Positions 1-64,000 of a DNA stretch of 64,000 nucleotides are shown in pieces. This stretch comes from Siphonodentalium dalli (Eukaryota > Mollusca > Scaphopoda > Gadilida > Siphonodentaliidae), in the NCBI GenBank assembly GCA_032622095.1, contig CP136066.1, positions 98,789,319 to 98,853,318 on the forward strand. Reading direction: 5' to 3'. The position numbers and the translations under genes were made by a program. The notes under the pieces are model-generated. The model was not told the origin of the DNA and did not search any database. It saw nothing but the letters and a program-made list of their open reading frames with translations. How positions within the stretch are numbered: the stretch's first letter is position 1; each line of letters opens with the position of its first letter.

Positions 1-4
1 TCTC

Positions 5-181
5 TCAGCCTGTATTGGACATCTCCTTCGGAAAGTCTTCTAGGGAGGTGCATGCCTCTGCATTTTGTGCTAGTGTGTTCCACATCTGTATGGCTGATGG
101 GAAGAAGGAATACTTGTAAGCATTAATGCTCACATGCTGTTGTGTGTAGCACCGGTCTTGATTTGGCATTGGTTTTGCTCT
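5..181 (-). pseudogene. non-LTR retrotransposon reverse transcriptase, C-terminal remnant
   Basis: An open minus-strand frame ends with TGA and encodes NAYKYSFFPSAIQMWNTLAQ followed by EACTSLEDFPKEM. The YSFFPSAI..WN.LP...A.SL..F pattern is the conserved tail of jockey/CR1-type LINE polymerases. An in-frame TAA bounds it upstream, so it is 5'-truncated and decayed. Confidence 0.75.
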
Positions 182-350
182 TTACAAGTGAAGTGACCTC
201 TCCCGATTTGAAAGTTCTAGGCTGGTCCCTGCAAATGGGTATACTACATTCATGCTAACATATTTGTTGGTAGCATTACAATAGATGCGTACTACAGCGT
301 ACTATGAATTTAATTTATAATGCAGGTTCTTAGGTTTTTCATTGTCTACA

Positions 351-592
351 TTAACCCTTCCATCACAGGAGCTGCCCTGGTACAGAATTAAAGATCCTGT
401 GCCAATGGATTCTCTTATATATGCGAGTCTCCCATAGGGAGCCTGACATATAATAGAGAATGCATTGGCCTAACAATATTGATTTGTAAGCCAATGCATT
501 CTCTTATATGGGAGACTCGCATAAATAATAGAATGCGCTGGCACAGGATTTTTAATGCTGCACCTGCGCAGCTCCCACCATGAAAGGGTTAA
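351..592. mobile_element. TTAA-A element (two-hairpin, piggyBac-like MITE)
   Basis: TTAA is at both ends, with termini CCCTTC.../...GAAAGGG. The interior holds two hairpins built on CCAATGCATTCTCTTATATA, with a CTCCC...GGGAG top, in opposite orientation. TTAA target sites with CCCTTT ends are typical of piggyBac-type non-autonomous elements; there is no coding capacity. Confidence 0.8.
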
Positions 593-687
593 CAGACCCA
601 CCAGGTTTCCAATTGATATGGATATATAAGACTTTTATTTTGTACATTTACATTGTTATTAAAGGGCCATTGGATCATCACATGAGT

Positions 688-949
688 TTAATCCTATCAT
701 GACGGGAGCTGTGCTGGTGCAGCATTAAAGAACTTATGCCAGTGCATTCTCTTATATATACGAGTCTCCCGTAGGGAGCCTCGCATATATAAGGGAATGA
801 GCTGGCTTACAAGGTGATGGTAAATATTGTTAGGCTAATGTATTCTCTTATATATCCGAGGCTCCCTGTGGGAGACTCGCATATATAAGGAATGCATTGC
901 CACAGGGTTTTTGCAAAATTTCAGGAAGCTCCAGTCATGGAAGTGTTAA
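688..949. mobile_element. TTAA-A element
   Basis: TTAA ends with two hairpins. The termini are diverged (ATCCTATCATGA and TCATGGAAGTG). It lies 105 bp before GALNT-like exon a. Confidence 0.75.
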
Positions 950-1054
950 TATATCCATCACCCCTGTTCATAACAGAGTTGCAAGCAGGTGAATGGGCGC
1001 TCTCATTGACACTATTATTGGTTTGAATATCAAGCTTGAGTTTGATTCTTCTAG

Positions 1055-1130
1055 GATTTGATTGGAACTTACAACCAAGAGTTGAGCCAGTCCCAAAGAA
1101 TTGGGCAACAGACACAGATACAACTTACAT
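1055..1130 (+). CDS. GALNT-like exon a (GFDWN segment)
   Basis: The acceptor is ttgattcttctag and the donor is GTGAGT. The exon encodes [16 protein letters not shown] and then DTDTTY, the stretch that follows Gly-Gly in GALNT catalytic domains. The first two bases complete a Gly codon begun upstream of the window, and the last two start an Ile codon. The next upstream exon is not in the window. Confidence 0.88.
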
Positions 1131-4100
1131 GTGAGTAGCTAGTATGCAATTCTTCCAGTCTTTTCTGACAACAATCATTTAGAATAACATCTATGGAAGC
1201 CCGATGAGAAACTTATCTCTGAAAAGATGAGAGGTTTCCCAAGGTAAGTATCTGTGTTCTCAGGCAATTAGACCTCAATTTTGAGATGCGGTAGGGAGGC
1301 TATTTATTTTTATTTTTTTCTCAAAATCTGAAAAACATGCTCCAGAATTTTGTTTGTTAAATCCAATATTTCTAGCAGAAAATATTGAATTTTTTTTTTT
1401 ACAGGGTTAAAAAGTATTGCAGAGTTGAGGGAAGTGCCTGAGAACCCGGAATTTTTATTTATAAAAATGTGTTATTTTGTACACTAGTATCTGAATAAAA
1501 AGATTTGTAAATTTACCAGGAACAGTGAATACATCTTTGATATTAATTACCAAAATGATAAAATACTAAGGTAGTCTTCACACCCTCTACACTATCCGGT
1601 GGTCAACGACCAAATTAGGGTGACATCGGCATTTGTTTTGAATGGCACACAGTGAGCGAGACGATAAAACAATATGTTATAATCTCGCAAAGGTCTATTC
1701 ATGTGGAAATGAGCGAGATCCTGTGTCAAACCACCTGTGCTAAGGTCAACTGTGATAAAGGCCACCATAGACATGAGTAATCTCACTTGCTCTATGACAA
1801 TCGACACAAAGACGCTGACATGACCCTAATTTGGGCACTTAACAATGGATAGCGTATCAGGTGTGAAGAGTATCTAACATAGAGCCAGTATTAACCCTTT
1901 CATATCGGAAGCTGTGCTAGTGCAGCAATAAAGATTCTGTGCCATTGCATTAACTTATATTTGGGAGTCTCCCACAGGGAGCCTTGCATTTATTAGAGAA
2001 TGCACTGGCTTACCAGATCAATGTAAATATTGTTAGGCCAATGTATTCTCCTATATATGCGTATATAAGAGAATTTACTGGCACAGGGTTTTCGCAAAAT
2101 TTCAGCTAGCTCCAGTCATGGAAGGGTTAAATATTGGCAGATTAAAACATGAAGTTAATTAATGTCTCTTTAATTGTGGTGAGTAGTTACATTACAGTCA
2201 ACTACATGGTTTGAATCTTCATTCTATATACCACAGTCTAATTTTCTGTCGATGTAAACCACTGTAAAACCAGTTAGTGAAATCGGTATCAATACTACAG
2301 ATTTACGTTGAAGTATGGTTGCCTTACTCGTCTGTAGCCGGATTTACACCCCAGATTCCGTGGCAGGCTGTTTTGTCAATTTTAATTGACTTTATCTACA
2401 AGTCAATACAAAATGCCAGATTTATCGGAAAGGGTGATATCTTACAGTCATAACGGTGTATTATAAGCTAACTGTTGTGTTAAATTACGCACAAAATATG
2501 CGGTGTAATTATACCCCCACTTTCGAAGAAAATGGGGGGTATACTGGATTGACTGCGTCCGTCCGTCCGTCACGTTTTCTCCGTCCGTTTGTCCGTCCGT
2601 CGTCCTTCCGACCTCATAACTCGAACAACTATGAACTGATTTCAATAATTTTTTGTATGCAATCTCCTTAGGACGGTCTCTCCGCATGATGCTAATTGCG
2701 GGTCGGTCCGACTTTTTTTTTTCAAGTTACGCCTCTTTTTCGACTTATTCTGTCCGACTTAATAACTTTAACAAATATGAACCGATTTCAATAATTTTTG
2801 GTATACATGCTTCTCACAATACCCTCTCAACATGGTGCGGCTAGGGATTGGCTCAGACTGTTTTTCGTAATATTACACCTCATTTTCGACTTATTTTGAC
2901 TTAGAAAATTCTGTCTGACTTAATAACTTTAATAAATATGAACCGATTTGAATAATTTTTTCTGTACAAGCTTCTTGTAAAGTTAAAAATCTTTTTGGTT
3001 GAGTTTATTTGAACTTATTTCACGAATGGCTTGAAAGTGTAACAAAGTTAACACGGATTTATTCTCACTGACATCTCAGCACCATAAAGTGCCCATGACA
3101 GCAGTATTCACTGATGATTATCTCAGCACCTTATATTTACATTCTGTTACAGATGATAAATTTATTGGTGTGATTTATTCTCACTGACATCTCAGCATCA
3201 TTCAAACAAATATGAACCAATTTGAATAATTTTTCTGTACAAGCTTCTTGTGACACCATATCGATATTATTAGTCCGAATTTTTCTTTAAAGTTAAAAAT
3301 CTTTTTTGTTAGGTTTACGGATAATGCGGGTTGAATTTGCCACGGTGGGGGTATGCTAGCACTCGAGTGCACACCTCTTGTTTGGAGTAACCTCACATTT
3401 GATATGTTTGTTTATGTCTAGAGAAGACATAAACTGTTAATGAAGTTTGCGAGGTCAAATGAGTGTATTCTTTTGAAATTATGTAAACATTGCGATAAAA
3501 TATATTTTCACATTAAGTTACTACTTTCAGTTGCCAACTCTTGTGGAGTTCAGAAAAAATATAATGTTTTCTATGCAATAAACTGGAAACATTTGATTAT
3601 CACAATTGTGATATTTTATAATGTCATTGGCGATTTTGGATGAGCAGGTGATTTACGCTTCAAGTCCGCTATACAAGAGTAAGGCTACTGTACTACCAAG
3701 CTGGCATGGGTACTTGATGCTTACTCTGTAGGAAGTAGTGTCAGTGTCGATTTATGGTTTCACAGATATTTTGTCTTCATTAGTCAGCTCCAGATTAGAT
3801 ATAAAGCTATTGGTGTAGTGCATTTTTATATGCCCGTTTTGAAAAAAATGGGACAAATTATGTTATTGGTCTGTGTGTCGGGGTGTCCATCCGTTCACTT
3901 TTTTGGTTTCCGGATGATACCTTTTAAAAGTCTGAACTGAATGGAATGAAATTCGGTATGTGAGTTTACTGGCACAAAATACAGGTCAAGTTCGAATTTG
4001 GGTTCCGCCCACCAATTTTCACCAGAGTTATGGCCCTTTGTTGGAATTAACACAGGCATATTGTTCCACGCCTCAGTGATGCTCTTGTTTCAGATTAATT

Positions 4101-7100
4101 AAGATGTTGTTCTTACTACAGATCTCCTATTCTAAATGGTGATGTGTTTGCCATCTGGAGAAAGTGGTTCGAAACTCTAGGAAGGTTTGACGAGAAGATA
4201 GAAATTCTGGAGGTAGCATTGCTTGGTGAGTTAAGAGATGAACTACTGTACAATACTTTTAATTCCTTTGAGTCTATTGTTTGTTGATTTCATTGTTTGA
4301 GACCACGAAATCAACATCCAACGAAATTACTGACTGTTGAGTTAGTAGATAAATATGAATATACAACATGGAAACAAAGATCGGATATTACATCTGTTTT
4401 CTGCATGTCATAAAATGGGTGGGGGGAAAAACATGGAAGAAAAGATGAAATGTAGTCAATTTTTATAAAATATCAGGCATTATCAAAATAAATATTTTAT
4501 TGTTTATATACTATATCGTCTGATCCCAAACAATGCAAAATGAATTGGTCTCTTAATGAAGGCTAATGGTTTCACCATGCACAAGTTTCACAAAACGATA
4601 AATAATGACCTCGCCAGCATTGGAAATGAAGACAGTAGCTATTAGTGCATTGATTGTCTGATGCCTTTTCAGGGGGTAATCAAGCCTTGAAATAGTGTGT
4701 CTGTCATTTGCAGAATGAGGTTCCCAGAGGGTGAATTTAGTGATGCTACCCCACATAGCGGGCTAGCATCACTAAATTCACCCTCTGGGAACCTCATTCT
4801 GCTGAGGTGTAAGCAGAATGAGGTCCCCAGAGGGTGAATTTGGTGATGCTAGCCCGCTATGCGGGGTAGCATCACTAAATTCACCCTCTGGAGACCTATT
4901 CTGCAAATGACAGGCACACTATTTCAAGGCTTGGGGGTAATGTCACAAGAGCTATACTCGTCACCTCAGAATTGACAGTCACGTTATATTCAACTAATTA
5001 ACGGGTCTCTTCCGGTGGTTTCTAGAACAACAAAGTTGGTGGAACATCTTGATATATCGATTTGAGATTATAGAGTATTCCATTGATCGAGGTCAAGGAC
5101 GAGTATAGCTCTTATGACAGTACTCCTCTACCCTGGAATACCTGAGGTACACTTTCTCAATAGTGACTATTCAACAATGTTATAAACCCATTATTTTAGG
5201 ACCCATTGATGTGGATAAACATGAAATCAGGTCCCTATGAAATGGCAGTACATATTGAATGTACTTGTTTAATTGGAGTCAAAAATAATATTGGTTGTAC
5301 CTGTATAACTTGTTTTGGCTGTAGAAGGACATGTGGCCAAAAATTTCCAATAAGAGTGTTGGATTGTTATTTGCTGGATCACCATGAAGTCCCTCTGGGC
5401 TGGACTGTCTTTTTCATTACAAATTTATAATTTTGTATTATTGCTCTGCAGAATGGTCTTTACGTATCTGGATGTGTGGGGGCTCAATTGAGATTATGGA
5501 GTGCAGCCGTGTCGGACAAGTGCAATTGCCAGAAGGTAGCTCTGATAAGGGCAACAGTATTGTCAGGTTAGAACATCAGAATTAACCTTTCCATGACTGG
5601 AGCTTCCTGAAATTTTGTGCCAATGCATTCTCTTATATATGTGAGTCTCCCATAGGGAGCCTCACATATATAAGAGAATGCATTGGCCTAACAATATTGA
5701 CTTGTAAGCCAATGCATTCTCTTATATATGGGAGTCTCCCATAGGTAGCCTCACATATATAAGAGAATAGATTGGCCTTACAATATTAACCTTTACCTTG
5801 TAAGCTAATGCATTCTCTTATATATGGGAGTATCCCATAGGGAACCTCACATATATAAGAGAATACTTTGGCCTAACAATGTTGACTTGTAAGCCAATGC
5901 ATTTTCTTATATATGGGAGTCTCCCATAGGGAGCCTCACATATATAAGAGGATGCATTGGCCTAACAAAATTTACCTTGACCTTATAAGCCAGTGCATTC
6001 TCTTATATATGCGAGGCTCCCTATAGGATACTCACATATATAAGAGAATGCACTGGCACAGGATCTCAATTACATTATGGATACTTTGAAATATACATCA
6101 GTCAAACAGTAGAATAAACTTGTTGTTTATAACATATATTTAAAGATAGTGTATCTTTCTTAACTAGTCTTGGATGAATCGGGCATTTGTGGCTTGGATC
6201 AAATCTCAAATCGAATAAGGGCAAGGATTTTACATCGAATCGAATCATCACTTATTAAATCACTAACAATCAGTTTTGAGCAATTGGTTATTGCAGCGTA
6301 CTGAGAGAAGTTTTCCCGAGACTACTCACATTTTATCCAGCATATTTTTACGAATTCTCCTACCGGTTGAACTCTTTAATCCTGACCAGTAATTTTCAGA
6401 GACAAAAATATAAGGTTCTAAGTAATCTAATCGAACTGTTTTGTACATTTTGTGGAAATGGTTAGATTCGATACATGATAGACATTGTGACCACAAGATC
6501 ATATTCACACTTCTGTGGTGAGGGAACGAATGTATTTTTCGCAAGCGCGATAACTCTATTACTCTATTGCATTAACTAGTGAAGTTTTCAATGTGTTCAA
6601 GTATTGGCTGGAGTCTTATGCGACAATACGTGTGTATTTGCTTAATTCTGCTAAATGTTCACGAAATGAAATGAAATAAATGGTGTAACCAATATTCAAA
6701 ATATAAGCGAATCCACTCGAATCAGTTGGAAGATTTCGAATGAAATTGAATCTCGAACCTTTGTCGGAGTCTACTCTTAACACTTTCTTTACTAAATGGT
6801 TTCTCCCAACAGTTATAACAGTATCCACTGGAATGGTCTATTATTCATTTGGAGGGATGTTCAGCTAATAAAAGCAGATGACAGTATGACGAAGTACAAG
6901 TGCAGAAGGTTTCATATTCATTGGAGGGAAATGTTCAGCTAATAAGTTCAACAATGGTCGTTTGTTGAACTTATTATCTGAACGTTTTCTACGGGAACCA
7001 CTCATCAATGACTATTTAGTATAGAAAAGGTTAACAAGTTTTATAGAGTTTCTGGGGTATAAAATAATAAATATGAATCAAAGACACCTGTCCGCAAACT

Positions 7101-10100
7101 CTTCTATGAGTTAATATTGATTGCATTTTTATTTTTAATGATATAATACATACAACCTCTCGGGATGGTTTTACGGGCTATTTTTAGAACAGAGACTTCA
7201 TGCAATCTCGCATAAATATTTGGAGAGTAGCAAGAGGGAGAACTCTATCTTGATAGCATCATCCATCAAGGCCAAAGTAATTTCGAATCAAGAGATTTTG
7301 CTGTCTACATAAGATAATATAACAAATGACTTTTTTGTGCATTAAAGATAAAACAATTTAATCAATCTTCAGTTTTGTGTGTATTTTATTCCCAAAAATC
7401 TATTTGTAGTCTTAATATCATGTTTTATAAAAATTATGTTGTTGTTGTAATCGTGGCCCAGAAGAGATATACAATATTGAAAGAGACTCTCAACACATTT
7501 ATGACTTGTGAATGTATATCCCAAGTTCGCCCACACTTTTTCTCAGTTGTGACTACAGGTCCCTGTGGGATACATCATGTTCAGCTTCCAGATCCATCTG
7601 TAATAATTCTGTTATTATGTACTTGCTGACGAATGGCCATTTGCTGAATGCTGCGAAAAAAAAAGCATTATTACTTCTCATATTTACATGACGTCCCTGG
7701 TTTCCAGATGGATTGGACATTTTACTTTGCAATTAAGTTTTATTGTTGGTTTACAGATAATCAGACTCTATAAATCACCAATGTGAACAATATAAAATTT
7801 GCAATTGCCATTTGATTTTTGGTCGATTTGACCTATGATATGATGAATGATGGTGGGCATCCATCCGTTGTCTGTCCTTCCATGACCCAACGTAAACTCT
7901 ATAAACAAACGTAATCCAATTTTGACCAAATATGAATCATGGCTTCTACTCATGAATCTCTTGGTGAGTTTGAAAACCAGTTCTGCCCAAATTTTTTTCT
8001 CGGAGTTATTCGCCCTAGATTGTTTACCGGGTGTCTATCTCATGACATAAGTGTGATAAATTTTAACGTAATCAGCTTTTTACCAAATTTGAGTCATTTC
8101 TTCTACTCATGAATCTCTTGTTTCTCTAGTTATAATCAAAATAATGATTATAGTTATTGTATCAACAAGGCCTGACCTTAAACTGTCAAATAAGGCTACT
8201 TCTCATTGTGTATAATTGGTATTAATCCTGATTAATCCATACATTTATACATCTAATTTATTTATCACATTTAGTTTTTATATATTTATGGGTAACAATG
8301 CCAGTACCAATGCTAAATTATAATTTGTATGTTGTAAGTGGATGTCTGGAATGCTGAATACATCTATAAATTCCTGAAATTTTGTGAAAGCCCTGTGCCA
8401 ATGCATTCTCTTATATATGCGATTCTCCCATAGAGAGCCTCGCATATATAAGAGAATACATTGGCCTAACATTATTTACCTTCACCTTGTAAGCCAATGC
8501 ATTCTCTTATATATGCGAGGCTTCCTTTGGGAGACTCACATATATAAGAGAATGCACTGGCACAGTGACTTTAATGCTGCAACTCGCAGCTCCCTTCACG
8601 AAAGGGTTAAAGCCATATCATGACATTGTCAGTTTTATGGATGGAGGAAAGGCTATTAAAACCCTGTGCCGATGCATATAATAATGCGAGTTGCCCTTGC
8701 ATTGATAAAAGAAGACATTGGCCTAACAATATTTACATTGACCTTGTAAGCCAGTGCATTCTCTTATATATGCGAGGTTCCCTTTGGGAGACTCGTATAT
8801 ATAAGAGAATGCACTGGCACATGACCTTTAATGCTGCACCAGCGCAGCTCCCGTCATAAAAGGGGTAATAAATTTTATCTTAACAGGAGCCTTAGGAGGA
8901 CAGTGGAGGTTTGGCTGGATCAATATAAAAGATTCTTCTACTTCTCGAAGCCCTCTGCTAAAGCCTTACGATACGGAGAGTAAGTGTGATGATCTAACCA
9001 TTTCTTTACTAAATGGATTCTCCCATCAGTTATAGACGTATACATTAGAATGGTCTATTATTCATCTCGAGGGATGTTCAGCCAGGGTTTCCGTTAGTAC
9101 GGCTCAGCGTCCGTAGGACGGCCTCATTCCCCTCGCTGATGATCTGTTTGATTCATACATGTACCAATCAGTAGCAATATGTCATGAAAAATCCGGCTGC
9201 AACGGGAGTTCAGGGGTTAAACAGAATACTAATGAAAAAGCGGGTCAGTTGAGCACAGTGTGTTACGGGTACAGCGTAACCCTTTGAAAACAAAGGGCCA
9301 AAAACTACAACGTTATGTTTGGTGTGCATTGAAATAGCGACATTATTATATACAGCGTAATAAATGTGGCGGAAACATCAAAGAATGTCGGACTGCTGAG
9401 TATGGATATTTTTTTTATACAGGATTTCTGTGGTTGAAACTACTCACGCTCGGAGATCCCATGCTACCGTACGATTACATAATTTGATAAAAGAATGCCG
9501 AATTGCTGTGTTAGGCAGAGTAGTGATCAACATACGCCAAAATGCGGTTCTCCTACCAAATGAGGTATCTACCTCCGAGATCCCGTGCTATCGTACTATT
9601 ATAATACGGAACCTGTCCCAAATTAGTCTTTATAGCGGGAATTCATAGTGACAACACCATTCATTTGACCAATATTACATGCATGGAGAATAAACACAAA
9701 AAACATATCCCCCACCCCCCCCCCCCCCCCCCCCCCCCCCCCCATATGGAGATAAAGTCAAAGTACGATTAATAGTTTCGTTGTCCCGCCTGGGTCCCAA
9801 ACACAAAAAACGCTGCGCGCATGTTTCCATTTCCGGCCAAATCTCAATTATATTTTATAACACGTTGGCAAAAACTTCTATAGCAGCGTTGACAAGCTAC
9901 GCTTTCCGAGTTTGAAAGATTTCGCTATCATTTGTATTTCGCCGCTATAAATATATCCTGCAGACAAACCCTGCAGTATGACGTCACAGCGCACCAATAG
10001 TTTTACCGCTTGGCAGAATACATGGAATATATCAGTTTCATTTTCACGGAAGCTACTTGAAATTCTAGGAAATACTTAATTCAATTCTCCCAGCTAGGTA

Positions 10101-13100
10101 TTATTGGACAATGCATATACTAGTATGCTATTTAGTGTTAGTTTCATTATACCTGTCGGAATCTTATTGTAAGTTATAAATTAAAAAAAACTTGTAGCTT
10201 GTTCATTTATATAGTCTTCAATACGGCAGTTTTACGTGCGTAATTACATGACTAATTATCTGGATACCATCAACAGAATTAATGCACCCACGGAAAATGA
10301 TCGACTTGCGTAATATACGTAGCTTTGGGTTGCTTTGTGGGACACTCAGGTGCAAGGAAATGGCCACTTTTCAGTGTCAAATAGCTAAATTTTCGCCCCA
10401 CGGGACGAACGATGGTCGTCCTGTCGCGTTATGTGTTTCCCCAATACAGACTCATTAATTTCCCCTTGGCGGAAACCCTGGTTCAGGATATATGAGCCGA
10501 CGACAGACATACGAAATATAATACAAATGCAGAAGGATTCATATAAATTAAACTGCCTGTGGCCGCATGATGAATTTATTATCTGAACATTTCCTAAGTG
10601 AACTAATCGTCAATGAGTTTTTAATAAAGAAGGGGTAAAAAAGGTTTTTCTGCTTCTCAGCCATCTGATGGTGTGTATTGACGCATTGCATTGAATTGGA
10701 ATATAAGCTACACCACTAAGACATTCAGAGTTGCGGCCCTTGTTTGAATTGGAAATTTGTGTATGTATGAAAATTTCAGGAAAGGATGCCCACTTCTTGG
10801 ATTTAGATCCAGATTTAGATTTAGATCCAGTAACTTGATGTCCCTCTGGACAATATTCCACATAAGTTTTATGATTTTATAAGTTGTTCAACTAATAAAC
10901 TGAATATTCCTGCAAAAGAATCAATGGGAATAAAGTAACTACTCATCAGCAACTATAAAGTTATTAGAGGTTTATAAAGAATCCAAAAATGATCCACTGT
11001 TATATGAGGATTGTGTTCTCTTTAACAGCATATCACAACAAAGGAAGATACAAGGTAGACTTCAGTGTAAGCCATTCCGATGGTATCTGCAAAATGTATA
11101 CCCGCAGCTCAAGTAAGTATACTGGTATTTATTTCACACCTGTTGACATGAGGTACATGTATTCAACGTAAAACCAGACAATGAGTACATATTGTTGTGT
11201 ACCACAAGTAACACATAACTACAATGTATATAATGATAACAATTCATTCCGGCTGATTCACAATTTATTAGTTTTTCATCAGACTTAAATCACAACAAAG
11301 GTAGTTATTGTATCAATGATGTTCACAGTCATGGATTAAATTTATCTGGCAGAAAGATGTGGAATAAATACAGAACAAAACTTACATCGTAATTTAGAAT
11401 TTTGTGTTGAAGTCGTTACAGTTAATTTCTCTTTATTGCATAGCATCAGCGCATGGCTTTTCTTATGCAATTAACCAAATATGCATAAAGCCGAAATCAC
11501 GAAAAAAAAAACCAGGCCGTTTTTCACCGGCATCAGCAAGAATACAGTGTATTGTTCATTTTCGTTTCATCATCAATTTAGTTTGTTTAAAAATAATAAT
11601 GTCCATAAAGAGCTTCATCTATATTCATTTTATTTTATTCCATATTATCTTATCAGCATCATCATCATCATCTACAATTGTAAAATGTTCAAGAATACAA
11701 TGATATTCTTGCCGGGAACGGCATCCCCATTTATAATATACTCACTACATACATGTTTATATTGAGAATATATTCAATAAAACATCAGTTAGAAATGCAT
11801 TACATATATGTATTATTAAACAGATAAATAAACATTAACTACCCACCAACTATCAGTTAGTAGCCACCAAGAACTGGTAAGAAAAATGTCAATGTTTCCC
11901 GATAAAATACTCTTTTCATTGTTTCACATTATGAGAAGGGGGATAATTCTATTCATTAACAGCACCATTTCTATTCTAGATAAATGTATAGAGTCCGGTG
12001 TCTTCTGGTGAAAAGTCACATGTCACTCCACTCATATATCTTTCTAAAATTGGTTTTTGTCCTGCCCATGTTTCAATTGGCAGCATGGGGGTATCCCAGC
12101 ACCCAAGGTGCAACTTCTTGTAAAATTTTTGATCATAGTCGGCGTATTAAGTTACTCAAACTAATCTGGGTGTCAGGTAACTCACAATGGCTCAATGAGT
12201 CATCACCATGTATATAACAATTAGCACTTATGAAAACAAATTCCAATGATCTCTGATCGCGAATGCATGGGCTGTGTGTGCATGGGATTATTGCTTTGAT
12301 GTAGGCTCAATGAAATTGTTTTATTAAATAGCCGGTGTCCGTCCGTACGTCCGGAAATGGTTTCCGGATGATAACTTTAGTTTCGGTTATTAGATCAAAA
12401 GCAAAATTCATATGAGTTTATCAGAACAAAATACAGGTCAAGTTCGAATATGGGTTTGCTCCGCCCATTTTTGTGAGAGTTATGGCCCTTTTTTAGCTCA
12501 CCTGAGACGAAGTCTCCGGTGGAGCTATAGTCATCACTCCTCGTCCGTCGTCCGTCCGTCCATCCGTCCGTCCATCCGCCTTCATTACACACCTGTTGCT
12601 ATATTTTGGTCAATCACATTCCTTTGATTAGTGCGTCCATGATAGGAATTCGCGACATAATCCTTCCATGACTGGAGCTTCCTGAAATTTTGCGAAAACC
12701 ATGTGCCAATGCATTCTCTTATATATGTGAGTCTCCCATAGGGAGCCTCGCATATATAAGAGAATACATTGGCCTAACAATATTTACATTGACATTGTAA
12801 GCCAGTGCATTCTCTTATATATGTGAGGCTCCCTATGGGAGACTCGCATATATAAGAGAATGCACTGGCACAGGAAATTTAATGCTGCACCAGCACAGCT
12901 CCCATCTTTAAATGGATAATAGACATCATGCATGACAGCCAATTTGGATATAAAATTTAAGAGAATAACTACTTGCAGGAAGATTATTCTCTACAGTAAT
13001 GCTCTAAGTAATCGACTTCTGAACCACAGCAGAATTATGGGTAACTTTTCAGGATTTAGTCGGAAATATGGCTTGTTGCCATTCATCGGAAAGCTCGGGG

Positions 13101-16100
13101 AGTGCTTTCCGATGAATGGCAACAAGCCATATTTCCGACTAAATCCTGAAAAATTACCCATAATTCTGCTGTGGTTAAGTGGTCAATTACTTTGGACATT
13201 ACTGTACCTGAATTTAGTGTGTCTGACATTTGCTGAATGAGGTCCCCAGAGGGTGAATTTAGTGTTGCTACCCCATACAGCAGGTTAGCATCACCAAATA
13301 CACCCTCAATGGACCTAATTCTGCTTAGGCATCATCTTCTGGGAAGTATCTTAAGTATCAAATTGAAATTTTGTTTTAATAACTTTTTTTACTTTTTCCA
13401 TTCTGTTCAGTTTCTATGTCCCCCCTAATTTGCAGAAGATAAAAAGCATAATTGAGGTATTCAATGGGTGTGCATTACAAACTTCAACTGTAGAACTTCA
13501 ATCTGTTCCTAGGTTTGCCATGGCTGTTGAGGCCTAATCAGACTGAGGATTAATCGGGTGATGCTAGCCCACCTTGCAGATTATTGTCATTAAATTCACA
13601 TTTTGGGGACCTCATTCTGCAAATGTCAGACACACTATATTCAGACTTGGCTGGCATATTATTTTAAGCTACATAAATGCATGCTATCAAAATTTATTTG
13701 ATCCATTTTAAATACAGACATCTTGAGATTAATTGAAAGTGATCCATTATCTAGGTGATATAGAATTGGCCCATCAATCACCATACACTTGGTCTCTCAG
13801 ATTAAATAAACAATAAATTAGAATTCACTCTGCTAGTGACCAGCCCAGGATTACTGTAATTGTGTGTGCCAGCTGTGGTATTTGTTTATCAGCACATTTT
13901 AAATATTAGCTTTGTATCTATGATACATTCAAGTGACATACTGGGCACAGTTCCATCATTTAATGGGTTACATGTATTAACCCTGGTCACCAATTTTATG
14001 CTTTTGTGATATTTTTAATTTATATCCTCAGATTATATCTCCAGGTAATATAATGATAATAATCCACCTTTACTTGCATGGATTTTGTTTCTAAGACCGG
14101 TGACATCTTTTTTAGCTCACCTGAGACGAAGTCTCCAGTGGAGCAAATGTCATCACTCGTTGTCCGTCCATCAACAATTCTTTTTGAACATCTTCTCCAG
14201 ATCCATAGGACCGAATGGGTTCATAATTGGTGTGGATGTTCCCTAGGTGATAGGATAGGATAGGATATTTTATTTCAATATACACATATTAATACATGAT
14301 ACATTTGACAAATATTACATTGTATATTCGAGGGGGTGGCATAGTCAGGCTAGACTGTCTTACTGCCGCCTCCTTAAAGACGAAAAGATGTTACGATAGG
14401 CGGTCAGGGTTCATTTTACAATGCACGGCTAAATAATTATGTATCTCACAATGGTTGCATTTAACTGGATTATATGTATGGAGGATATACGTCTAGATAA
14501 ATCGATTATTGGTTACTCAATGGTTTGTCTCTTTCTTGTCAGTGAGATGTTCCTTGAAAGTCGAGTAGGAATGTGTTGAGTGAGGTTGTGGATTGCGATA
14601 TAGCGGAAGTCACTTATTGACGAGCTACCACACAGTCGGGACATCTTTGATTGTTGCATTTAAATGTTGCAGCATATTTTTTAATGCAATCGGCATGTAA
14701 ACGCCGTTTGAATGTGTGCCTGGATTGGTATGATGTAAATTCGTTATCTAAGTTGTTCCAGATGGTTGGATAAGAATGGAATGGTAGTTGTTGGGACCAA
14801 GATGTTCTTGGTTTTTAAAAAAATAGTGGGTGCTTTTGCCGGGTGTCTGGTCCGGTTTTACGTTTCGTAAACATGTCGGTGAATGATTATATTAAGCGCA
14901 TATGATACCAATCATGCATGAAAACAGCCGCTTGTACTTTGTGGATGTCGTAGATTTTGAGTATATTTTCTTTTTTAAAAAGAGGTTCTGTGTGGCTTCT
15001 ATATTTCTTATTACATAAAACTCGTATCGCGCGTTTTTGAAGCATGAAAATTTTTTTGAACGCTGGGACGTGTCCCCAAATTTGAACACCGTAGACAAGA
15101 TGGCTTTGTATTAGAGCATAATATAATGTTTTAAGTGTTTAACTTTATTGATGTGGTATATGGCATTCACCATTTTAGAATAAACTGAGGACACATGTTT
15201 TTTAAAGGTCAGGTTTTCATCTATATGGATTCCTAAGAATTTTGTGGAGGATTCGTGCTCAAGATTTCCTATCTTAAGCTGGTGACTGGTATTCAGATTT
15301 GTTCAAATGAGGTCACTGGGTCAATTAGTTCCGAAGCCAGGACCATAACTCTTTCCCTTCATAGTAATTCTTAAAACGACTTCTTCTCAAGTGGCATCAG
15401 GCCGAATGAGTTCATATTTGGTATGAAGGGTCTCTGGTTTACTGGGGTTCAGATTTCTTAAAATGGGGGTCACTGGGGCAAACATGGGCAGGGTCAATAT
15501 CTTTAAAAAAAAATTTAGATTTAAGTTGTTACATTTAACTCCTTTTGCTAAATTTAAATGAGAAAAAAAAAACATTAAATTTTACTCCTTGCTCAATTTT
15601 GTTTTTTTTTTATGAATTTTTTTTTTCAATTTTCAATTTTGAGAAATAAATTATGTTATAACAACTTACTGACTATTGTAGTCCCAGTCTTCTCCGTCTT
15701 TACAGTCTGGTGAGCGACCCCACAGTCTTTGACTGTCTTGTTTACTTAGAATCTTGTAATTTTCTGGTTTCCGGATGATAACTTTAGTTTGTGTGATCAT
15801 ATCTGAACCAAATTTGTTATGTGAGTTTATCAGCCCTATGTACAGGTCAAGTTCGAATATGGGTATGCTCCGCCCATTTTTGCGAGAGTTGTGGCCCTTT
15901 TTCGACTTGTTTTACTTAGAAATTTTCTGACTTTTTCGGTTTCCGGATGATATCTCAAGTTTGGATCCTTTAATTGCAAATACCGTTTTTATGTGGATCA
16001 GTCATATTAAGATACAGGTCAAGTTCGAATTTGAGTTTGATCCGATTATATTTCTCAGAGTTATGGGCTTTTCGACTTAGAAAATTCAATTTTTCTTGTA

Positions 16101-19100
16101 ATTTTCTTCATTTTGTGCCAATTTGAGGTTATATTTTGACTTTACTTGAAGAGTTTTTTTAAGATTTGGTTATTTGTATGCATGTCAGTAATGAGACTAT
16201 GCACAAGTGTCTTATCCATATACTATACTTCAACAAAGCCTCCGCTCCAAATGAAGCCACCGGTTCGGGGGACACTGGCCGAGCAGCCTTTTATTTGATT
16301 AATTACGCCAACAAGGTGTTGACACTATCCAATTACTGATACAACCCTTTGCTGTGAATGAAAAATGTTGATAGCACCTGATCCAAAATGTCTGTCGCTT
16401 TGTTCCCTTGTTTATAGCAAAACATTTCAAGTAAGTACTTTTGTTGACTGTTTGTTTTAAATTTGAAAACTGATTAAATAATTGGCATACATGTATCATC
16501 ACCCACGACTATCCATTTGTTTCAAAACCAACTACACATTATAATATCCTGATATGACTAAATACAAAAAACCCATGAAGTCTTATATATATGGTTGTTG
16601 CAAAAAATGAAAGTCTGGATGCCATGATACATCTTTAAGACAGTATTTTTAAATATAGTCATATTATTGCATTTGCAGGCCGCCTGTCATGGATGAGTTG
16701 GCATTTGGCCACATACAACAAGGATCGCTCTGTCTCGATATCAACACAGGACATGTTCCCATCACACTTACGCTGACAGAATGTACAAGTAAAAAAAATA
16801 CATTGGTATGTCAACGAAGCCAGAGTATTGTGGGTGACTGGTTCAATTAACCCTTTCTATACTAAATGGATTCTCCTGTTCAGTTATAAATGTATACATT
16901 GGACTTGCCCATTATTGTCCCCCGAAAAATTATATCTCCGTCAAAGGTATCTTGCCCACTGAACTATATGGTATATCCCCAATTATTAACAAGGAAGGGT
17001 TAACAAACCCGCGTTGAAAACGGAACGAAAATTCTGTGGTACATTTTATCCTGTTTCCTGACCGGTAACCTCTGATGACGTCATCTCCCAATGTCCATTT
17101 AAACTTGATGCCAGATCGTTATTCTTCACTTTTTCCCTTGTTAACGGAAGGAACACATCGAAGATAAGTTGACAGTTTTTTGTGTTATACAAAAAACATT
17201 ATTTCCGTTAATTGTTATGTTGAATTGTGCAATTGACTCGCGTTGCTATAGCGATTAGCGTCCATGTTTTTAAACGATCGAGAATGTTCATAATTCAACG
17301 AATGCATCTTTTTTCTATTTGTCGTGGAACGGACGAATAAATTATTCAATAATAGATGCACATTTGGATATGATAAAGACGCTAAAAATCTTTATAGCAC
17401 GAATCGATTGCACACATGTGCGATTTTCTGTGGTCGAAGCAAAAATTACCACGTGCGTCGCTTGGTTAGTAACAGGCCCAAACTAAACAAATAGTGGTGA
17501 CTTGGATTGAATATCCTGCAAATAAAGTAGATACCGGTAGTTCCCGAAAGACATGGAGACTGAGATGACCTCCCTTTTGGAGCTTAGAGCTATCAATGTA
17601 TCACCTGAGTATTTTGCTGGACAAGGAATGTGTAACCACCCCCCCCCCCCCCCTAGACCGATGAAAAAAGTTAAACGGCTACAAGCTCAAAAAGAGCCCA
17701 GACACCCAGTAATCCGAGATATGCCATTGTCGATAAGGATTGAGATATCATGGACCGAGAATCTATACTAGTGACCGGGAAGAGACTCTCGCCGAAATAG
17801 TCGATTGCACCACCCCTGTAATACATCCAGAAGAATTTTAATGTATGGAATACTGACCTAATCCGACATAAGGAACCATACATGTAATTGTTGGAACCAA
17901 AAGACAATTTGTAGAAAACCTAGAGTCGCTCTGATGACCAGAGCACATGACAATGCTGTTTATAGAAAGCACCAGAAAAATCAAATGTGCCAAGATGATC
18001 CATCAATGTAGATTCAAATAGGGCCGTGTAGTATTAGTGAGTACTAGAAAGGAAACGTTGCATTGACCCTATAACCAGGAAGTACAGGAATAAGCTATTC
18101 GTGGAATTACCCCATTTGCCGGTGACACGTCAAGGAAGTCCCTGCCTGCCCGCGTTAGCCACAACATTGAGCAAATTACAGGCTTACGTAGTCCGAATGA
18201 CCGCCGTGAATACCAATGGAGACACCCGTGTGTGGACACTAGCTCGTGCATACAACCAATTTCGGAACATCTGTAATAAACCATTGAATACGTGAACAAG
18301 AGGATCCTAATGAATCAGTGAACATTATGGCCTGAAGTGCGAAGCTAGTGGGCGGAGCATATGATCTGGCATCCTACACCCAATGCTAGTGAATACCTCG
18401 CATGAGGGGAAGCATCTGGTAAGGATCTTCTGTCTGTATGAATGAGGACTGCCCTGTCACCAAATGTTTTACATTTGTTGAATGGTATCTGCAAAAGAAT
18501 TTTTTTTATTAGATCTTAGGCCATAATTCAAATTTACCGTTTTCTCCTGAACAAGATCATTAATATAAGATGGTGCCATATTATATACCAGAAGTAGAAT
18601 TTTGAAGATGACACAGTACAAGACTGGCAGCCAGTGTAAAGTCTCCAGCACAGGAGTCATATGCTCAGACCATGGGGTGAAACATACAACCCAAGCTTAA
18701 GCATGTTCTGTAAGCGTTTGTATTGGCAATGAGGTACACCATATAACAAGAGAGTTGCAATAATCAAGATGAGATGCAACAAAGGCATGAATAAGAGTCT
18801 TGGTGGAATTGTGTGTAAGGAATGGTCAAATCTATCTAATTTTATGCAATCCATAGAATTCTTTCTTGCATACATTACTGATGTGACTGTCCATTGACAT
18901 GTTTTTGTCGAAATATGCTCCTTAAGTTGCGAACATTATTCCCAGAATTGATGTGGGGATCACCAACATGAATAGAATCAATTATATAAGGAATGCCATG
19001 TAAAATATGGTATTACCGTATGACACATTTGTCTTTTGGCAGGATTGGTCTTGGAGAAAGACGGGTTTCATCATTAGTAGCTCGATGTGCCTTGGTGCTG

Positions 19101-22100
19101 ACCCAATAGACAGTCATAACTACGTGCTTGCTGAATTCTGTTTATACAGCGAGTCTCAGGTAATCATAATCATTAATATATTACAGTCACAGTCCAAATC
19201 GACATTAAAGCAAGAGTTGTGTGATTTCCCTATTTCTGTTCAACCTATAGTTACAATATAGTTATACCCCCACTTTCGAAGAAAATGGGGGGTATACTGG
19301 ATTGACTGCGTCCGTCCGTCCGTCACGCTTTCTCCGTTCGTTTGTATGTCCGTCCGTCCGTCCGACCTCATAACTCGAACAACTATGAACCGATTTCATT
19401 AATTTTGTGTATGCAATCTCCTTAGGACGGTCTCTCCGCATGACGCTAATTGCGGTTCGGTCCGACTTTTTTTTTTCAAGATACGCCTCTTTTTTTACTT
19501 ATTTTGACTTAGAAAATTCTTTCCGACTTAATAACTTTAACAAATATGAACCGATTTCAATAATATTTGGTAAACATACTTCTCACAATACCCTCTCTAC
19601 ATGATGCGGCTAGGGATTGGCTCAGACTGTTTTTCGTAATATTACACCTCATTTTCGACTTATTTTGACTGTCTGACTTAATAACTTTAACAAATATGAA
19701 CCGATTTGAATAATTTTTTCTGTACAAGCTTCTTGTGACACCATATCGATATTATTAGTCCGAATTTTTCTTTAAAGTTAAAAATCTTTTTGGTTGAGTT
19801 TACGGATAATGCGGGTTGAATTTGCCACGGTGGGGGTATTCTAGCACTCGAGTGCACACCTCTTGTTAAAATTGACTATTTCTGTTGTTTGTGGTAGACA
19901 ATTAGAGCTGCATATTGTGTTTAGAAGTTTCAATCCAGAAAACATGAATGCCACCCTCATATCAACGACAAAATAAAGGACATATGAGATAAATGAAATA
20001 AAGAAAACTTCATATTTATTCTAAAGGCAAATATTATTTGATTTTGGATTACAATGTGTCCCAGCCGTGGTTACATTATATACTATTACATCGTGATATT
20101 ATAAAATGTCCAAACACTTTGTGTGCCTTTAAACATGCAGTGCATATATGTCAATGGTATGAGAGCAGGCCAGGGCATGGCAAGCATTTCGCTCTTCTAT
20201 GTCCTGGACAGGGTTCACGCTCCCACTTGCCAAATTGGCCAATGGCCAAAATAATTCACATTTGGCAAAAGTTTTGGCAAGTCAAGAAATATGGAAACTA
20301 TTGCTCAATTTGTATTACAAAATGTAGTGGTGTTTTGTAAGATTTAGGAAAAGTTAATACCTCTATCATGATGCAGCTAATCTGATAGCATGGTGGTGTT
20401 TATACAGCTAATCATCTATTAATGTGCTCTTCTAATGAAGCAACCCTTCTAAAATGTTAGTGTTCAGTTCAGGCCCCAAGCTAGGAGGCGACTCAGGCGA
20501 AATTCTCGCCCTTGGGCTGGCGAAGTCGCCCTCGGATGTCCGCAAGGCAAAAACGAAGTCGCCTTCAAAATTTGACAAAACTAGCTTAGGATTTACGGTA
20601 ATTTTACCGGTGAAAATCTGACTCGTTTTGCAAAAAAAAAAATATATCTAGATCGACTTAACTGTGCCAACGAGGCATTTTATTTATCAATTATACATGG
20701 TGTACCCTATCCACATATTCTAATCAGGTTGTGTGCTTTTGGAAATGGCAAATTGCTCTGACCAACGAAGTTTATGATGAGCTACTGGTTCGTTTTAAGG
20801 AGACTGGAATATAGACCTTACTTTGTTCCGTCGGTCATTTTGTAACCGCAAATTGTATAGCCATACATGGTCACCACCACTCATGCAGTAGCCAATGTGA
20901 ACAACTAATACTGTCTTTAAATTTAAACTAAAACATATCTATGAATTTTCAATTTTACAAAAGTATTTTGTGTCGGACTCCGTTTCCCAATCCAACTTTT
21001 TTACTTTTTGGAATTGGATATTTATTATGTTTACAAACAAGAACACATGCTTGCTTTATTAAACACAGATGTTTGAATGTGCATTGGAAGTAATTTTAAT
21101 GTTCTTAGTTAAATAAAACATCTACATAATAAACTATTACTATCCAAACTCATTTAAAAGGATTAATTTGTGTCAAAACTATGTGTTTGCAAATTACAAT
21201 AATATTGTTGTCAATCTATCGCTCAGGCCACGTGCGCAATATACGTCTGTCAACGGTTGCAAATTAATTGCATCTTGGCCTACTTTGGTACAATGCAGGT
21301 ATTTAATTTACCTGCTGGTGTATATTATAAGCTCAACTGGTCTCTGTTAAGAACACATTACTAGTAATCAACACCTTTTTCTGACACAGCTATCAAACTT
21401 GTCAAGTTTATTGCTTTAATCGGATTATCATCAGACATCACTGATGGCATAGGGTCCTGATGATGCTACTCAACAATAAACTCGTTCCAAACAAAATTAA
21501 AAGCTTTTACACCTCCTTAATTAGTCCTTATTGATTATTTTAACAGACCCACATTACAGCAGTGGCCAAAAGCCATTTCCAAAAAATTAAAATTTATAAT
21601 AACAATTCAGATATTAAAAGTTATGAAGTCAATAATTAATAATTTCTTCAGATAAAGTCAACACTGACAACAGTTTAAAAAAAATTAAAGATATAAAATT
21701 TAGTTAAAATTTCAGATTATCGATCTATGCAGGTGCTATACTTGTGTTGTAACTTGCAAAATATGTTTTATCTTGTTGTTTTATCTTATTTATTAATGTC
21801 ATAAATAAAGCAAATTTTTAATATTTCCCCCTGAAGTCTCCCTAAATTTCCTGAAGTCTCCCTAAATTTCCTGGAGGGAGACTTGAAGTCTCCCTGTTCT
21901 GAACCCCTAGCCTGAGGCCTTGTTCAGTTATTGTAAGACACACCACAATAGAGAGGTGAGTACAGTATTGCTCTAATTAATCGACCCCTTAACCACAGCA
22001 AAATTATGGGTAACTTTTCATGATTTAGTCGGAAATATGGCTTGTTGCCATTCATCGGAAAGCTCTCCCCGAGAGCTTCCCGATGAATGGCAACAAGCCA

Positions 22101-24818
22101 TATTTCAAATTAAATCCTGAAAAGTTACCCATAATTCTGCTGTGGTTAAGGGGTCGATTAATTAGAGCATTACTGTATGATTAATAATCAACTGCTTTCC
22201 TATCGATATCAAAAGTCATTCAAACAGTGAATATAAGACCCAATGTTGCGGAACCTGATACTATCAGTGCTAGCTAGCGTTAGGCAATTTCTAAAAGAAT
22301 TTGGCAAAAGTAAATTTCGCTCCAACGCTGACCCTGGTCTTGGATGGTGAGCATAGACGTGGGTGTGTATTTTGTCTCTCTCATTTGTTATTCTTAGTAA
22401 TAAAAAATGAAAAAAATATTCTATTACGTGATCAATAGGATCCTGTTAGTGATTCAATTTGACGTGATATTACACAGAAGGTTGTATTTGATTTTAAATG
22501 ACGTGAGACTTCTGCGACTTCATCTAATATGTAAATGAAAATGTTCTTACCATTATCGTGGTTGAACAGAATGTAGATAACCATACATGTATCATACCCC
22601 CATGACCGAAGGAAATGGTGGGTATACTAGATTATGTGCATCCATCCGTCACTCCTTCCATCTGTCTGAGCCGTAGATGCGTAGATGAGTTTTCTGTTGG
22701 CAATCACCATGGCAGGTGAATCTTGACCCCTTCAGCGGAAGGAACAAGAAGCGGGGGCAACTAAAGTATAATCCTGGATGCTATTTCTTTGGAAATTAAT
22801 TACATTTGATTCAAAATGTCGCATGCACACATCTTGTATAGCGAAATGACAGCCCCCAAACGATTATTTTTCCGAAAATCCGTTACCATGTCAACCGGTC
22901 GCAATTTGGTGGTATTTACCCCAAAAAAATTAGAAGATTTATAGACTACGGATGATCACCCATATATCTATATTATGAGTTGTCATGTGGAGAATTCTTT
23001 CATGACAAATGGTCTGACCCAGCATTAAATTAATGCATACATAATTACATTGCTATAAAATGATATCAAAGTAAGCATTTTAACGTTAGAAAACGGGGCT
23101 TTGGTGGCACCCTCTGTCGGTGTTGGGTTATTTTCGAGCAAGGCTAGTTCCAGATGTTGCCAAAATATTTCTGGATCATTTAACTTCGGAAATCATTTAT
23201 ATCTGTTTCAAAATGTCGCAAACATATCGTCATATAGCAAAATTGCAGCCCCCAAACCCATATATTTCCGAAAATATGTTGCTATGGCAACCAGTCGCTA
23301 GTTGGTGGTATCACCCAAAATTTCTAGAAGATTTATAAACTAAGGTTAACCACCAGTTGTTGAATCTCAATGAAATTTGGATTACTGGATTGGGTTTGTT
23401 GGATTGACCTTGTACGTCTGGACATTTATCCATCCGTTTTTCCATCCGAGCAGATATCTGAGCCACAGGTTGTCAGATCACAATGAAAGTTGGTATGGAG
23501 GTTCGGTACTATGAGTAAATTCAGTGGAGTGTTCAAATGTTTTATTCGTGTTTTCCGTTCTAGAGTTATTCATCTTTGTTTATCTGGAAGTGTTGGTTGT
23601 CCGTCTGGGCAGATATCTCAGCCACAGGTTGTCGGATCTCAATGAAATTTGGTTTGGAAGTTCACCACTATAAGGACATTCAGATGAGTTTTCAAACGTT
23701 AATTCGGGTTTTCCGTTCTAGAGTTATTCATCTTTGTTAATCTGGAAGTGTTGGTTTTTTGTCCGGGCAGATATCTGAGCCACAGGTTGTCGGATCTCAA
23801 TGAAATTTGGTATGGAGGTTCACCGCTATGAGGACATTCAGTGGAGTGTTCAAACGTTTTATTCGTGTTTTCCATTCTAGAGTTATTTATCTTTGTTTAT
23901 CTGGAAGTGTTGGTTGTCCGTCCGGGCAGATATCTGAGCCACAGGTTGTCATATCTCAATTAAATTTGGTTTGGATGTTCACTACAAAGAAGACATTCAG
24001 AGGAGTTTTCAAACGTTTTATTTGTGTTTTTCATTCTAGAGTTATTCATATCTGCTTATCTGGAAGTGTTGGCAGATATCTTTTATTGTTGTAAACATGT
24101 GGGTCAACCCAAAATGACCGAAAAAAGATAGAGTTGTCCCGATAATTACGGAGTGACATCGTTTTAGCCAATTATTTTATTGAGAAGAAAATTGAATGTA
24201 TTATCACTTGTGTATCACAACATTTTGCCATATTACACTTGATTTTAGAGTTATCCATCTTCATCCGCAATTTTGTCCGAGACCATTGGTTTGACGACTC
24301 TTTTCTGGGCCACAAATAATTTATAATTTTGAGAAATAAAAAATTTAAAAAATCAATACCTGATCACTCTGAGCTTTGATGGGTGGGTTCCTCGATTCGA
24401 ATCCAATATTTTTCACCCCCGAAGCCAAAGAAATAGTCATTTTGGAGCGTTAATTCGGATTATGCATCTTTAACACTTATTTTTTCTGAGCTCTTACATT
24501 TCTAAGCTCTTACAAAACTTTTTACCTACCTTTTTACCTATTCTTCACTGTCACTCTTTGGCAAAACTGTCATGATTATAATTATGTGCTAATACCGGTA
24601 AATTCAATTCAAATCAACTCATTATCACTTTCCAGAAATGGCTGTTGAAAGAGAAGCATATTGTGCATACAAAATCCCAGCTCTGTCTCGACAGCTATAA
24701 GATATCGACCGGGATAGTGCTGACTCACTGTGATGTCAATACACAGTCCCAATGGTGGGGCGTTACCATGGAGAATGCGAGTAAACAGCAACATGACAGC
24801 AATGACCATGACCTCTGA
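1055..24818 (+). CDS. polypeptide GalNAc-transferase-like protein, 3' part of gene (8 exons, likely catalytically inactive)
   Basis: Family members start mucin-type O-glycosylation in the Golgi by moving GalNAc from UDP-GalNAc to Ser/Thr. Exons: 1055-1130, 4122-4225, 5452-5566, 8887-8979, 11029-11112, 16679-16805, 19043-19159, 24636-24818. All have AG/GT borders and agreeing phases, giving 298 residues. In order: GFDWN start of the second catalytic half, degenerate loop LEVAL (54-58) in place of WGGEN, CGG then CSRVGQ (77-82), EVWLDQYK (105-112), CKPFRWYL (142-149), then lectin repeats alpha (CLD 175-177), beta (CLG 215-217) and gamma (CLD 255-257, QWW 277-279). The membrane anchor and DxH motif lie left of the window. 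Loss of the active-site Trp and Glu and of the metal-binding His suggests a pseudoenzyme. Family assignment is firm; the exact subfamily is unknown. Introns are long and full of repeats. Confidence 0.93.
1576..1868. mobile_element. MITE with CTTCACACC terminal inverted repeats
   Basis: The ends CTTCACACC...ACACTATCCGG and GGATAGCGTATCAGGTGTGAAG, with the nearby pair ATTAGGGTGACAT / ATGACCCTAAT, form inverted repeats of roughly 50 bp. A direct AGT flanks both ends. The superfamily is not assigned. Confidence 0.6.
1891..2130. mobile_element. TTAA-A element
   Basis: Perfect TTAA ends with CCCTTTCAT / CATGGAAGGG. The second hairpin is collapsed (one arm largely deleted). Confidence 0.75.
2511..3381. 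repeat. (GTCC)n-bearing dispersed repeat, family E, long copy
   Basis: It starts with a hairpin ATACCCCCACTTTCGAAG / GGGGGGTAT, then a (GTCC)n run, repeated AATATGAACCGATTTCAATA motifs, and ends GGTGGGGGTATGCTAG...CTCTTGTT. It matches 19264-19865 over both ends. This copy holds extra sequence with a repeated CTCACTGACATCTCAGCA at about 3065 and 3178. Confidence 0.75.
3835..4090. repeat. dispersed repeat, family L (TTTCCGGATGATA...AAGTTCGAAT)
   Basis: It shares GTTTCCGGATGATA, ACAGGTCAAGTTCGAAT and AGAGTTATGGCCCTTTTT motifs with copies at 12330-12560 and 15760-16080. It ends just before GALNT-like exon b. Confidence 0.65.
4122..4225 (+). CDS. GALNT-like exon b (degenerate catalytic loop)
   Basis: The acceptor is ttcttactacag and the donor is GTGAGT. 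It encodes [16 protein letters not shown], matching the family pattern (T/S)P..(A/S)GG.F.(I/V)(D)R..F, followed by [13 protein letters not shown]. In active enzymes the end of this exon reads (D/E)(M/I)WGGENLE. Here it reads EILEVALLE with no gap. The alternative donor AG|GTAGCA at 4212 would break the frame of the next exon, so the GTGAGT donor is preferred. Confidence 0.88.
4681..4933. mobile_element. hAT-like palindromic MITE, family C (short form)
   Basis: CAAGCCTTGAAATAG is at the left end and its inverted copy at the right, flanked by a perfect 8-bp duplication GGGGTAAT (4673-4680 and 4934-4941). The interior is a double palindrome built on GAATGAGGTCCCCAGAGG. The 8-bp duplication points to hAT. 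Confidence 0.85.
4946..5120. mobile_element. small inverted-repeat element
   Basis: AAGAGCTATACTCGTC at the left is mirrored by GACGAGTATAGCTCTT at the right, a perfect 16-bp inverted pair. It directly follows the family C element. Confidence 0.5.
5452..5566 (+). CDS. GALNT-like exon c (CGG and CSRVG motifs)
   Basis: The acceptor is tattattgctctgcag and the donor is GTTAGA. It encodes [20 protein letters not shown] then [17 protein letters not shown]. This is the most recognisable GALNT segment (family: FRVWQCGG.LEI.PCSRVGH). The metal-coordinating His after VG is Gln. A TTAA transposon array starts 15 bp past the exon. Confidence 0.95.
5582..6066. repeat. TTAA-A element expanded to five tandem hairpins
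   Basis: The left end is TTAACCTTTCCATGACTGG. Five hairpins of about 68 bp follow at a spacing of about 95 bp (near 5622, 5709, 5806, 5893, 5989), where ordinary copies have two. The right TTAA end is missing. The array starts 15 bp past GALNT-like exon c. Confidence 0.75.
6777..7034. mobile_element. TTAA-D element
   Basis: TTAA ends with CACTTTCTTTACTAAATGG / TAGTATAGAAAAGG. The interior has GGTCTATTATTCATTTGGAG and a small hairpin GTTCAACA...TTGTTGAACTTATTATC. It is a second piggyBac-like, non-coding family. Confidence 0.75.
7055..7400. repeat. diverged copy of the 52.33-kb inverted-repeat element
   Basis: It shares TATAAAATAATAAATATGAA, CACCTGTC, CTTCTAT.AGTTAATATT and a distal AAACAATTTAATCAATC with 52331-52768. 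The right end is not defined. Confidence 0.4.
8370..8610. mobile_element. TTAA-A element (left end truncated)
   Basis: It begins inside the family at TTCCTGAAATTTTGTG. Two hairpins follow and the right end is CACGAAAGGGTTAA. Confidence 0.75.
8655..8869. mobile_element. TTAA-A element, diverged
   Basis: A decayed first hairpin and an intact second hairpin are present, and the right end is ATAAAAGGGGTAA. It ends about 18 bp before the acceptor of GALNT-like exon d, so the branch-point region of that intron may lie in it. Confidence 0.65.
8887..8979 (+). CDS. GALNT-like exon d (EVWLDQYK)
   Basis: The acceptor is ttttatcttaacag and the donor is GTAAGT. It encodes [20 protein letters not shown] then [10 protein letters not shown], matching the family block NxxRxAEVWMDEYKxxFY..xP. 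Phase 2 joins it to both neighbours. One transposon copy ends about 18 bp upstream and another begins about 14 bp downstream. Confidence 0.95.
8994..10636. mobile_element. TTAA-D element split by a 1.4-kb insertion
   Basis: The left part (CTAACCATTTCTTTACTAAATGG to GGGATGTTCAG) and right part (GCAGAAGGATTCATAT to GAGTTTTTAATAAAGAAGGGG) are the two halves of one family D copy. The element at 9083-10480 separates them. Confidence 0.65.
9083..10480. mobile_element. hAT-like non-autonomous element nested in TTAA-D
   Basis: The ends CAGGGTTTCCG and CGGAAACCCTG are inverted. The flanks GTTCAGC and GTTCAGG suggest an imperfect 8-bp duplication. There is no transposase frame. It contains a 29-base C run at 9715-9743. 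Confidence 0.6.
11029..11112 (+). CDS. GALNT-like exon e (CKPFRWYL)
   Basis: The acceptor is gttctctttaacag and the donor is GTAAGT. With the split Asp codon it reads [20 protein letters not shown] then LQNVYPQL. This is the family block D(I/V)S.R..LR..L.CKPF.WYL.N(I/V)YP that ends the catalytic domain and leads into the lectin linker. Confidence 0.95.
12076..12124. repeat. 3' end of a family E-type repeat
   Basis: TTGGCAGCATGGGGGTATCC followed by CAGCACCCAAGGTGCAACTTCTTGT parallels the terminal segment of the copies at 2511-3381 and 19264-19865. Confidence 0.45.
12330..12585. repeat. family L plus AGCTCACCTGAG/(GTCC)n dispersed repeat
   Basis: TTTCCGGATGATAACTTTAG through AGTTATGGCCCTTTTT is followed by AGCTCACCTGAGACGAAGTC, its partner GGTGGAGCTA, and a (GTCC)n run. 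The second module also occurs at 14113-14200. I associate such modules with bivalve genomes. Confidence 0.6.
12655..12918. mobile_element. TTAA-A element inside a duplicated segment
   Basis: Two hairpins with CCTTCCATGACTGGAGC at the left and CAGCTCCCATC at the right. The TTAA ends are mutated. The same copy with the same flanks is at 28553-28815. Confidence 0.7.
12994..13204. mobile_element. TA-B long-hairpin MITE
   Basis: The ends CAGTAATGCTCTAAGTAATC and their inverse are flanked by TA on both sides. The arms are nearly perfect inverted copies about 100 bp long (AGCAGAATTATGGGTAACTT, GGAAATATGGCTTGTTGCCA). TA duplication and CAGT ends fit a Tc1/mariner-type non-autonomous element. Confidence 0.85.
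13207..13653. mobile_element. hAT-like family C element, long form
   Basis: GTGTGTCTGACATTTGCTG and its inverse GCAAATGTCAGACACAC bracket the GAGGTCCCCAGAGGG palindrome pieces and about 230 bp of internal sequence. The left end abuts the TA-B copy at 12994. Confidence 0.65.
14253..15290 (-). pseudogene. 5'-truncated non-LTR retrotransposon (RT C-terminal half, frameshifted)
   Basis: In minus-strand sense the sequence encodes [20 protein letters not shown] then [20 protein letters not shown]. After a one-base frameshift near 15112 it continues [40 protein letters not shown] and [17 protein letters not shown]. This is the thumb and tail region of a jockey/CR1-type reverse transcriptase. The 3' end is a short (GGATA)n run at about 14253, as expected for target-primed insertion. 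Confidence 0.85.
15760..16080. repeat. two tandem copies of family L
   Basis: GGTTTCCGGATGATA occurs at about 15768 and 15939, each followed by ACAGGTCAAGTTCGAAT and an AGAGTT(A/G)TGG motif. Confidence 0.6.
16679..16805 (+). CDS. GALNT-like exon f (lectin alpha repeat)
   Basis: The acceptor is attattgcatttgcag and the donor is GTATGT at 16806. It encodes [20 protein letters not shown] then [31 protein letters not shown] is the alpha-repeat CLD motif of the ricin-type domain. An earlier GT at 16789 would leave the next exon out of frame, so it was not used. Confidence 0.92.
16847..17003. mobile_element. partial TTAA-D element
   Basis: The left end TTAACCCTTTCTATACTAAA is typical and the right end is GGAAGGGTTAA; the interior is shortened. 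It begins 41 bp after GALNT-like exon f. Confidence 0.6.
17004..18454. other. intron of the GALNT-like gene, no recognised feature
   Basis: It holds a C run at about 17639-17653 and scattered short frames with no family match. The higher-GC stretch at 17550-18440 could be a decayed element, but no motif was recognised. Confidence 0.3.
18455..18970 (-). pseudogene. L2/CR1-like non-LTR retrotransposon remnant
   Basis: Minus-strand frames, broken by stops and shifts, encode [36 protein letters not shown], then [12 protein letters not shown] and [19 protein letters not shown]. These are hallmark segments of L2/CR1 reverse transcriptase tails (LDYCNSLL, ITPVLKELHWLPV..., KILLL.YK...APSYL.DL). Confidence 0.85.
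19043..19159 (+). CDS. GALNT-like exon g (lectin beta repeat)
   Basis: The acceptor is gtcttttggcag and the donor is GTAATC. This 39-codon phase 0 exon encodes [20 protein letters not shown] then [19 protein letters not shown]. The repeat has the G-x-I...xMCL...(V)L..C pattern. The CLD Asp is Gly, so this repeat probably does not bind GalNAc. Confidence 0.92.
19264..19865. repeat. family E dispersed repeat, short copy
   Basis: ATACCCCCACTTTCGAAG, (GTCC)n, CTCCTTAGGACGGTCTCTCC, CGAATTTTTCTTTAAAG and the terminal GGTGGGGGTAT...GCACACCTCTTG match 2511-3381. It starts about 104 bp after GALNT-like exon g. Confidence 0.75.
20470..21921. mobile_element. inner hAT-like element
   Basis: A perfect 8-bp duplication GTTCAGTT (20462-20469, 21922-21929) flanks the inverted ends CAGGCCCCAAGCTAGG / CCCCTAGCCTGAGGCCTT. 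There is no transposase frame. CTGAAGTCTCCCTAAATTTC is repeated near 21830-21870. Confidence 0.78.
21963..22175. mobile_element. TA-B long-hairpin MITE
   Basis: TA-flanked, CAGTATTGCTCTAATTAATC at the left and its inverse at the right, with near-perfect arms. Confidence 0.85.
22594..22760. repeat. partial family E-type repeat
   Basis: ATACCCCCATGACCGAAGGA / GGTGGGTAT forms the opening hairpin, followed by CATCCATCC in place of the (GTCC)n run. Confidence 0.45.
23451..24085. repeat. tandem repeat, period about 160 bp, four units
   Basis: CAGATATCT starts units at 23451, 23610, 23768, 23938 and a partial one at 24072. Each carries GCCACAGGTTGTC, CTCAATGAAATTTGG, TTTTCAAACGTT-like and TCTGGAAGTGTTGG motifs. 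Confidence 0.75.
24190..24473. repeat. partial family F element
   Basis: It shares GAGTTATCCATCTTCATCCG, CACTCTGAGCTTTGATGG and GAAGCCAAAGAAATAG with the full copies at 29774 and 41692. The left end is missing. It ends 162 bp before the last GALNT-like exon. Confidence 0.6.
24636..24818 (+). CDS. GALNT-like last exon (lectin gamma repeat and stop)
   Basis: The acceptor is cattatcactttccag and the stop is TGA at 24816-24818. It encodes [20 protein letters not shown], then [20 protein letters not shown] and [23 protein letters not shown] and QxW motifs are present, completing a three-repeat beta-trefoil. A hydrophilic tail of about 19 residues follows. No clear AATAAA was seen before the next transposon at 25094. 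Confidence 0.93.
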   Translation, partial: KWLLKEKHIVHTKSQLCLDSYKISTGIVLTHCDVNTQSQWWGVTMENASKQQHDSNDHDL

Positions 24819-25093
24819 TACAAGGATATTGCTGACCCATTGGAATGTCGATACTTAACTGCAAATGTGATACACCATGTAACAGTGATACACCATGTTG
24901 GTCTGAGTTCAACTGTTTTAGTTATGTTTAACGACTTTTTATGATTTTGATAAAAGAGGCAGAACCCGCTATCAGATTTTACAGAAATTATTGAGAAATA
25001 GTGTTACACTTTTGTTTTGTCAAAGAAATCACTTGAAAATGAAATCTGCTTTGGGATAATTTTCTGAGAACACATAAGGGAGTTCTTGATTGT
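24819..25093 (+). other. probable 3' untranslated region of the GALNT-like gene
   Basis: Non-repetitive, AT-rich sequence between the TGA and a TTAA transposon. It contains a short direct repeat (gatacaccatgt, twice near 24870-24900). No clear polyadenylation signal was seen. Confidence 0.3.
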
Positions 25094-25575
25094 TTAACCC
25101 TTTGAGTGCCAGGTCCGATTTTTGTATCAACCCATATACCCTGTGCCAATGCATTCTCTTATATATGCGAGTCGACCTTAGGTCGACTCACATATATAAG
25201 AGAATGCATTGGCCTAACAATTTTTCATCATTTGTTATTATTTTTTACAATTTTAATAATTTTTTCTTATATTCTTTAACAGACTTATTTTGTAGGTTTA
25301 GTGCCAGGGAATCTCACGTTTTTCATGGGCATCAAAATTATTACTATGAATACTTGGTGATAGTTTTGAGTTATGACATGCCCCTAAGGTTTTATCCAGT
25401 TTGTTTTTAAATTCGCTATTAGCATGCTTAAGCATACCCAAAAAAAATTAAACCAAAAAAAAACAAACAAACAATCTAAAAAAAAATTCTTTTAATTTTT
25501 TATTTTTTTTAGGGCCAATTTTACAGACCGTAAATTAGGGCCGATGAAATCGGCCCCTGGCACTGAAAGGGTTAA
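25094..25575. mobile_element. TTAA-A2 element (AGTGCCAGG ends, one hairpin)
   Basis: TTAA ends with CCCTTTGAGTGCCAGG and CCTGGCACTGAAAGGG. It contains the same CCAATGCATTCTCTTATATA hairpin as family A, but with a GTCGACC...GGTCGAC top, and about 330 bp of AT-rich filler. Confidence 0.8.
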
Positions 25576-25771
25576 GACATCTGAGGTGAACGTGGGACCT
25601 ATCTAATAACGCTCCCCGAGTCAAATTATCCCTATATACATATTTTCAGCTCCAATGGTCCAGCCGTTTGGTCGCCTATAAGCTGACAAACAAATGAACA
25701 AACAAAATTGAGTTTTATCAGTATAGATTATGTACTAAATTAGTCTTATGCAACATGCTGAACAGTACACT

Positions 25772-26248
25772 CAGGCTTGAAAATAAGGTGCCGGACATTT
25801 GCAGAAAGAGGTCCCCAGAGGGTGAATTTAGTGACTCAATCCTGCACAGCCGGCTGGCATCACCAAATTCATCCTCTGTGGACCCCATTGTTCATGGCCT
25901 CATCAGTTATGGTAGACCTAGACTCTGATATAAGTTCCCAGATGGTGAAGATGGTGATGTGCACCCATTGGGAACCTCGATTATGCATTGTGTCATCTTC
26001 CAATTTGGGGATATAGAAAAACTAAACTAAAAAAGTAAAAGAAACTTTCTTTAGAAATTTCTAAAGAAACTAGAAAAACTTGTTAATTTGATAATAAATA
26101 TACTTTCCCGAGAAGATGAGGCCTAAGCAGAATGAGGTCCCCTGAGGGTGAATTTAGTGATGCTAGCCCGCTTTGTGGGTTAGCATCACAAAATTCATCC
26201 TCTGGGGACCTCATTTTGCCGATGTCCGGCACCATATTTTGAGGCCTG
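25772..26248. mobile_element. hAT-like family C element, long form
   Basis: The flanks AGTACACT and AGTACATT form an 8-bp duplication with one mismatch. The inverted ends are CAGGCTTGAAAATA / TATTTTGAGGCCTG. GGTCCCCAGAGGGTGAATTT and its inverse are inside. Confidence 0.75.
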
Positions 26249-26351
26249 AGTACATTTTATCTTACACTTTACATGATACATTTCTGATGAAATCTGATTT
26301 GAAACTGCCAAATTTAATGATATATTCGGGGTTCCAGGCCAAGACCTGTGG

Positions 26352-26427
26352 TCACTTATTGAGAATATTATCTGAACATTCCTATGGGAACTACTCTTTT
26401 ATATGAGTATTTAGTATAGAAAGGGTA
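26352..26427. repeat. right-end fragment of TTAA-D
   Basis: TTATCTGAACATTCCTATGG to TTTAGTATAGAAAGGGTAA matches the right end of the family. Confidence 0.55.
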
Positions 26428-27084
26428 ATTAATATTGAATTTATCCATTTATTTGCTATACTCTTTTATGTTTTACACAGACGGTGATAATTATTTTGTA
26501 TAGTTTTCAAGATCAAAATGAATTTTTGTTGTATTTATCAGTCTAGCCTCTGCGTCACATTTGGCTGTCGCCATTTTTTCAAAACAACTCAAAAAGTGAT
26601 GTTTTGTAGGATTTTGTATGTTGCTGTTGTGACCAGGCTTGGAACCCTGAATACATATTTTAGTTTTAGATAATTTAAAATAATTATAATAGTTGAATAT
26701 AACTATAATAGTTGAAATATCAGACCTGTTGACTTCCGTTGCCATAACTACATGTACATGCTTGCATGATGCAGTATTCCGTCCACTGTGCTTCCAATAT
26801 TAATCCCACTTGCTCTCTCATATAACTCAGCATGAAATTATTTTATTTTGATATTAATTGATATTATTATAGTTTTTTGTTAAGTTTTGTTTTAGAATAC
26901 CATGAATAGGCAAAAAAATATACTATTTTTTCCTAATTCAACCTACTGCCATATAATTTAGAACCTAAGGGGTAAATACATTCAAGAGTGGATGGGTTAA
27001 TTTAATTATTGTCTGGCTTTAATGAACTACATCTGTTTTTGTTCAGGCCATATTTAACATTTTGGTAAGAGTTTCATATATAAA
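26428..27084. other. intergenic, no recognised feature
   Basis: AT-rich sequence without a frame or repeat family that I can name. It contains a local duplication of TATAATAGTTGAA near 26688-26715. Confidence 0.3.
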
Positions 27085-27218
27085 CAGAATGACACGAGTG
27101 TGTTAATGGGTTTGTCAATATAGCGCTAGCATGGAAGGATAGAACAGGCTCAAGTTCTATCCTTCTGTGATGGCACAAGTGCCGTATCAACAAACCCATT
27201 AACATGCATGTCATTCTG
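27085..27218. repeat. palindromic element
   Basis: CAGAATGACA...GTTAATGGGTTTG at the left is mirrored by CAAACCCATTAAC...TGTCATTCTG. An inner pair GAAGGATAGAAC / GTTCTATCCTTC forms a second hairpin. Confidence 0.65.
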
Positions 27219-28480
27219 TGATTATTATATGCCACCAGTCCTAAAATCTGAATTAAAAAACATACTCACAAGGGTTATTCAGGGCCTGTTTCGTCATGTG
27301 TGATAATGCTTTTATTTTATAGTTCCGGTTTCATTATAGAGGGGAATGTCATTTACATCGTGTGACATCAAATGGATTATTATTATTATAAAATACATTT
27401 CAAACGCATTCCACAATCAATTAGTTCCAATGTGCATACAAAATAGAAACATCCTACACAAAGCACAAAATATCATTTTGTCCTTGCAGCCTGCTAGGCG
27501 CTAAGACGTAACGATATTGTAGTATTGTACAAAATAGAAAAATCCTACACAAAAACAAATATAATACAACAATTAAAGTCAATGATTGTCACCACACCAC
27601 ATAAAACTGGCTATACCTCAAAAAATAATTTGAAGAGATGAGTCTTCTACGACCATATTGAGGACTCATTATGTGTTCAGTGTAATCAGCCTGCACGATC
27701 CGCGATGAGTTTTCGGTTGTCAATACGACGAGTTTTCGGTTGTCAATGGATGAGTATGGAACATGTGTTCCATACAGATTTGTAAATATGGAACAGCAAG
27801 GACACTGTAATTCTTGGAATTTTTTTTTTTATAAAATCGGTAGTGACCCTGATTGACTAAGTTTTAGTTTGAGAGTTATAAGTCAAAGTTATGCTGTCTA
27901 ACATTCATTTACATAATAATAAGTTACCAATTCCTACCCATAACAAACAGATTTGTCCCCAAGTGATGATGATTGGAATTTTCCTTTCTACAGTTAATGT
28001 GCATTATTTTCATCCCTACTTTATTCTGGAGTACATGCGTCCGTCCGTCCATCCATCCATCCATGTGACTGTGCATCCATCCATCTGAGCGGATATACCA
28101 GCCACTGGTTGTTCAATCTCATTGAAATTTTTTATGGATATTAATAGAATAGTGTCAAATGGGTGGGCATCAAATGGTGTTATTTGCATTATTCATGCTA
28201 GAGTTATTCTTTGTTTAACTGGAAATGTTTAAATTTTGTCAATCCGCAAAAATATTCTGATGTATGAGTTCAATGAAATTTCGTATGCAGATTTACCATC
28301 ATGGGTCCTTTCCTTTTTGTTTGTACAGATACCTAAATACATGTATGTGCTATTGGATTTCATTGAAATTTGGTAGTTCGCATTGGGAGTGATTTCAAAA
28401 GAAGTTTAAATTATGTTGATTGCAATTTCCATTCTGGAGTTATCCTTCTTTGCTCATCTGTATCATTCTACCTTTATTAC
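27219..28480. other. intergenic, mostly unassigned
   Basis: A CATCCATCC/GTCCGTCC run near 28037-28085, followed by GAGCGGATATACCAGCCACT and CTCATTGAAATTT, is a distant relative of the 23.45-kb tandem repeat unit. A GACGAGTTTTCGGTTGTCAA direct repeat is near 27705-27750. No gene was found. Confidence 0.35.
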
Positions 28481-28552
28481 ACTCCTGTTGCTATATATTG
28501 GTTGATCACATTCCTTTGATCAGTGCAAACATTATATGAATTCGCGACATAA

Positions 28553-28815
28553 TCCTTCCATGAATGGAGCTTCCTGAAATTTTGCGAAAACCCTGTGCCA
28601 ATGCATTCTCTTATATATGCGAGTCTCCCATAGGGATCCTCGCATATATAAGAGAATACATTGGCCTAACAATAGTTACATTGACATTGTAAGCCAGTGC
28701 ATACTCTTATGTATGTGAGGCTCCCTATGGGAGACTCACATATATAAGAGAATGCACTGGCACAGGAACTTTAATGCTGCACCAGCACAGCTCCCATCTT
28801 GAAAGGGATAATAGA
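28553..28815. mobile_element. TTAA-A element inside a duplicated segment
   Basis: Two hairpins with mutated TTAA ends, collinear with the copy at 12655-12918 including its flanks. Confidence 0.7.
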
Positions 28816-28885
28816 CATCATGCATGACAGCCAATTTGGATATAAAATTTATGAGAATAACTACTTTCAGGAAGATTATTCTCTA

Positions 28886-29098
28886 CAGTAATGCTCTAAG
28901 TAATCGACTTCTTAACCACAGCAGAATTATGGGTAACTTTTCAGGATTTAGTTGGAAATATGGCTTGTTGCCATTCATTGGAAAGCTCTCGGGGAAAGCT
29001 TTCGGATGAATGGCAACAAGCCATATTTCCGACTAAATCCTGAAAAGTTACCCATAATTCTGCTGTGGTTAAGAAGTCGATTACTTAGAGCATTACTC
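28886..29098. mobile_element. TA-B long-hairpin MITE
   Basis: TA-flanked CAGTAATGCTCTAAGTAATC with inverted arms. The right tip is mutated (CATTACTC). It sits at the same place relative to the TTAA-A copy as 12994-13204. Confidence 0.85.
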
Positions 29099-29773
29099 TA
29101 TTCCCATCAAGTTATCCCAGCAGTGTTCCCCAGGCCCATGAACCTGTGATTTATTCCCATGACACATGACAGATGCGTATGGAGATTAACATAACTTATA
29201 TACAAAAATTGGTAACAAGTATATATATACAATATGTACAAATGTATGGCGACATTGGAGATCATGTAGTTACGATTAGAATATTATATGTACTCATTCG
29301 AAATGTTTAATACGTATCAATAACTAAATAGTTCAGATGGTATATATCAACCAGGCGGATTTTCGTCGAACCTCTTAAAAATGGTATGTATAAATTTGCA
29401 TAGACGCCGTATTTGGCATGGGTTTTGTACATTGAGAAGTTCATCCATTGTTGTAATGTTTGGTCTATTCAGGTATTCTTTTGATATATGACATTTTCTC
29501 TCTCACTCAAGCGCTTCACATGTCATCCCTAAACTGTCACTTCAGATGTTCGATGGCTGCTACCTGGAATTAATGCAGTTTATGATTTAGAAATTTATTG
29601 CAGGGGTTATTGTACTCACGAGTGAAATTGATTATGTGCATTTTACGAATATTATTAAATGGTTGAGGAGTGTTTTGACGATTATTGATTATTGAATGTT
29701 CATAGTGAATTTCCACAGCTCATGTTCTAGTTTATCCAGTCAGACAAATGTTTTGTATATGTTTTAAACAAAT
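29099..29773. other. intergenic, no recognised feature
   Basis: No convincing frame, repeat family or RNA gene was seen. Confidence 0.3.
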
Positions 29774-30230
29774 TTAAAGGTACTCAATCATGAATCTGAT
29801 CAGAGGGTCCCTATATCATCAAGATACAACAACATTTCTTCAAAATGCACTTTTGATATCAGAATCGATTAATTGCAACAAAATAATGTTAACCACTGTC
29901 AACTGTGGTAACAAATTTCCCAAAACGTGTTATTTATCAACATTTTGTTTTACGAAATATGGCCGTATTATCACTTAGTATTCACAAAATTTGGCCGTAT
30001 TATCACTTGTTTTTAAAGTTATCCATCTTCATCCGCAATTTTGACCGAGATCATCCATTTGATGGCATGTTTCTGGGCCACAAACAATTGAAATAACAAA
30101 CTTCAAAGATCGATATCTGATCACTCTGAACTTTGATGGGTGGGTTCCTCGACTCGAATCAAATATTTTTTACCCCCTAAGCCAAAGAAATAGAAATATA
30201 GGAGCGTTAAATCATATTGAGTACCTTTAA
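29774..30230. mobile_element. TTAA-F element
   Basis: TTAAAGGTACTCAATC at the left is mirrored by CATATTGAGTACCTTTAA at the right, so TTAA bounds both ends. The interior carries TTATCCATCTTCATCCGC and CTTTGATGGGTGGGTTCCTC, shared with five other copies here. Confidence 0.7.
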
Positions 30231-31140
30231 AATAAAAACTGCTATGCATTAAAGACATGATTGGCGACATAGGTTCCTGGCATTATTTGACACCAATTAA
30301 ATTAATCAGCCTGATGGTTCATATGAAACTTTTACCAGAATGATCATTATAAACTGACCCATGTGATGAGAGAGGGAAATGAATAGGTTCTTTTAAAATG
30401 TAACAATTTTATTGTGGTTGTACAATTTTATAGTGCTTATAAACTTTTTTGATTAGTATATAATTTATTTTGATAAAATGTATCATACTTTGATGCTTCT
30501 TTAGTCATATCTTCCAACCAATTAACAACCAACAAAATGTTTCTTTCATATTTTGAAAATGCCCCATTTGATTTTACATCAGAATAGTTTAATTTCCTAA
30601 TTGTCTGCTCACCAGGTGAATAAGGGATCTTGTCAAATTACAAACAGAAATTCCACCAGAGAACAGAGTTTTTTCTCTGCTCAAAAACACCCGTCTCCGC
30701 TTTTGAAATTTAAATGCGCACCAGAGTTTTTCCCTTCGGTGTAAACTCCGGTGGTAATTACAGCAAACTCCGCCCAAATTGACAGAAACTCTGCTGTGGC
30801 AAGAGCAGAAACTCCGATGAGGTCAGAGCTGAAACTGGAGCAGTAAATTCAGCTGTTAAAAACATGAAAAACACTTGCAGTCAATGTAAGTTTTAACATA
30901 ACATGTAGGCTTCACAAAGTCTCACAAGAGGATTGGAAAAAATATTATAATAAATAATATAAAAGCAAATTGTTATGAATGGTTTTTGCATTCTGTTTGG
31001 CTGCAGACTGCTATGCTTTTCTGATGGAATCCTACTGACGGACTATCGATGAATAATCATAGATCTGTGACTATTCTTTTTTCTATTTATGGTAACAGAC
31101 TCACTGTGCACAATCAGATTAACACCTGAACACAATTCCA
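30231..31140. other. intergenic, no recognised feature
   Basis: It contains several AACTCCG/CGGAGTTT-like inverted motifs around 30660-30850 that could be a decayed element. No gene was found. Confidence 0.3.
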
Positions 31141-32745
31141 ATATGAAACTATGTTGTCTATTATTTGTTGCAATACTGGTACATGTATATCATTAGATTT
31201 AGTGATGAATTTTAATGACTGTGTCCTATCCTAGTTATCCAATGTATGTCCATTTAGTTTGGCAAGCGGAGAGTCATAATTTTTAAGTGAATGATATAAC
31301 TTCCTTTTCCATTTTGATTTGAAGATAGAAAATTTAGCTTCTCAATTTGCCGAAATGTCTGTTAACCATGGATTTATAGAAATATATGCATGAATCATAG
31401 AGAGATGGTGTTAATTGCAACTAATAGCATATATATTTAAACTCCCCTGGCATCACCAAAAGTAATGTAATAAATGTCTTTTCATTGACTATGCCAAAAT
31501 AGTGGTCCTCCGCTTAAAATACTATTTTGGCACAGTCTAACTCCAAACATAATTTGTAGTGCCGCTTACCAAATATACCAATGGCAAAAAAGATCATTTG
31601 GCAATTATTTTGGCAAGTGGGTTTTTGATTATATTTGATGTGATCTATCTAGTCATAAAACATCATCAAAGGTGGATTACCTGTTACATGTGTCAACTTG
31701 CAGACAATACAAAGGGAAACGTACCGATCACAAAATCTATCATCCTGGCGGTCAGCAGTGATATGACAGAAAGTGACACATGTACAGTAATTCTCTAATT
31801 AATCGATTCCGTAACCACAGCAGAATTATGGGTAACTTTTCAGGATTTAGTCGGAAATATGGCGAGTTGCCATTCATCGGAAAGCTCTCCCCTGAGAGCT
31901 TTCCAATGAATGGCAACAAGCCATATTTCCGACGAGCTTTCCGATGAATGGCAACAAGCCATATTTCCGACTAAATCCTGAAAAGTTACCCATAATTCTG
32001 CTGTGGTTACGGAGTCGATTAATTAGAGCATTACTGTATGCAATCTTCTTGAGTTTTCGCAAAACGGTAATACCTTCATGCTGTCATAATCAAACTTTCT
32101 TCAGACAGTTACTCAACAATGGTTAAAATATGAGAGTCAGAAAAAAGCGATGTTCTGTAAAGTTTACATTAAGGCATGTATAATTTGTAATTGGCTCTCA
32201 AGGTGGATTACATCACAGTTCAGGAAACAGCAAAAGGTAATTATAAAAATATTTTTACAGTTAATCCCTTTGTTCAGGTCAAATCATTGTAACAATGCAT
32301 ATTACTGGCGACATTGTATACCACGTATTTATGATGTAGGTGTTTTATGAAAATAGGTTAATCAGACAAATGTGAATGGTGAACGACTGATTTATTTGTA
32401 ACTCTGCTTTATTACCAACAAGGATACAGGATGAAATAATATGTACTAGTATGCTTTGATGACCGATACTGCATGTTAGTTTAATGACTGCCTAGCAATA
32501 TTAAACTTAATTTCCGGGTGTCGATCAGATATTGCTTCTTTGATATATATCAATAATACTAACTTGCTTTATAGCTCAGTTTTAAAGTATTTAAAAAAGG
32601 TGAAAAAATTTGAATTTCCTTAAATTTCCCCAATTATACCCTAAATTAAATTTGGCAAATCATTTTGTAAATAAGCAAAACAAATTTCATTTGGCAAAGA
32701 TTTTTGCAATAGAAATTTTGGTCCAGTGCCACTCCAAAGCATGCA
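31140..32745. repeat. segment collinear with ER introns at 55.7-60.5 kb
   Basis: 31170-31560 matches 55730-56840 (TTGCAATACTGGTACATG, TTTAGTTTGGCAAGCGGA, AACCATGGATTTATAGAAAT, ACTCCCCTG.CATCACCAA). 32045-32745 matches 58872-60450 (CAAAACGGTAATA, ATGTTCTGTAAAGTTT, CTCTCAAGGT.GATTA, TATTACTGGC.ACATTGTATA). Order and strand are kept. The ER exons are absent here. Confidence 0.6.
31785..32036. mobile_element. TA-B MITE with a duplicated arm segment
   Basis: TA-flanked. The stretch GAGCTTTCC.ATGAATGGC...CCATATTTCCGAC occurs twice in direct orientation (about 31896-31934 and 31935-31971), so the hairpin has three arms. Confidence 0.8.
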
Positions 32746-33692
32746 TTACGCATATATAAGTGATCTCTTGACTTTTTTAGCTCTGGAAAAAAGTCAGAGC
32801 CTTCTTTAAAAGTTGATATCTGACGGTCGATACCTCCCATGAATGAGCTCAAAAGGTTCAATCTCATTATTTTTATATATAGAAAACATACAGATTGCAG
32901 TTTTTATTACAAATTTGATGCTTTCTTCAAGTTTACTGGTTGTATTTTTGAAGCGACTCATCGTCTTCAGTTGTCAGAAGCTATAAGCAATATTTTAAAT
33001 ATAAATTTGTCACTTTATAAGTGTTTTGTCCTGTATTGACTGTCACAGTGAGTAGCACAGTGTGTGTGCCATTTCTGTCCATAACCTTCACGGAAGATAT
33101 ATAGTCCACAACATATTTTGATTATAAACACTCATAGGTCCATAGCTGTGTGTGTTTGTTTAATTACTTTTTGATGGATGTAACCAGTGAACAGCCATTG
33201 TGATTGAGCCCCCTCCCATGGCGCCTGACGCATGAATATTACTATAGACGAGCATCATTTTTATCACGCAACAACCCAATTATTGAAAACTCCCCACCAC
33301 TGTCATCATTTCACAACTTCATCTGTCCCCCTCCTGTCTTCTAGTTTCTCATTCCCCCCTCTCTCTATCTCTCTCTTTCTCTCTCTGCCTCCTGCTATCC
33401 CTAACACTATCTTCTCCTTTTTTTTCCATCCCTAACTCAAATTCAGTTTTATATCTCCATTTCTCCTAAAACCATTATTTCCAACCCTTCCCATCTGATC
33501 TATACCCCTCCCTCACTTATTGGGGACGGGGCATGTCACCAAAGAGGAGAAGACTTCATATAAGCCCTCATGCATGTTTCTGATACTCGTTTCCATACAT
33601 TAACTCTTCTATTTTGCATATATATACATCTGTATATTATGTTATTTGTTTGGATTTGGAAATAAAAATATGTTTACACTAACTTTTTTACA
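32746..33692. other. intergenic with CT-rich tract
   Basis: A (CT)n-rich stretch lies at about 33345-33425. It is followed by a transcript-like 3' end with AATAAA near 33660 and AAATATGTTTACACTAAC, a tail also seen at about 39905 inside the Helitron. This may be a retroelement 3' end; no reading frame supports it. Confidence 0.3.
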
Positions 33693-33824
33693 GACTGACC
33701 TTGTAAGCCAGTGAATTCCATTATATATGCGAGGCTCCCTATGGGAGACTCGCATATGTAAGAGAATGCACCACCACATGATCTTAATGCTGCACAAGCG
33801 CAGCTCCTGTCATTAAAGGGTTAA
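33693..33824. mobile_element. half of a TTAA-A element
   Basis: The second hairpin plus right end CATTAAAGGGTTAA; it begins in the inter-hairpin spacer GACCTTGTAAGCCAGTG. Confidence 0.7.
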
Positions 33825-34097
33825 AGCTATGATGCAGAACACTGCTGGGGTGATTGCTCATGAGTTATAGAAAATGGTCTCAATATCCAAATTGGCAGCT
33901 CACAATATAATTCTTATATATGTGTTTTATGCAACTAAGAATTGCCCCAAAAAACTAACTTTTTCTCAGAAAATTACCCAATTCTTGCACTAAAGTGTTC
34001 CAGCTTTTCATTGAGGCCATTATTTTGAAGAGATCGCTTTATTTTTTGAAAGATTTAATTTTTGAAAAATTTGCCTAGTTATTTACTCTCTCTTTAC

Positions 34098-34540
34098 CAA
34101 GCCTGAGTTTAGTGCGTCTGTCATTTGCAGAATGAGGTCCCCAGAGGGTGAATTTAGTGACGCTACCCCACACAGCAGGTTAGCATCACCAAATTCACCC
34201 TCTGATGACCTCCTGCTTAGGCCTCACCTTCTAGGAAATATCTATAGTAATAAATTAACATTGTTTTTAGTTACTTTTTCCCTTCTGGGAAGTTTGTATA
34301 TCCCCTAATTTGCAGAATATAAATTGCATAATTGAGCTGACTTTTGGGTGAACATGACCAACTTCAACTGGTGAACTTCAATATGATCCTGGGTCTCCCA
34401 CAGCAGTTGAGGGCCTAAGCAGATTGAGGTCCCCAGCGGGTGAATTTGGTGATGCTGCCCCACTATGCGGGATAGCATAACTAACATTACCCTCTGGGGA
34501 CCTCATACTGCAAATGACAGACTCACTATAGTCAGACTTG
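34098..34540. mobile_element. hAT-like family C element, long form, inserted in TTAA-D
   Basis: A perfect 8-bp duplication CTCTTTAC (34090-34097, 34541-34548). The inverted ends are CAAGCCTGAGTTTAGTG / ACTATAGTCAGACTTG. The sequence to its right is a TTAA-D element whose left tip was hit. Confidence 0.85.
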
Positions 34541-34752
34541 CTCTTTACTAAATACGTATTGACAAGTAGTTCCCTTAGGAAATGTTCAGATAGTAAGTTC
34601 AACAAATAACCATATTATCTGAACATTTCCCACCAAAAAATAGAAATTCTTCTATACATGTGTCATCTGTCGTCTATATTTCGTGAACATCCCTCTAAAT
34701 GGATATTATTTTTTTAAACTGGGTGGGAGAATCCATTTAGTAAAGAAGGTGT
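34541..34752. mobile_element. TTAA-D element, inverted, left tip interrupted
   Basis: CTTTACTAAATACGTATTGA to GAGAATCCATTTAGTAAAGA is family D in inverse orientation, with ATTATCTGAACATTTCC inside. Confidence 0.65.
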
Positions 34753-35178
34753 CAACACTGGAATAAACAATACCTGCACCATCTTAAAGGCCGACTTAAT
34801 TTTCGAGTCCCCCAGATCACATTATATACAACATATTCCATATTATATACTAGTACCATATGAAAGAGGAAGCTCCAATACATTGTATTATCAACTTATC
34901 CAGTCGAATAAACCGTGAACATGTTGTTTCTGTCAAGGTACCTACGTGTGTTATGTGCTTAATTTCGATCTGGTCTGTACTGCCAGTTTATTATTCTCAA
35001 TGGAAGAGGAATAACTCTTAATTATCTCTTAGATGTGAATTTTGATGCATTATGGGGTAAATAAAGGGGAAAGTCTTGGGGTGAATCTGATCATGTCTAT
35101 CACTTGGTAGACACTCCTCGCTGTTCCGTATTGTGGTGGAATACATATATTTTTGATTGCTCTTCCAAGTGGTATGTA

Positions 35179-35388
35179 CAGTAATGCTCTAATTAATCAA
35201 CGTCTTAACCACAGCAGAATTATGGGTAACTTTTCAGGATTTAGTCGGAAATATGGCTTGTTACTATTCATTGGAAAGCTCTCAGCGAGAGCTTTCCGAT
35301 GAATGGCAACAAGCCATATTTCCTGAATCCTGAAAAGTTACCCATAATTCTGCTGTGGTTAAGAGGTCGATTAATTAGAGCATTACTG
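35179..35388. mobile_element. TA-B long-hairpin MITE
   Basis: TA-flanked; CAGTAATGCTCTAATTAATC and its exact inverse at the right end. Confidence 0.88.
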
Positions 35389-35816
35389 TACTATGGAATA
35401 TGTTCTGTATAATGTGTTCTGGCCATTCAAAAATTAAGTGGACCTTTAAATTTCACTTATACCCATTTTAACAAAGAATCATTGCTGAACTACATATAAC
35501 CCTAAAAGCATTTTTTTTTTTAACAAAAAAAAAAAACATTGAGAATTTCTAAACAAAATGAGATACTTCCCTTTTGAGCGAGCTTGAATGAAAAACACAA
35601 CACAGGTGTTAAATTATTCTCACCTGTGGGTGGACAGGTTAATTACATACAGGTGGAGATCACAGATAGCAGGGTATTTAGCCTACTTAAAACCCCAGAA
35701 GCAATGTAGTTATTTAAATTTAATGGAGGATATCAGCTTAATGCTTCATTAATGTTCATATGATACATCACTAATTTTGACATGCTCTAATTTAAAGTTA
35801 TGTGGTACACTCCACT

Positions 35817-35839
35817 GGGGGGGGGGGGGGGGGGGGGGG
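35817..35839. repeat. homopolymer run of 23 G
   Basis: Uninterrupted G tract after TCCACT. Its true length is uncertain because such runs are prone to sequencing error. Confidence 0.85.
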
Positions 35840-35974
35840 TAACATGTGAATAGACAATAATATTCCTTAAAGTAATATTTTCACTAGTTGTCATTCTTGT
35901 ACATGAATTATATGTATCGACTCTTGTAGTTGTAACAAATCATTGCTGTTTTTTTATGAAACGTTTGTCCCAAA

Positions 35975-36387
35975 TTAAAGGTACTCAATCCGAAATGACA
36001 GTCCTAAGATACAACAACAACATTTCTTAAAAATATGCTTTAGTTATCAGAATTGATTTAATGCAACAAAATAATGCTAACCACTGTCAACTATGGTATC
36101 AAATTTCCCAAAATGTGTTATTTATCAACATTTTGTTCAACAAAGTATGGCCGTATTACCATTTGAGTATCACGAAATTTGGCCGTATTACCACTTGATT
36201 TTAGAGTATCCATCTTCATCTGCAATTTTCTGGGTAACAAATAATTGCACATCTCGAGAAATAACAAACTTCAAAAATTGATTGATCACTCTGAGCTTTG
36301 ATGGGTGGGTTCCTCAACTCGAATCAAATATTTATTATCCCTGAAGCCAAAGAAATAGGAGCTTTAATTCAGATAATGCATCTTTAA
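35975..36387. mobile_element. TTAA-F element
   Basis: TTAAAGGTACTCAATCCG at the left. The right end has changed to AATGCATCTTTAA. Internal motifs are as in the copy at 29774. Confidence 0.65.
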
Positions 36388-36758
36388 GTAGTAAATAATT
36401 AACAATTCTGTGTAGTTCAGATGTCGTGTTTTCTGAAACGGTACGATTGGCTTGATTGGAGTTATTGGCACTATTAGTTGAATGCAATATTCTTTTAGTG
36501 GACAAGGTGCCCATGCAGGATTTCACTCTGCCGGTGGCCAAATGGGTCAATTTTGTTTAAATATGGCTAAAGAAATTTTCATTTTCAATTTAAAAATTGT
36601 GGCTGGAAAGATCGCAGGGTAGTCAATCACATGCTTTATGAACAACCTACGATATCATGATGTATGACGACATCGCAATCGTGTGAACAAACTATCCATT
36701 ATCTGGTTGGGCCCCGATTCCTCCACTTACGATTGTATCGTGGTCGTCTGAACGTTCA

Positions 36759-36835
36759 CTAATAGACCATTCCAATGTATACTTTTATAACTGAGTGGTA
36801 TAATCCATTTAGTACTAGGGTTAATTGGGAGGGGC
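36759..36835. repeat. fragment of TTAA-D
   Basis: AATAGACCATTCCAATGTAT and AATCCATTTAGTACTAGGGT, ending with TTAA. Confidence 0.5.
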
Positions 36836-36964
36836 AAGAGTTTAGTTGTGCCTCTGTTTCACTAGCTGACCTCATTTGAACGAACCTCAATCACGATTAT
36901 CCAAGGATCCTCCACAACAATTATGAGTTCAATCTGCCAGGTAATTTTAGAGAAGATGTCACCT

Positions 36965-37208
36965 TCAATAATTACTTGATTTAGAGTTATCCATCTTCAT
37001 CAGCAATTTGGTCCGAGACCATCTTCTTGTTGACTGTTTACTGGGCCACTTAAAATTATCGGTGGTGAAAAATAATAGACTTCAAAAATCAATATCTGAT
37101 CACTCTGAGCTTTGATGGAAGGGTTCCTCGACTTGAATCAAATATTTTTTACCCCCGACGCCATGAAATAGCAATTTGCAAGCGTTAATTCGGAGTATGC
37201 ATCTTTAA
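36965..37208. repeat. partial TTAA-F element
   Basis: GATTTAGAGTTATCCATCTT through GAGTATGCATCTTTAA. The left end is missing. Confidence 0.55.
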
Positions 37209-37425
37209 CACTCCTGTTCACAAGATATTATAGTTTGTTTTATCAAATGTGTTTAGTTTGTGCAATAGATCTTCAGTAAAATGTAATTTCAAGCAAAATG
37301 TTTGCACTCATGACCTATTATACATAAACATGTAACCCAAATGTAAATAAACATAAACACAAATTTATAATTACCATGTTGTTTGCATTGTTCATAAATG
37401 GCCAGATTTAGTGTACAGTACCCCT

Positions 37426-37679
37426 TTAACCCTTTCTATACTAAATACTCATTGATGAGAAGTTCCCTTAGGAAATGTTCAGATATGTCGTTTATTGACC
37501 ATATTGTCTGAACATTTCCCACCAATGAATAGGAATCCTTGCGCAGCTGTATTAATATCTATTCGCTTGTTTGTCGTCTACTTAATTTTTCTGGACACCT
37601 CTCCAAATGAATAATAGATCATTCCGGTGTATACTTTTATAACTGAATAGGAGAATCCATTTAGTACAGAAAGGGTTAA
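37426..37679. mobile_element. TTAA-D element, complete, inverted
   Basis: TTAA ends with CCCTTTCTATACTAAATACT and ATTTAGTACAGAAAGGG. The small hairpin GGAAATGTTCAGATA...TGTCTGAACATTTCC is inside. Confidence 0.78.
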
Positions 37680-37694
37680 TATAAATAGTAATGG

Positions 37695-37862
37695 TATACA
37701 GGAGCTGCGCTGGTGCAGCATTAAATATCATGTGCCAGTGCATTCTCTTATATATGCAAGTCTCTCATATGGAACCTCACATATATAAGAGAAATTTTGA
37801 GAATGCATTGGCTAATTTGGCTTACAAGGTCAAGGTAAATATTGTAAGGCCAATGTGTTCTA
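37695..37862. mobile_element. TTAA-A element, left part (split by the Helitron)
   Basis: It runs from CAGGAGCTGCGCTGGTGCAG to GGCCAATGTGTTCTA. Its continuation is at 41125-41211. Confidence 0.8.
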
Positions 37863-38014
37863 TCTATATCTATATTTGCGAATGTCTGTCTGTCTGTCTG
37901 TCTGTGTTCTATAGAAATTTACAGGGGACCATCTAGATGATGCCAAAGGGGTCTACTAGGAGTAGCTTTTTACGAGAAAGATAATGGTCGGGGTTAGAAT
38001 TTTCTAAAGTGACG

Positions 38015-39480
38015 CCGTTGTTGTCAGGGGCAGAAAAGGGGGAGGGGCAGAAAAAAAAATTGTCGCCGATTGCCACCAAACTTATATATAATCATCCCCA
38101 TAATATGAGGAATGTAATGGCGTGGTTTAAATATGGCAAAAGTCGCGCCGATCGCGTCAGAGGTGCCCGGAAGGGGGGGGCAAATTTTTTTTCTGTCGCC
38201 GATTGCCACGAAACTTACATATAATTATCCCCATGCTATGAAGAATCCAACGGTGTGGTTTAAATATGTCAAAAGTGGCGTCGTTTGAGTCAGGGATGAA
38301 CAGAAGGGGAGAGGGGCACCAAAATTGATAGAAATAATTTTAGCGCCGATGTCCACCAAATTCCACCAAATTGATATATATTCTTCTTCGTGATACAAGG
38401 AATCTAATTGTGCGATTTAAAAACGCCAAATTGTTGTTTTTAGATTAGAGATTGGGAGGGGGTGGGCAATAAATTTGATAATACGTCCCCCGATTGCCAC
38501 CACACTTATACAATATCTTCCCCATGGAATGAGGAGTCTAATGGTGTGGCTTTTATCTGTTAAATGTGGCCTCATTCGAGTCAGGGTTGCATTGAAAGGG
38601 ACATGGGCACTAAAATTGATGCACAATTTTTTTAGCGCCAATTTCCACCAAATTGAAACACGTTCTTATCCATGATACGAGGAATCTAATCGTGATTTAA
38701 AGATGCCATTAGTGGTGCTGTTTGGGTGAGAGATGGAGAGGGGAGGGATTGGCACCAAATTTGATAAAAAAAATTGTTTAGTCGCCGATTATCACCAAAC
38801 TTATAAACAACTAGAATGCACTCAGAGAGATGCCAACGTGCGCAAAAATGTAATAAACAATAATTAAAAAAATAATTTCACTGTATTTTACTGAAACAGG
38901 GAATCCCGACAAATGGCGATATCGGCGACAAACAAATAATCGAAAACAACACATAAAATAAACATAGCAAAAACGCGGCACAGTAAAAATGTCAGAACGC
39001 CACAAGGTTTTACGTCGTTTTTGGTGACGTCATGGAGTGAAACGGAGTAGGGTGACACCAACCTACGAATCTGTCTGATCGCCATACTGTTGCGCGAGCG
39101 CACGTAATAATCTCCATGATATCAGGAGTCTAATCGTGTGGTTTAAGGATGTCACAAGTGGGGCCATTCGAGTCAGTGGTAGGGACACACACAATTATAT
39201 CTATATGTTTAGTGCCGATTTCTACCAGATTGATACATATTCTTCTTGGTGCCATATGGGTGAGAGATATGGGGACCTTAAATTTGATATAATATGTATA
39301 GTCGCCAATTTTCTCCAATTTCATATATATGCATCTCTAATCTCCAATGAGTCTTAGTGTGTGCAGCTTGAGTCCGAAATAGGGACGGAAGGGTCACCAA
39401 AACTGATACAAAATATTTTTAGTACCAATTACCATCAAATTCAGACACGTTCTTCTCAAATGATACAAGAAATAAAATCG
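38015..39480. repeat. degenerate tandem array inside the Helitron
   Basis: Units of about 130-150 bp alternate between type a (CGATTGCCACCAAACTTATA) and type b (TCCACCAAATTGATA.ATTCTT), giving a higher-order period near 290 bp. Type a units start near 38067, 38198, 38491 and 38782; type b near 38350, 38636, 39215 and 39425. (GTCT)n-led copies of one boundary sequence lie at 37885-38014 and 39483-39632. Confidence 0.7.
38812..39110. repeat. insertion interrupting the tandem array
   Basis: Between CTAGAATGCACTCAGAGAG and GCGCGAGCGCACGTAATAAT the array pattern is lost and GC content rises. A small captured or inserted fragment is likely; its identity is unknown. Confidence 0.4.
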
Positions 39481-41124
39481 TGCTGTCTGTCTGTCTTTTT
39501 GTCTGTCTGTGTGCGTTCTATATATAACTGCACGCGGTACAATCGAGATGGCACCAAGGCGTTCTAAGACGGGTAACTTTTTGCAAGGAAGATAATGGTG
39601 CGGGTTAAAATTTTCAAAAATGACGCTATTGGTGGGAGGGAAAATTTAAAAAAAATGGTGAAATAGTTTTCTCGCTGATTTCCACCAAACGAATACATAA
39701 TCACCTTCGCAATATGGCGTTGTTCGAGTCAGCGTTGCATCAACAATTGAACAGGCAATTCATCATTGAGACCCAATCAAACCATGATGCAATATATATA
39801 CTAAGGAAATGGCCACCTATAAGACTTTGGCTTACTGCCAAATCCTTTTCTCTAATGTTAAATTGTTATCGTCCATATATTATGTATTATATGTGCTATT
39901 CTTGAGAATAAAATATTGTTTACACTAACAATTGATTTAATAAACCAAATTCCACCAAATTCATACACGTTTTTCTCTAATGATATAGCATGAATTGAAT
40001 CACATTTGGTGTAGTTTGCGTCACGGATGGCAAGCGGATATGCACTATCATAAGATTGCTATTCGCCGATATCCACATATAAGTTATATACAGTCACCAG
40101 GCCATCTCCATATAATTTTAAGTAGTTGGGCGTTCACATTTCACAATCCCGACATATGGTGACCCACATATAATAAGTCACTTGAACAATTATATCTTCT
40201 TAACAGTCATATTTATATGGGAATGGCAATCAAGGCATTCACACAATGATCTAGCAAACAGAGATAACTAGAAGAAGCATTAAACGTATATTTATCATTC
40301 TATTGAAGAGATACATATTATATTCGTGCAAACTGAGAGACCTCGAACCGTCAGAGGATTGCATATATATAATAACAAAATTTAGTATGTTCCATTCAAT
40401 ACAGTTTCCACAAAAAGTTACAATTTGTCAAGAGATATGGAAGGCCTGTTCAAAAATAGTGGTCACAGTGTGCAGTCAAATATAGCTTCTTCTGATATAC
40501 AAGAAAATGCAGTTAGTAGCACAAGACTTTTCAGGATCATACCAATACTGACATCTGACAAGGGTTTTAGAACAGACTCATCGACTGACATAAACAACTC
40601 AAAATCTCGCTCTGTGCCTGGCACGTGTAGCTGATATATATGCGCAGTAACATTTCGTTTAAACTAAGAATATTTAGTCAATATATAGCACCATGAACAG
40701 AGGTGTGCACCTGCAAATTTCTTTGAAACATCTGTATCTTCATGGAGATATGATAGCCAGGTGTCCTCGAGATCTTAATCCAACCCACTAGATTGATTGA
40801 TTCATCTCAATATGTAAAACCCAATTATCATCTTTTATCGCACTAATGTGTTTATGTATCATATTATAACGTCTAATGTATACGCAGTTGTAAATAAATA
40901 AATACTTCATTATTGGTGGAACGGATTAATCACGATAAACAGAATGACAATTGACAAGGTGAGCCACTACTTATATTCCATCACTGTAATAATCATGTTT
41001 TGTGATGCTATTTGAACATACAATTTATGAGAAAACGTATAACACTTTAAGCAAGAGCATTCTCTATTCCCAACAAATATCCACAACATACATTAACCTG
41101 GGCAACGCCGGGTAACCCTGCTAG

Positions 41125-41211
41125 TTATATATATACTCGCATATATAAGAGAATGCATTGGAACAGGGATTTTGCAAAATTTCAGGAAGCTCCAGTCATG
41201 GAAAGGTTAAC
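41125..41211. mobile_element. TTAA-A element, right part (split by the Helitron)
   Basis: It runs from TTATATATATACTCGCATAT to CATGGAAAGGTTAA and completes the hairpin begun at 37849. Confidence 0.8.
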
Positions 41212-41432
41212 TAAGGAGAACTACATCTAAAATGTTACTATATACCACACTGGCAACTACCACGAAGCCTGCACTGTCTGTGAACATACCGGCACCGGTA
41301 ACTATACAGCACAGACGATAACAACAATCCCTTCTCCCAACCAATTAGATCATACTCGGACACCTATGGACCAATCAGCATGAGGCTATAAGTGTGACTA
41401 TTTTCACAAAGAATCCGTCTCTAAATAAGCTA

Positions 41433-41597
41433 CAGTAATGCTCTAAGTAATCGACTTCTTAACCACAGCAGAATTATGGGTAACTTTTCAGGATTTAGTC
41501 GGAAATATGGCTTGTTGTCATTCATCACTGAGAGCTTTCCGATGAATGGCAACAAGCCATATTTCCGACTAAATCCTGATTACTTAGAGCATTACTG
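41433..41597. mobile_element. TA-B MITE, right arm shortened
   Basis: TA-flanked. The right arm lacks the GAAAAGTTACCC...GGTTAAG segment. Confidence 0.82.
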
Positions 41598-41691
41598 TAC
41601 ATATAGTAGCAAAATCGATAAGACTTATTTAAAGTCAAGTGGGATATCTCAACTTTTGTGATTCTTTCTCCAACTATATTCTTTTCCACAT

Positions 41692-42159
41692 TTAAAGGTA
41701 CTCAATCCGATCAGACGCTCCTAAATTACTATTTCTTTGGCTTCGGGGGTAAAAAATATTTGATTCGAGTAGAGGAACCTACCCATCAATGCTCAGAGTG
41801 ATGAGATATCGATTTTTGAAGTTTGTTATTTCTATTGTTTCTGGGCCCAGAGAAATATGCTGTCAAAAGGATGGTCTTGGTCAAAATTGCAGATGAAGAT
41901 GGATAACTCTAAATTCAAGCAGTTATTATTACCACTTGATTTTAGAGTTATCAATCATCATCCGCAATTTGTCCGTTTGACCATGTGTTTCTGGGCAAAT
42001 TATTAGTACACATCTCGAGAAATAACAAACTTCAAAAATCAATATCTGATCACTCTGAACTTTGATGGGTGGGTTCCTCGACTCGAATCAAATATTTTTT
42101 ACCCCCGAAGTCAAAGAAATAGTAATTTAGGAGCGTCTGATCGGATTGAGTACCTTTAA
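41692..42159. mobile_element. TTAA-F element, best copy
   Basis: TTAAAGGTACTCAATCCGAT and its inverse ATCGGATTGAGTACCTTTAA end the copy. The interior is a long imperfect palindrome (CTTTGGCTTCGGGGGTAAAA / TTTTTTACCCCCGAAGTCAAAG). Confidence 0.75.
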
Positions 42160-42385
42160 ATGGTATACAGATGTGCATTCCAGTGCTGCAGGGAAGTGAA
42201 AACAAAGAACAGTGTTTTGTAATGGTGATTTATATTGATGTGTAGGCAATATAACATAACCAATGGTTTAAAAAGCATTCAACAGTTTACATGTTGTAAA
42301 ATGGTTTATAGCACATGAACATTTAAATATAGCATCTCAAATACATGAATAGAATATCATGATTGCTCAACAAAGATGAGAGAGC

Positions 42386-42640
42386 CAAGCCTTGAAATAG
42401 GGTGTCTGTCATTTGCAGAATGAGGTCCCCAGAGGGTGAATTTAGTGATTGCTACCCCGCATAGCGGACTAGCATCACCAAATTCACCCTCTGGGGACCT
42501 CATTCTGCTTACACCTCAGCAGAATGAGGTTCACAGAGGGTGAATTTGGTGATGCTAGCCCGCTATATGGGGTAGCATCACTAAATTCACCCTCTGGGGA
42601 CCTCATTCTGCAAATGACAGACACCCTATTTCAAGGCTTG
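42386..42640. mobile_element. hAT-like palindromic MITE, family C (short form)
   Basis: A perfect 8-bp duplication GAGAGAGC (42378-42385, 42641-42648). CAAGCCTTGAAATAGGGTGT and its inverse are at the ends. The double palindrome is nearly perfect. Confidence 0.88.
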
Positions 42641-42785
42641 GAGAGAGCATACAAATTTTACCAGTGTTTTAAAGCCAGATAACCACAATCTGTTCACCCG
42701 CTAAACCTCTATAATTTAATTGTAAGCTGTCAATATTCATGGAATACTGTAAAATAATTGGTTGTCACTTTAGGCATTAAGGTTA

Positions 42786-42862
42786 CAGTAATGCCCTAAT
42801 AATCGACTCCTTAACCACAGCAGAATTATGGGTTAAGGAGTCGATTATTTAGGGCATTACTG
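42786..42862. mobile_element. TA-B MITE, 77-bp minimal hairpin
   Basis: TA-flanked. Only the terminal part of each arm remains (CAGTAATGCCCTAATAATCG ... CGATTATTTAGGGCATTACTG); the centre was deleted symmetrically. Confidence 0.85.
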
Positions 42863-43349
42863 TATTTCTTGATAACCTTAATTTGTGTCGGTCACTCTTC
42901 CAGAAAGCACAAGTATGCGCAGACAGCAGCTGCACATGTGCTTGGAATGATGCCAGCATTGTTGATTTCAATTGACAGACCATTGAAAATGATGAACTTA
43001 ACTGGATGTGTGATTGACATGTGTTTGTTCCCAAGACATAATTGTTGATAGATTTACCAATTTTAAGAAAATATATTGGTGAAAAATAGATGTTTTTTAC
43101 CAATACTGGGATTAAATTATAATATATAACTCTTGTTTAGATTATTGTTATGAGTTATACCCGAGAAGTTTGAAGAGAAATTAACTATAATGCGCTATGC
43201 TATGCACATTATATAATTTATCTTCAAACTTTTCGGTTATAACTGCATAACTTTAATCGTAACAAGAATTGTTTCTTAAAGCCACATGGCGGTTGAGCTC
43301 CAAATAATAGTTCATTATATTTTTGAAATTCAAAAGCAAATATTATATG

Positions 43350-43415
43350 TTGAACTTATTATGAATATTTCCTAAGAGAACTACTCATCAATGAGTATTT
43401 AGTATAGAACAGTTA
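43350..43415. repeat. right-end fragment of TTAA-D
   Basis: GTTGAACTTATTATGAATAT to GAGTATTTAGTATAGAACAG, then TTAA. Confidence 0.5.
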
Positions 43416-44618
43416 AAATGAATCTTGAGATTTTATGAAACTGGAAATACCTCTTTACAATGGCACAGCCAATTTCAAATGAAAATGAACATCAGAGATA
43501 TTATGTGTCTATATCAAGATTGTTATATAATGATATCATCTGGATATGAAAAGGAACAAGCAAGCATATTTAAAGTAGTACCCACATGGACCAAGTTATG
43601 CATCTTGAATAAAATGTATGAGAAAATGATGAACATTTTAAGCAATATGGATATCCGTCATCAATTATTTAAAGCTATTAATCACTTCGTCCAGAATGTT
43701 AACCAAATTCTTTGCAAATTAGATTAAAAACTGACAAATTTGAGGCAATTTGCCAGATGTATGAATTTTTGTGTGCAAATTTGAGAATGTTATGTGGATG
43801 ACTATTTGATTGAAGGATGACTTCAATAAAGTTCAGCACCAAGAAGTTATAAAGAATTAAAACCTTGGTCTAAACCCAAAATTAAAATTGGCCTCATAAA
43901 TTTAAGATATAAAGAAATTAAAAATATTTAGAAGGAAAAGATACCCTGCTCCAGAGATGTGATTGAGTCAAGGAACCTGCTCCTTTATAAATATCACATA
44001 AAATCTCTCAAGCTGAGAATCTTAAGAGGTTTTGCATCCTTCAATGCCATTGCAGGCATGAAACATCCAAAACAAAATTAGAACAGTGTGATGAATTGTG
44101 TAGTGTTGGCTAGTGGCTTTCAACAAAGGTGAGTGTAACAATGGTCAATTTTCACTCAAATATGGAAAAAAGTTAGCTAAAAAAATATTTAAAAATCCAA
44201 ATAAATGTACAAGAACATTTGATCAAAAATGTATTATCTTTAATTTGGATTGTTTTTCCATATTTCCGTGTATTATGATCATCATTGATACAACCATGTT
44301 TGGTTTACAATACATCTAACCCATTCAGGCTAATGCATCAAAGATAAACTTGTGTATAAAAATAGAATTCCATACGTGTTCAACTAAAATCAGCTAAAAT
44401 GGAACCATTAACAGTATAAACAAATATACAAACGGAGTTACAACTAGTGTAATAAATTCAGCAACATCAAACACCAGGTGAACGTAGAGACATATAACAT
44501 GATGATATTACTCCCTTGTTAATAGAGAAGCCTGGAGAAGCTAGAAGTTTTTGACAAATTCTGTGTCTAAATTGTAGGAAATAACTCTTTATTGATTTAT
44601 AAGTAATAACCAAACAGT
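43416..44618. other. intergenic, unassigned; shares a block with 46.3 kb
   Basis: An open stretch at 43425-43727 gives 100 codons with no recognised motif. AAAGATACCCTGCTCCAGAG followed by ATGTGATTGAGTCAA at about 43939 is the inverse of 46270-46305, so part of this is a repeat. Confidence 0.35.
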
Positions 44619-45025
44619 TTAACCCTTTACCCAACAAACCGGCCAAAACCGGCCAAATAAAGCTTTAACAGCCTAAAATATCTTGGGTCTGTCTCAATAA
44701 AACCATACAAATATGGATATCATTGGAACCGGCACATTGACCACATTGTGATGGTTATAGTTATGCCCTGTGCCAATGCATTTTCTTATATATGCGAGTC
44801 GACCATAGGTCGCCTCGCATATATAAGAGAATGCATTGGCCTAAAAAAAATCTTTTTTTAACACTTTTTACCATTTTTTCTTACATTCTTTAACAATTTT
44901 ATAATTTTTAATGTGTTAAGCCAATGCATTCTCTTATATATGCGAGGCGACCTATGGTCGACTCGCATATATAAGAGAATGCATTGGCACAGGGCACAGG
45001 GCCCTTCTGTTGGGTAAAGGGTTAA
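44619..45025. mobile_element. TTAA-A3 element (ACCCAACA ends, two hairpins)
   Basis: TTAA ends with CCCTTTACCCAACA and TGTTGGGTAAAGGG. Inside are two inverted copies of the CCAATGCATTCTCTTATATA hairpin with GTCGACC/GGTCGCC tops. Confidence 0.85.
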
Positions 45026-45625
45026 AGAAAAATATACTATAATGCGCTAAAATCCAAACTGAGTGAACATTTCAAATCTGGTTCGCACATATTATCCAAT
45101 GACAGCATATACAGTATTAAATAAACACAACCAAAGTGACAATCATATGTACATAATATTTTTCTCAGGCATAGCAAATATTTGAAGCTGAATATTTTTG
45201 AGCATTCTCATAAGATAACCTAAGTTAGAAGGGCAGGCCAGTTTGAAAGTCTGAGATCAATTAAACATATTATTACACATACGCTCTTGCGAAATTCGTA
45301 TTGGCCAAATTGGTCAATGGCCAGATTTATTTAAACGGCCAATTATTTTTTGAAGCGTTAAGTCAATAATCACCTCTCAGATCTCAATAAACCCTCATGT
45401 TTGTTAACCTCTTTGTTGCTAAATAATTTATGACATCATGTGCTGGGCCGTTGATGTTACGGCTATTTTCCAGTGGAAAAATATAACTGGAATATCACGA
45501 AAACCATAAAACTGACTCAGTTGAAATTAAAGGCTGTTACCACTCACAATCGTGGTACATCATACACTGTTTGAAACTTGAGAATGTGTGTTAGAAGGCA
45601 GATTGTGCCATCCATATACTATATA

Positions 45626-45761
45626 CAGTAATGCCCTAAATAATCGACTCCTTCACCGAGAACTTTCTGATGAATGGCAACAAGCCATATTTCCGACTAA
45701 ATCTTGAAAAATTACCCATAATTCTGCTGTGGTTAAGGAGTCGATTATTTAGGGCATTACT
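45626..45761. mobile_element. TA-B MITE, left arm mostly deleted
   Basis: The left tip CAGTAATGCCCTAAATAATC joins directly to the hairpin centre; the right arm is full. Confidence 0.8.
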
Positions 45762-46388
45762 TGCCCATGTACTGTGTTTGGATAACTGCAAGTGCAGCGT
45801 CAGTGTTAGTTTTTTAGTTTTAGTTTTATCAATGGTTCAATATTTTGGTTTTTCCATTTGGCCAAAAAATGGTCAAAAGAATTTTCAGGTTTGAGTTGAC
45901 CCTTAAGTCAAGAACTTTTTTTTTTCACCATCTGCACAAGGACAAATATCGGAACAGAAAGATATACTGACCAACCACCTAATTGTAAAATACAGAGTAG
46001 GCATTATCAGTAATTTTTTGCTGACCTAACTACTCTCTGATAAAAATCCTCAACTTTTGGTGGAGAGTACTCTAAATTTTAAAGACATGCTTACCAATTC
46101 ATTGAAAAATAAAACATATTATTATCCATCCCTTTTATAGAACTTTTTATGGTTGGGCAAAAGACGTCCCATGATAATCCGGGAAAAAATCATAGTGGAC
46201 TCCGAAAGTGTCCAGAATATACCACCTGATATCACAGTCCCGAAAAGTCATATTGAACTAGAATTGACTCAATCACATCTCTGGAGCAGGGTATCTTTTA
46301 CAAAAGTTATCGGGACTCTGGGTGACGTCATTTGGATAAACATACAGATGGATAATAAAAATGTCATTATACAATGTTGTGTACATTG

Positions 46389-46952
46389 CAGGGACCAGTC
46401 TGGAGGTTTCAATTGGGAGAAGTCACTTCTCCCTGTTTGGTTATTAGGGAGAAGTGGACAGTTATCAGGGAGAAGTAACAGTGGTTGAAGTTCAATTTAC
46501 ACCCAAACATCACGCTACTATGATCCAATAAGTACAGTAACACCCTAAGTAATCGACTCTTTAACTACAGCAGAATTATGGGTAACTTTTCAGGATTTAG
46601 TCGGAAATATGGCTTGTTGCATTCATCAGAAATCTCTCCCCGAGAGCTTTCCGATGAATGGCAACAAGCCATATTTCCGACTAAATCCTGAAAAGTTACC
46701 CATAATTCTGCTGTAGTTAAAGTCGATTACTTAGGGCATTACTGTAGAATACAACACAAGATCACAAGTATAAAACCATTATAGTGAGTAAGAATACTAT
46801 TATAATCAGTACATATACTTGAAATATTCTGTTGGGACATATATGTATACTGGTTTATGAGAGAGGTCACTTCTCCCTGGAACAAACATAGGGAGAAGTT
46901 GCACATTTCAGGGAGAAGTTGTCTCCCAAGTTGCCCTCTAGGCTAGTCCCTG
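46389..46952. mobile_element. hAT-like element with GGGAGAAGT motifs
   Basis: CAGGGACCAGTCTGGAGG at the left is mirrored by CCTCTAGGCTAGTCCCTG. The flanks GTGTACAT (offset by a few bases) and GTGTACAG suggest an 8-bp duplication. Five GGGAGAAGT motifs are present, and a TA-B MITE is nested at 46535-46744. Confidence 0.55.
46535..46744. mobile_element. TA-B long-hairpin MITE
   Basis: TA-flanked with full arms, nested in the element at 46389-46952. Confidence 0.85.
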
Positions 46953-46955
46953 GTG

Positions 46956-47045
46956 TACAGTATGTGTTTTCTTATACTCGTCCAGGTTGTGGTGAGAAGT
47001 CATATTCACCACAGCTTGGACTCGTACAAGAAAAACACATACAGT
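46956..47045. repeat. imperfect palindrome abutting a TA-B MITE
   Basis: TACAGTATGTGTTTTCTTAT...AGGTTGTGGTGA pairs with TTCACCACAGCTTGGACTCG...AAAACACATACAGTA. It overlaps the left edge of the TA-B copy at 47042. Confidence 0.6.
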
Positions 47046-47248
47046 ATTGCCCTAGATAATCGACTCCTTAACCACAGCAGAATTATGGGTAAATTTTCAG
47101 GATTTAGTCGGAAATATGGCTTGTTGCCATTCATTGGAAAGCTCTCAGTGAGAGCTTTCCGATGAATGGCAACAAGCCATATTTCTGAAAAATTACCCAT
47201 AATTCTGCTGTGGTTAAGGAGTCGATTATTTAGGGCATTACAATACTG
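47042..47248. mobile_element. TA-B MITE
   Basis: TA-flanked at the left. The right arm lacks the CCGACTAAATCC segment and its tip is disturbed (CATTACAATACTG). Confidence 0.8.
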
Positions 47249-47619
47249 TATACAACATTGTACAATAACTCTATAATATCAGTCAGAGTACTTCTGTTAA
47301 GAAACCTGCCTTTGTGTGTATCAAGGACTACTCAGACTAACAAAAGACATGAAAAGTGAGCACTTGGAAGGCAATACGAATGAAAGAATTGATATATAGT
47401 TGTATAATTTCCTATGTACATATAAATCTATACAATTCAGCAACCTCATATGAAAAACATTTTTTCCAATAGGTTTCCACTACCTGGCTGTATATTTGGG
47501 GAAAGTTTGACAGAAACAAACATTTTGTAACACTCAGATCCTTTAAATATGTACGAAGTTGTTCAACAAAATTTCAAATTGATGTTGGATCAGTTGGATG
47601 GAAAAATATGTACGAAGAG

Positions 47620-47882
47620 TTAACCCTTTCATGACTGCAGCTTTCTGAAACTTTGTGAAAACCCTGTGCCAATGCATTCTGTTATATATGCGAGTCGCCC
47701 ATAGGGCACCTCACATATATAAGAGAATGCATTGGCCTAACAACATTTACCTTGAACTGGTAAGCCAGTGCATTAACTTATATATGCGAGGCTCCCTATG
47801 GGAGACTCGCATATATAAGATAGTGCACTGGCACAGGATCTTTAATACTGCACCAGGGCAGCTCCCATCATGAAAGGGTTAA
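47620..47882. mobile_element. TTAA-A element, complete
   Basis: TTAA ends with CCCTTTCATGACTGCAG and CTCCCATCATGAAAGGG, and two full hairpins in opposite orientation. A good reference copy. Confidence 0.85.
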
Positions 47883-48291
47883 ATTTGGATGTATACCAAA
47901 AAAACAGGCATACATGACATACGTGCTTGAGAATTTTCATGTTCAAGAATATTTGAATGGATTTTTTGGGCAATTCACTTTATACTTATTCATCTAAATA
48001 CATCTTAAATTTTGAAGCAAAATTTGTTGTAATCAAAGTTTTGGCTGTCGTCAAATACTATATTCTGGCTTCAAGTTCTTTGATTTAATAACAAAGATTC
48101 AACTATGCCACTGCCAAAGTACAAAATGTAGTGGATATGGAGATAACAGAGAGCAACTTGTAACATGTGTTACTTAGGTTTTCCATAGAGATGCATCGGG
48201 CGCGAAAACTCACCTGATTTATTGGCACTAAAACCAAAACTGTTTAGATCTAAGACCACAAATTAGGAAATTGTGTAACCATAGTTGCATA

Positions 48292-48496
48292 CAGTAATGC
48301 CCTAAATAAACGACTCCTTAACCACAGCAGAATTATGGGTAATTTTTCAGGATTTAGTCGTAAATATGGCTTGTTGCCATTCATCGGAAAGCTCTCACTT
48401 TCCAATGAATGGCAACAAGCCAAATTTCCGACTAAATCCTGAAAAATTACCCATAATTATGCTGTGGTTAAGGAGTCGATATTTAGGGGATTACTG
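48292..48496. mobile_element. TA-B long-hairpin MITE
   Basis: TA-flanked CAGTAATGCCCTAAATAAAC with its inverse. The loop is shortened. Confidence 0.85.
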
Positions 48497-49157
48497 TAGC
48501 TTGGAAAGCCATTGACAATTTGATTGCCTATGTAGTCAATTTGGTTCAACCAAAATAATATCTTTCCATGCAGGTAAATCACATTTTAATATTGGCCGAA
48601 TAGCATTCACGGCTCATTGGATTGATCATTTATGCAACAAGTTTTGCTACACATCGGACTCGGACACAAACAATTTAACTGTATAGCCATGTACAAGTAG
48701 TCACAAAAGTCGTTGGCACAATAACAACACATAAGTTATAAGTTACAAATATGTGTAACTGAACCGCACTATCACTATTGGGATTATAACATACCCATAA
48801 TTCACAAGGCCATAAATACTCTCACAGAATTAAAGATCCACAGTCTGATTTAATACCATAAAACAACCATTGGTTTTCTAAACTAGAAAATAACTAGATT
48901 GTTCCAATAAGCCCATTAATAGTCTGGAGGTTCTAATGATCAGATATCAACTTCCAAAAAGGGAAGTTTTAAAGCGATTTGAACATATATCTGGCTAGCA
49001 AAAATTCCAATGATCGTCCATGATCATTTCCCAAAATCAGTAGATAACAAAGGTTGTCGATTATGACCGTTTATACTCATTTTCAATGTAAAACCGATGG
49101 ATACTTTTGTAGATTGTTGTGATTCCTGTGGCATACAAATGATAATGCTCGCATGTA

Positions 49158-49274
49158 CAGTAATGGCTTGTGAGAGCTTTCCGATTAATGGCAACAAGCC
49201 ATATTTCCGACTAAATCATGAAAAATTACCCATAATTCTACTGTGGTTAAGGAGTCGATTATTTAGGGCATTAC
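49158..49274. mobile_element. TA-B MITE, left arm deleted
   Basis: The left tip CAGTAATGG is followed at once by CTTGTGAGAGCTTTCCGA and the full right arm. Confidence 0.78.
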
Positions 49275-49363
49275 ATGTATTTTCTTGTTTTCTTTTGCCT
49301 GGAAAGCTGAAAATTACCTAAGAAAAAATTGACTGATTTGGTGACAAAATCGGACCATAGATC

Positions 49364-49590
49364 TTAACACTGAGGATCATGACGGGAGCTGCACTGGTGC
49401 AACATTAAAATCCTGTGCCAGTGCATACTCGTATAAATGCGAGTCTCCCATAGGGAGCTTTGCATATATAAGAGAATGCAATTACAAAGTCAAGGTAAAT
49501 AGTTGTTAGGTCAATTTATTCTCTTATAAAGAATACATTGGCACAGGGTTTTCACAAAATTTCAGGAAGCTCCAGTCATGGAAGGGTTAA
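49364..49590. mobile_element. TTAA-A element, second hairpin reduced
   Basis: TTAA at both ends, GACGGGAGCTGCACTGGTGC at the left, and GCTCCAGTCATGGAAGGG at the right. Confidence 0.75.
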
Positions 49591-50045
49591 ATGACAACAA
49601 AATAATATATATCTGGAAAGAAAAGGATGCCATTTTGATGACACATATTTCCAACCATGGACTCATTCAATCTCACTATACAAACAGAAATTAAATATGA
49701 GAAAAGTGAAATGATGAAACAAAATTTCATTCGCATGCTGATCACATCAGCCCAATTTGACAACAGATAATTCACTCAAAACATCACTCCAATATGACAC
49801 TAATTACAAGTGACACAACCTTCTCTGAGAATTCAAGAATCTGATTCAGATCTTATCTGACTCTTTTTTGTGTGCCAGCGCCAACCATATCAGTCTCAAG
49901 ATATAGACATAACACAATGCATTCTTAATCGAGAATCGCTTATCGAATGTGTTGCGGACTGTGCAAGGACACACTTGTTAAAAGCGGAGCTTGAGTGAAA
50001 TGTGACTAAGCGCCCTCCGCAAAGAGTTCGATAAAAGATTTGAGA

Positions 50046-50285
50046 TTAACCCTTTTAGTGCCTGGGGCCGATCTCATCGACCCTAAGTTATGGTCTGTAG
50101 AGTGCCCTAAAAAAAATAAAAAAATGAATTTTTTTTTTTGTTGTAATTTTTTTTTTTTTGGGTTAGGCCAATGCATTCTCTTATATATGCGAGGCGACCT
50201 ATGGTCGACTCGCATATATAAGAGAATGCATTGGCACAGGGTATATGGGTCGATACAAAAATCGACCTGGCACTAAAAGGGTTAA
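50046..50285. mobile_element. TTAA-A2 element, one hairpin
   Basis: TTAA ends with CCCTTTTAGTGCCTGGGGCC and CCTGGCACTAAAAGGG. One CCAATGCATTCTCTTATATA hairpin has a CGACC...GGTCG top. Confidence 0.82.
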
Positions 50286-50748
50286 AGATTAAAGATTGAA
50301 AGTTCAGACAAGTGTAATTCATGAGTGTGACCAACATTGAAAATTTTATACTATAACCACCTTTATTGTTATTTTATTGTGATGAAAAAATTGGTAATTA
50401 TGTGTGCATCATCCGGAGTGGATCATTAACATTATGTAAGTCATCGCTCTTGGCAACAATGTTAACACAAAGTAGTTTTGGCTTATTTTCCTCTTGTGAT
50501 ATACAGCAATATGTCTTCAAAGGCTGGGTTTATGTTGAATACATGTGCCTCGCATCATCGGGTGTGGAATAAATATTGTTCTTAAAATGTTCACTAATTT
50601 TGGCTCAATTTTCTGTTCTATAGTGAATGTTTTTGTCCGACATTTCAACAGAAATTTCAGTTGTAATATTGGTCAACTAAGGAACTTTTATCACGTTCAT
50701 TTATGAGATTGACCAATAATATTAAAGATCTAATAACAAATAACAAAT

Positions 50749-51194
50749 TTAAAGATACATTATCCGAACTAACGCTCCTAAATTACTATTTCTTTGGCTT
50801 CGGGGGTAAAAAAATATTTGATTCGAGTTGAGGAACCCACCCATCAAAGCTCAGAGTATTTTTGAAATCTATTATTTTTCACCACCAATCCTTTTAGTGG
50901 CCTGGTAAAAAGTCAACGAGAAGACGGGTCTCGGATCAAATTGTGGATGAAGATGGATAACTCTAAAATCAAGTGGCTTTTGGGTGTCAGATATTCGACA
51001 AATTGGCCATATTTCTGAACAAAATGTTGATAAATAACAGGTTTTGGGCAATTTTATACTATAGTTGACTGTGGTTAGCATTATTTTTGGGCAATTAATC
51101 GATTCTGATAACTGAAGTGGCATTGCAAAAAATTGTGTTGTTGGAATCTGATGATATGGGGACCATCGAATCAGATTGATTACAATACCTTTAA
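50749..51194. mobile_element. TTAA-F element, diverged
   Basis: TTAAAGATACATTATCCGAA at the left, GATTACAATACCTTTAA at the right, with GGCTTCGGGGGTAAAAAAAT inside. Confidence 0.65.
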
Positions 51195-51296
51195 ATTCCA
51201 ACGGATTTCAAATTCAATGAATAGAAGAACTGGAGCATCATATACCAAAACATGCAGATGAATTTTAAAGACACATGACTCGGGAAATATAACTGA

Positions 51297-51572
51297 TTAA
51301 CACTTTCTATACTAAATGAATTATCCCACTCATATATGTATACCTTGGAATGGTCTATTATTCATTTTGAGGGGTGCCCAGCAAAAATGAGCATATGACA
51401 GATATACGAAAATATAATACAAGTGCAGAAGGATAACTATTAGTTAGTCGGAAATATTCAGATATTAAGTTCAATAACTGATGACCCGTGGTTGTTTGTT
51501 GAACTTATTATTTGAACACTTCCTAAGGGAACTATGTATTAATGAGTATAAATTTAGTATAGAAGGGATTAA
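51297..51572. mobile_element. TTAA-D element
   Basis: TTAA ends with CACTTTCTATACTAAATGAA and TTTAGTATAGAAGGGA, and the central GTTGAACTTATTATTTGAAC. Confidence 0.72.
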
Positions 51573-51726
51573 CTGTAATATTTGAGGGCTGATCTGGAAA
51601 GTCTTGGCACAAAAAGAATGTATAAAATTCAGCTAATTTAATTTATATGAAGCTCATTAACTTAGGAGATGGAAAGAGATTGACCCTGGATATGTAATTT
51701 CCAGTTGAACGAACCTATTTAATGTA

Positions 51727-51937
51727 CAGTAATGCCCTGAATAATCGACTCCTTAACCACAGCAGAATTATGGGTAATTTTTCAGGATTTAATCGAAAAT
51801 ATGGCTTGTTGCCATTCATCGGAAAGCTCTCACTGAGAGTTTTCCGATGAATGGCAACAAGCCATATTTCCGACTAAATCATGAAAAATTACCCATAATT
51901 CTGCTGTGGTTAAGGAGTCGATTATTCAGGGCATTAC
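51727..51937. mobile_element. TA-B long-hairpin MITE
   Basis: CAGTAATGCCCTGAATAATC with its inverse. The right TA is mutated (CATTACTTT). Confidence 0.83.
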
Positions 51938-52330
51938 TTTATTATTGGTCTAGCAGGCATTTCAACCTGCCTATCATGAAAATGATACTACCTTACATGA
52001 AGCACTACACCATTACAAACCAGCCCCCCAAAGCACTACTCCAACCGACAAAGCTCATGCAGATTTTGCTGCTTTCCAAATGAAGACTTACTTTTCATTT
52101 GGCAACCAACTCAACAAACACTGCAGTGGAGTTTGTAACCCATACGGGACTAGTTTGAATTTTCTCTTCATCTTCAACCCAGGTAATTTGCAAAGCAGTT
52201 TGGTGGAGATCAAAACTGGATTTATAATCCGGAAATCAAGAAAACAATCTGCATATTGGAATGCATTGCTTATACATGTATAGCTTAAATATTGTCTATC
52301 TCTTTGTAGAGATGTGCTATATAGTTACCG

Positions 52331-52768
52331 GGATATAAAATATTAGACATGAATTGAAGACTCCTGTCTGGAAATGCTTCTATCGATTAATATTTATTAT
52401 ATTTCGAATATTTTCTGGTCTAAAAAGGTATGGTTGTTTAACTAACGAACAATAGTGGTTACTGTTAACAGAGCCCAGAAATTTTATTGTGTGATTTTGT
52501 CACAAATTAATGTTAGATTATCGCTTATAACTATGGAATAAAACAATACAATCAATCAATCTGACATTTGACGCTCGGAACATAGCTATAGGAACAGCCA
52601 TATCGCTATATGATATCGCCTGAATGGTCTGTTCTAAAAATAGAACAATAAAGTGTCCCAATTAATCATCTCATTTCATGATAAAATATTCAAAATAAAA
52701 TCATTAATTAATAGAAGCGTTTCCGACAGGGGTCTTCAATTCTTATTTATTATTTTATAACCACGCAA
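52331..52768. mobile_element. inverted-repeat element with arms of about 80 bp
   Basis: ATTGAAGACTCCTGTC..GAAATGCTTCTATCGATTAA at the left pairs with TTAATTAATAGAAGCGTTTC..GACAGGGGTCTTCAAT at the right. The ends are not precisely set. Confidence 0.6.
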
Positions 52769-52786
52769 CAATTTCAATTTTGTTAT

Positions 52787-54359
52787 TTAACCCTTTGAAC
52801 CCTGGCGCCCCACAGTGATCGACACCCTGACCCGGGGCTCCCAGTGGTATGTCCGCTTAAATTAGACAGTGTCTAGTAGCATGGTGTTGATTTTGTTCAA
52901 ATTGCGACACCGGTCTGAAACTTTACAGGTTTGTCCCCCATGGATCAGCGATCATTATAAGATCGCGAGACTTTGCCTCGCGGCAACTCCTTGGTAACGG
53001 TTGTTAGGCAACTACCCGGAGTTGACTGAAAAATGTAAATATAGCATATAGCGTCGTAATTCAACCTCAGTGATTGCGTTTTTTGATGCAGGTACTACCC
53101 TAACGTGAAATTTGAGATATACCCGACCAGAATAGTGAACCAAATATCCCATTTAAGGGTAGCGACGGTTGCTAAGCAAATACCACAACTGATCGAATGA
53201 CATAATTGCACTAACCATTCAGTGGTATGTTTTGCCTTAATTTAGACAGTGTCTAGTCGCATGGTGTTGGTTATGTTGAAATGGGACACCTACCTGAAAC
53301 TGTGCAGGCATGATATATGCCTGCACGGACCACTGATCATTGTAAGATCGGGAGACTTTGCCACCCGATCTCGCCTTGGAAACGGTTACTAGGCAACTAC
53401 CCGAAATTTGCAGGATAAACGAATTCTAGCTCATAACGTTGTAATTATACATCAGCGAATTGCGTTTCGATGCAACCAATATCCTAATGTGAAATTAAGA
53501 TATACCTGACCATGCGCGAGTAAGTCAACTTGATATGCGATAGACTTTTTACTGCATGTGGCACAACAGAGACTGATATTACAGAGACCAGAAACAACGT
53601 AATTTCCCGTAACATATCGTGGCCCCATTGTTCAAGTAAGCTGTCTAGATTGTATCTACTGTACTAACATGTGAAACATGCAACAACATGTCATATATAG
53701 CGCCACATTTCACTTAAACATATTTTTTTAAATGAATTATAGCCTGCGCCCATGCGCATATTTTCCTAGCCGTTTCTAGTGGGCAGCCAATCCATATAGA
53801 CACCTTTGCCAGCGCTGACTTCAATAGGCCAATTTATATATATATATATATATTATTGGGTATGTCATGTATAAGTACGTTATAAACCATTTATTTGTCA
53901 TTGCGCTAGTCTGCGCATGCGCGAATAAATCAACTTCATATGCGGTAGACCCTTCCCCAAATGTAGCAGAACACTGGTTAATATATGCGAGGGTAATTTA
54001 AACTGAAATTGTGTGTCTAAATTATGTCTGTTCTGTACACACACAGGGAACACAAAATTATATGCCGTAAATATAGCGGCACAGTTCGCTTAAAATATCG
54101 TATGTTTTTGTAGATTATATGCTATGCACTTGCGCATATATTTCTACCCGATACTAGCGGTCAACCATTCCATACGCACTATGGGCGTCGCTGACATGTG
54201 GGGGCAATTTAAATATAAATCAGTGGGTCTGACGCTCGTTCTACTATATATAAATTTGCTACCGAATCATGTCGTCGCTGCACCGAAATATCGGTGTTAC
54301 GGGATATAGTCACGGTTCGTTTGCACCTAAATATCGGTGTTACGGGTTCAAAGGGTTAA
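52787..54359. mobile_element. 1.57-kb TTAA-flanked element (piggyBac-like, non-autonomous)
   Basis: TTAA is at both ends, with CCCTTTGAACCC and GGGTTCAAAGGG. There is no long frame. The interior has two imperfect copies of a block (TTAGACAGTGTCTAGT.GCATGGTGTTG, near 52862 and 53240) and two of another (GTAGAC.., GCGCATATTT-CTA.CCG). The right part has two ACCTAAATATCGGTGTTACG-like motifs. Confidence 0.75.
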
Positions 54360-54915
54360 AGAGATAATCCATCTTTAAGTTTAATAGCCCCATCATCATG
54401 ACAGAAATTGTTTGGATCTTGTTTAAATTGCTGATGATCATAAAGCTCCTTGTTATCTAGAGCTTTTTTGTAACTACTAGACTTTCAACAGTCCATTTTT
54501 GATGTTTGCAAAAATCATACAAAAACAATTTCTGCAGCAATTTTGCACAATATATTGACAGATTCTGGAAGTAGCCTTAGCTAAAAAATGGCCGATGGAA
54601 TTTAGTTTTGGCAGCCAACAGTAGATGCCAATTAACAGGGTTGTGTGCAGATTATTTTTTTTATCTTTGATTAGATGATTTTTGCCCATTATGCACATAA
54701 GTCTAAGTTTAAGTCTGAAATGCAAGTTGTGTAAACAGTCTAATAAAAAACTAGCTAATATCTCATATATTATATTATCTTGGTTGAAAGAGAAGAGATA
54801 CCCAAACTAATCCAGCCTCCATACAGTATATTACATAGCACTCTCAATACAATTATTAAGGACATGACACATATACATCACACCATGATGAACACATTGA
54901 CCTATGACCTCCTTG
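54360..54915 (-). other. probable ER 3' untranslated region
   Basis: This stretch lies between the ER stop and the edge of a TTAA transposon. No canonical AATAAA is visible in the gene sense. A variant ATTAAA (plus-strand TTTAAT near 54380) sits close to the transposon edge and could serve as polyadenylation signal. No coding signal was seen. Confidence 0.35.
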
Positions 54916-55232
54916 TCAAGAGGTATGCGATGAATCCAGATGTATATTAGGCTTAATATCAACGCCGTTTGTTGTTGATGCAGATGTTGTGATATTGGCT
55001 TCTAGCATCTCTCTCAGCAAGTCACAGAAGGCCACGATTCCTTCATTCTTAACGTCTTGGAAGTACGCGATCGCTCGTTCTCCCGCCTGACGAATGTGAG
55101 TTAATAATAACAGTATGGACGGAACACGCTTGAAGCAATCTCCGTGGTACTTGTGAGAAGTCTCTAGCAAGGCATCTAACAGTGACTGCTTTATCTCGGC
55201 AAGCTTACTGAAACTGGCCAGCTTCCGCACCT
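54916..55232 (-). CDS. ER: ER last exon: LBD helices 10-12 and F region
   Basis: The acceptor is aaatgtattttgttgcag, and TGA is at 54918-54916. It encodes VRKLASFSKLAEIKQSLLDA through LLLLTHIRQAGERAIAYFQ and helix 12 CDLLREMLEA, then a polar tail ending HLDSSHTS. It spans what vertebrates encode in two exons (ESR exons 7 and 8). The residue at human Tyr537 is Cys (FCDLL), at Leu541 Arg, and at His524 Tyr. Confidence 0.97.
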
Positions 55233-58200
55233 CTGCAACAAAATACATTTAAAGTGAGATAATGTACTTCTCGAACTGGAATTCCACCAGAATATGGAAC
55301 AGCTGTGGCCTAGGAGTGTCAAACAAGTGACTTTCTCAGATTCACCCCAAGACTTCCCCTGTTATTTAACCCAGAATGCATCATAATTCACATCTAAGAT
55401 ATGGAGTTATTCCCCTTCCACTGAGAATAATAAACAGGCAGTACAGACTCGATCAAAACTAAGCACAGAATGATAAGTTGATAATACAATGTTTTGGAGC
55501 TTGCTCTTTCAAATGGTATATAATATGGAATATTTTGAATATAATGTGATGCGGCGATTCGAAAATTAAGGGGGCCTTTAATATATCAGATGAAAGTTGG
55601 TTGGACTATAATTGAATAGGGAGAAGTGCCAATCAATTCGAAACATTTAGACTGTTCTATTTGCAATATATTATATCTCAAGTGATTTCCTGAATCTGAA
55701 CCTAGCTTGTGTACTTTACTTGTTGCAATGTTGGTATATGAATTAAGACTTATTGATGAATTTTAATGATCTTGTTTCGGATCACAGCTATCCAATGTAT
55801 TTAAATAGTTTGTCCGTTTAGTTTGGCAAGCGGACAGCCCTAAATTTTAAGAGAAGGGAATTTATCTTCCTTTTCCGTTTTCAACGAAAATAAACAATTT
55901 AGCAGTAATTCCCTAAATAATTGACTCCTTAACCACAGCAGAATTATTGGCAACTTTTCAGAATTTAGTCGGAAATATGGCTTTCATATGCCATTCATCG
56001 GAAAGCTCTCAGTGAGAACTTTCTTATGAATGGCAACAAGCCATATTTCCGACTAAATCCTGAAAAATTACCTATAATTCTGCTGTGGTTTCAGGAGTCG
56101 ATTTTTTAGGGCATTTAATACTGTAGCTTCTCAAATTTTGACGAACTGTCTTTGTTAACCATGGATTTATAGAAATAAATACAAGAATCATGAAGAGATG
56201 ATATTAGTTTTAACCATTGATGAGAGGATATTCTAAGTGATTATAGCACTTGTCCTCCAATCCCTTTAGTCATAAATCAATTTATGAACAAATAAAACAT
56301 CTTTAAACCACTGATGAAAGATTGCATAAATTATAAAATCTGAGACTAATTTCCAAAATTTGCAGCAAATAAATATTTGAAAGCAAACCCTGCATTACAT
56401 TCAATAGAGCGTTTAGGAATGTGGAAAGTTTAAATTTTTAAGTAATGCCTGAGTTCAACTGGAAGAGCCATACAAATCAATTGGATGACAAAATCAAACA
56501 CAGAAATTATGTGAGAATTCACACCAGTGTTTGATAAAAATATAATAAATAATGCTATTTTCAACTAATAATATAGCTATACTCCCCTGCCATCACCAAC
56601 AGATTGCCATAAATGGTAAAATCTGAGACCGATTTCCAAAATTCGTACCAAATAAGTCAGACACAGAAATTGTGTGAGAATTCACACCAGCGTTTGATGT
56701 AAAATAATAAATAATACATGTCTTGTTGTTGATTGTGCCATAATACTGGTCCTCTCGGAGATACAGTCCACGAGCTGAACTATTCCTCCTCTTGGCCTAC
56801 TATTTTGGCATTGTCAACTCCAAGCCATTCATTATCTATAAAAATTTGATCCATTTCCCATAAGCTTGTATAATAGCAATTGATTTTTGGCAAACCCGAT
56901 TGGGCTCATGCTTTTAATGAATGTAATATATAGAGGATCTACAACTCGTCCCCAGTTTATAGCGGAATTTAGGCTCGGTCCAGACCTATTTTACTGGACG
57001 AGTTTTGTAATTTCCGCTATAAACTGGGGACGAGTTGAAAATTCTATTTATTACATGATCCAAAACATGACAAAACATACTTAAATCAACAAATGGGATG
57101 CGAAACTAACATCGGCTTCTATAAGGCATGCGATGATGTTTCATGTAACTATTCATTGTTTGCCTGCGTAAAGAAACAGTCCCAGATAAATGAAGACTCT
57201 TTGGCGCATTTAATGACATAACTTTTCAAACTCTTCATTCATGATAGTTTGTTGGAAAAATATTGGAAGCCATAGTATTTTGAGAAGTAGCGTACGGAAT
57301 GTTAACAGACGACAAACCGGAAGTCAAAGGTCACCTGGCACTATTTCCTGTTATTAAACGAACGTTTAATATCACAATTTATAGAATAGGTTTATTGAAT
57401 GGAATAAGGGTAGGACCATGTAATAAATGATTTTAATGAATGTAATATAATCTACATTACCTGCATTAACGAGAACTGTTGCTTGAAGAATAAGAAACTC
57501 CTCACGATGTATATTGAACTGGACCATTTGCTCAGATATTGCAGAAATCTGCTCAAGTATATCTGTCATTCCGATAACATTCCAGTGATACCTGTTAAAA
57601 CCAAATTAGAATATCTGTCATAGCAAATACATTAAAAGTTCCTGTTAAAACCAAAATAGAGCACTCATGAATATATATTTACACATCTTATTTAAGCTTG
57701 ATATGAACTTTTCTACTGTAGAAATGATTTTTGACTGAGTTATGCCTTTTTTGTATGGTATTTATATCCCTCATGATGAAATCAGGCTTATAACTCACTG
57801 CCAAATATTCTTAGTAGAAGTGAATTCACGGGCTGACCCATATCGGGAGTCGAATCTACTGCCACTTTGGTTGGCTCTCATTACGATGATGGTGTCCGCG
57901 ACATGGACCCCAAAAAAGGTTATTCCATAGCCTTGTAACTTTAAGGGTGATTTCCTCATGAGGGATGGAAACACCATCCAATAAAGGCCAGATTGTCGAA
58001 ACTGATACAAATTAATAACTGGACTCTAATAGTGTACCATCTTGTTGATAATTGCATTAACACAGGTCTATACTATTCATTATTAATTAGATATGACATT
58101 TTTGTCCAGAACAGCCTGTTATCGAACTATGTGAATGTCGCTGCAATTTGCCCTTAATCACCATCACCAATCCGAGTAATATCATTTTACAACATCACAA

Positions 58201-61200
58201 ATCAGAGTAATATGGTTTCACGACATGCCGTAAATCTACTTCACTGCTAACTAACATGTAGATATAAATTTTTGTGACGTCACTCATATGAAAGATTTGT
58301 CAGTTACTAAGAGGCTATCTAATTAATAAATATAATTTACTTTGTTGGTTTGATATTATAGGCCTGATATCAGCCCTCAGTGATCTCATATCAACTTTCG
58401 ACATTTGGTCCCAGGCTGATATGAGGTTACCTCAGTCTGATATCAGGCCTAATATCAACCCAACCAAGTAATATCCTCTGAACACATAATGGCAATAACA
58501 GTTGAATGTTTTTCAAGAAGGCTGTTTGAATTCTCAACTATTAGTTTCAAACACTGATGTAAGCCCATAATATAGTCTTCAAGACATTAGCTTGACCATA
58601 AAGATAACGGATTTGAGGATTGGAGAACTCTTGGCGAGTTGAAGCCATATAACGAGACACTGGTTTGTAAAGCTACACACCTATCTAAGATGAGGTCTGG
58701 AGCAAACTCCAGGCGATGGCCATCATGATGCATTGATTTGTATGCGACATTGAGCAGTAACAGCTCCATCCAGCAACATTCTATAAGATGAATCTGGTCC
58801 CCTAAAGACAGGTCTGTGTAACCTAAAAGTACAAAGATATAAGTGATATGTCAAAAGAGATATATGAATGTAATCTTCTTTTGTTTCACAAAACGGTAAT
58901 AATTTCTTTCAGTCATAATCAAACTTTCATCAAACAGTTAATCGACCGTGGAATATGACAGTCAGAAAAAGATTATGTTCTGTAAAGTTTTCATTGATTC
59001 TGATTTAACCCTTTACCCAACAAACCGGCCAAAACCGGCCAAATAAAGCTTCAACAGCCTAAAATATCTTCGGTCTGTCTCAATAGAACCATACAAATAT
59101 GGATATCATTGGAACCGGCTCCTTGACCACATTGTGATAGTTACAGTTATGCCCTGTGCCAATGCATTCTCTTATATATGCGAGTCGACCATAGGTCGCC
59201 TCGCATATATAAGAGAATGCATTGGCCAAAAAAAAATCTTTTTTTTAACACTTTTTACCATTTTTTCTTACATTATTAAACAATTTTATAATTTTTAATG
59301 TGTTAAGCCAATGCATTCTCTTATATATGCGAGGCGACCTATGGTCGACTCGCATATATAAGAGAATGCATTGGCACAGGGCCGTTCTGTTGGGTAAAGG
59401 GTTAATCGACCGTGGAATATGAGTCAGAAAAAGATTATGTTCTGTAAAGTTTTCATTGATTCTGATTTAACCCTTTACCCAACAAACCGGCCAAAACCGG
59501 CCAAATAAAGCTTCAACAGCCTAAAATATCTTCGGTCTGTCTCAATAAAACCATACAAATATGGATATCATTGGAACCGGCTCATTGACCACATTGTGAT
59601 AGTTACAGTTAGCCCTGTGCCAATGCATTCCCTTATATATGCGAGTCGACCATAGGTCGCCTCGCATATATAAGAGAATGCATTGGCCTAAAAAAAATCT
59701 TTTTTTAACACTTTTTACCATTTTTTCTTACATTCTTTAACAATTTTATAATTTGTAATGTGTTAAGCCAATGCATTCTCTTATATATGCGAGGCGACCT
59801 ATGGTCGACTCGCATATATAAGAGAATGCATTGGCACAGGGCCGTTCTGTTGGGTAAAGGGTTAAGTAATTTGTTTGTAATAGACTCTCAAGGTAGATTA
59901 TGTCACATTTCTCAAAACAGCAAAAGATAATTATAAAATTGTTTTTACAGTTAATCACCTTTGTTCGGGTCCTGGACGAAGCCATTGTAACATTGCATAT
60001 TACTGGCAACATTGTATACTGCATATTTATGACATTGGTGTTTTATGACCAGCGAGTATAAGACAACAGGTTAATCAGCAGAATGTGAATGGCGAGCGAC
60101 AGATTAATTTGTTGCTCGGCTTTGTTGCCAACAAGTACACAGGACGAAATACTAATATGTATGTATGCTTTGATGACAGATACTGGTAGTTTTATGTCTG
60201 TTGAGTAATATTAAACGCGATTCCCGGGTATCGCTTATATATTTATTGCTACTTTGATATATATTAATACTAGCTTGCTTTTACTAGCTCACTTTTACCT
60301 ATGTCTGTGGTTGGTTTTTACAGTAGATAACAAAGATTTAAAAAAAATGAAAATTTCCTTCAATTCCCCAATTATATAGATTATACCTTCAATTAAATTT
60401 GGCAAATCATTTTGAAATTTTTCAAAAACAAATTTCATTTCGCAAAACATATTGGCAAGAGAATATCAAAATATATCAAAATGCCAGGCCTGATATCCGG
60501 TTGTAATGACAGCTGTGTCATACTCTTTCCTGCAAATCAAATTTAAGCACTGAGGACTGTGTAAAGAGTTTTAAGGACTATTTTACTATCATAAACACAT
60601 CACTCTACGTCAGTTACAGTGTTCAAAATGGTGAAATGAACTCCAGAACTCACATCTATCTCCTTCTTGCATAGTAAACACTCTTCTTCATACATATTTC
60701 CTTTCATATCCCTTATCCATTCATACTTTTTTCCTCCAAAAAAATGCATATTCCAGCATTTTCACGAAGGAAATGTGTTAAACTGCACTATTGGGAGACT
60801 ACGCATGCCAGCACGTGACCACATATACTGATGACGCTTTGTGGAGGCAGGAAATCCAAATTGTTATTAATATTAACCGATATCAACAATATTAATATTG
60901 ATCAATATTGGCTGAACGACAGTGTGGCTTCGAGTTTTGCTTGAGATTTCCAATAAATTGACCCATGCAAACCACTTTTATTGGAATTTAAGGACTTTTC
61001 AAGGATAGCAGTTGATTTGTAAATAAATTAAAGGAAGAAATATGTACTTAAGCACTTTTAAAAGAGTGGATCGAAATTTAAGCACTTTTCATTTTGCGTA
61101 CGAACCCTGAATGGCCATCCTGATTGGCTACATCGCCATGACACGTTCAAATCATCATGTTCCAAATTCACCCAGGACAGCGGTGTTGAAGAGAACGTGT

Positions 61201-63510
61201 GTGAATACATGAATAACGTTTGCACTGGCAGTTTTGACCAATCGTAACGTTCTAGCATGCCGCAATGTCACCTGATGTCCAACCCATAGGCTGGCTACAA
61301 AATTATTCTTATTGTTGGGAATTAATGTGAGGATTGGATGAGTACCAAACTTGAGCTTTCTGCTCTAATATGAACAGCCTTCATCAGGTGAAATGATTTA
61401 TGGCTACATCGCCACATTGAAGGCTGTAATTAAACAGCTGAAACCTTGTGTTTCAAAAGAATAAAAATTACATATGTCTTTAACCAGGTCATGAAAGGAG
61501 CTACGCTGGTGCAACATTAAATATCCTGTGACAGTGATCTTATATATCTGAGTCTCCCATAGGGAGCCTCGCTTATACAAGAGAATGCACTTGCTTACAA
61601 GGTCATGGTAAATATTGTTAGGCCAATGTATTCTCTTATTTATGCGAGGCTCCCTATGGGAGACTTGCAAATATAAGAGAATGCATTGGCACAGTATTTC
61701 TGCGAAATTTCAGGACACTACAGTCATGGAAGGGTTAATGAATCTTACCTGGCACATGTTTAGCCCAGTTAATTAGATGTACAAGCTTCCTGTTCGTCAG
61801 CCCAATCAGTGACTCAAGGATATTAGATTTGGTCGGCGGCAACGTTGGGTTGTGCAGTGACTCTATTTCTGGCAGGTCAGTTTTGACTAGGGTCTGTATT
61901 AAGACATTCGTTTGTGAATTCTTGGGAAACTACAAGAGAAAATGAAAGTGTCAATGACCTGATTCAACATGGAGAGGGGATACTGTCATACATGTATGTC
62001 ATACAATTGAGCAATAAGGAATGCAGAGAGTTGAAATGTTTAATACTAGAGGTCAACCCTGAGAGCCATATGAAGTTTGGGATCAAACAGATAAAAAATT
62101 TTGACTGTTGGGCAATCTAGAGGTCACCACAAGATTCATATCAAGTTTGGTGATTGGATGAGGAGTGAGTCCTATAGCGTGTGAGTGTGACAATTTAATG
62201 TAAATTGTTGAGGAATGGATGGATGGCTAGACGGACGCATCCAAAGACTGGTGATGGACGCCAACCCATGGCAATAGCTCAAACTTGACTTCCATCAAGT
62301 TGAGCAAAATTTTGTCAATCTGTAACACTTGGCTATGTTTAATAGAGCTAATTAAATAATATTACAAGAATACAATTATATTTTGTAGCATATAAATGTC
62401 TCACGAGGACCACATGTTAAATGATTATAAGCTCCTTCTTTGCAAACGCTTAGGTCTTAAACCCTCTTTAGTTGATGATATATTAATATACCATTAATAA
62501 CATGATGGAGATTGATGTGGAAGTATAAACAATGCTGTCCAATGTTCTCGCATGAATACTTACAATTAATTAATTTAATTATTAAGGTTTCCTCAACCTT
62601 TAGAACCTGAGAGGTTACCACTTAAAAATTAGTGAAGGGTATTTACTGGTCAACACAGTACTTTGTGCATTTCGTTCAATAACAAAACAACCAGGCAGCA
62701 TTGGCGAAATTTCAATAAACCTCTATTCACATTTCAAATGCCTCGAGGGCCTTTAACCCTTTCTTTAATAAATGGATTCTCCCATTCTGTTACAACAGTA
62801 TACATTGGAATGGTCTATTATTCATTGGGAGGGATGTTAAGGATATATAAGCAGATGTCATCCAGGCGAAAAGATAATACAAATGCAGAAGAATTCATAT
62901 TCATTGGTGGGAAATGTTCCAGATAAATAAGGTCGTTTGTTAAAGTGATGTGAAACACTCTGGTAGGGTGATCAAATAGAAATTGAGAATAATCTTGCTC
63001 AAAGTAGTTATTTGTTATGACGATACACACTGTCATTCTTATATATTAATTAAATGCAATGACTCTCGATGGGGAAATCATTTGTGTTATATTATCGCCG
63101 ATAGTTGCGTCCCGAATCGAGATGTAAATATTTACAATTGGGCGTAGTTCAGACTATGTTTTCTATTGAGTTGTATGGTCAAATTCTTTTTTATTTTTGG
63201 CGTTGTTAGTAGAATGCTACATTCCCCATGTTGACATAGCACCTGAGTACTAACTTATCGATTTCGCGCACCCGAACAACAAGTCCATAATATGTCTCTA
63301 AACTTATTGTCTGAACATTTCCTGAGGGAACTACTCGTCAATGAGTATTAGGATAGAAAGGGTAAATTAACTCGATATCACTTACCTTTGGACCTGTTGG
63401 GCCACCACACGTGGAATTAACAATTCCGTCGGTGGACTCAGCTCGACTTCTCTTCGGAACCTTCGGGGCACCGGACGCAGCAGAGCTTCTTCTTTCCTTC
63501 CTCTGAGTGC
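54916..63510 (-). CDS. ER: estrogen receptor, molluscan type: hinge and ligand-binding domain (5 exons, 3' part of gene)
   Basis: A nuclear hormone receptor of the NR3A group; family members bind DNA as dimers and regulate transcription. Exons in gene order: 63510-63386, 61929-61749, 58822-58681, 57591-57461, 55232-54916. All have AG/GT borders and agreeing phases (0,1,2,1), giving 298 residues: hinge about 1-60, ligand-binding domain about 70-270, helix 12 AFCDLLREMLEA (261-272), F region to the stop. The signature is KLVHLINWAKHVPG with DQIHLIECCWMEL. Against human ERalpha, Glu353 is Lys90, Arg394 is Lys131 and His524 is Tyr250. The clamp residues Lys362 (Lys99) and Glu542 (Glu268) are kept. 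Three introns fall at the same codons as in vertebrate ESR genes. The A/B and DNA-binding exons lie right of the window. It is expected to be nuclear and estrogen-insensitive, as reported for other mollusc receptors. Confidence 0.96.
55903..56123. mobile_element. TA-B MITE in the last ER intron
   Basis: CAGTAATTCCCTAAATAATT at the left and a disturbed right tip (GGGCATTTAATACTG). The arms have several mismatches, so it is older than most copies. Confidence 0.8.
56942..57037. repeat. palindrome in the last ER intron
   Basis: CAACTCGTCCCCAGTTTATA followed by GCGGAATT pairs with AATTTCCGC then TATAAACTGGGGACGAGTTG. The loop is about 40 bp. Confidence 0.7.
57461..57591 (-). CDS. ER: ER exon: LBD helices 7-9
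   Basis: The acceptor is attttggttttaacag and the donor is GTAATG. It encodes YHWNVIGMTDILEQISAISE, then QMVQFNIHREEFLILQATVL and VNA. It matches vertebrate ESR exon 6 (GMVEIFDML..., EEFVCLKSIILLNS). Phase 2 in and phase 1 out agree with both neighbours. Confidence 0.96.
58343..58472. repeat. palindrome in an ER intron
   Basis: TTGGTTTGATATTATAGGCC then TGATATCAG pairs with CTGATATCAGGCC then TAATATCAACCCAACCAA. An inner CTCATATCA / TGATATGAG pair extends it. Confidence 0.65.
58681..58822 (-). CDS. ER: ER exon: LBD helices 4-6
   Basis: The acceptor is gtacttttag and the donor GTGTGT follows the split Arg codon. It encodes YTDLSLGDQIHLIECCWMEL, LLLNVAYKSMHHDGHRLEFA and PDLILD. It aligns end to end with vertebrate ESR exon 5 (FVDLTLHDQVHLLECAW..., ...FAPNLLLDR). 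At 142 nt it is close to the human exon. The position of Arg394 is Lys in VAYKSM. Confidence 0.97.
59005..59405. mobile_element. TTAA-A3 element, duplicate 1
   Basis: CCCTTTACCCAACA / TGTTGGGTAAAGGG ends, with two hairpins in opposite orientation. It is nearly identical to 44619-45025. Confidence 0.87.
59467..59865. mobile_element. TTAA-A3 element, duplicate 2
   Basis: Near-identical to duplicate 1, with scattered single-base differences. Confidence 0.87.
60480..61480. other. ER intron, possible hAT-like remnant
   Basis: AAGCACTTTT repeats and a right end GTACGAACCCTG near 61098 (inverse CAGGGTTCGTAC, hAT-style) suggest a decayed element at about 60530-61110. The rest is unassigned. Confidence 0.35.
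61481..61738. mobile_element. TTAA-A element at an ER splice donor
   Basis: TTAA ends with CCAGGTCATGAAAGGAGC and TCATGGAAGGG, and two hairpins. Its TTAA edge is 10 bp from ER exon 61749-61929, just past the GTAAGA donor. Confidence 0.8.
61749..61929 (-). CDS. ER: ER exon: end of hinge, LBD helices 1-3
   Basis: In gene sense the acceptor is cattttctcttgtag and the donor is GTAAGA. It encodes FPKNSQTNVLIQTLVKTDLP, then a Pro/Thr-rich stretch, then ESLIGLTNRKLVHLINWAKH. The LVH-INWAK helix 3 motif is diagnostic for NR3A. The position of human Glu353 is Lys (NRKLVH). Vertebrates encode this exon and the hinge exon as one; here an extra intron separates them. Confidence 0.96.
61930..62752. other. 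ER intron, no recognised feature
   Basis: A GAGGTCA...CATATGAAGTTTGG / GAGGTCA...CATATCAAGTTTGG near-duplication is at 62050-62140. No exon was found. Confidence 0.3.
62753..63369. mobile_element. TTAA-D element with internal insertion
   Basis: The left part is TTAACCCTTTCTTTAATAAA to TCGTTTGTTAAA, and the right part is TTATTGTCTGAACATTTCCT to TAGGATAGAAAGGG. About 350 bp of unrelated sequence separates them. The right end is about 16-20 bp from the ER hinge exon. Confidence 0.65.
63386..63510 (-). CDS. ER: ER exon: hinge (D region)
   Basis: In gene sense the acceptor is ttgtttcctctctttgcag and the donor is GTAAGT. It encodes TQRKERRSSAASGAPKVPKR, then SRAESTDGIVNSTCGGPTGPK. The basic start matches the end of the DNA-binding-domain extension of ERs (vertebrate G-x-RKDRR). 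The start is phase 1 and completes a Gly. A TA-flanked hairpin transposon lies 22 bp upstream of the exon and a TTAA transposon ends about 17-20 bp past the donor side. Confidence 0.93.
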
Positions 63511-63532
63511 CTGCAAAGAGAGGAAACAACTA

Positions 63533-63729
63533 CAGTAATGCCCTAAATAATCGACTCCTTAACCAGAGCAGAATTATGGGTAATTTTTCAGGATTTAGTC
63601 GGAAATATGGCTTGTTGCCATTCATCGGAAAGCTCCCACAGAGCTTTCTGATGAATGGCAACAAGCCATATTTCTGACTAAATCCTGAAAAGTTTCCCGT
63701 AATTCTGCCGATTATTTAGGGCATTACTG
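63533..63729. mobile_element. TA-B MITE at the ER hinge-exon acceptor
   Basis: TA-flanked CAGTAATGCCCTAAATAATC. The right arm lacks part of CTGTGGTTAAGGAG. In gene sense it ends 22 bp before the exon, directly upstream of the pyrimidine tract. Confidence 0.85.
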
Positions 63730-63731
63730 TA

Positions 63732-64000
63732 TAAATAACTGGACAGTTCACACGAACTGATCTAACCCCATTTCAAACCCTTTGAAAAATTTGGGCACCC
63801 CAAATTTGGGACAGGGTTTGGGCATCCAGAGTTTGGGCGCTCGTACCCATTCAAATAATTGAAATCGAAACTATAATATAATAAAATCTTTCTGATATTA
63901 TTTTGAGATAATTAAAGACGGAATTAGAGATGGAATCCACTTGACTGGATGTTTCGCGCATTAACTCAGTGATTTTACAAGATTAATTTAATAGCAGACG
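63732..64000. other. ER intron, right edge
   Basis: TTTGGGCAC/GTTTGGGCATCC motifs are repeated at 63788-63840. No exon was recognised. The DNA-binding-domain exons must lie further right. Confidence 0.3.

Follow-up and report, generated by a model that had tools for sequence, protein, structure and literature searches.

A GALNT2-type gene of the scaphopod Siphonodentalium dalli whose product is very probably unable to transfer GalNAc

Described GALNT proteins and the gene analysed

GALNT proteins reside in the Golgi, and GALNT enzymes decide which proteins receive mucin-type sugars. For GALNT2 (CAZy GT27), PMC4432651 describes Asp224, His226 and His359 as the Mn ligands, a flexible loop from Arg362 to Ser373, Trp331 as the key catalytic residue and four alpha-site GalNAc contacts of the lectin domain, and reports the protein as dimeric in crystals. 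Human GalNAc-T18 is presented in PMC9587226 as a protein whose activity in vitro is unproven, which enhances GalNAc-T2 and -T10 and is suggested to be chaperone-like; another review (PMC8472655) reports two peptide substrates for it. The latter review also states that, as an enzyme, human GALNTL5 (GALNT20) “seems to be non-functional”, and PMC5661822 ties GALNTL5 to male fertility and to the motility of sperm. The pseudoenzymes Tribbles and Rpn8, as described in PMC12869072, keep the fold, have lost catalytic or substrate-binding residues and have a non-catalytic role. Pseudoenzymes as a class are known already from such descriptions, and non-catalytic GALNTs have been discussed for vertebrates.

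Here a GALNT-like gene of S. dalli was analysed. The window, the whole stretch of 64,000 nucleotides presented (G000:C6:98789319-98853318, + strand, in a 2.2-Gb assembly of nine contigs), was covered together with the 30 kb to its left (94 kb). To convert a window coordinate p to its contig position, 98789318 is added; coordinates of 0 or below lie left of the window.

The window gene may be likened to human GALNT18, a member of the GALNT Y subfamily, by published description; the GALNT18 subfamily is termed vertebrate-specific in a cited title. GALNTL5 is described as having no lectin domain, whereas the window gene keeps one. Its apparent likeness to Tribbles and Rpn8, for which non-catalytic roles are described, lies in the kept enzyme fold and the lost residues. 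What is new is the breadth of the loss, extending over metal, donor and peptide sites, with the lectin domain kept. Among the literature matches listed there was no mollusc, bivalve or other invertebrate pseudo-GALNT, and no paper was found joining GALNT with WGGEN or GalNAc-transferase with pseudoenzyme.

Gene structure and GALNT2-type origin

To locate the exons, human GALNT2 and two long GALNT reading frames from this genome served as tblastn queries, and the flanks of the exons were read; two small exons were picked by scoring of phase-compatible candidates. The full-length gene comprised 15 exons on the + strand and 520 codons, with predicted anchor, stem, GT-A and lectin domains. Eight exons lay within the window, the number given in the first-pass annotation (e5 to e9 and three lectin exons), and seven in the 30 kb to its left (G000:C6 98772623-98788205). 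The latter were the predicted anchor exon (-16695 to -16597), the stem exon (-14352 to -14228, ending in YDRSIPDTRPA), eA (-13498 to -13403), eB (-8151 to -8084), eB2 (-6468 to -6403), eC (-4946 to -4825) and eD (-1200 to -1113). Within the window followed e5 (1055-1130), e6 (4122-4225), e7 (5452-5566), e8 (8887-8979), e9 (11029-11112), where the catalytic domain ended, and the exons of lectin repeats alpha (16679-16805), beta (19043-19159) and gamma (24636-24818, including the stop codon).

The two exons chosen by candidate scoring were eB2, with a score of 43 against 8 for the best unrelated candidate, and lectin beta, with 13 against -3 for the best unrelated candidate of the same region and 1 for the best of a control region. 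All 14 introns had GT-AG ends and all phases were consistent. The 14 exons from stem to gamma spliced to 487 codons and a stop, to which the anchor exon added 33. Premature stops, which the first-pass annotation had considered for the upstream part, were looked for and found neither there nor elsewhere in the 520 codons.

A strict scan for a first exon gave no candidate upstream. The relaxed version gave the anchor exon candidate, reading MVRKRRIIYIIAIASLFLIG..., 16.7 kb left of the window and in phase with the stem exon. By criteria set after this candidate had been seen, one anchor-like exon was counted in the upstream 15.6 kb versus one in about 171 kb of controls (none in 39 kb downstream on the + strand, none in 37.7 kb of introns and one in 94 kb of the minus strand). 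A type II membrane-anchor exon is assigned to the gene as a prediction.

Several repeats were noted in and around the gene. A family of ~90-bp repeats with the palindromic core TGCATTCTCTTATATATGCGAG was frequent in its introns (window 5619-6057, ~360-900, 1900-2100 and 8390-8860). A palindromic 103-bp unit, probably a MITE-like element, was present in ~1.9 copies each at 4710-4904, in the e6-e7 intron, and at 42415-42611, and a stretch similar to it ended near -5100. A 35-base run at 9709-9743 was nearly all C.

Both Pfam domains of the 487-residue protein (anchor exon excluded) were over their cut-offs, Glycos_transf_2 at 4.1e-23 and Ricin_B_lectin at 8.3e-13, so automatic annotation would label the gene an active GalNAc-transferase. 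The order of a GT-A domain followed by a ricin-type lectin domain is the architecture of the GALNT family (GT27), GALNT2 included. The best PDB match by phmmer was GALNT2 (E 8.7e-63, for a query of 281 residues from which one small exon was absent). Over residues 125-438 the window gene was identical to human GALNT2 at 121/301 positions (40%); the canonical GALNT2 of the same genome, on the same contig (C6:33.19 Mb), was identical at 185/236.

Introns were common to the window gene and this canonical GALNT2 at all eight comparable positions (codons 203, 245, 273, 302, 336/337, 379/380, 409 and 438, of which 203 and 438 were visible from one side only in the canonical gene). An intron at 336/337 was seen in none of the other 13 GALNT loci, where the match ran through (11 loci) or a single long open frame covered the site (2 loci). 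In a protein tree the window gene branched beside the pair formed by human and S. dalli GALNT2 (pair support 100), which it joined with a support of just 16; the GALNT2 origin therefore rests on the intron positions. With these shared, and the tree leaving the placement open, we take the gene to descend from an old duplication of a GALNT2-type gene.

A second copy of the gene was not found among the best 27 genome candidates scored; apart from the gene itself, the strongest match to the catalytic exons was 36% identical. Near-copies of other GALNT genes were seen on C6, namely the GALNT2 pair at 33.19/33.31 Mb and a second pair at 55.41/55.53 Mb (a 595-codon GALNT open frame, identical for L008 and L009). 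The members of each pair lay ~124-126 kb apart and represent either segmental duplication or unmerged haplotypes.

Active-site losses and constraint

The phmmer alignment with GALNT2 placed LEVAL of e6, without gap, opposite the catalytic WGGEN loop (Trp331 to Leu, Glu334 to Ala) and CSRVGQV of e7 opposite CSRVGHV, changing the metal ligand His359 to Gln. The first-pass annotation had read these replacements in the same way and had called the fold landmarks around them intact, as EVWLDQYK in e8 and CKPFRWYL in e9 were. Its description of the alignment as gap-free held at LEVAL/WGGEN but not overall: the loop after Val360 was several residues shorter, and a 4-residue gap lay near the e5/e6 border. 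It had also proposed leftward extension to the DxH motif, which proved to be damaged too: eC, 4.9 kb left of the window, read SSH, with Asp224 changed to Ser and His226 kept. Thus the metal ligands Asp224, His226 and His359 read Ser, His and Gln, two of the three being lost.

Altogether the window gene differed from GALNT2 by D224S, W331L, G332E, E334A, H359Q, R201K, F280P and W282V, the changes at Phe280 and Trp282 (in e5) falling on peptide-binding positions. The flexible loop Arg362-Ser373 was shortened within e7, and neither the MAFFT nor the HMMER alignment showed Arg362 or Tyr367. Twenty-one active-site positions were taken from the contact, metal and catalytic residues that PMC6994419 names for a snail enzyme (human number = snail number - 28). 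Five of them were as in human GALNT2 (H145, D176, S225, H226 and G308), 12 were changed (143 V, 201 K, 224 S, 253 L, 280 P, 282 V, 307 N, 309 D, 331 L, 332 E, 334 A and 359 Q) and four were missing (361, 362, 363 and 367); positions 143, 307, 309 and 363 vary among canonical paralogues too and are not diagnostic. The UDP-GalNAc contacts were for the most part lost. D224, H226, W331, G332, E334 and H359 were kept in 14/14 other GALNT loci of the genome, assembled from the matches listed in the genome search with two near-copies left out.

At least six exons (eA, eB2, eC, e5, e6 and e7) carried losses, while the stem, the cysteines and glycines of the GT-A scaffold, the lectin domain, the splice sites and the frame were kept. 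Catalytic residues were lost, and the frame and, as judged from sequence, the fold were conserved, as in a pseudoenzyme. The protein is very probably without polypeptide GalNAc-transferase activity. An enzyme turned to another donor or to metal-independent chemistry could account for the kept GT-A scaffold with His145, Asp176, His226 and Gly308, but it is very improbable: only one of the three metal ligands remains, the Trp loop and Glu334 are gone, as is the mobile loop that carries Arg362, and no new conserved motif was recognised.

Could LEVAL be an artefact, either of an assembly error or of alternative splicing that would restore WGGEN? In one gapped alignment of e6 with the DNA of the canonical GALNT2, the LEVAL codons may arise by a compensated frameshift, an origin unneeded in another alignment. 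Against an artefact, the catalytic losses occupied at least six separate exons, and neither a second loop exon nor an alternative exon with an intact WGGEN was found in the 94 kb by tblastn with three GALNT queries (L007, L008 and GALNT2). A WG-loop pattern search of both strands of the 94 kb gave a single match, WSSEQ at -14592, outside any GALNT context. The e6-e7 join was in phase 1 with GT-AG ends, and the donor of e6 lay at the codon and phase of the canonical GALNT2 intron, by which the junction is indirectly confirmed. We regard an artefact as extremely improbable.

Among 29 columns invariant across the paralogues and human GALNT2, 6/8 catalytic columns versus 4/21 others were lost (Fisher p 0.0089); variable positions were left out of this test. 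The eight were the invariant ones of 17 catalytic positions chosen after PMC4432651 and PMC6994419. Pro366 of the flexible loop was entered as one of the four lost others and was kept in the HMMER alignment; if it is kept, the contrast is larger. In a model of neutral drift that ignored indels and took sites as independent, the joint probability of no stop in 487 codons and at least 6/8 catalytic changes peaked at 1.8e-6. With the WGGEN loop counted as one event (at least 4/6 changes) the peak was 5.3e-5, and adding splice sites and other invariants gave smaller probabilities still. Codon positions 1, 2 and 3 agreed with the canonical GALNT2 at 0.55, 0.64 and 0.39 (225 codons), a pattern of coding constraint, and the third base agreed in 16/36 fourfold sites of identical residues.

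Recent neutral decay from GALNT2 was rejected on the open frame over 520 codons and a joint probability of at most 5.3e-5. The unequal losses and the low joint neutral probability indicate that the catalytic residues went under continuing constraint. Constraint on the protein very likely persisted while activity was lost, and the gene was very probably a pseudo-GALNT under constraint at that time. For the period of activity loss, rejection of neutral decay bears out the earlier view of a maintained pseudo-glycosyltransferase instead of a decaying pseudogene.

The branch of the window gene in the protein tree was long (1.01 substitutions per site), so a later relaxation of constraint is possible, though two of the 14 paralogues, at 1.21 and 1.00, exceeded or nearly equalled it. 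The long branch would also suit a young pseudogene, in which a constrained non-catalytic phase was followed by loss of function too recently for stops to appear. Over the 487 codons, one unit of neutral divergence corresponds to ~69 changes that create a stop, so that below a divergence of about 0.04 the frame would often still be open. Such a pseudogene nevertheless needs the earlier constrained phase, because the catalytic losses are too many for a short neutral time; neither a stop nor a frameshift was present, and no intron had lost its GT-AG ends. We consider it improbable.

Possible function

Since the frame, the predicted anchor and the lectin part are intact despite the catalytic loss, the gene was probably kept for a non-enzymatic job. 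Its product would be a catalysis-free protein derived from GALNT2, predicted to be membrane-anchored and resident in the Golgi. For a pseudoenzyme of GALNT2 descent whose genome still encodes GALNT2 itself, the simplest role would be that of a GALNT2 partner or modulator; most likely it would pair with or assist active GALNT2, tuning the stability or activity of the latter. We hold with moderate confidence the reading as a whole, namely a complete GALNT2-derived protein, very probably unable to transfer GalNAc, which would be a Golgi pseudoenzyme most likely partnering GALNT2. The step to a GALNT2 partner is inferred from analogy with GALNT18 and from common descent only, and the choice of a partner or chaperone of GALNT enzymes over a lectin or scaffold standing on its own is tentative. 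Loss of the peptide-binding aromatics argues against a substrate-capturing decoy.

A stand-alone lectin or scaffold, in the Golgi or secreted and with no link to GALNT2, would use the GT-A domain as a platform and bind glycoproteins by the lectin domain or a new surface. It would agree with a lectin domain that is complete and over the Pfam cut-off, with the kept Asp458 of the alpha repeat and with the emptying of both catalytic and peptide sites. In the alpha exon, however, Tyr471, His474 and Asn479 were all replaced by Thr, so that three of the four GalNAc contacts named in PMC4432651 were changed and GalNAc binding by this site is doubtful; moreover, the entire catalytic domain, and not the lectin domain alone, was retained. 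We think such a protein unlikely and keep to the GALNT2 partner as the preferred reading.

A more far-reaching form of the partner reading, held with low confidence, is that a dedicated pseudo-GALNT2 which arose by GALNT2-type duplication outside vertebrates, lost its metal, donor and peptide binding and retained its predicted anchor and lectin domain might regulate active GALNT2, and that this control of O-glycan initiation might have evolved independently of GALNT18. The GALNT2 paralogue would offer a clean test of whether a non-catalytic GALNT role is separable from transfer, a point debated for human GALNT18 and GALNTL5.

Tandem arrays were observed across exon-intron borders of GALNT paralogues on contig C8 of the same assembly (L026:4524-5327, L020:385-853, L023:1-381 and L025:3767-4590). 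They comprised ~20 copies of a 40-bp unit holding a DSHCEC exon end and a GTGAGA donor, 5.4 copies of an 86-bp unit with a WGGENLEMSFR exon end and donor, 6.3 copies of a 60-bp unit with an acceptor and CGGQLEI, and ~5 copies of a 93-bp unit with RLAEVWMDDYKYY. These arrays grew out of splice junctions in three GALNT genes.
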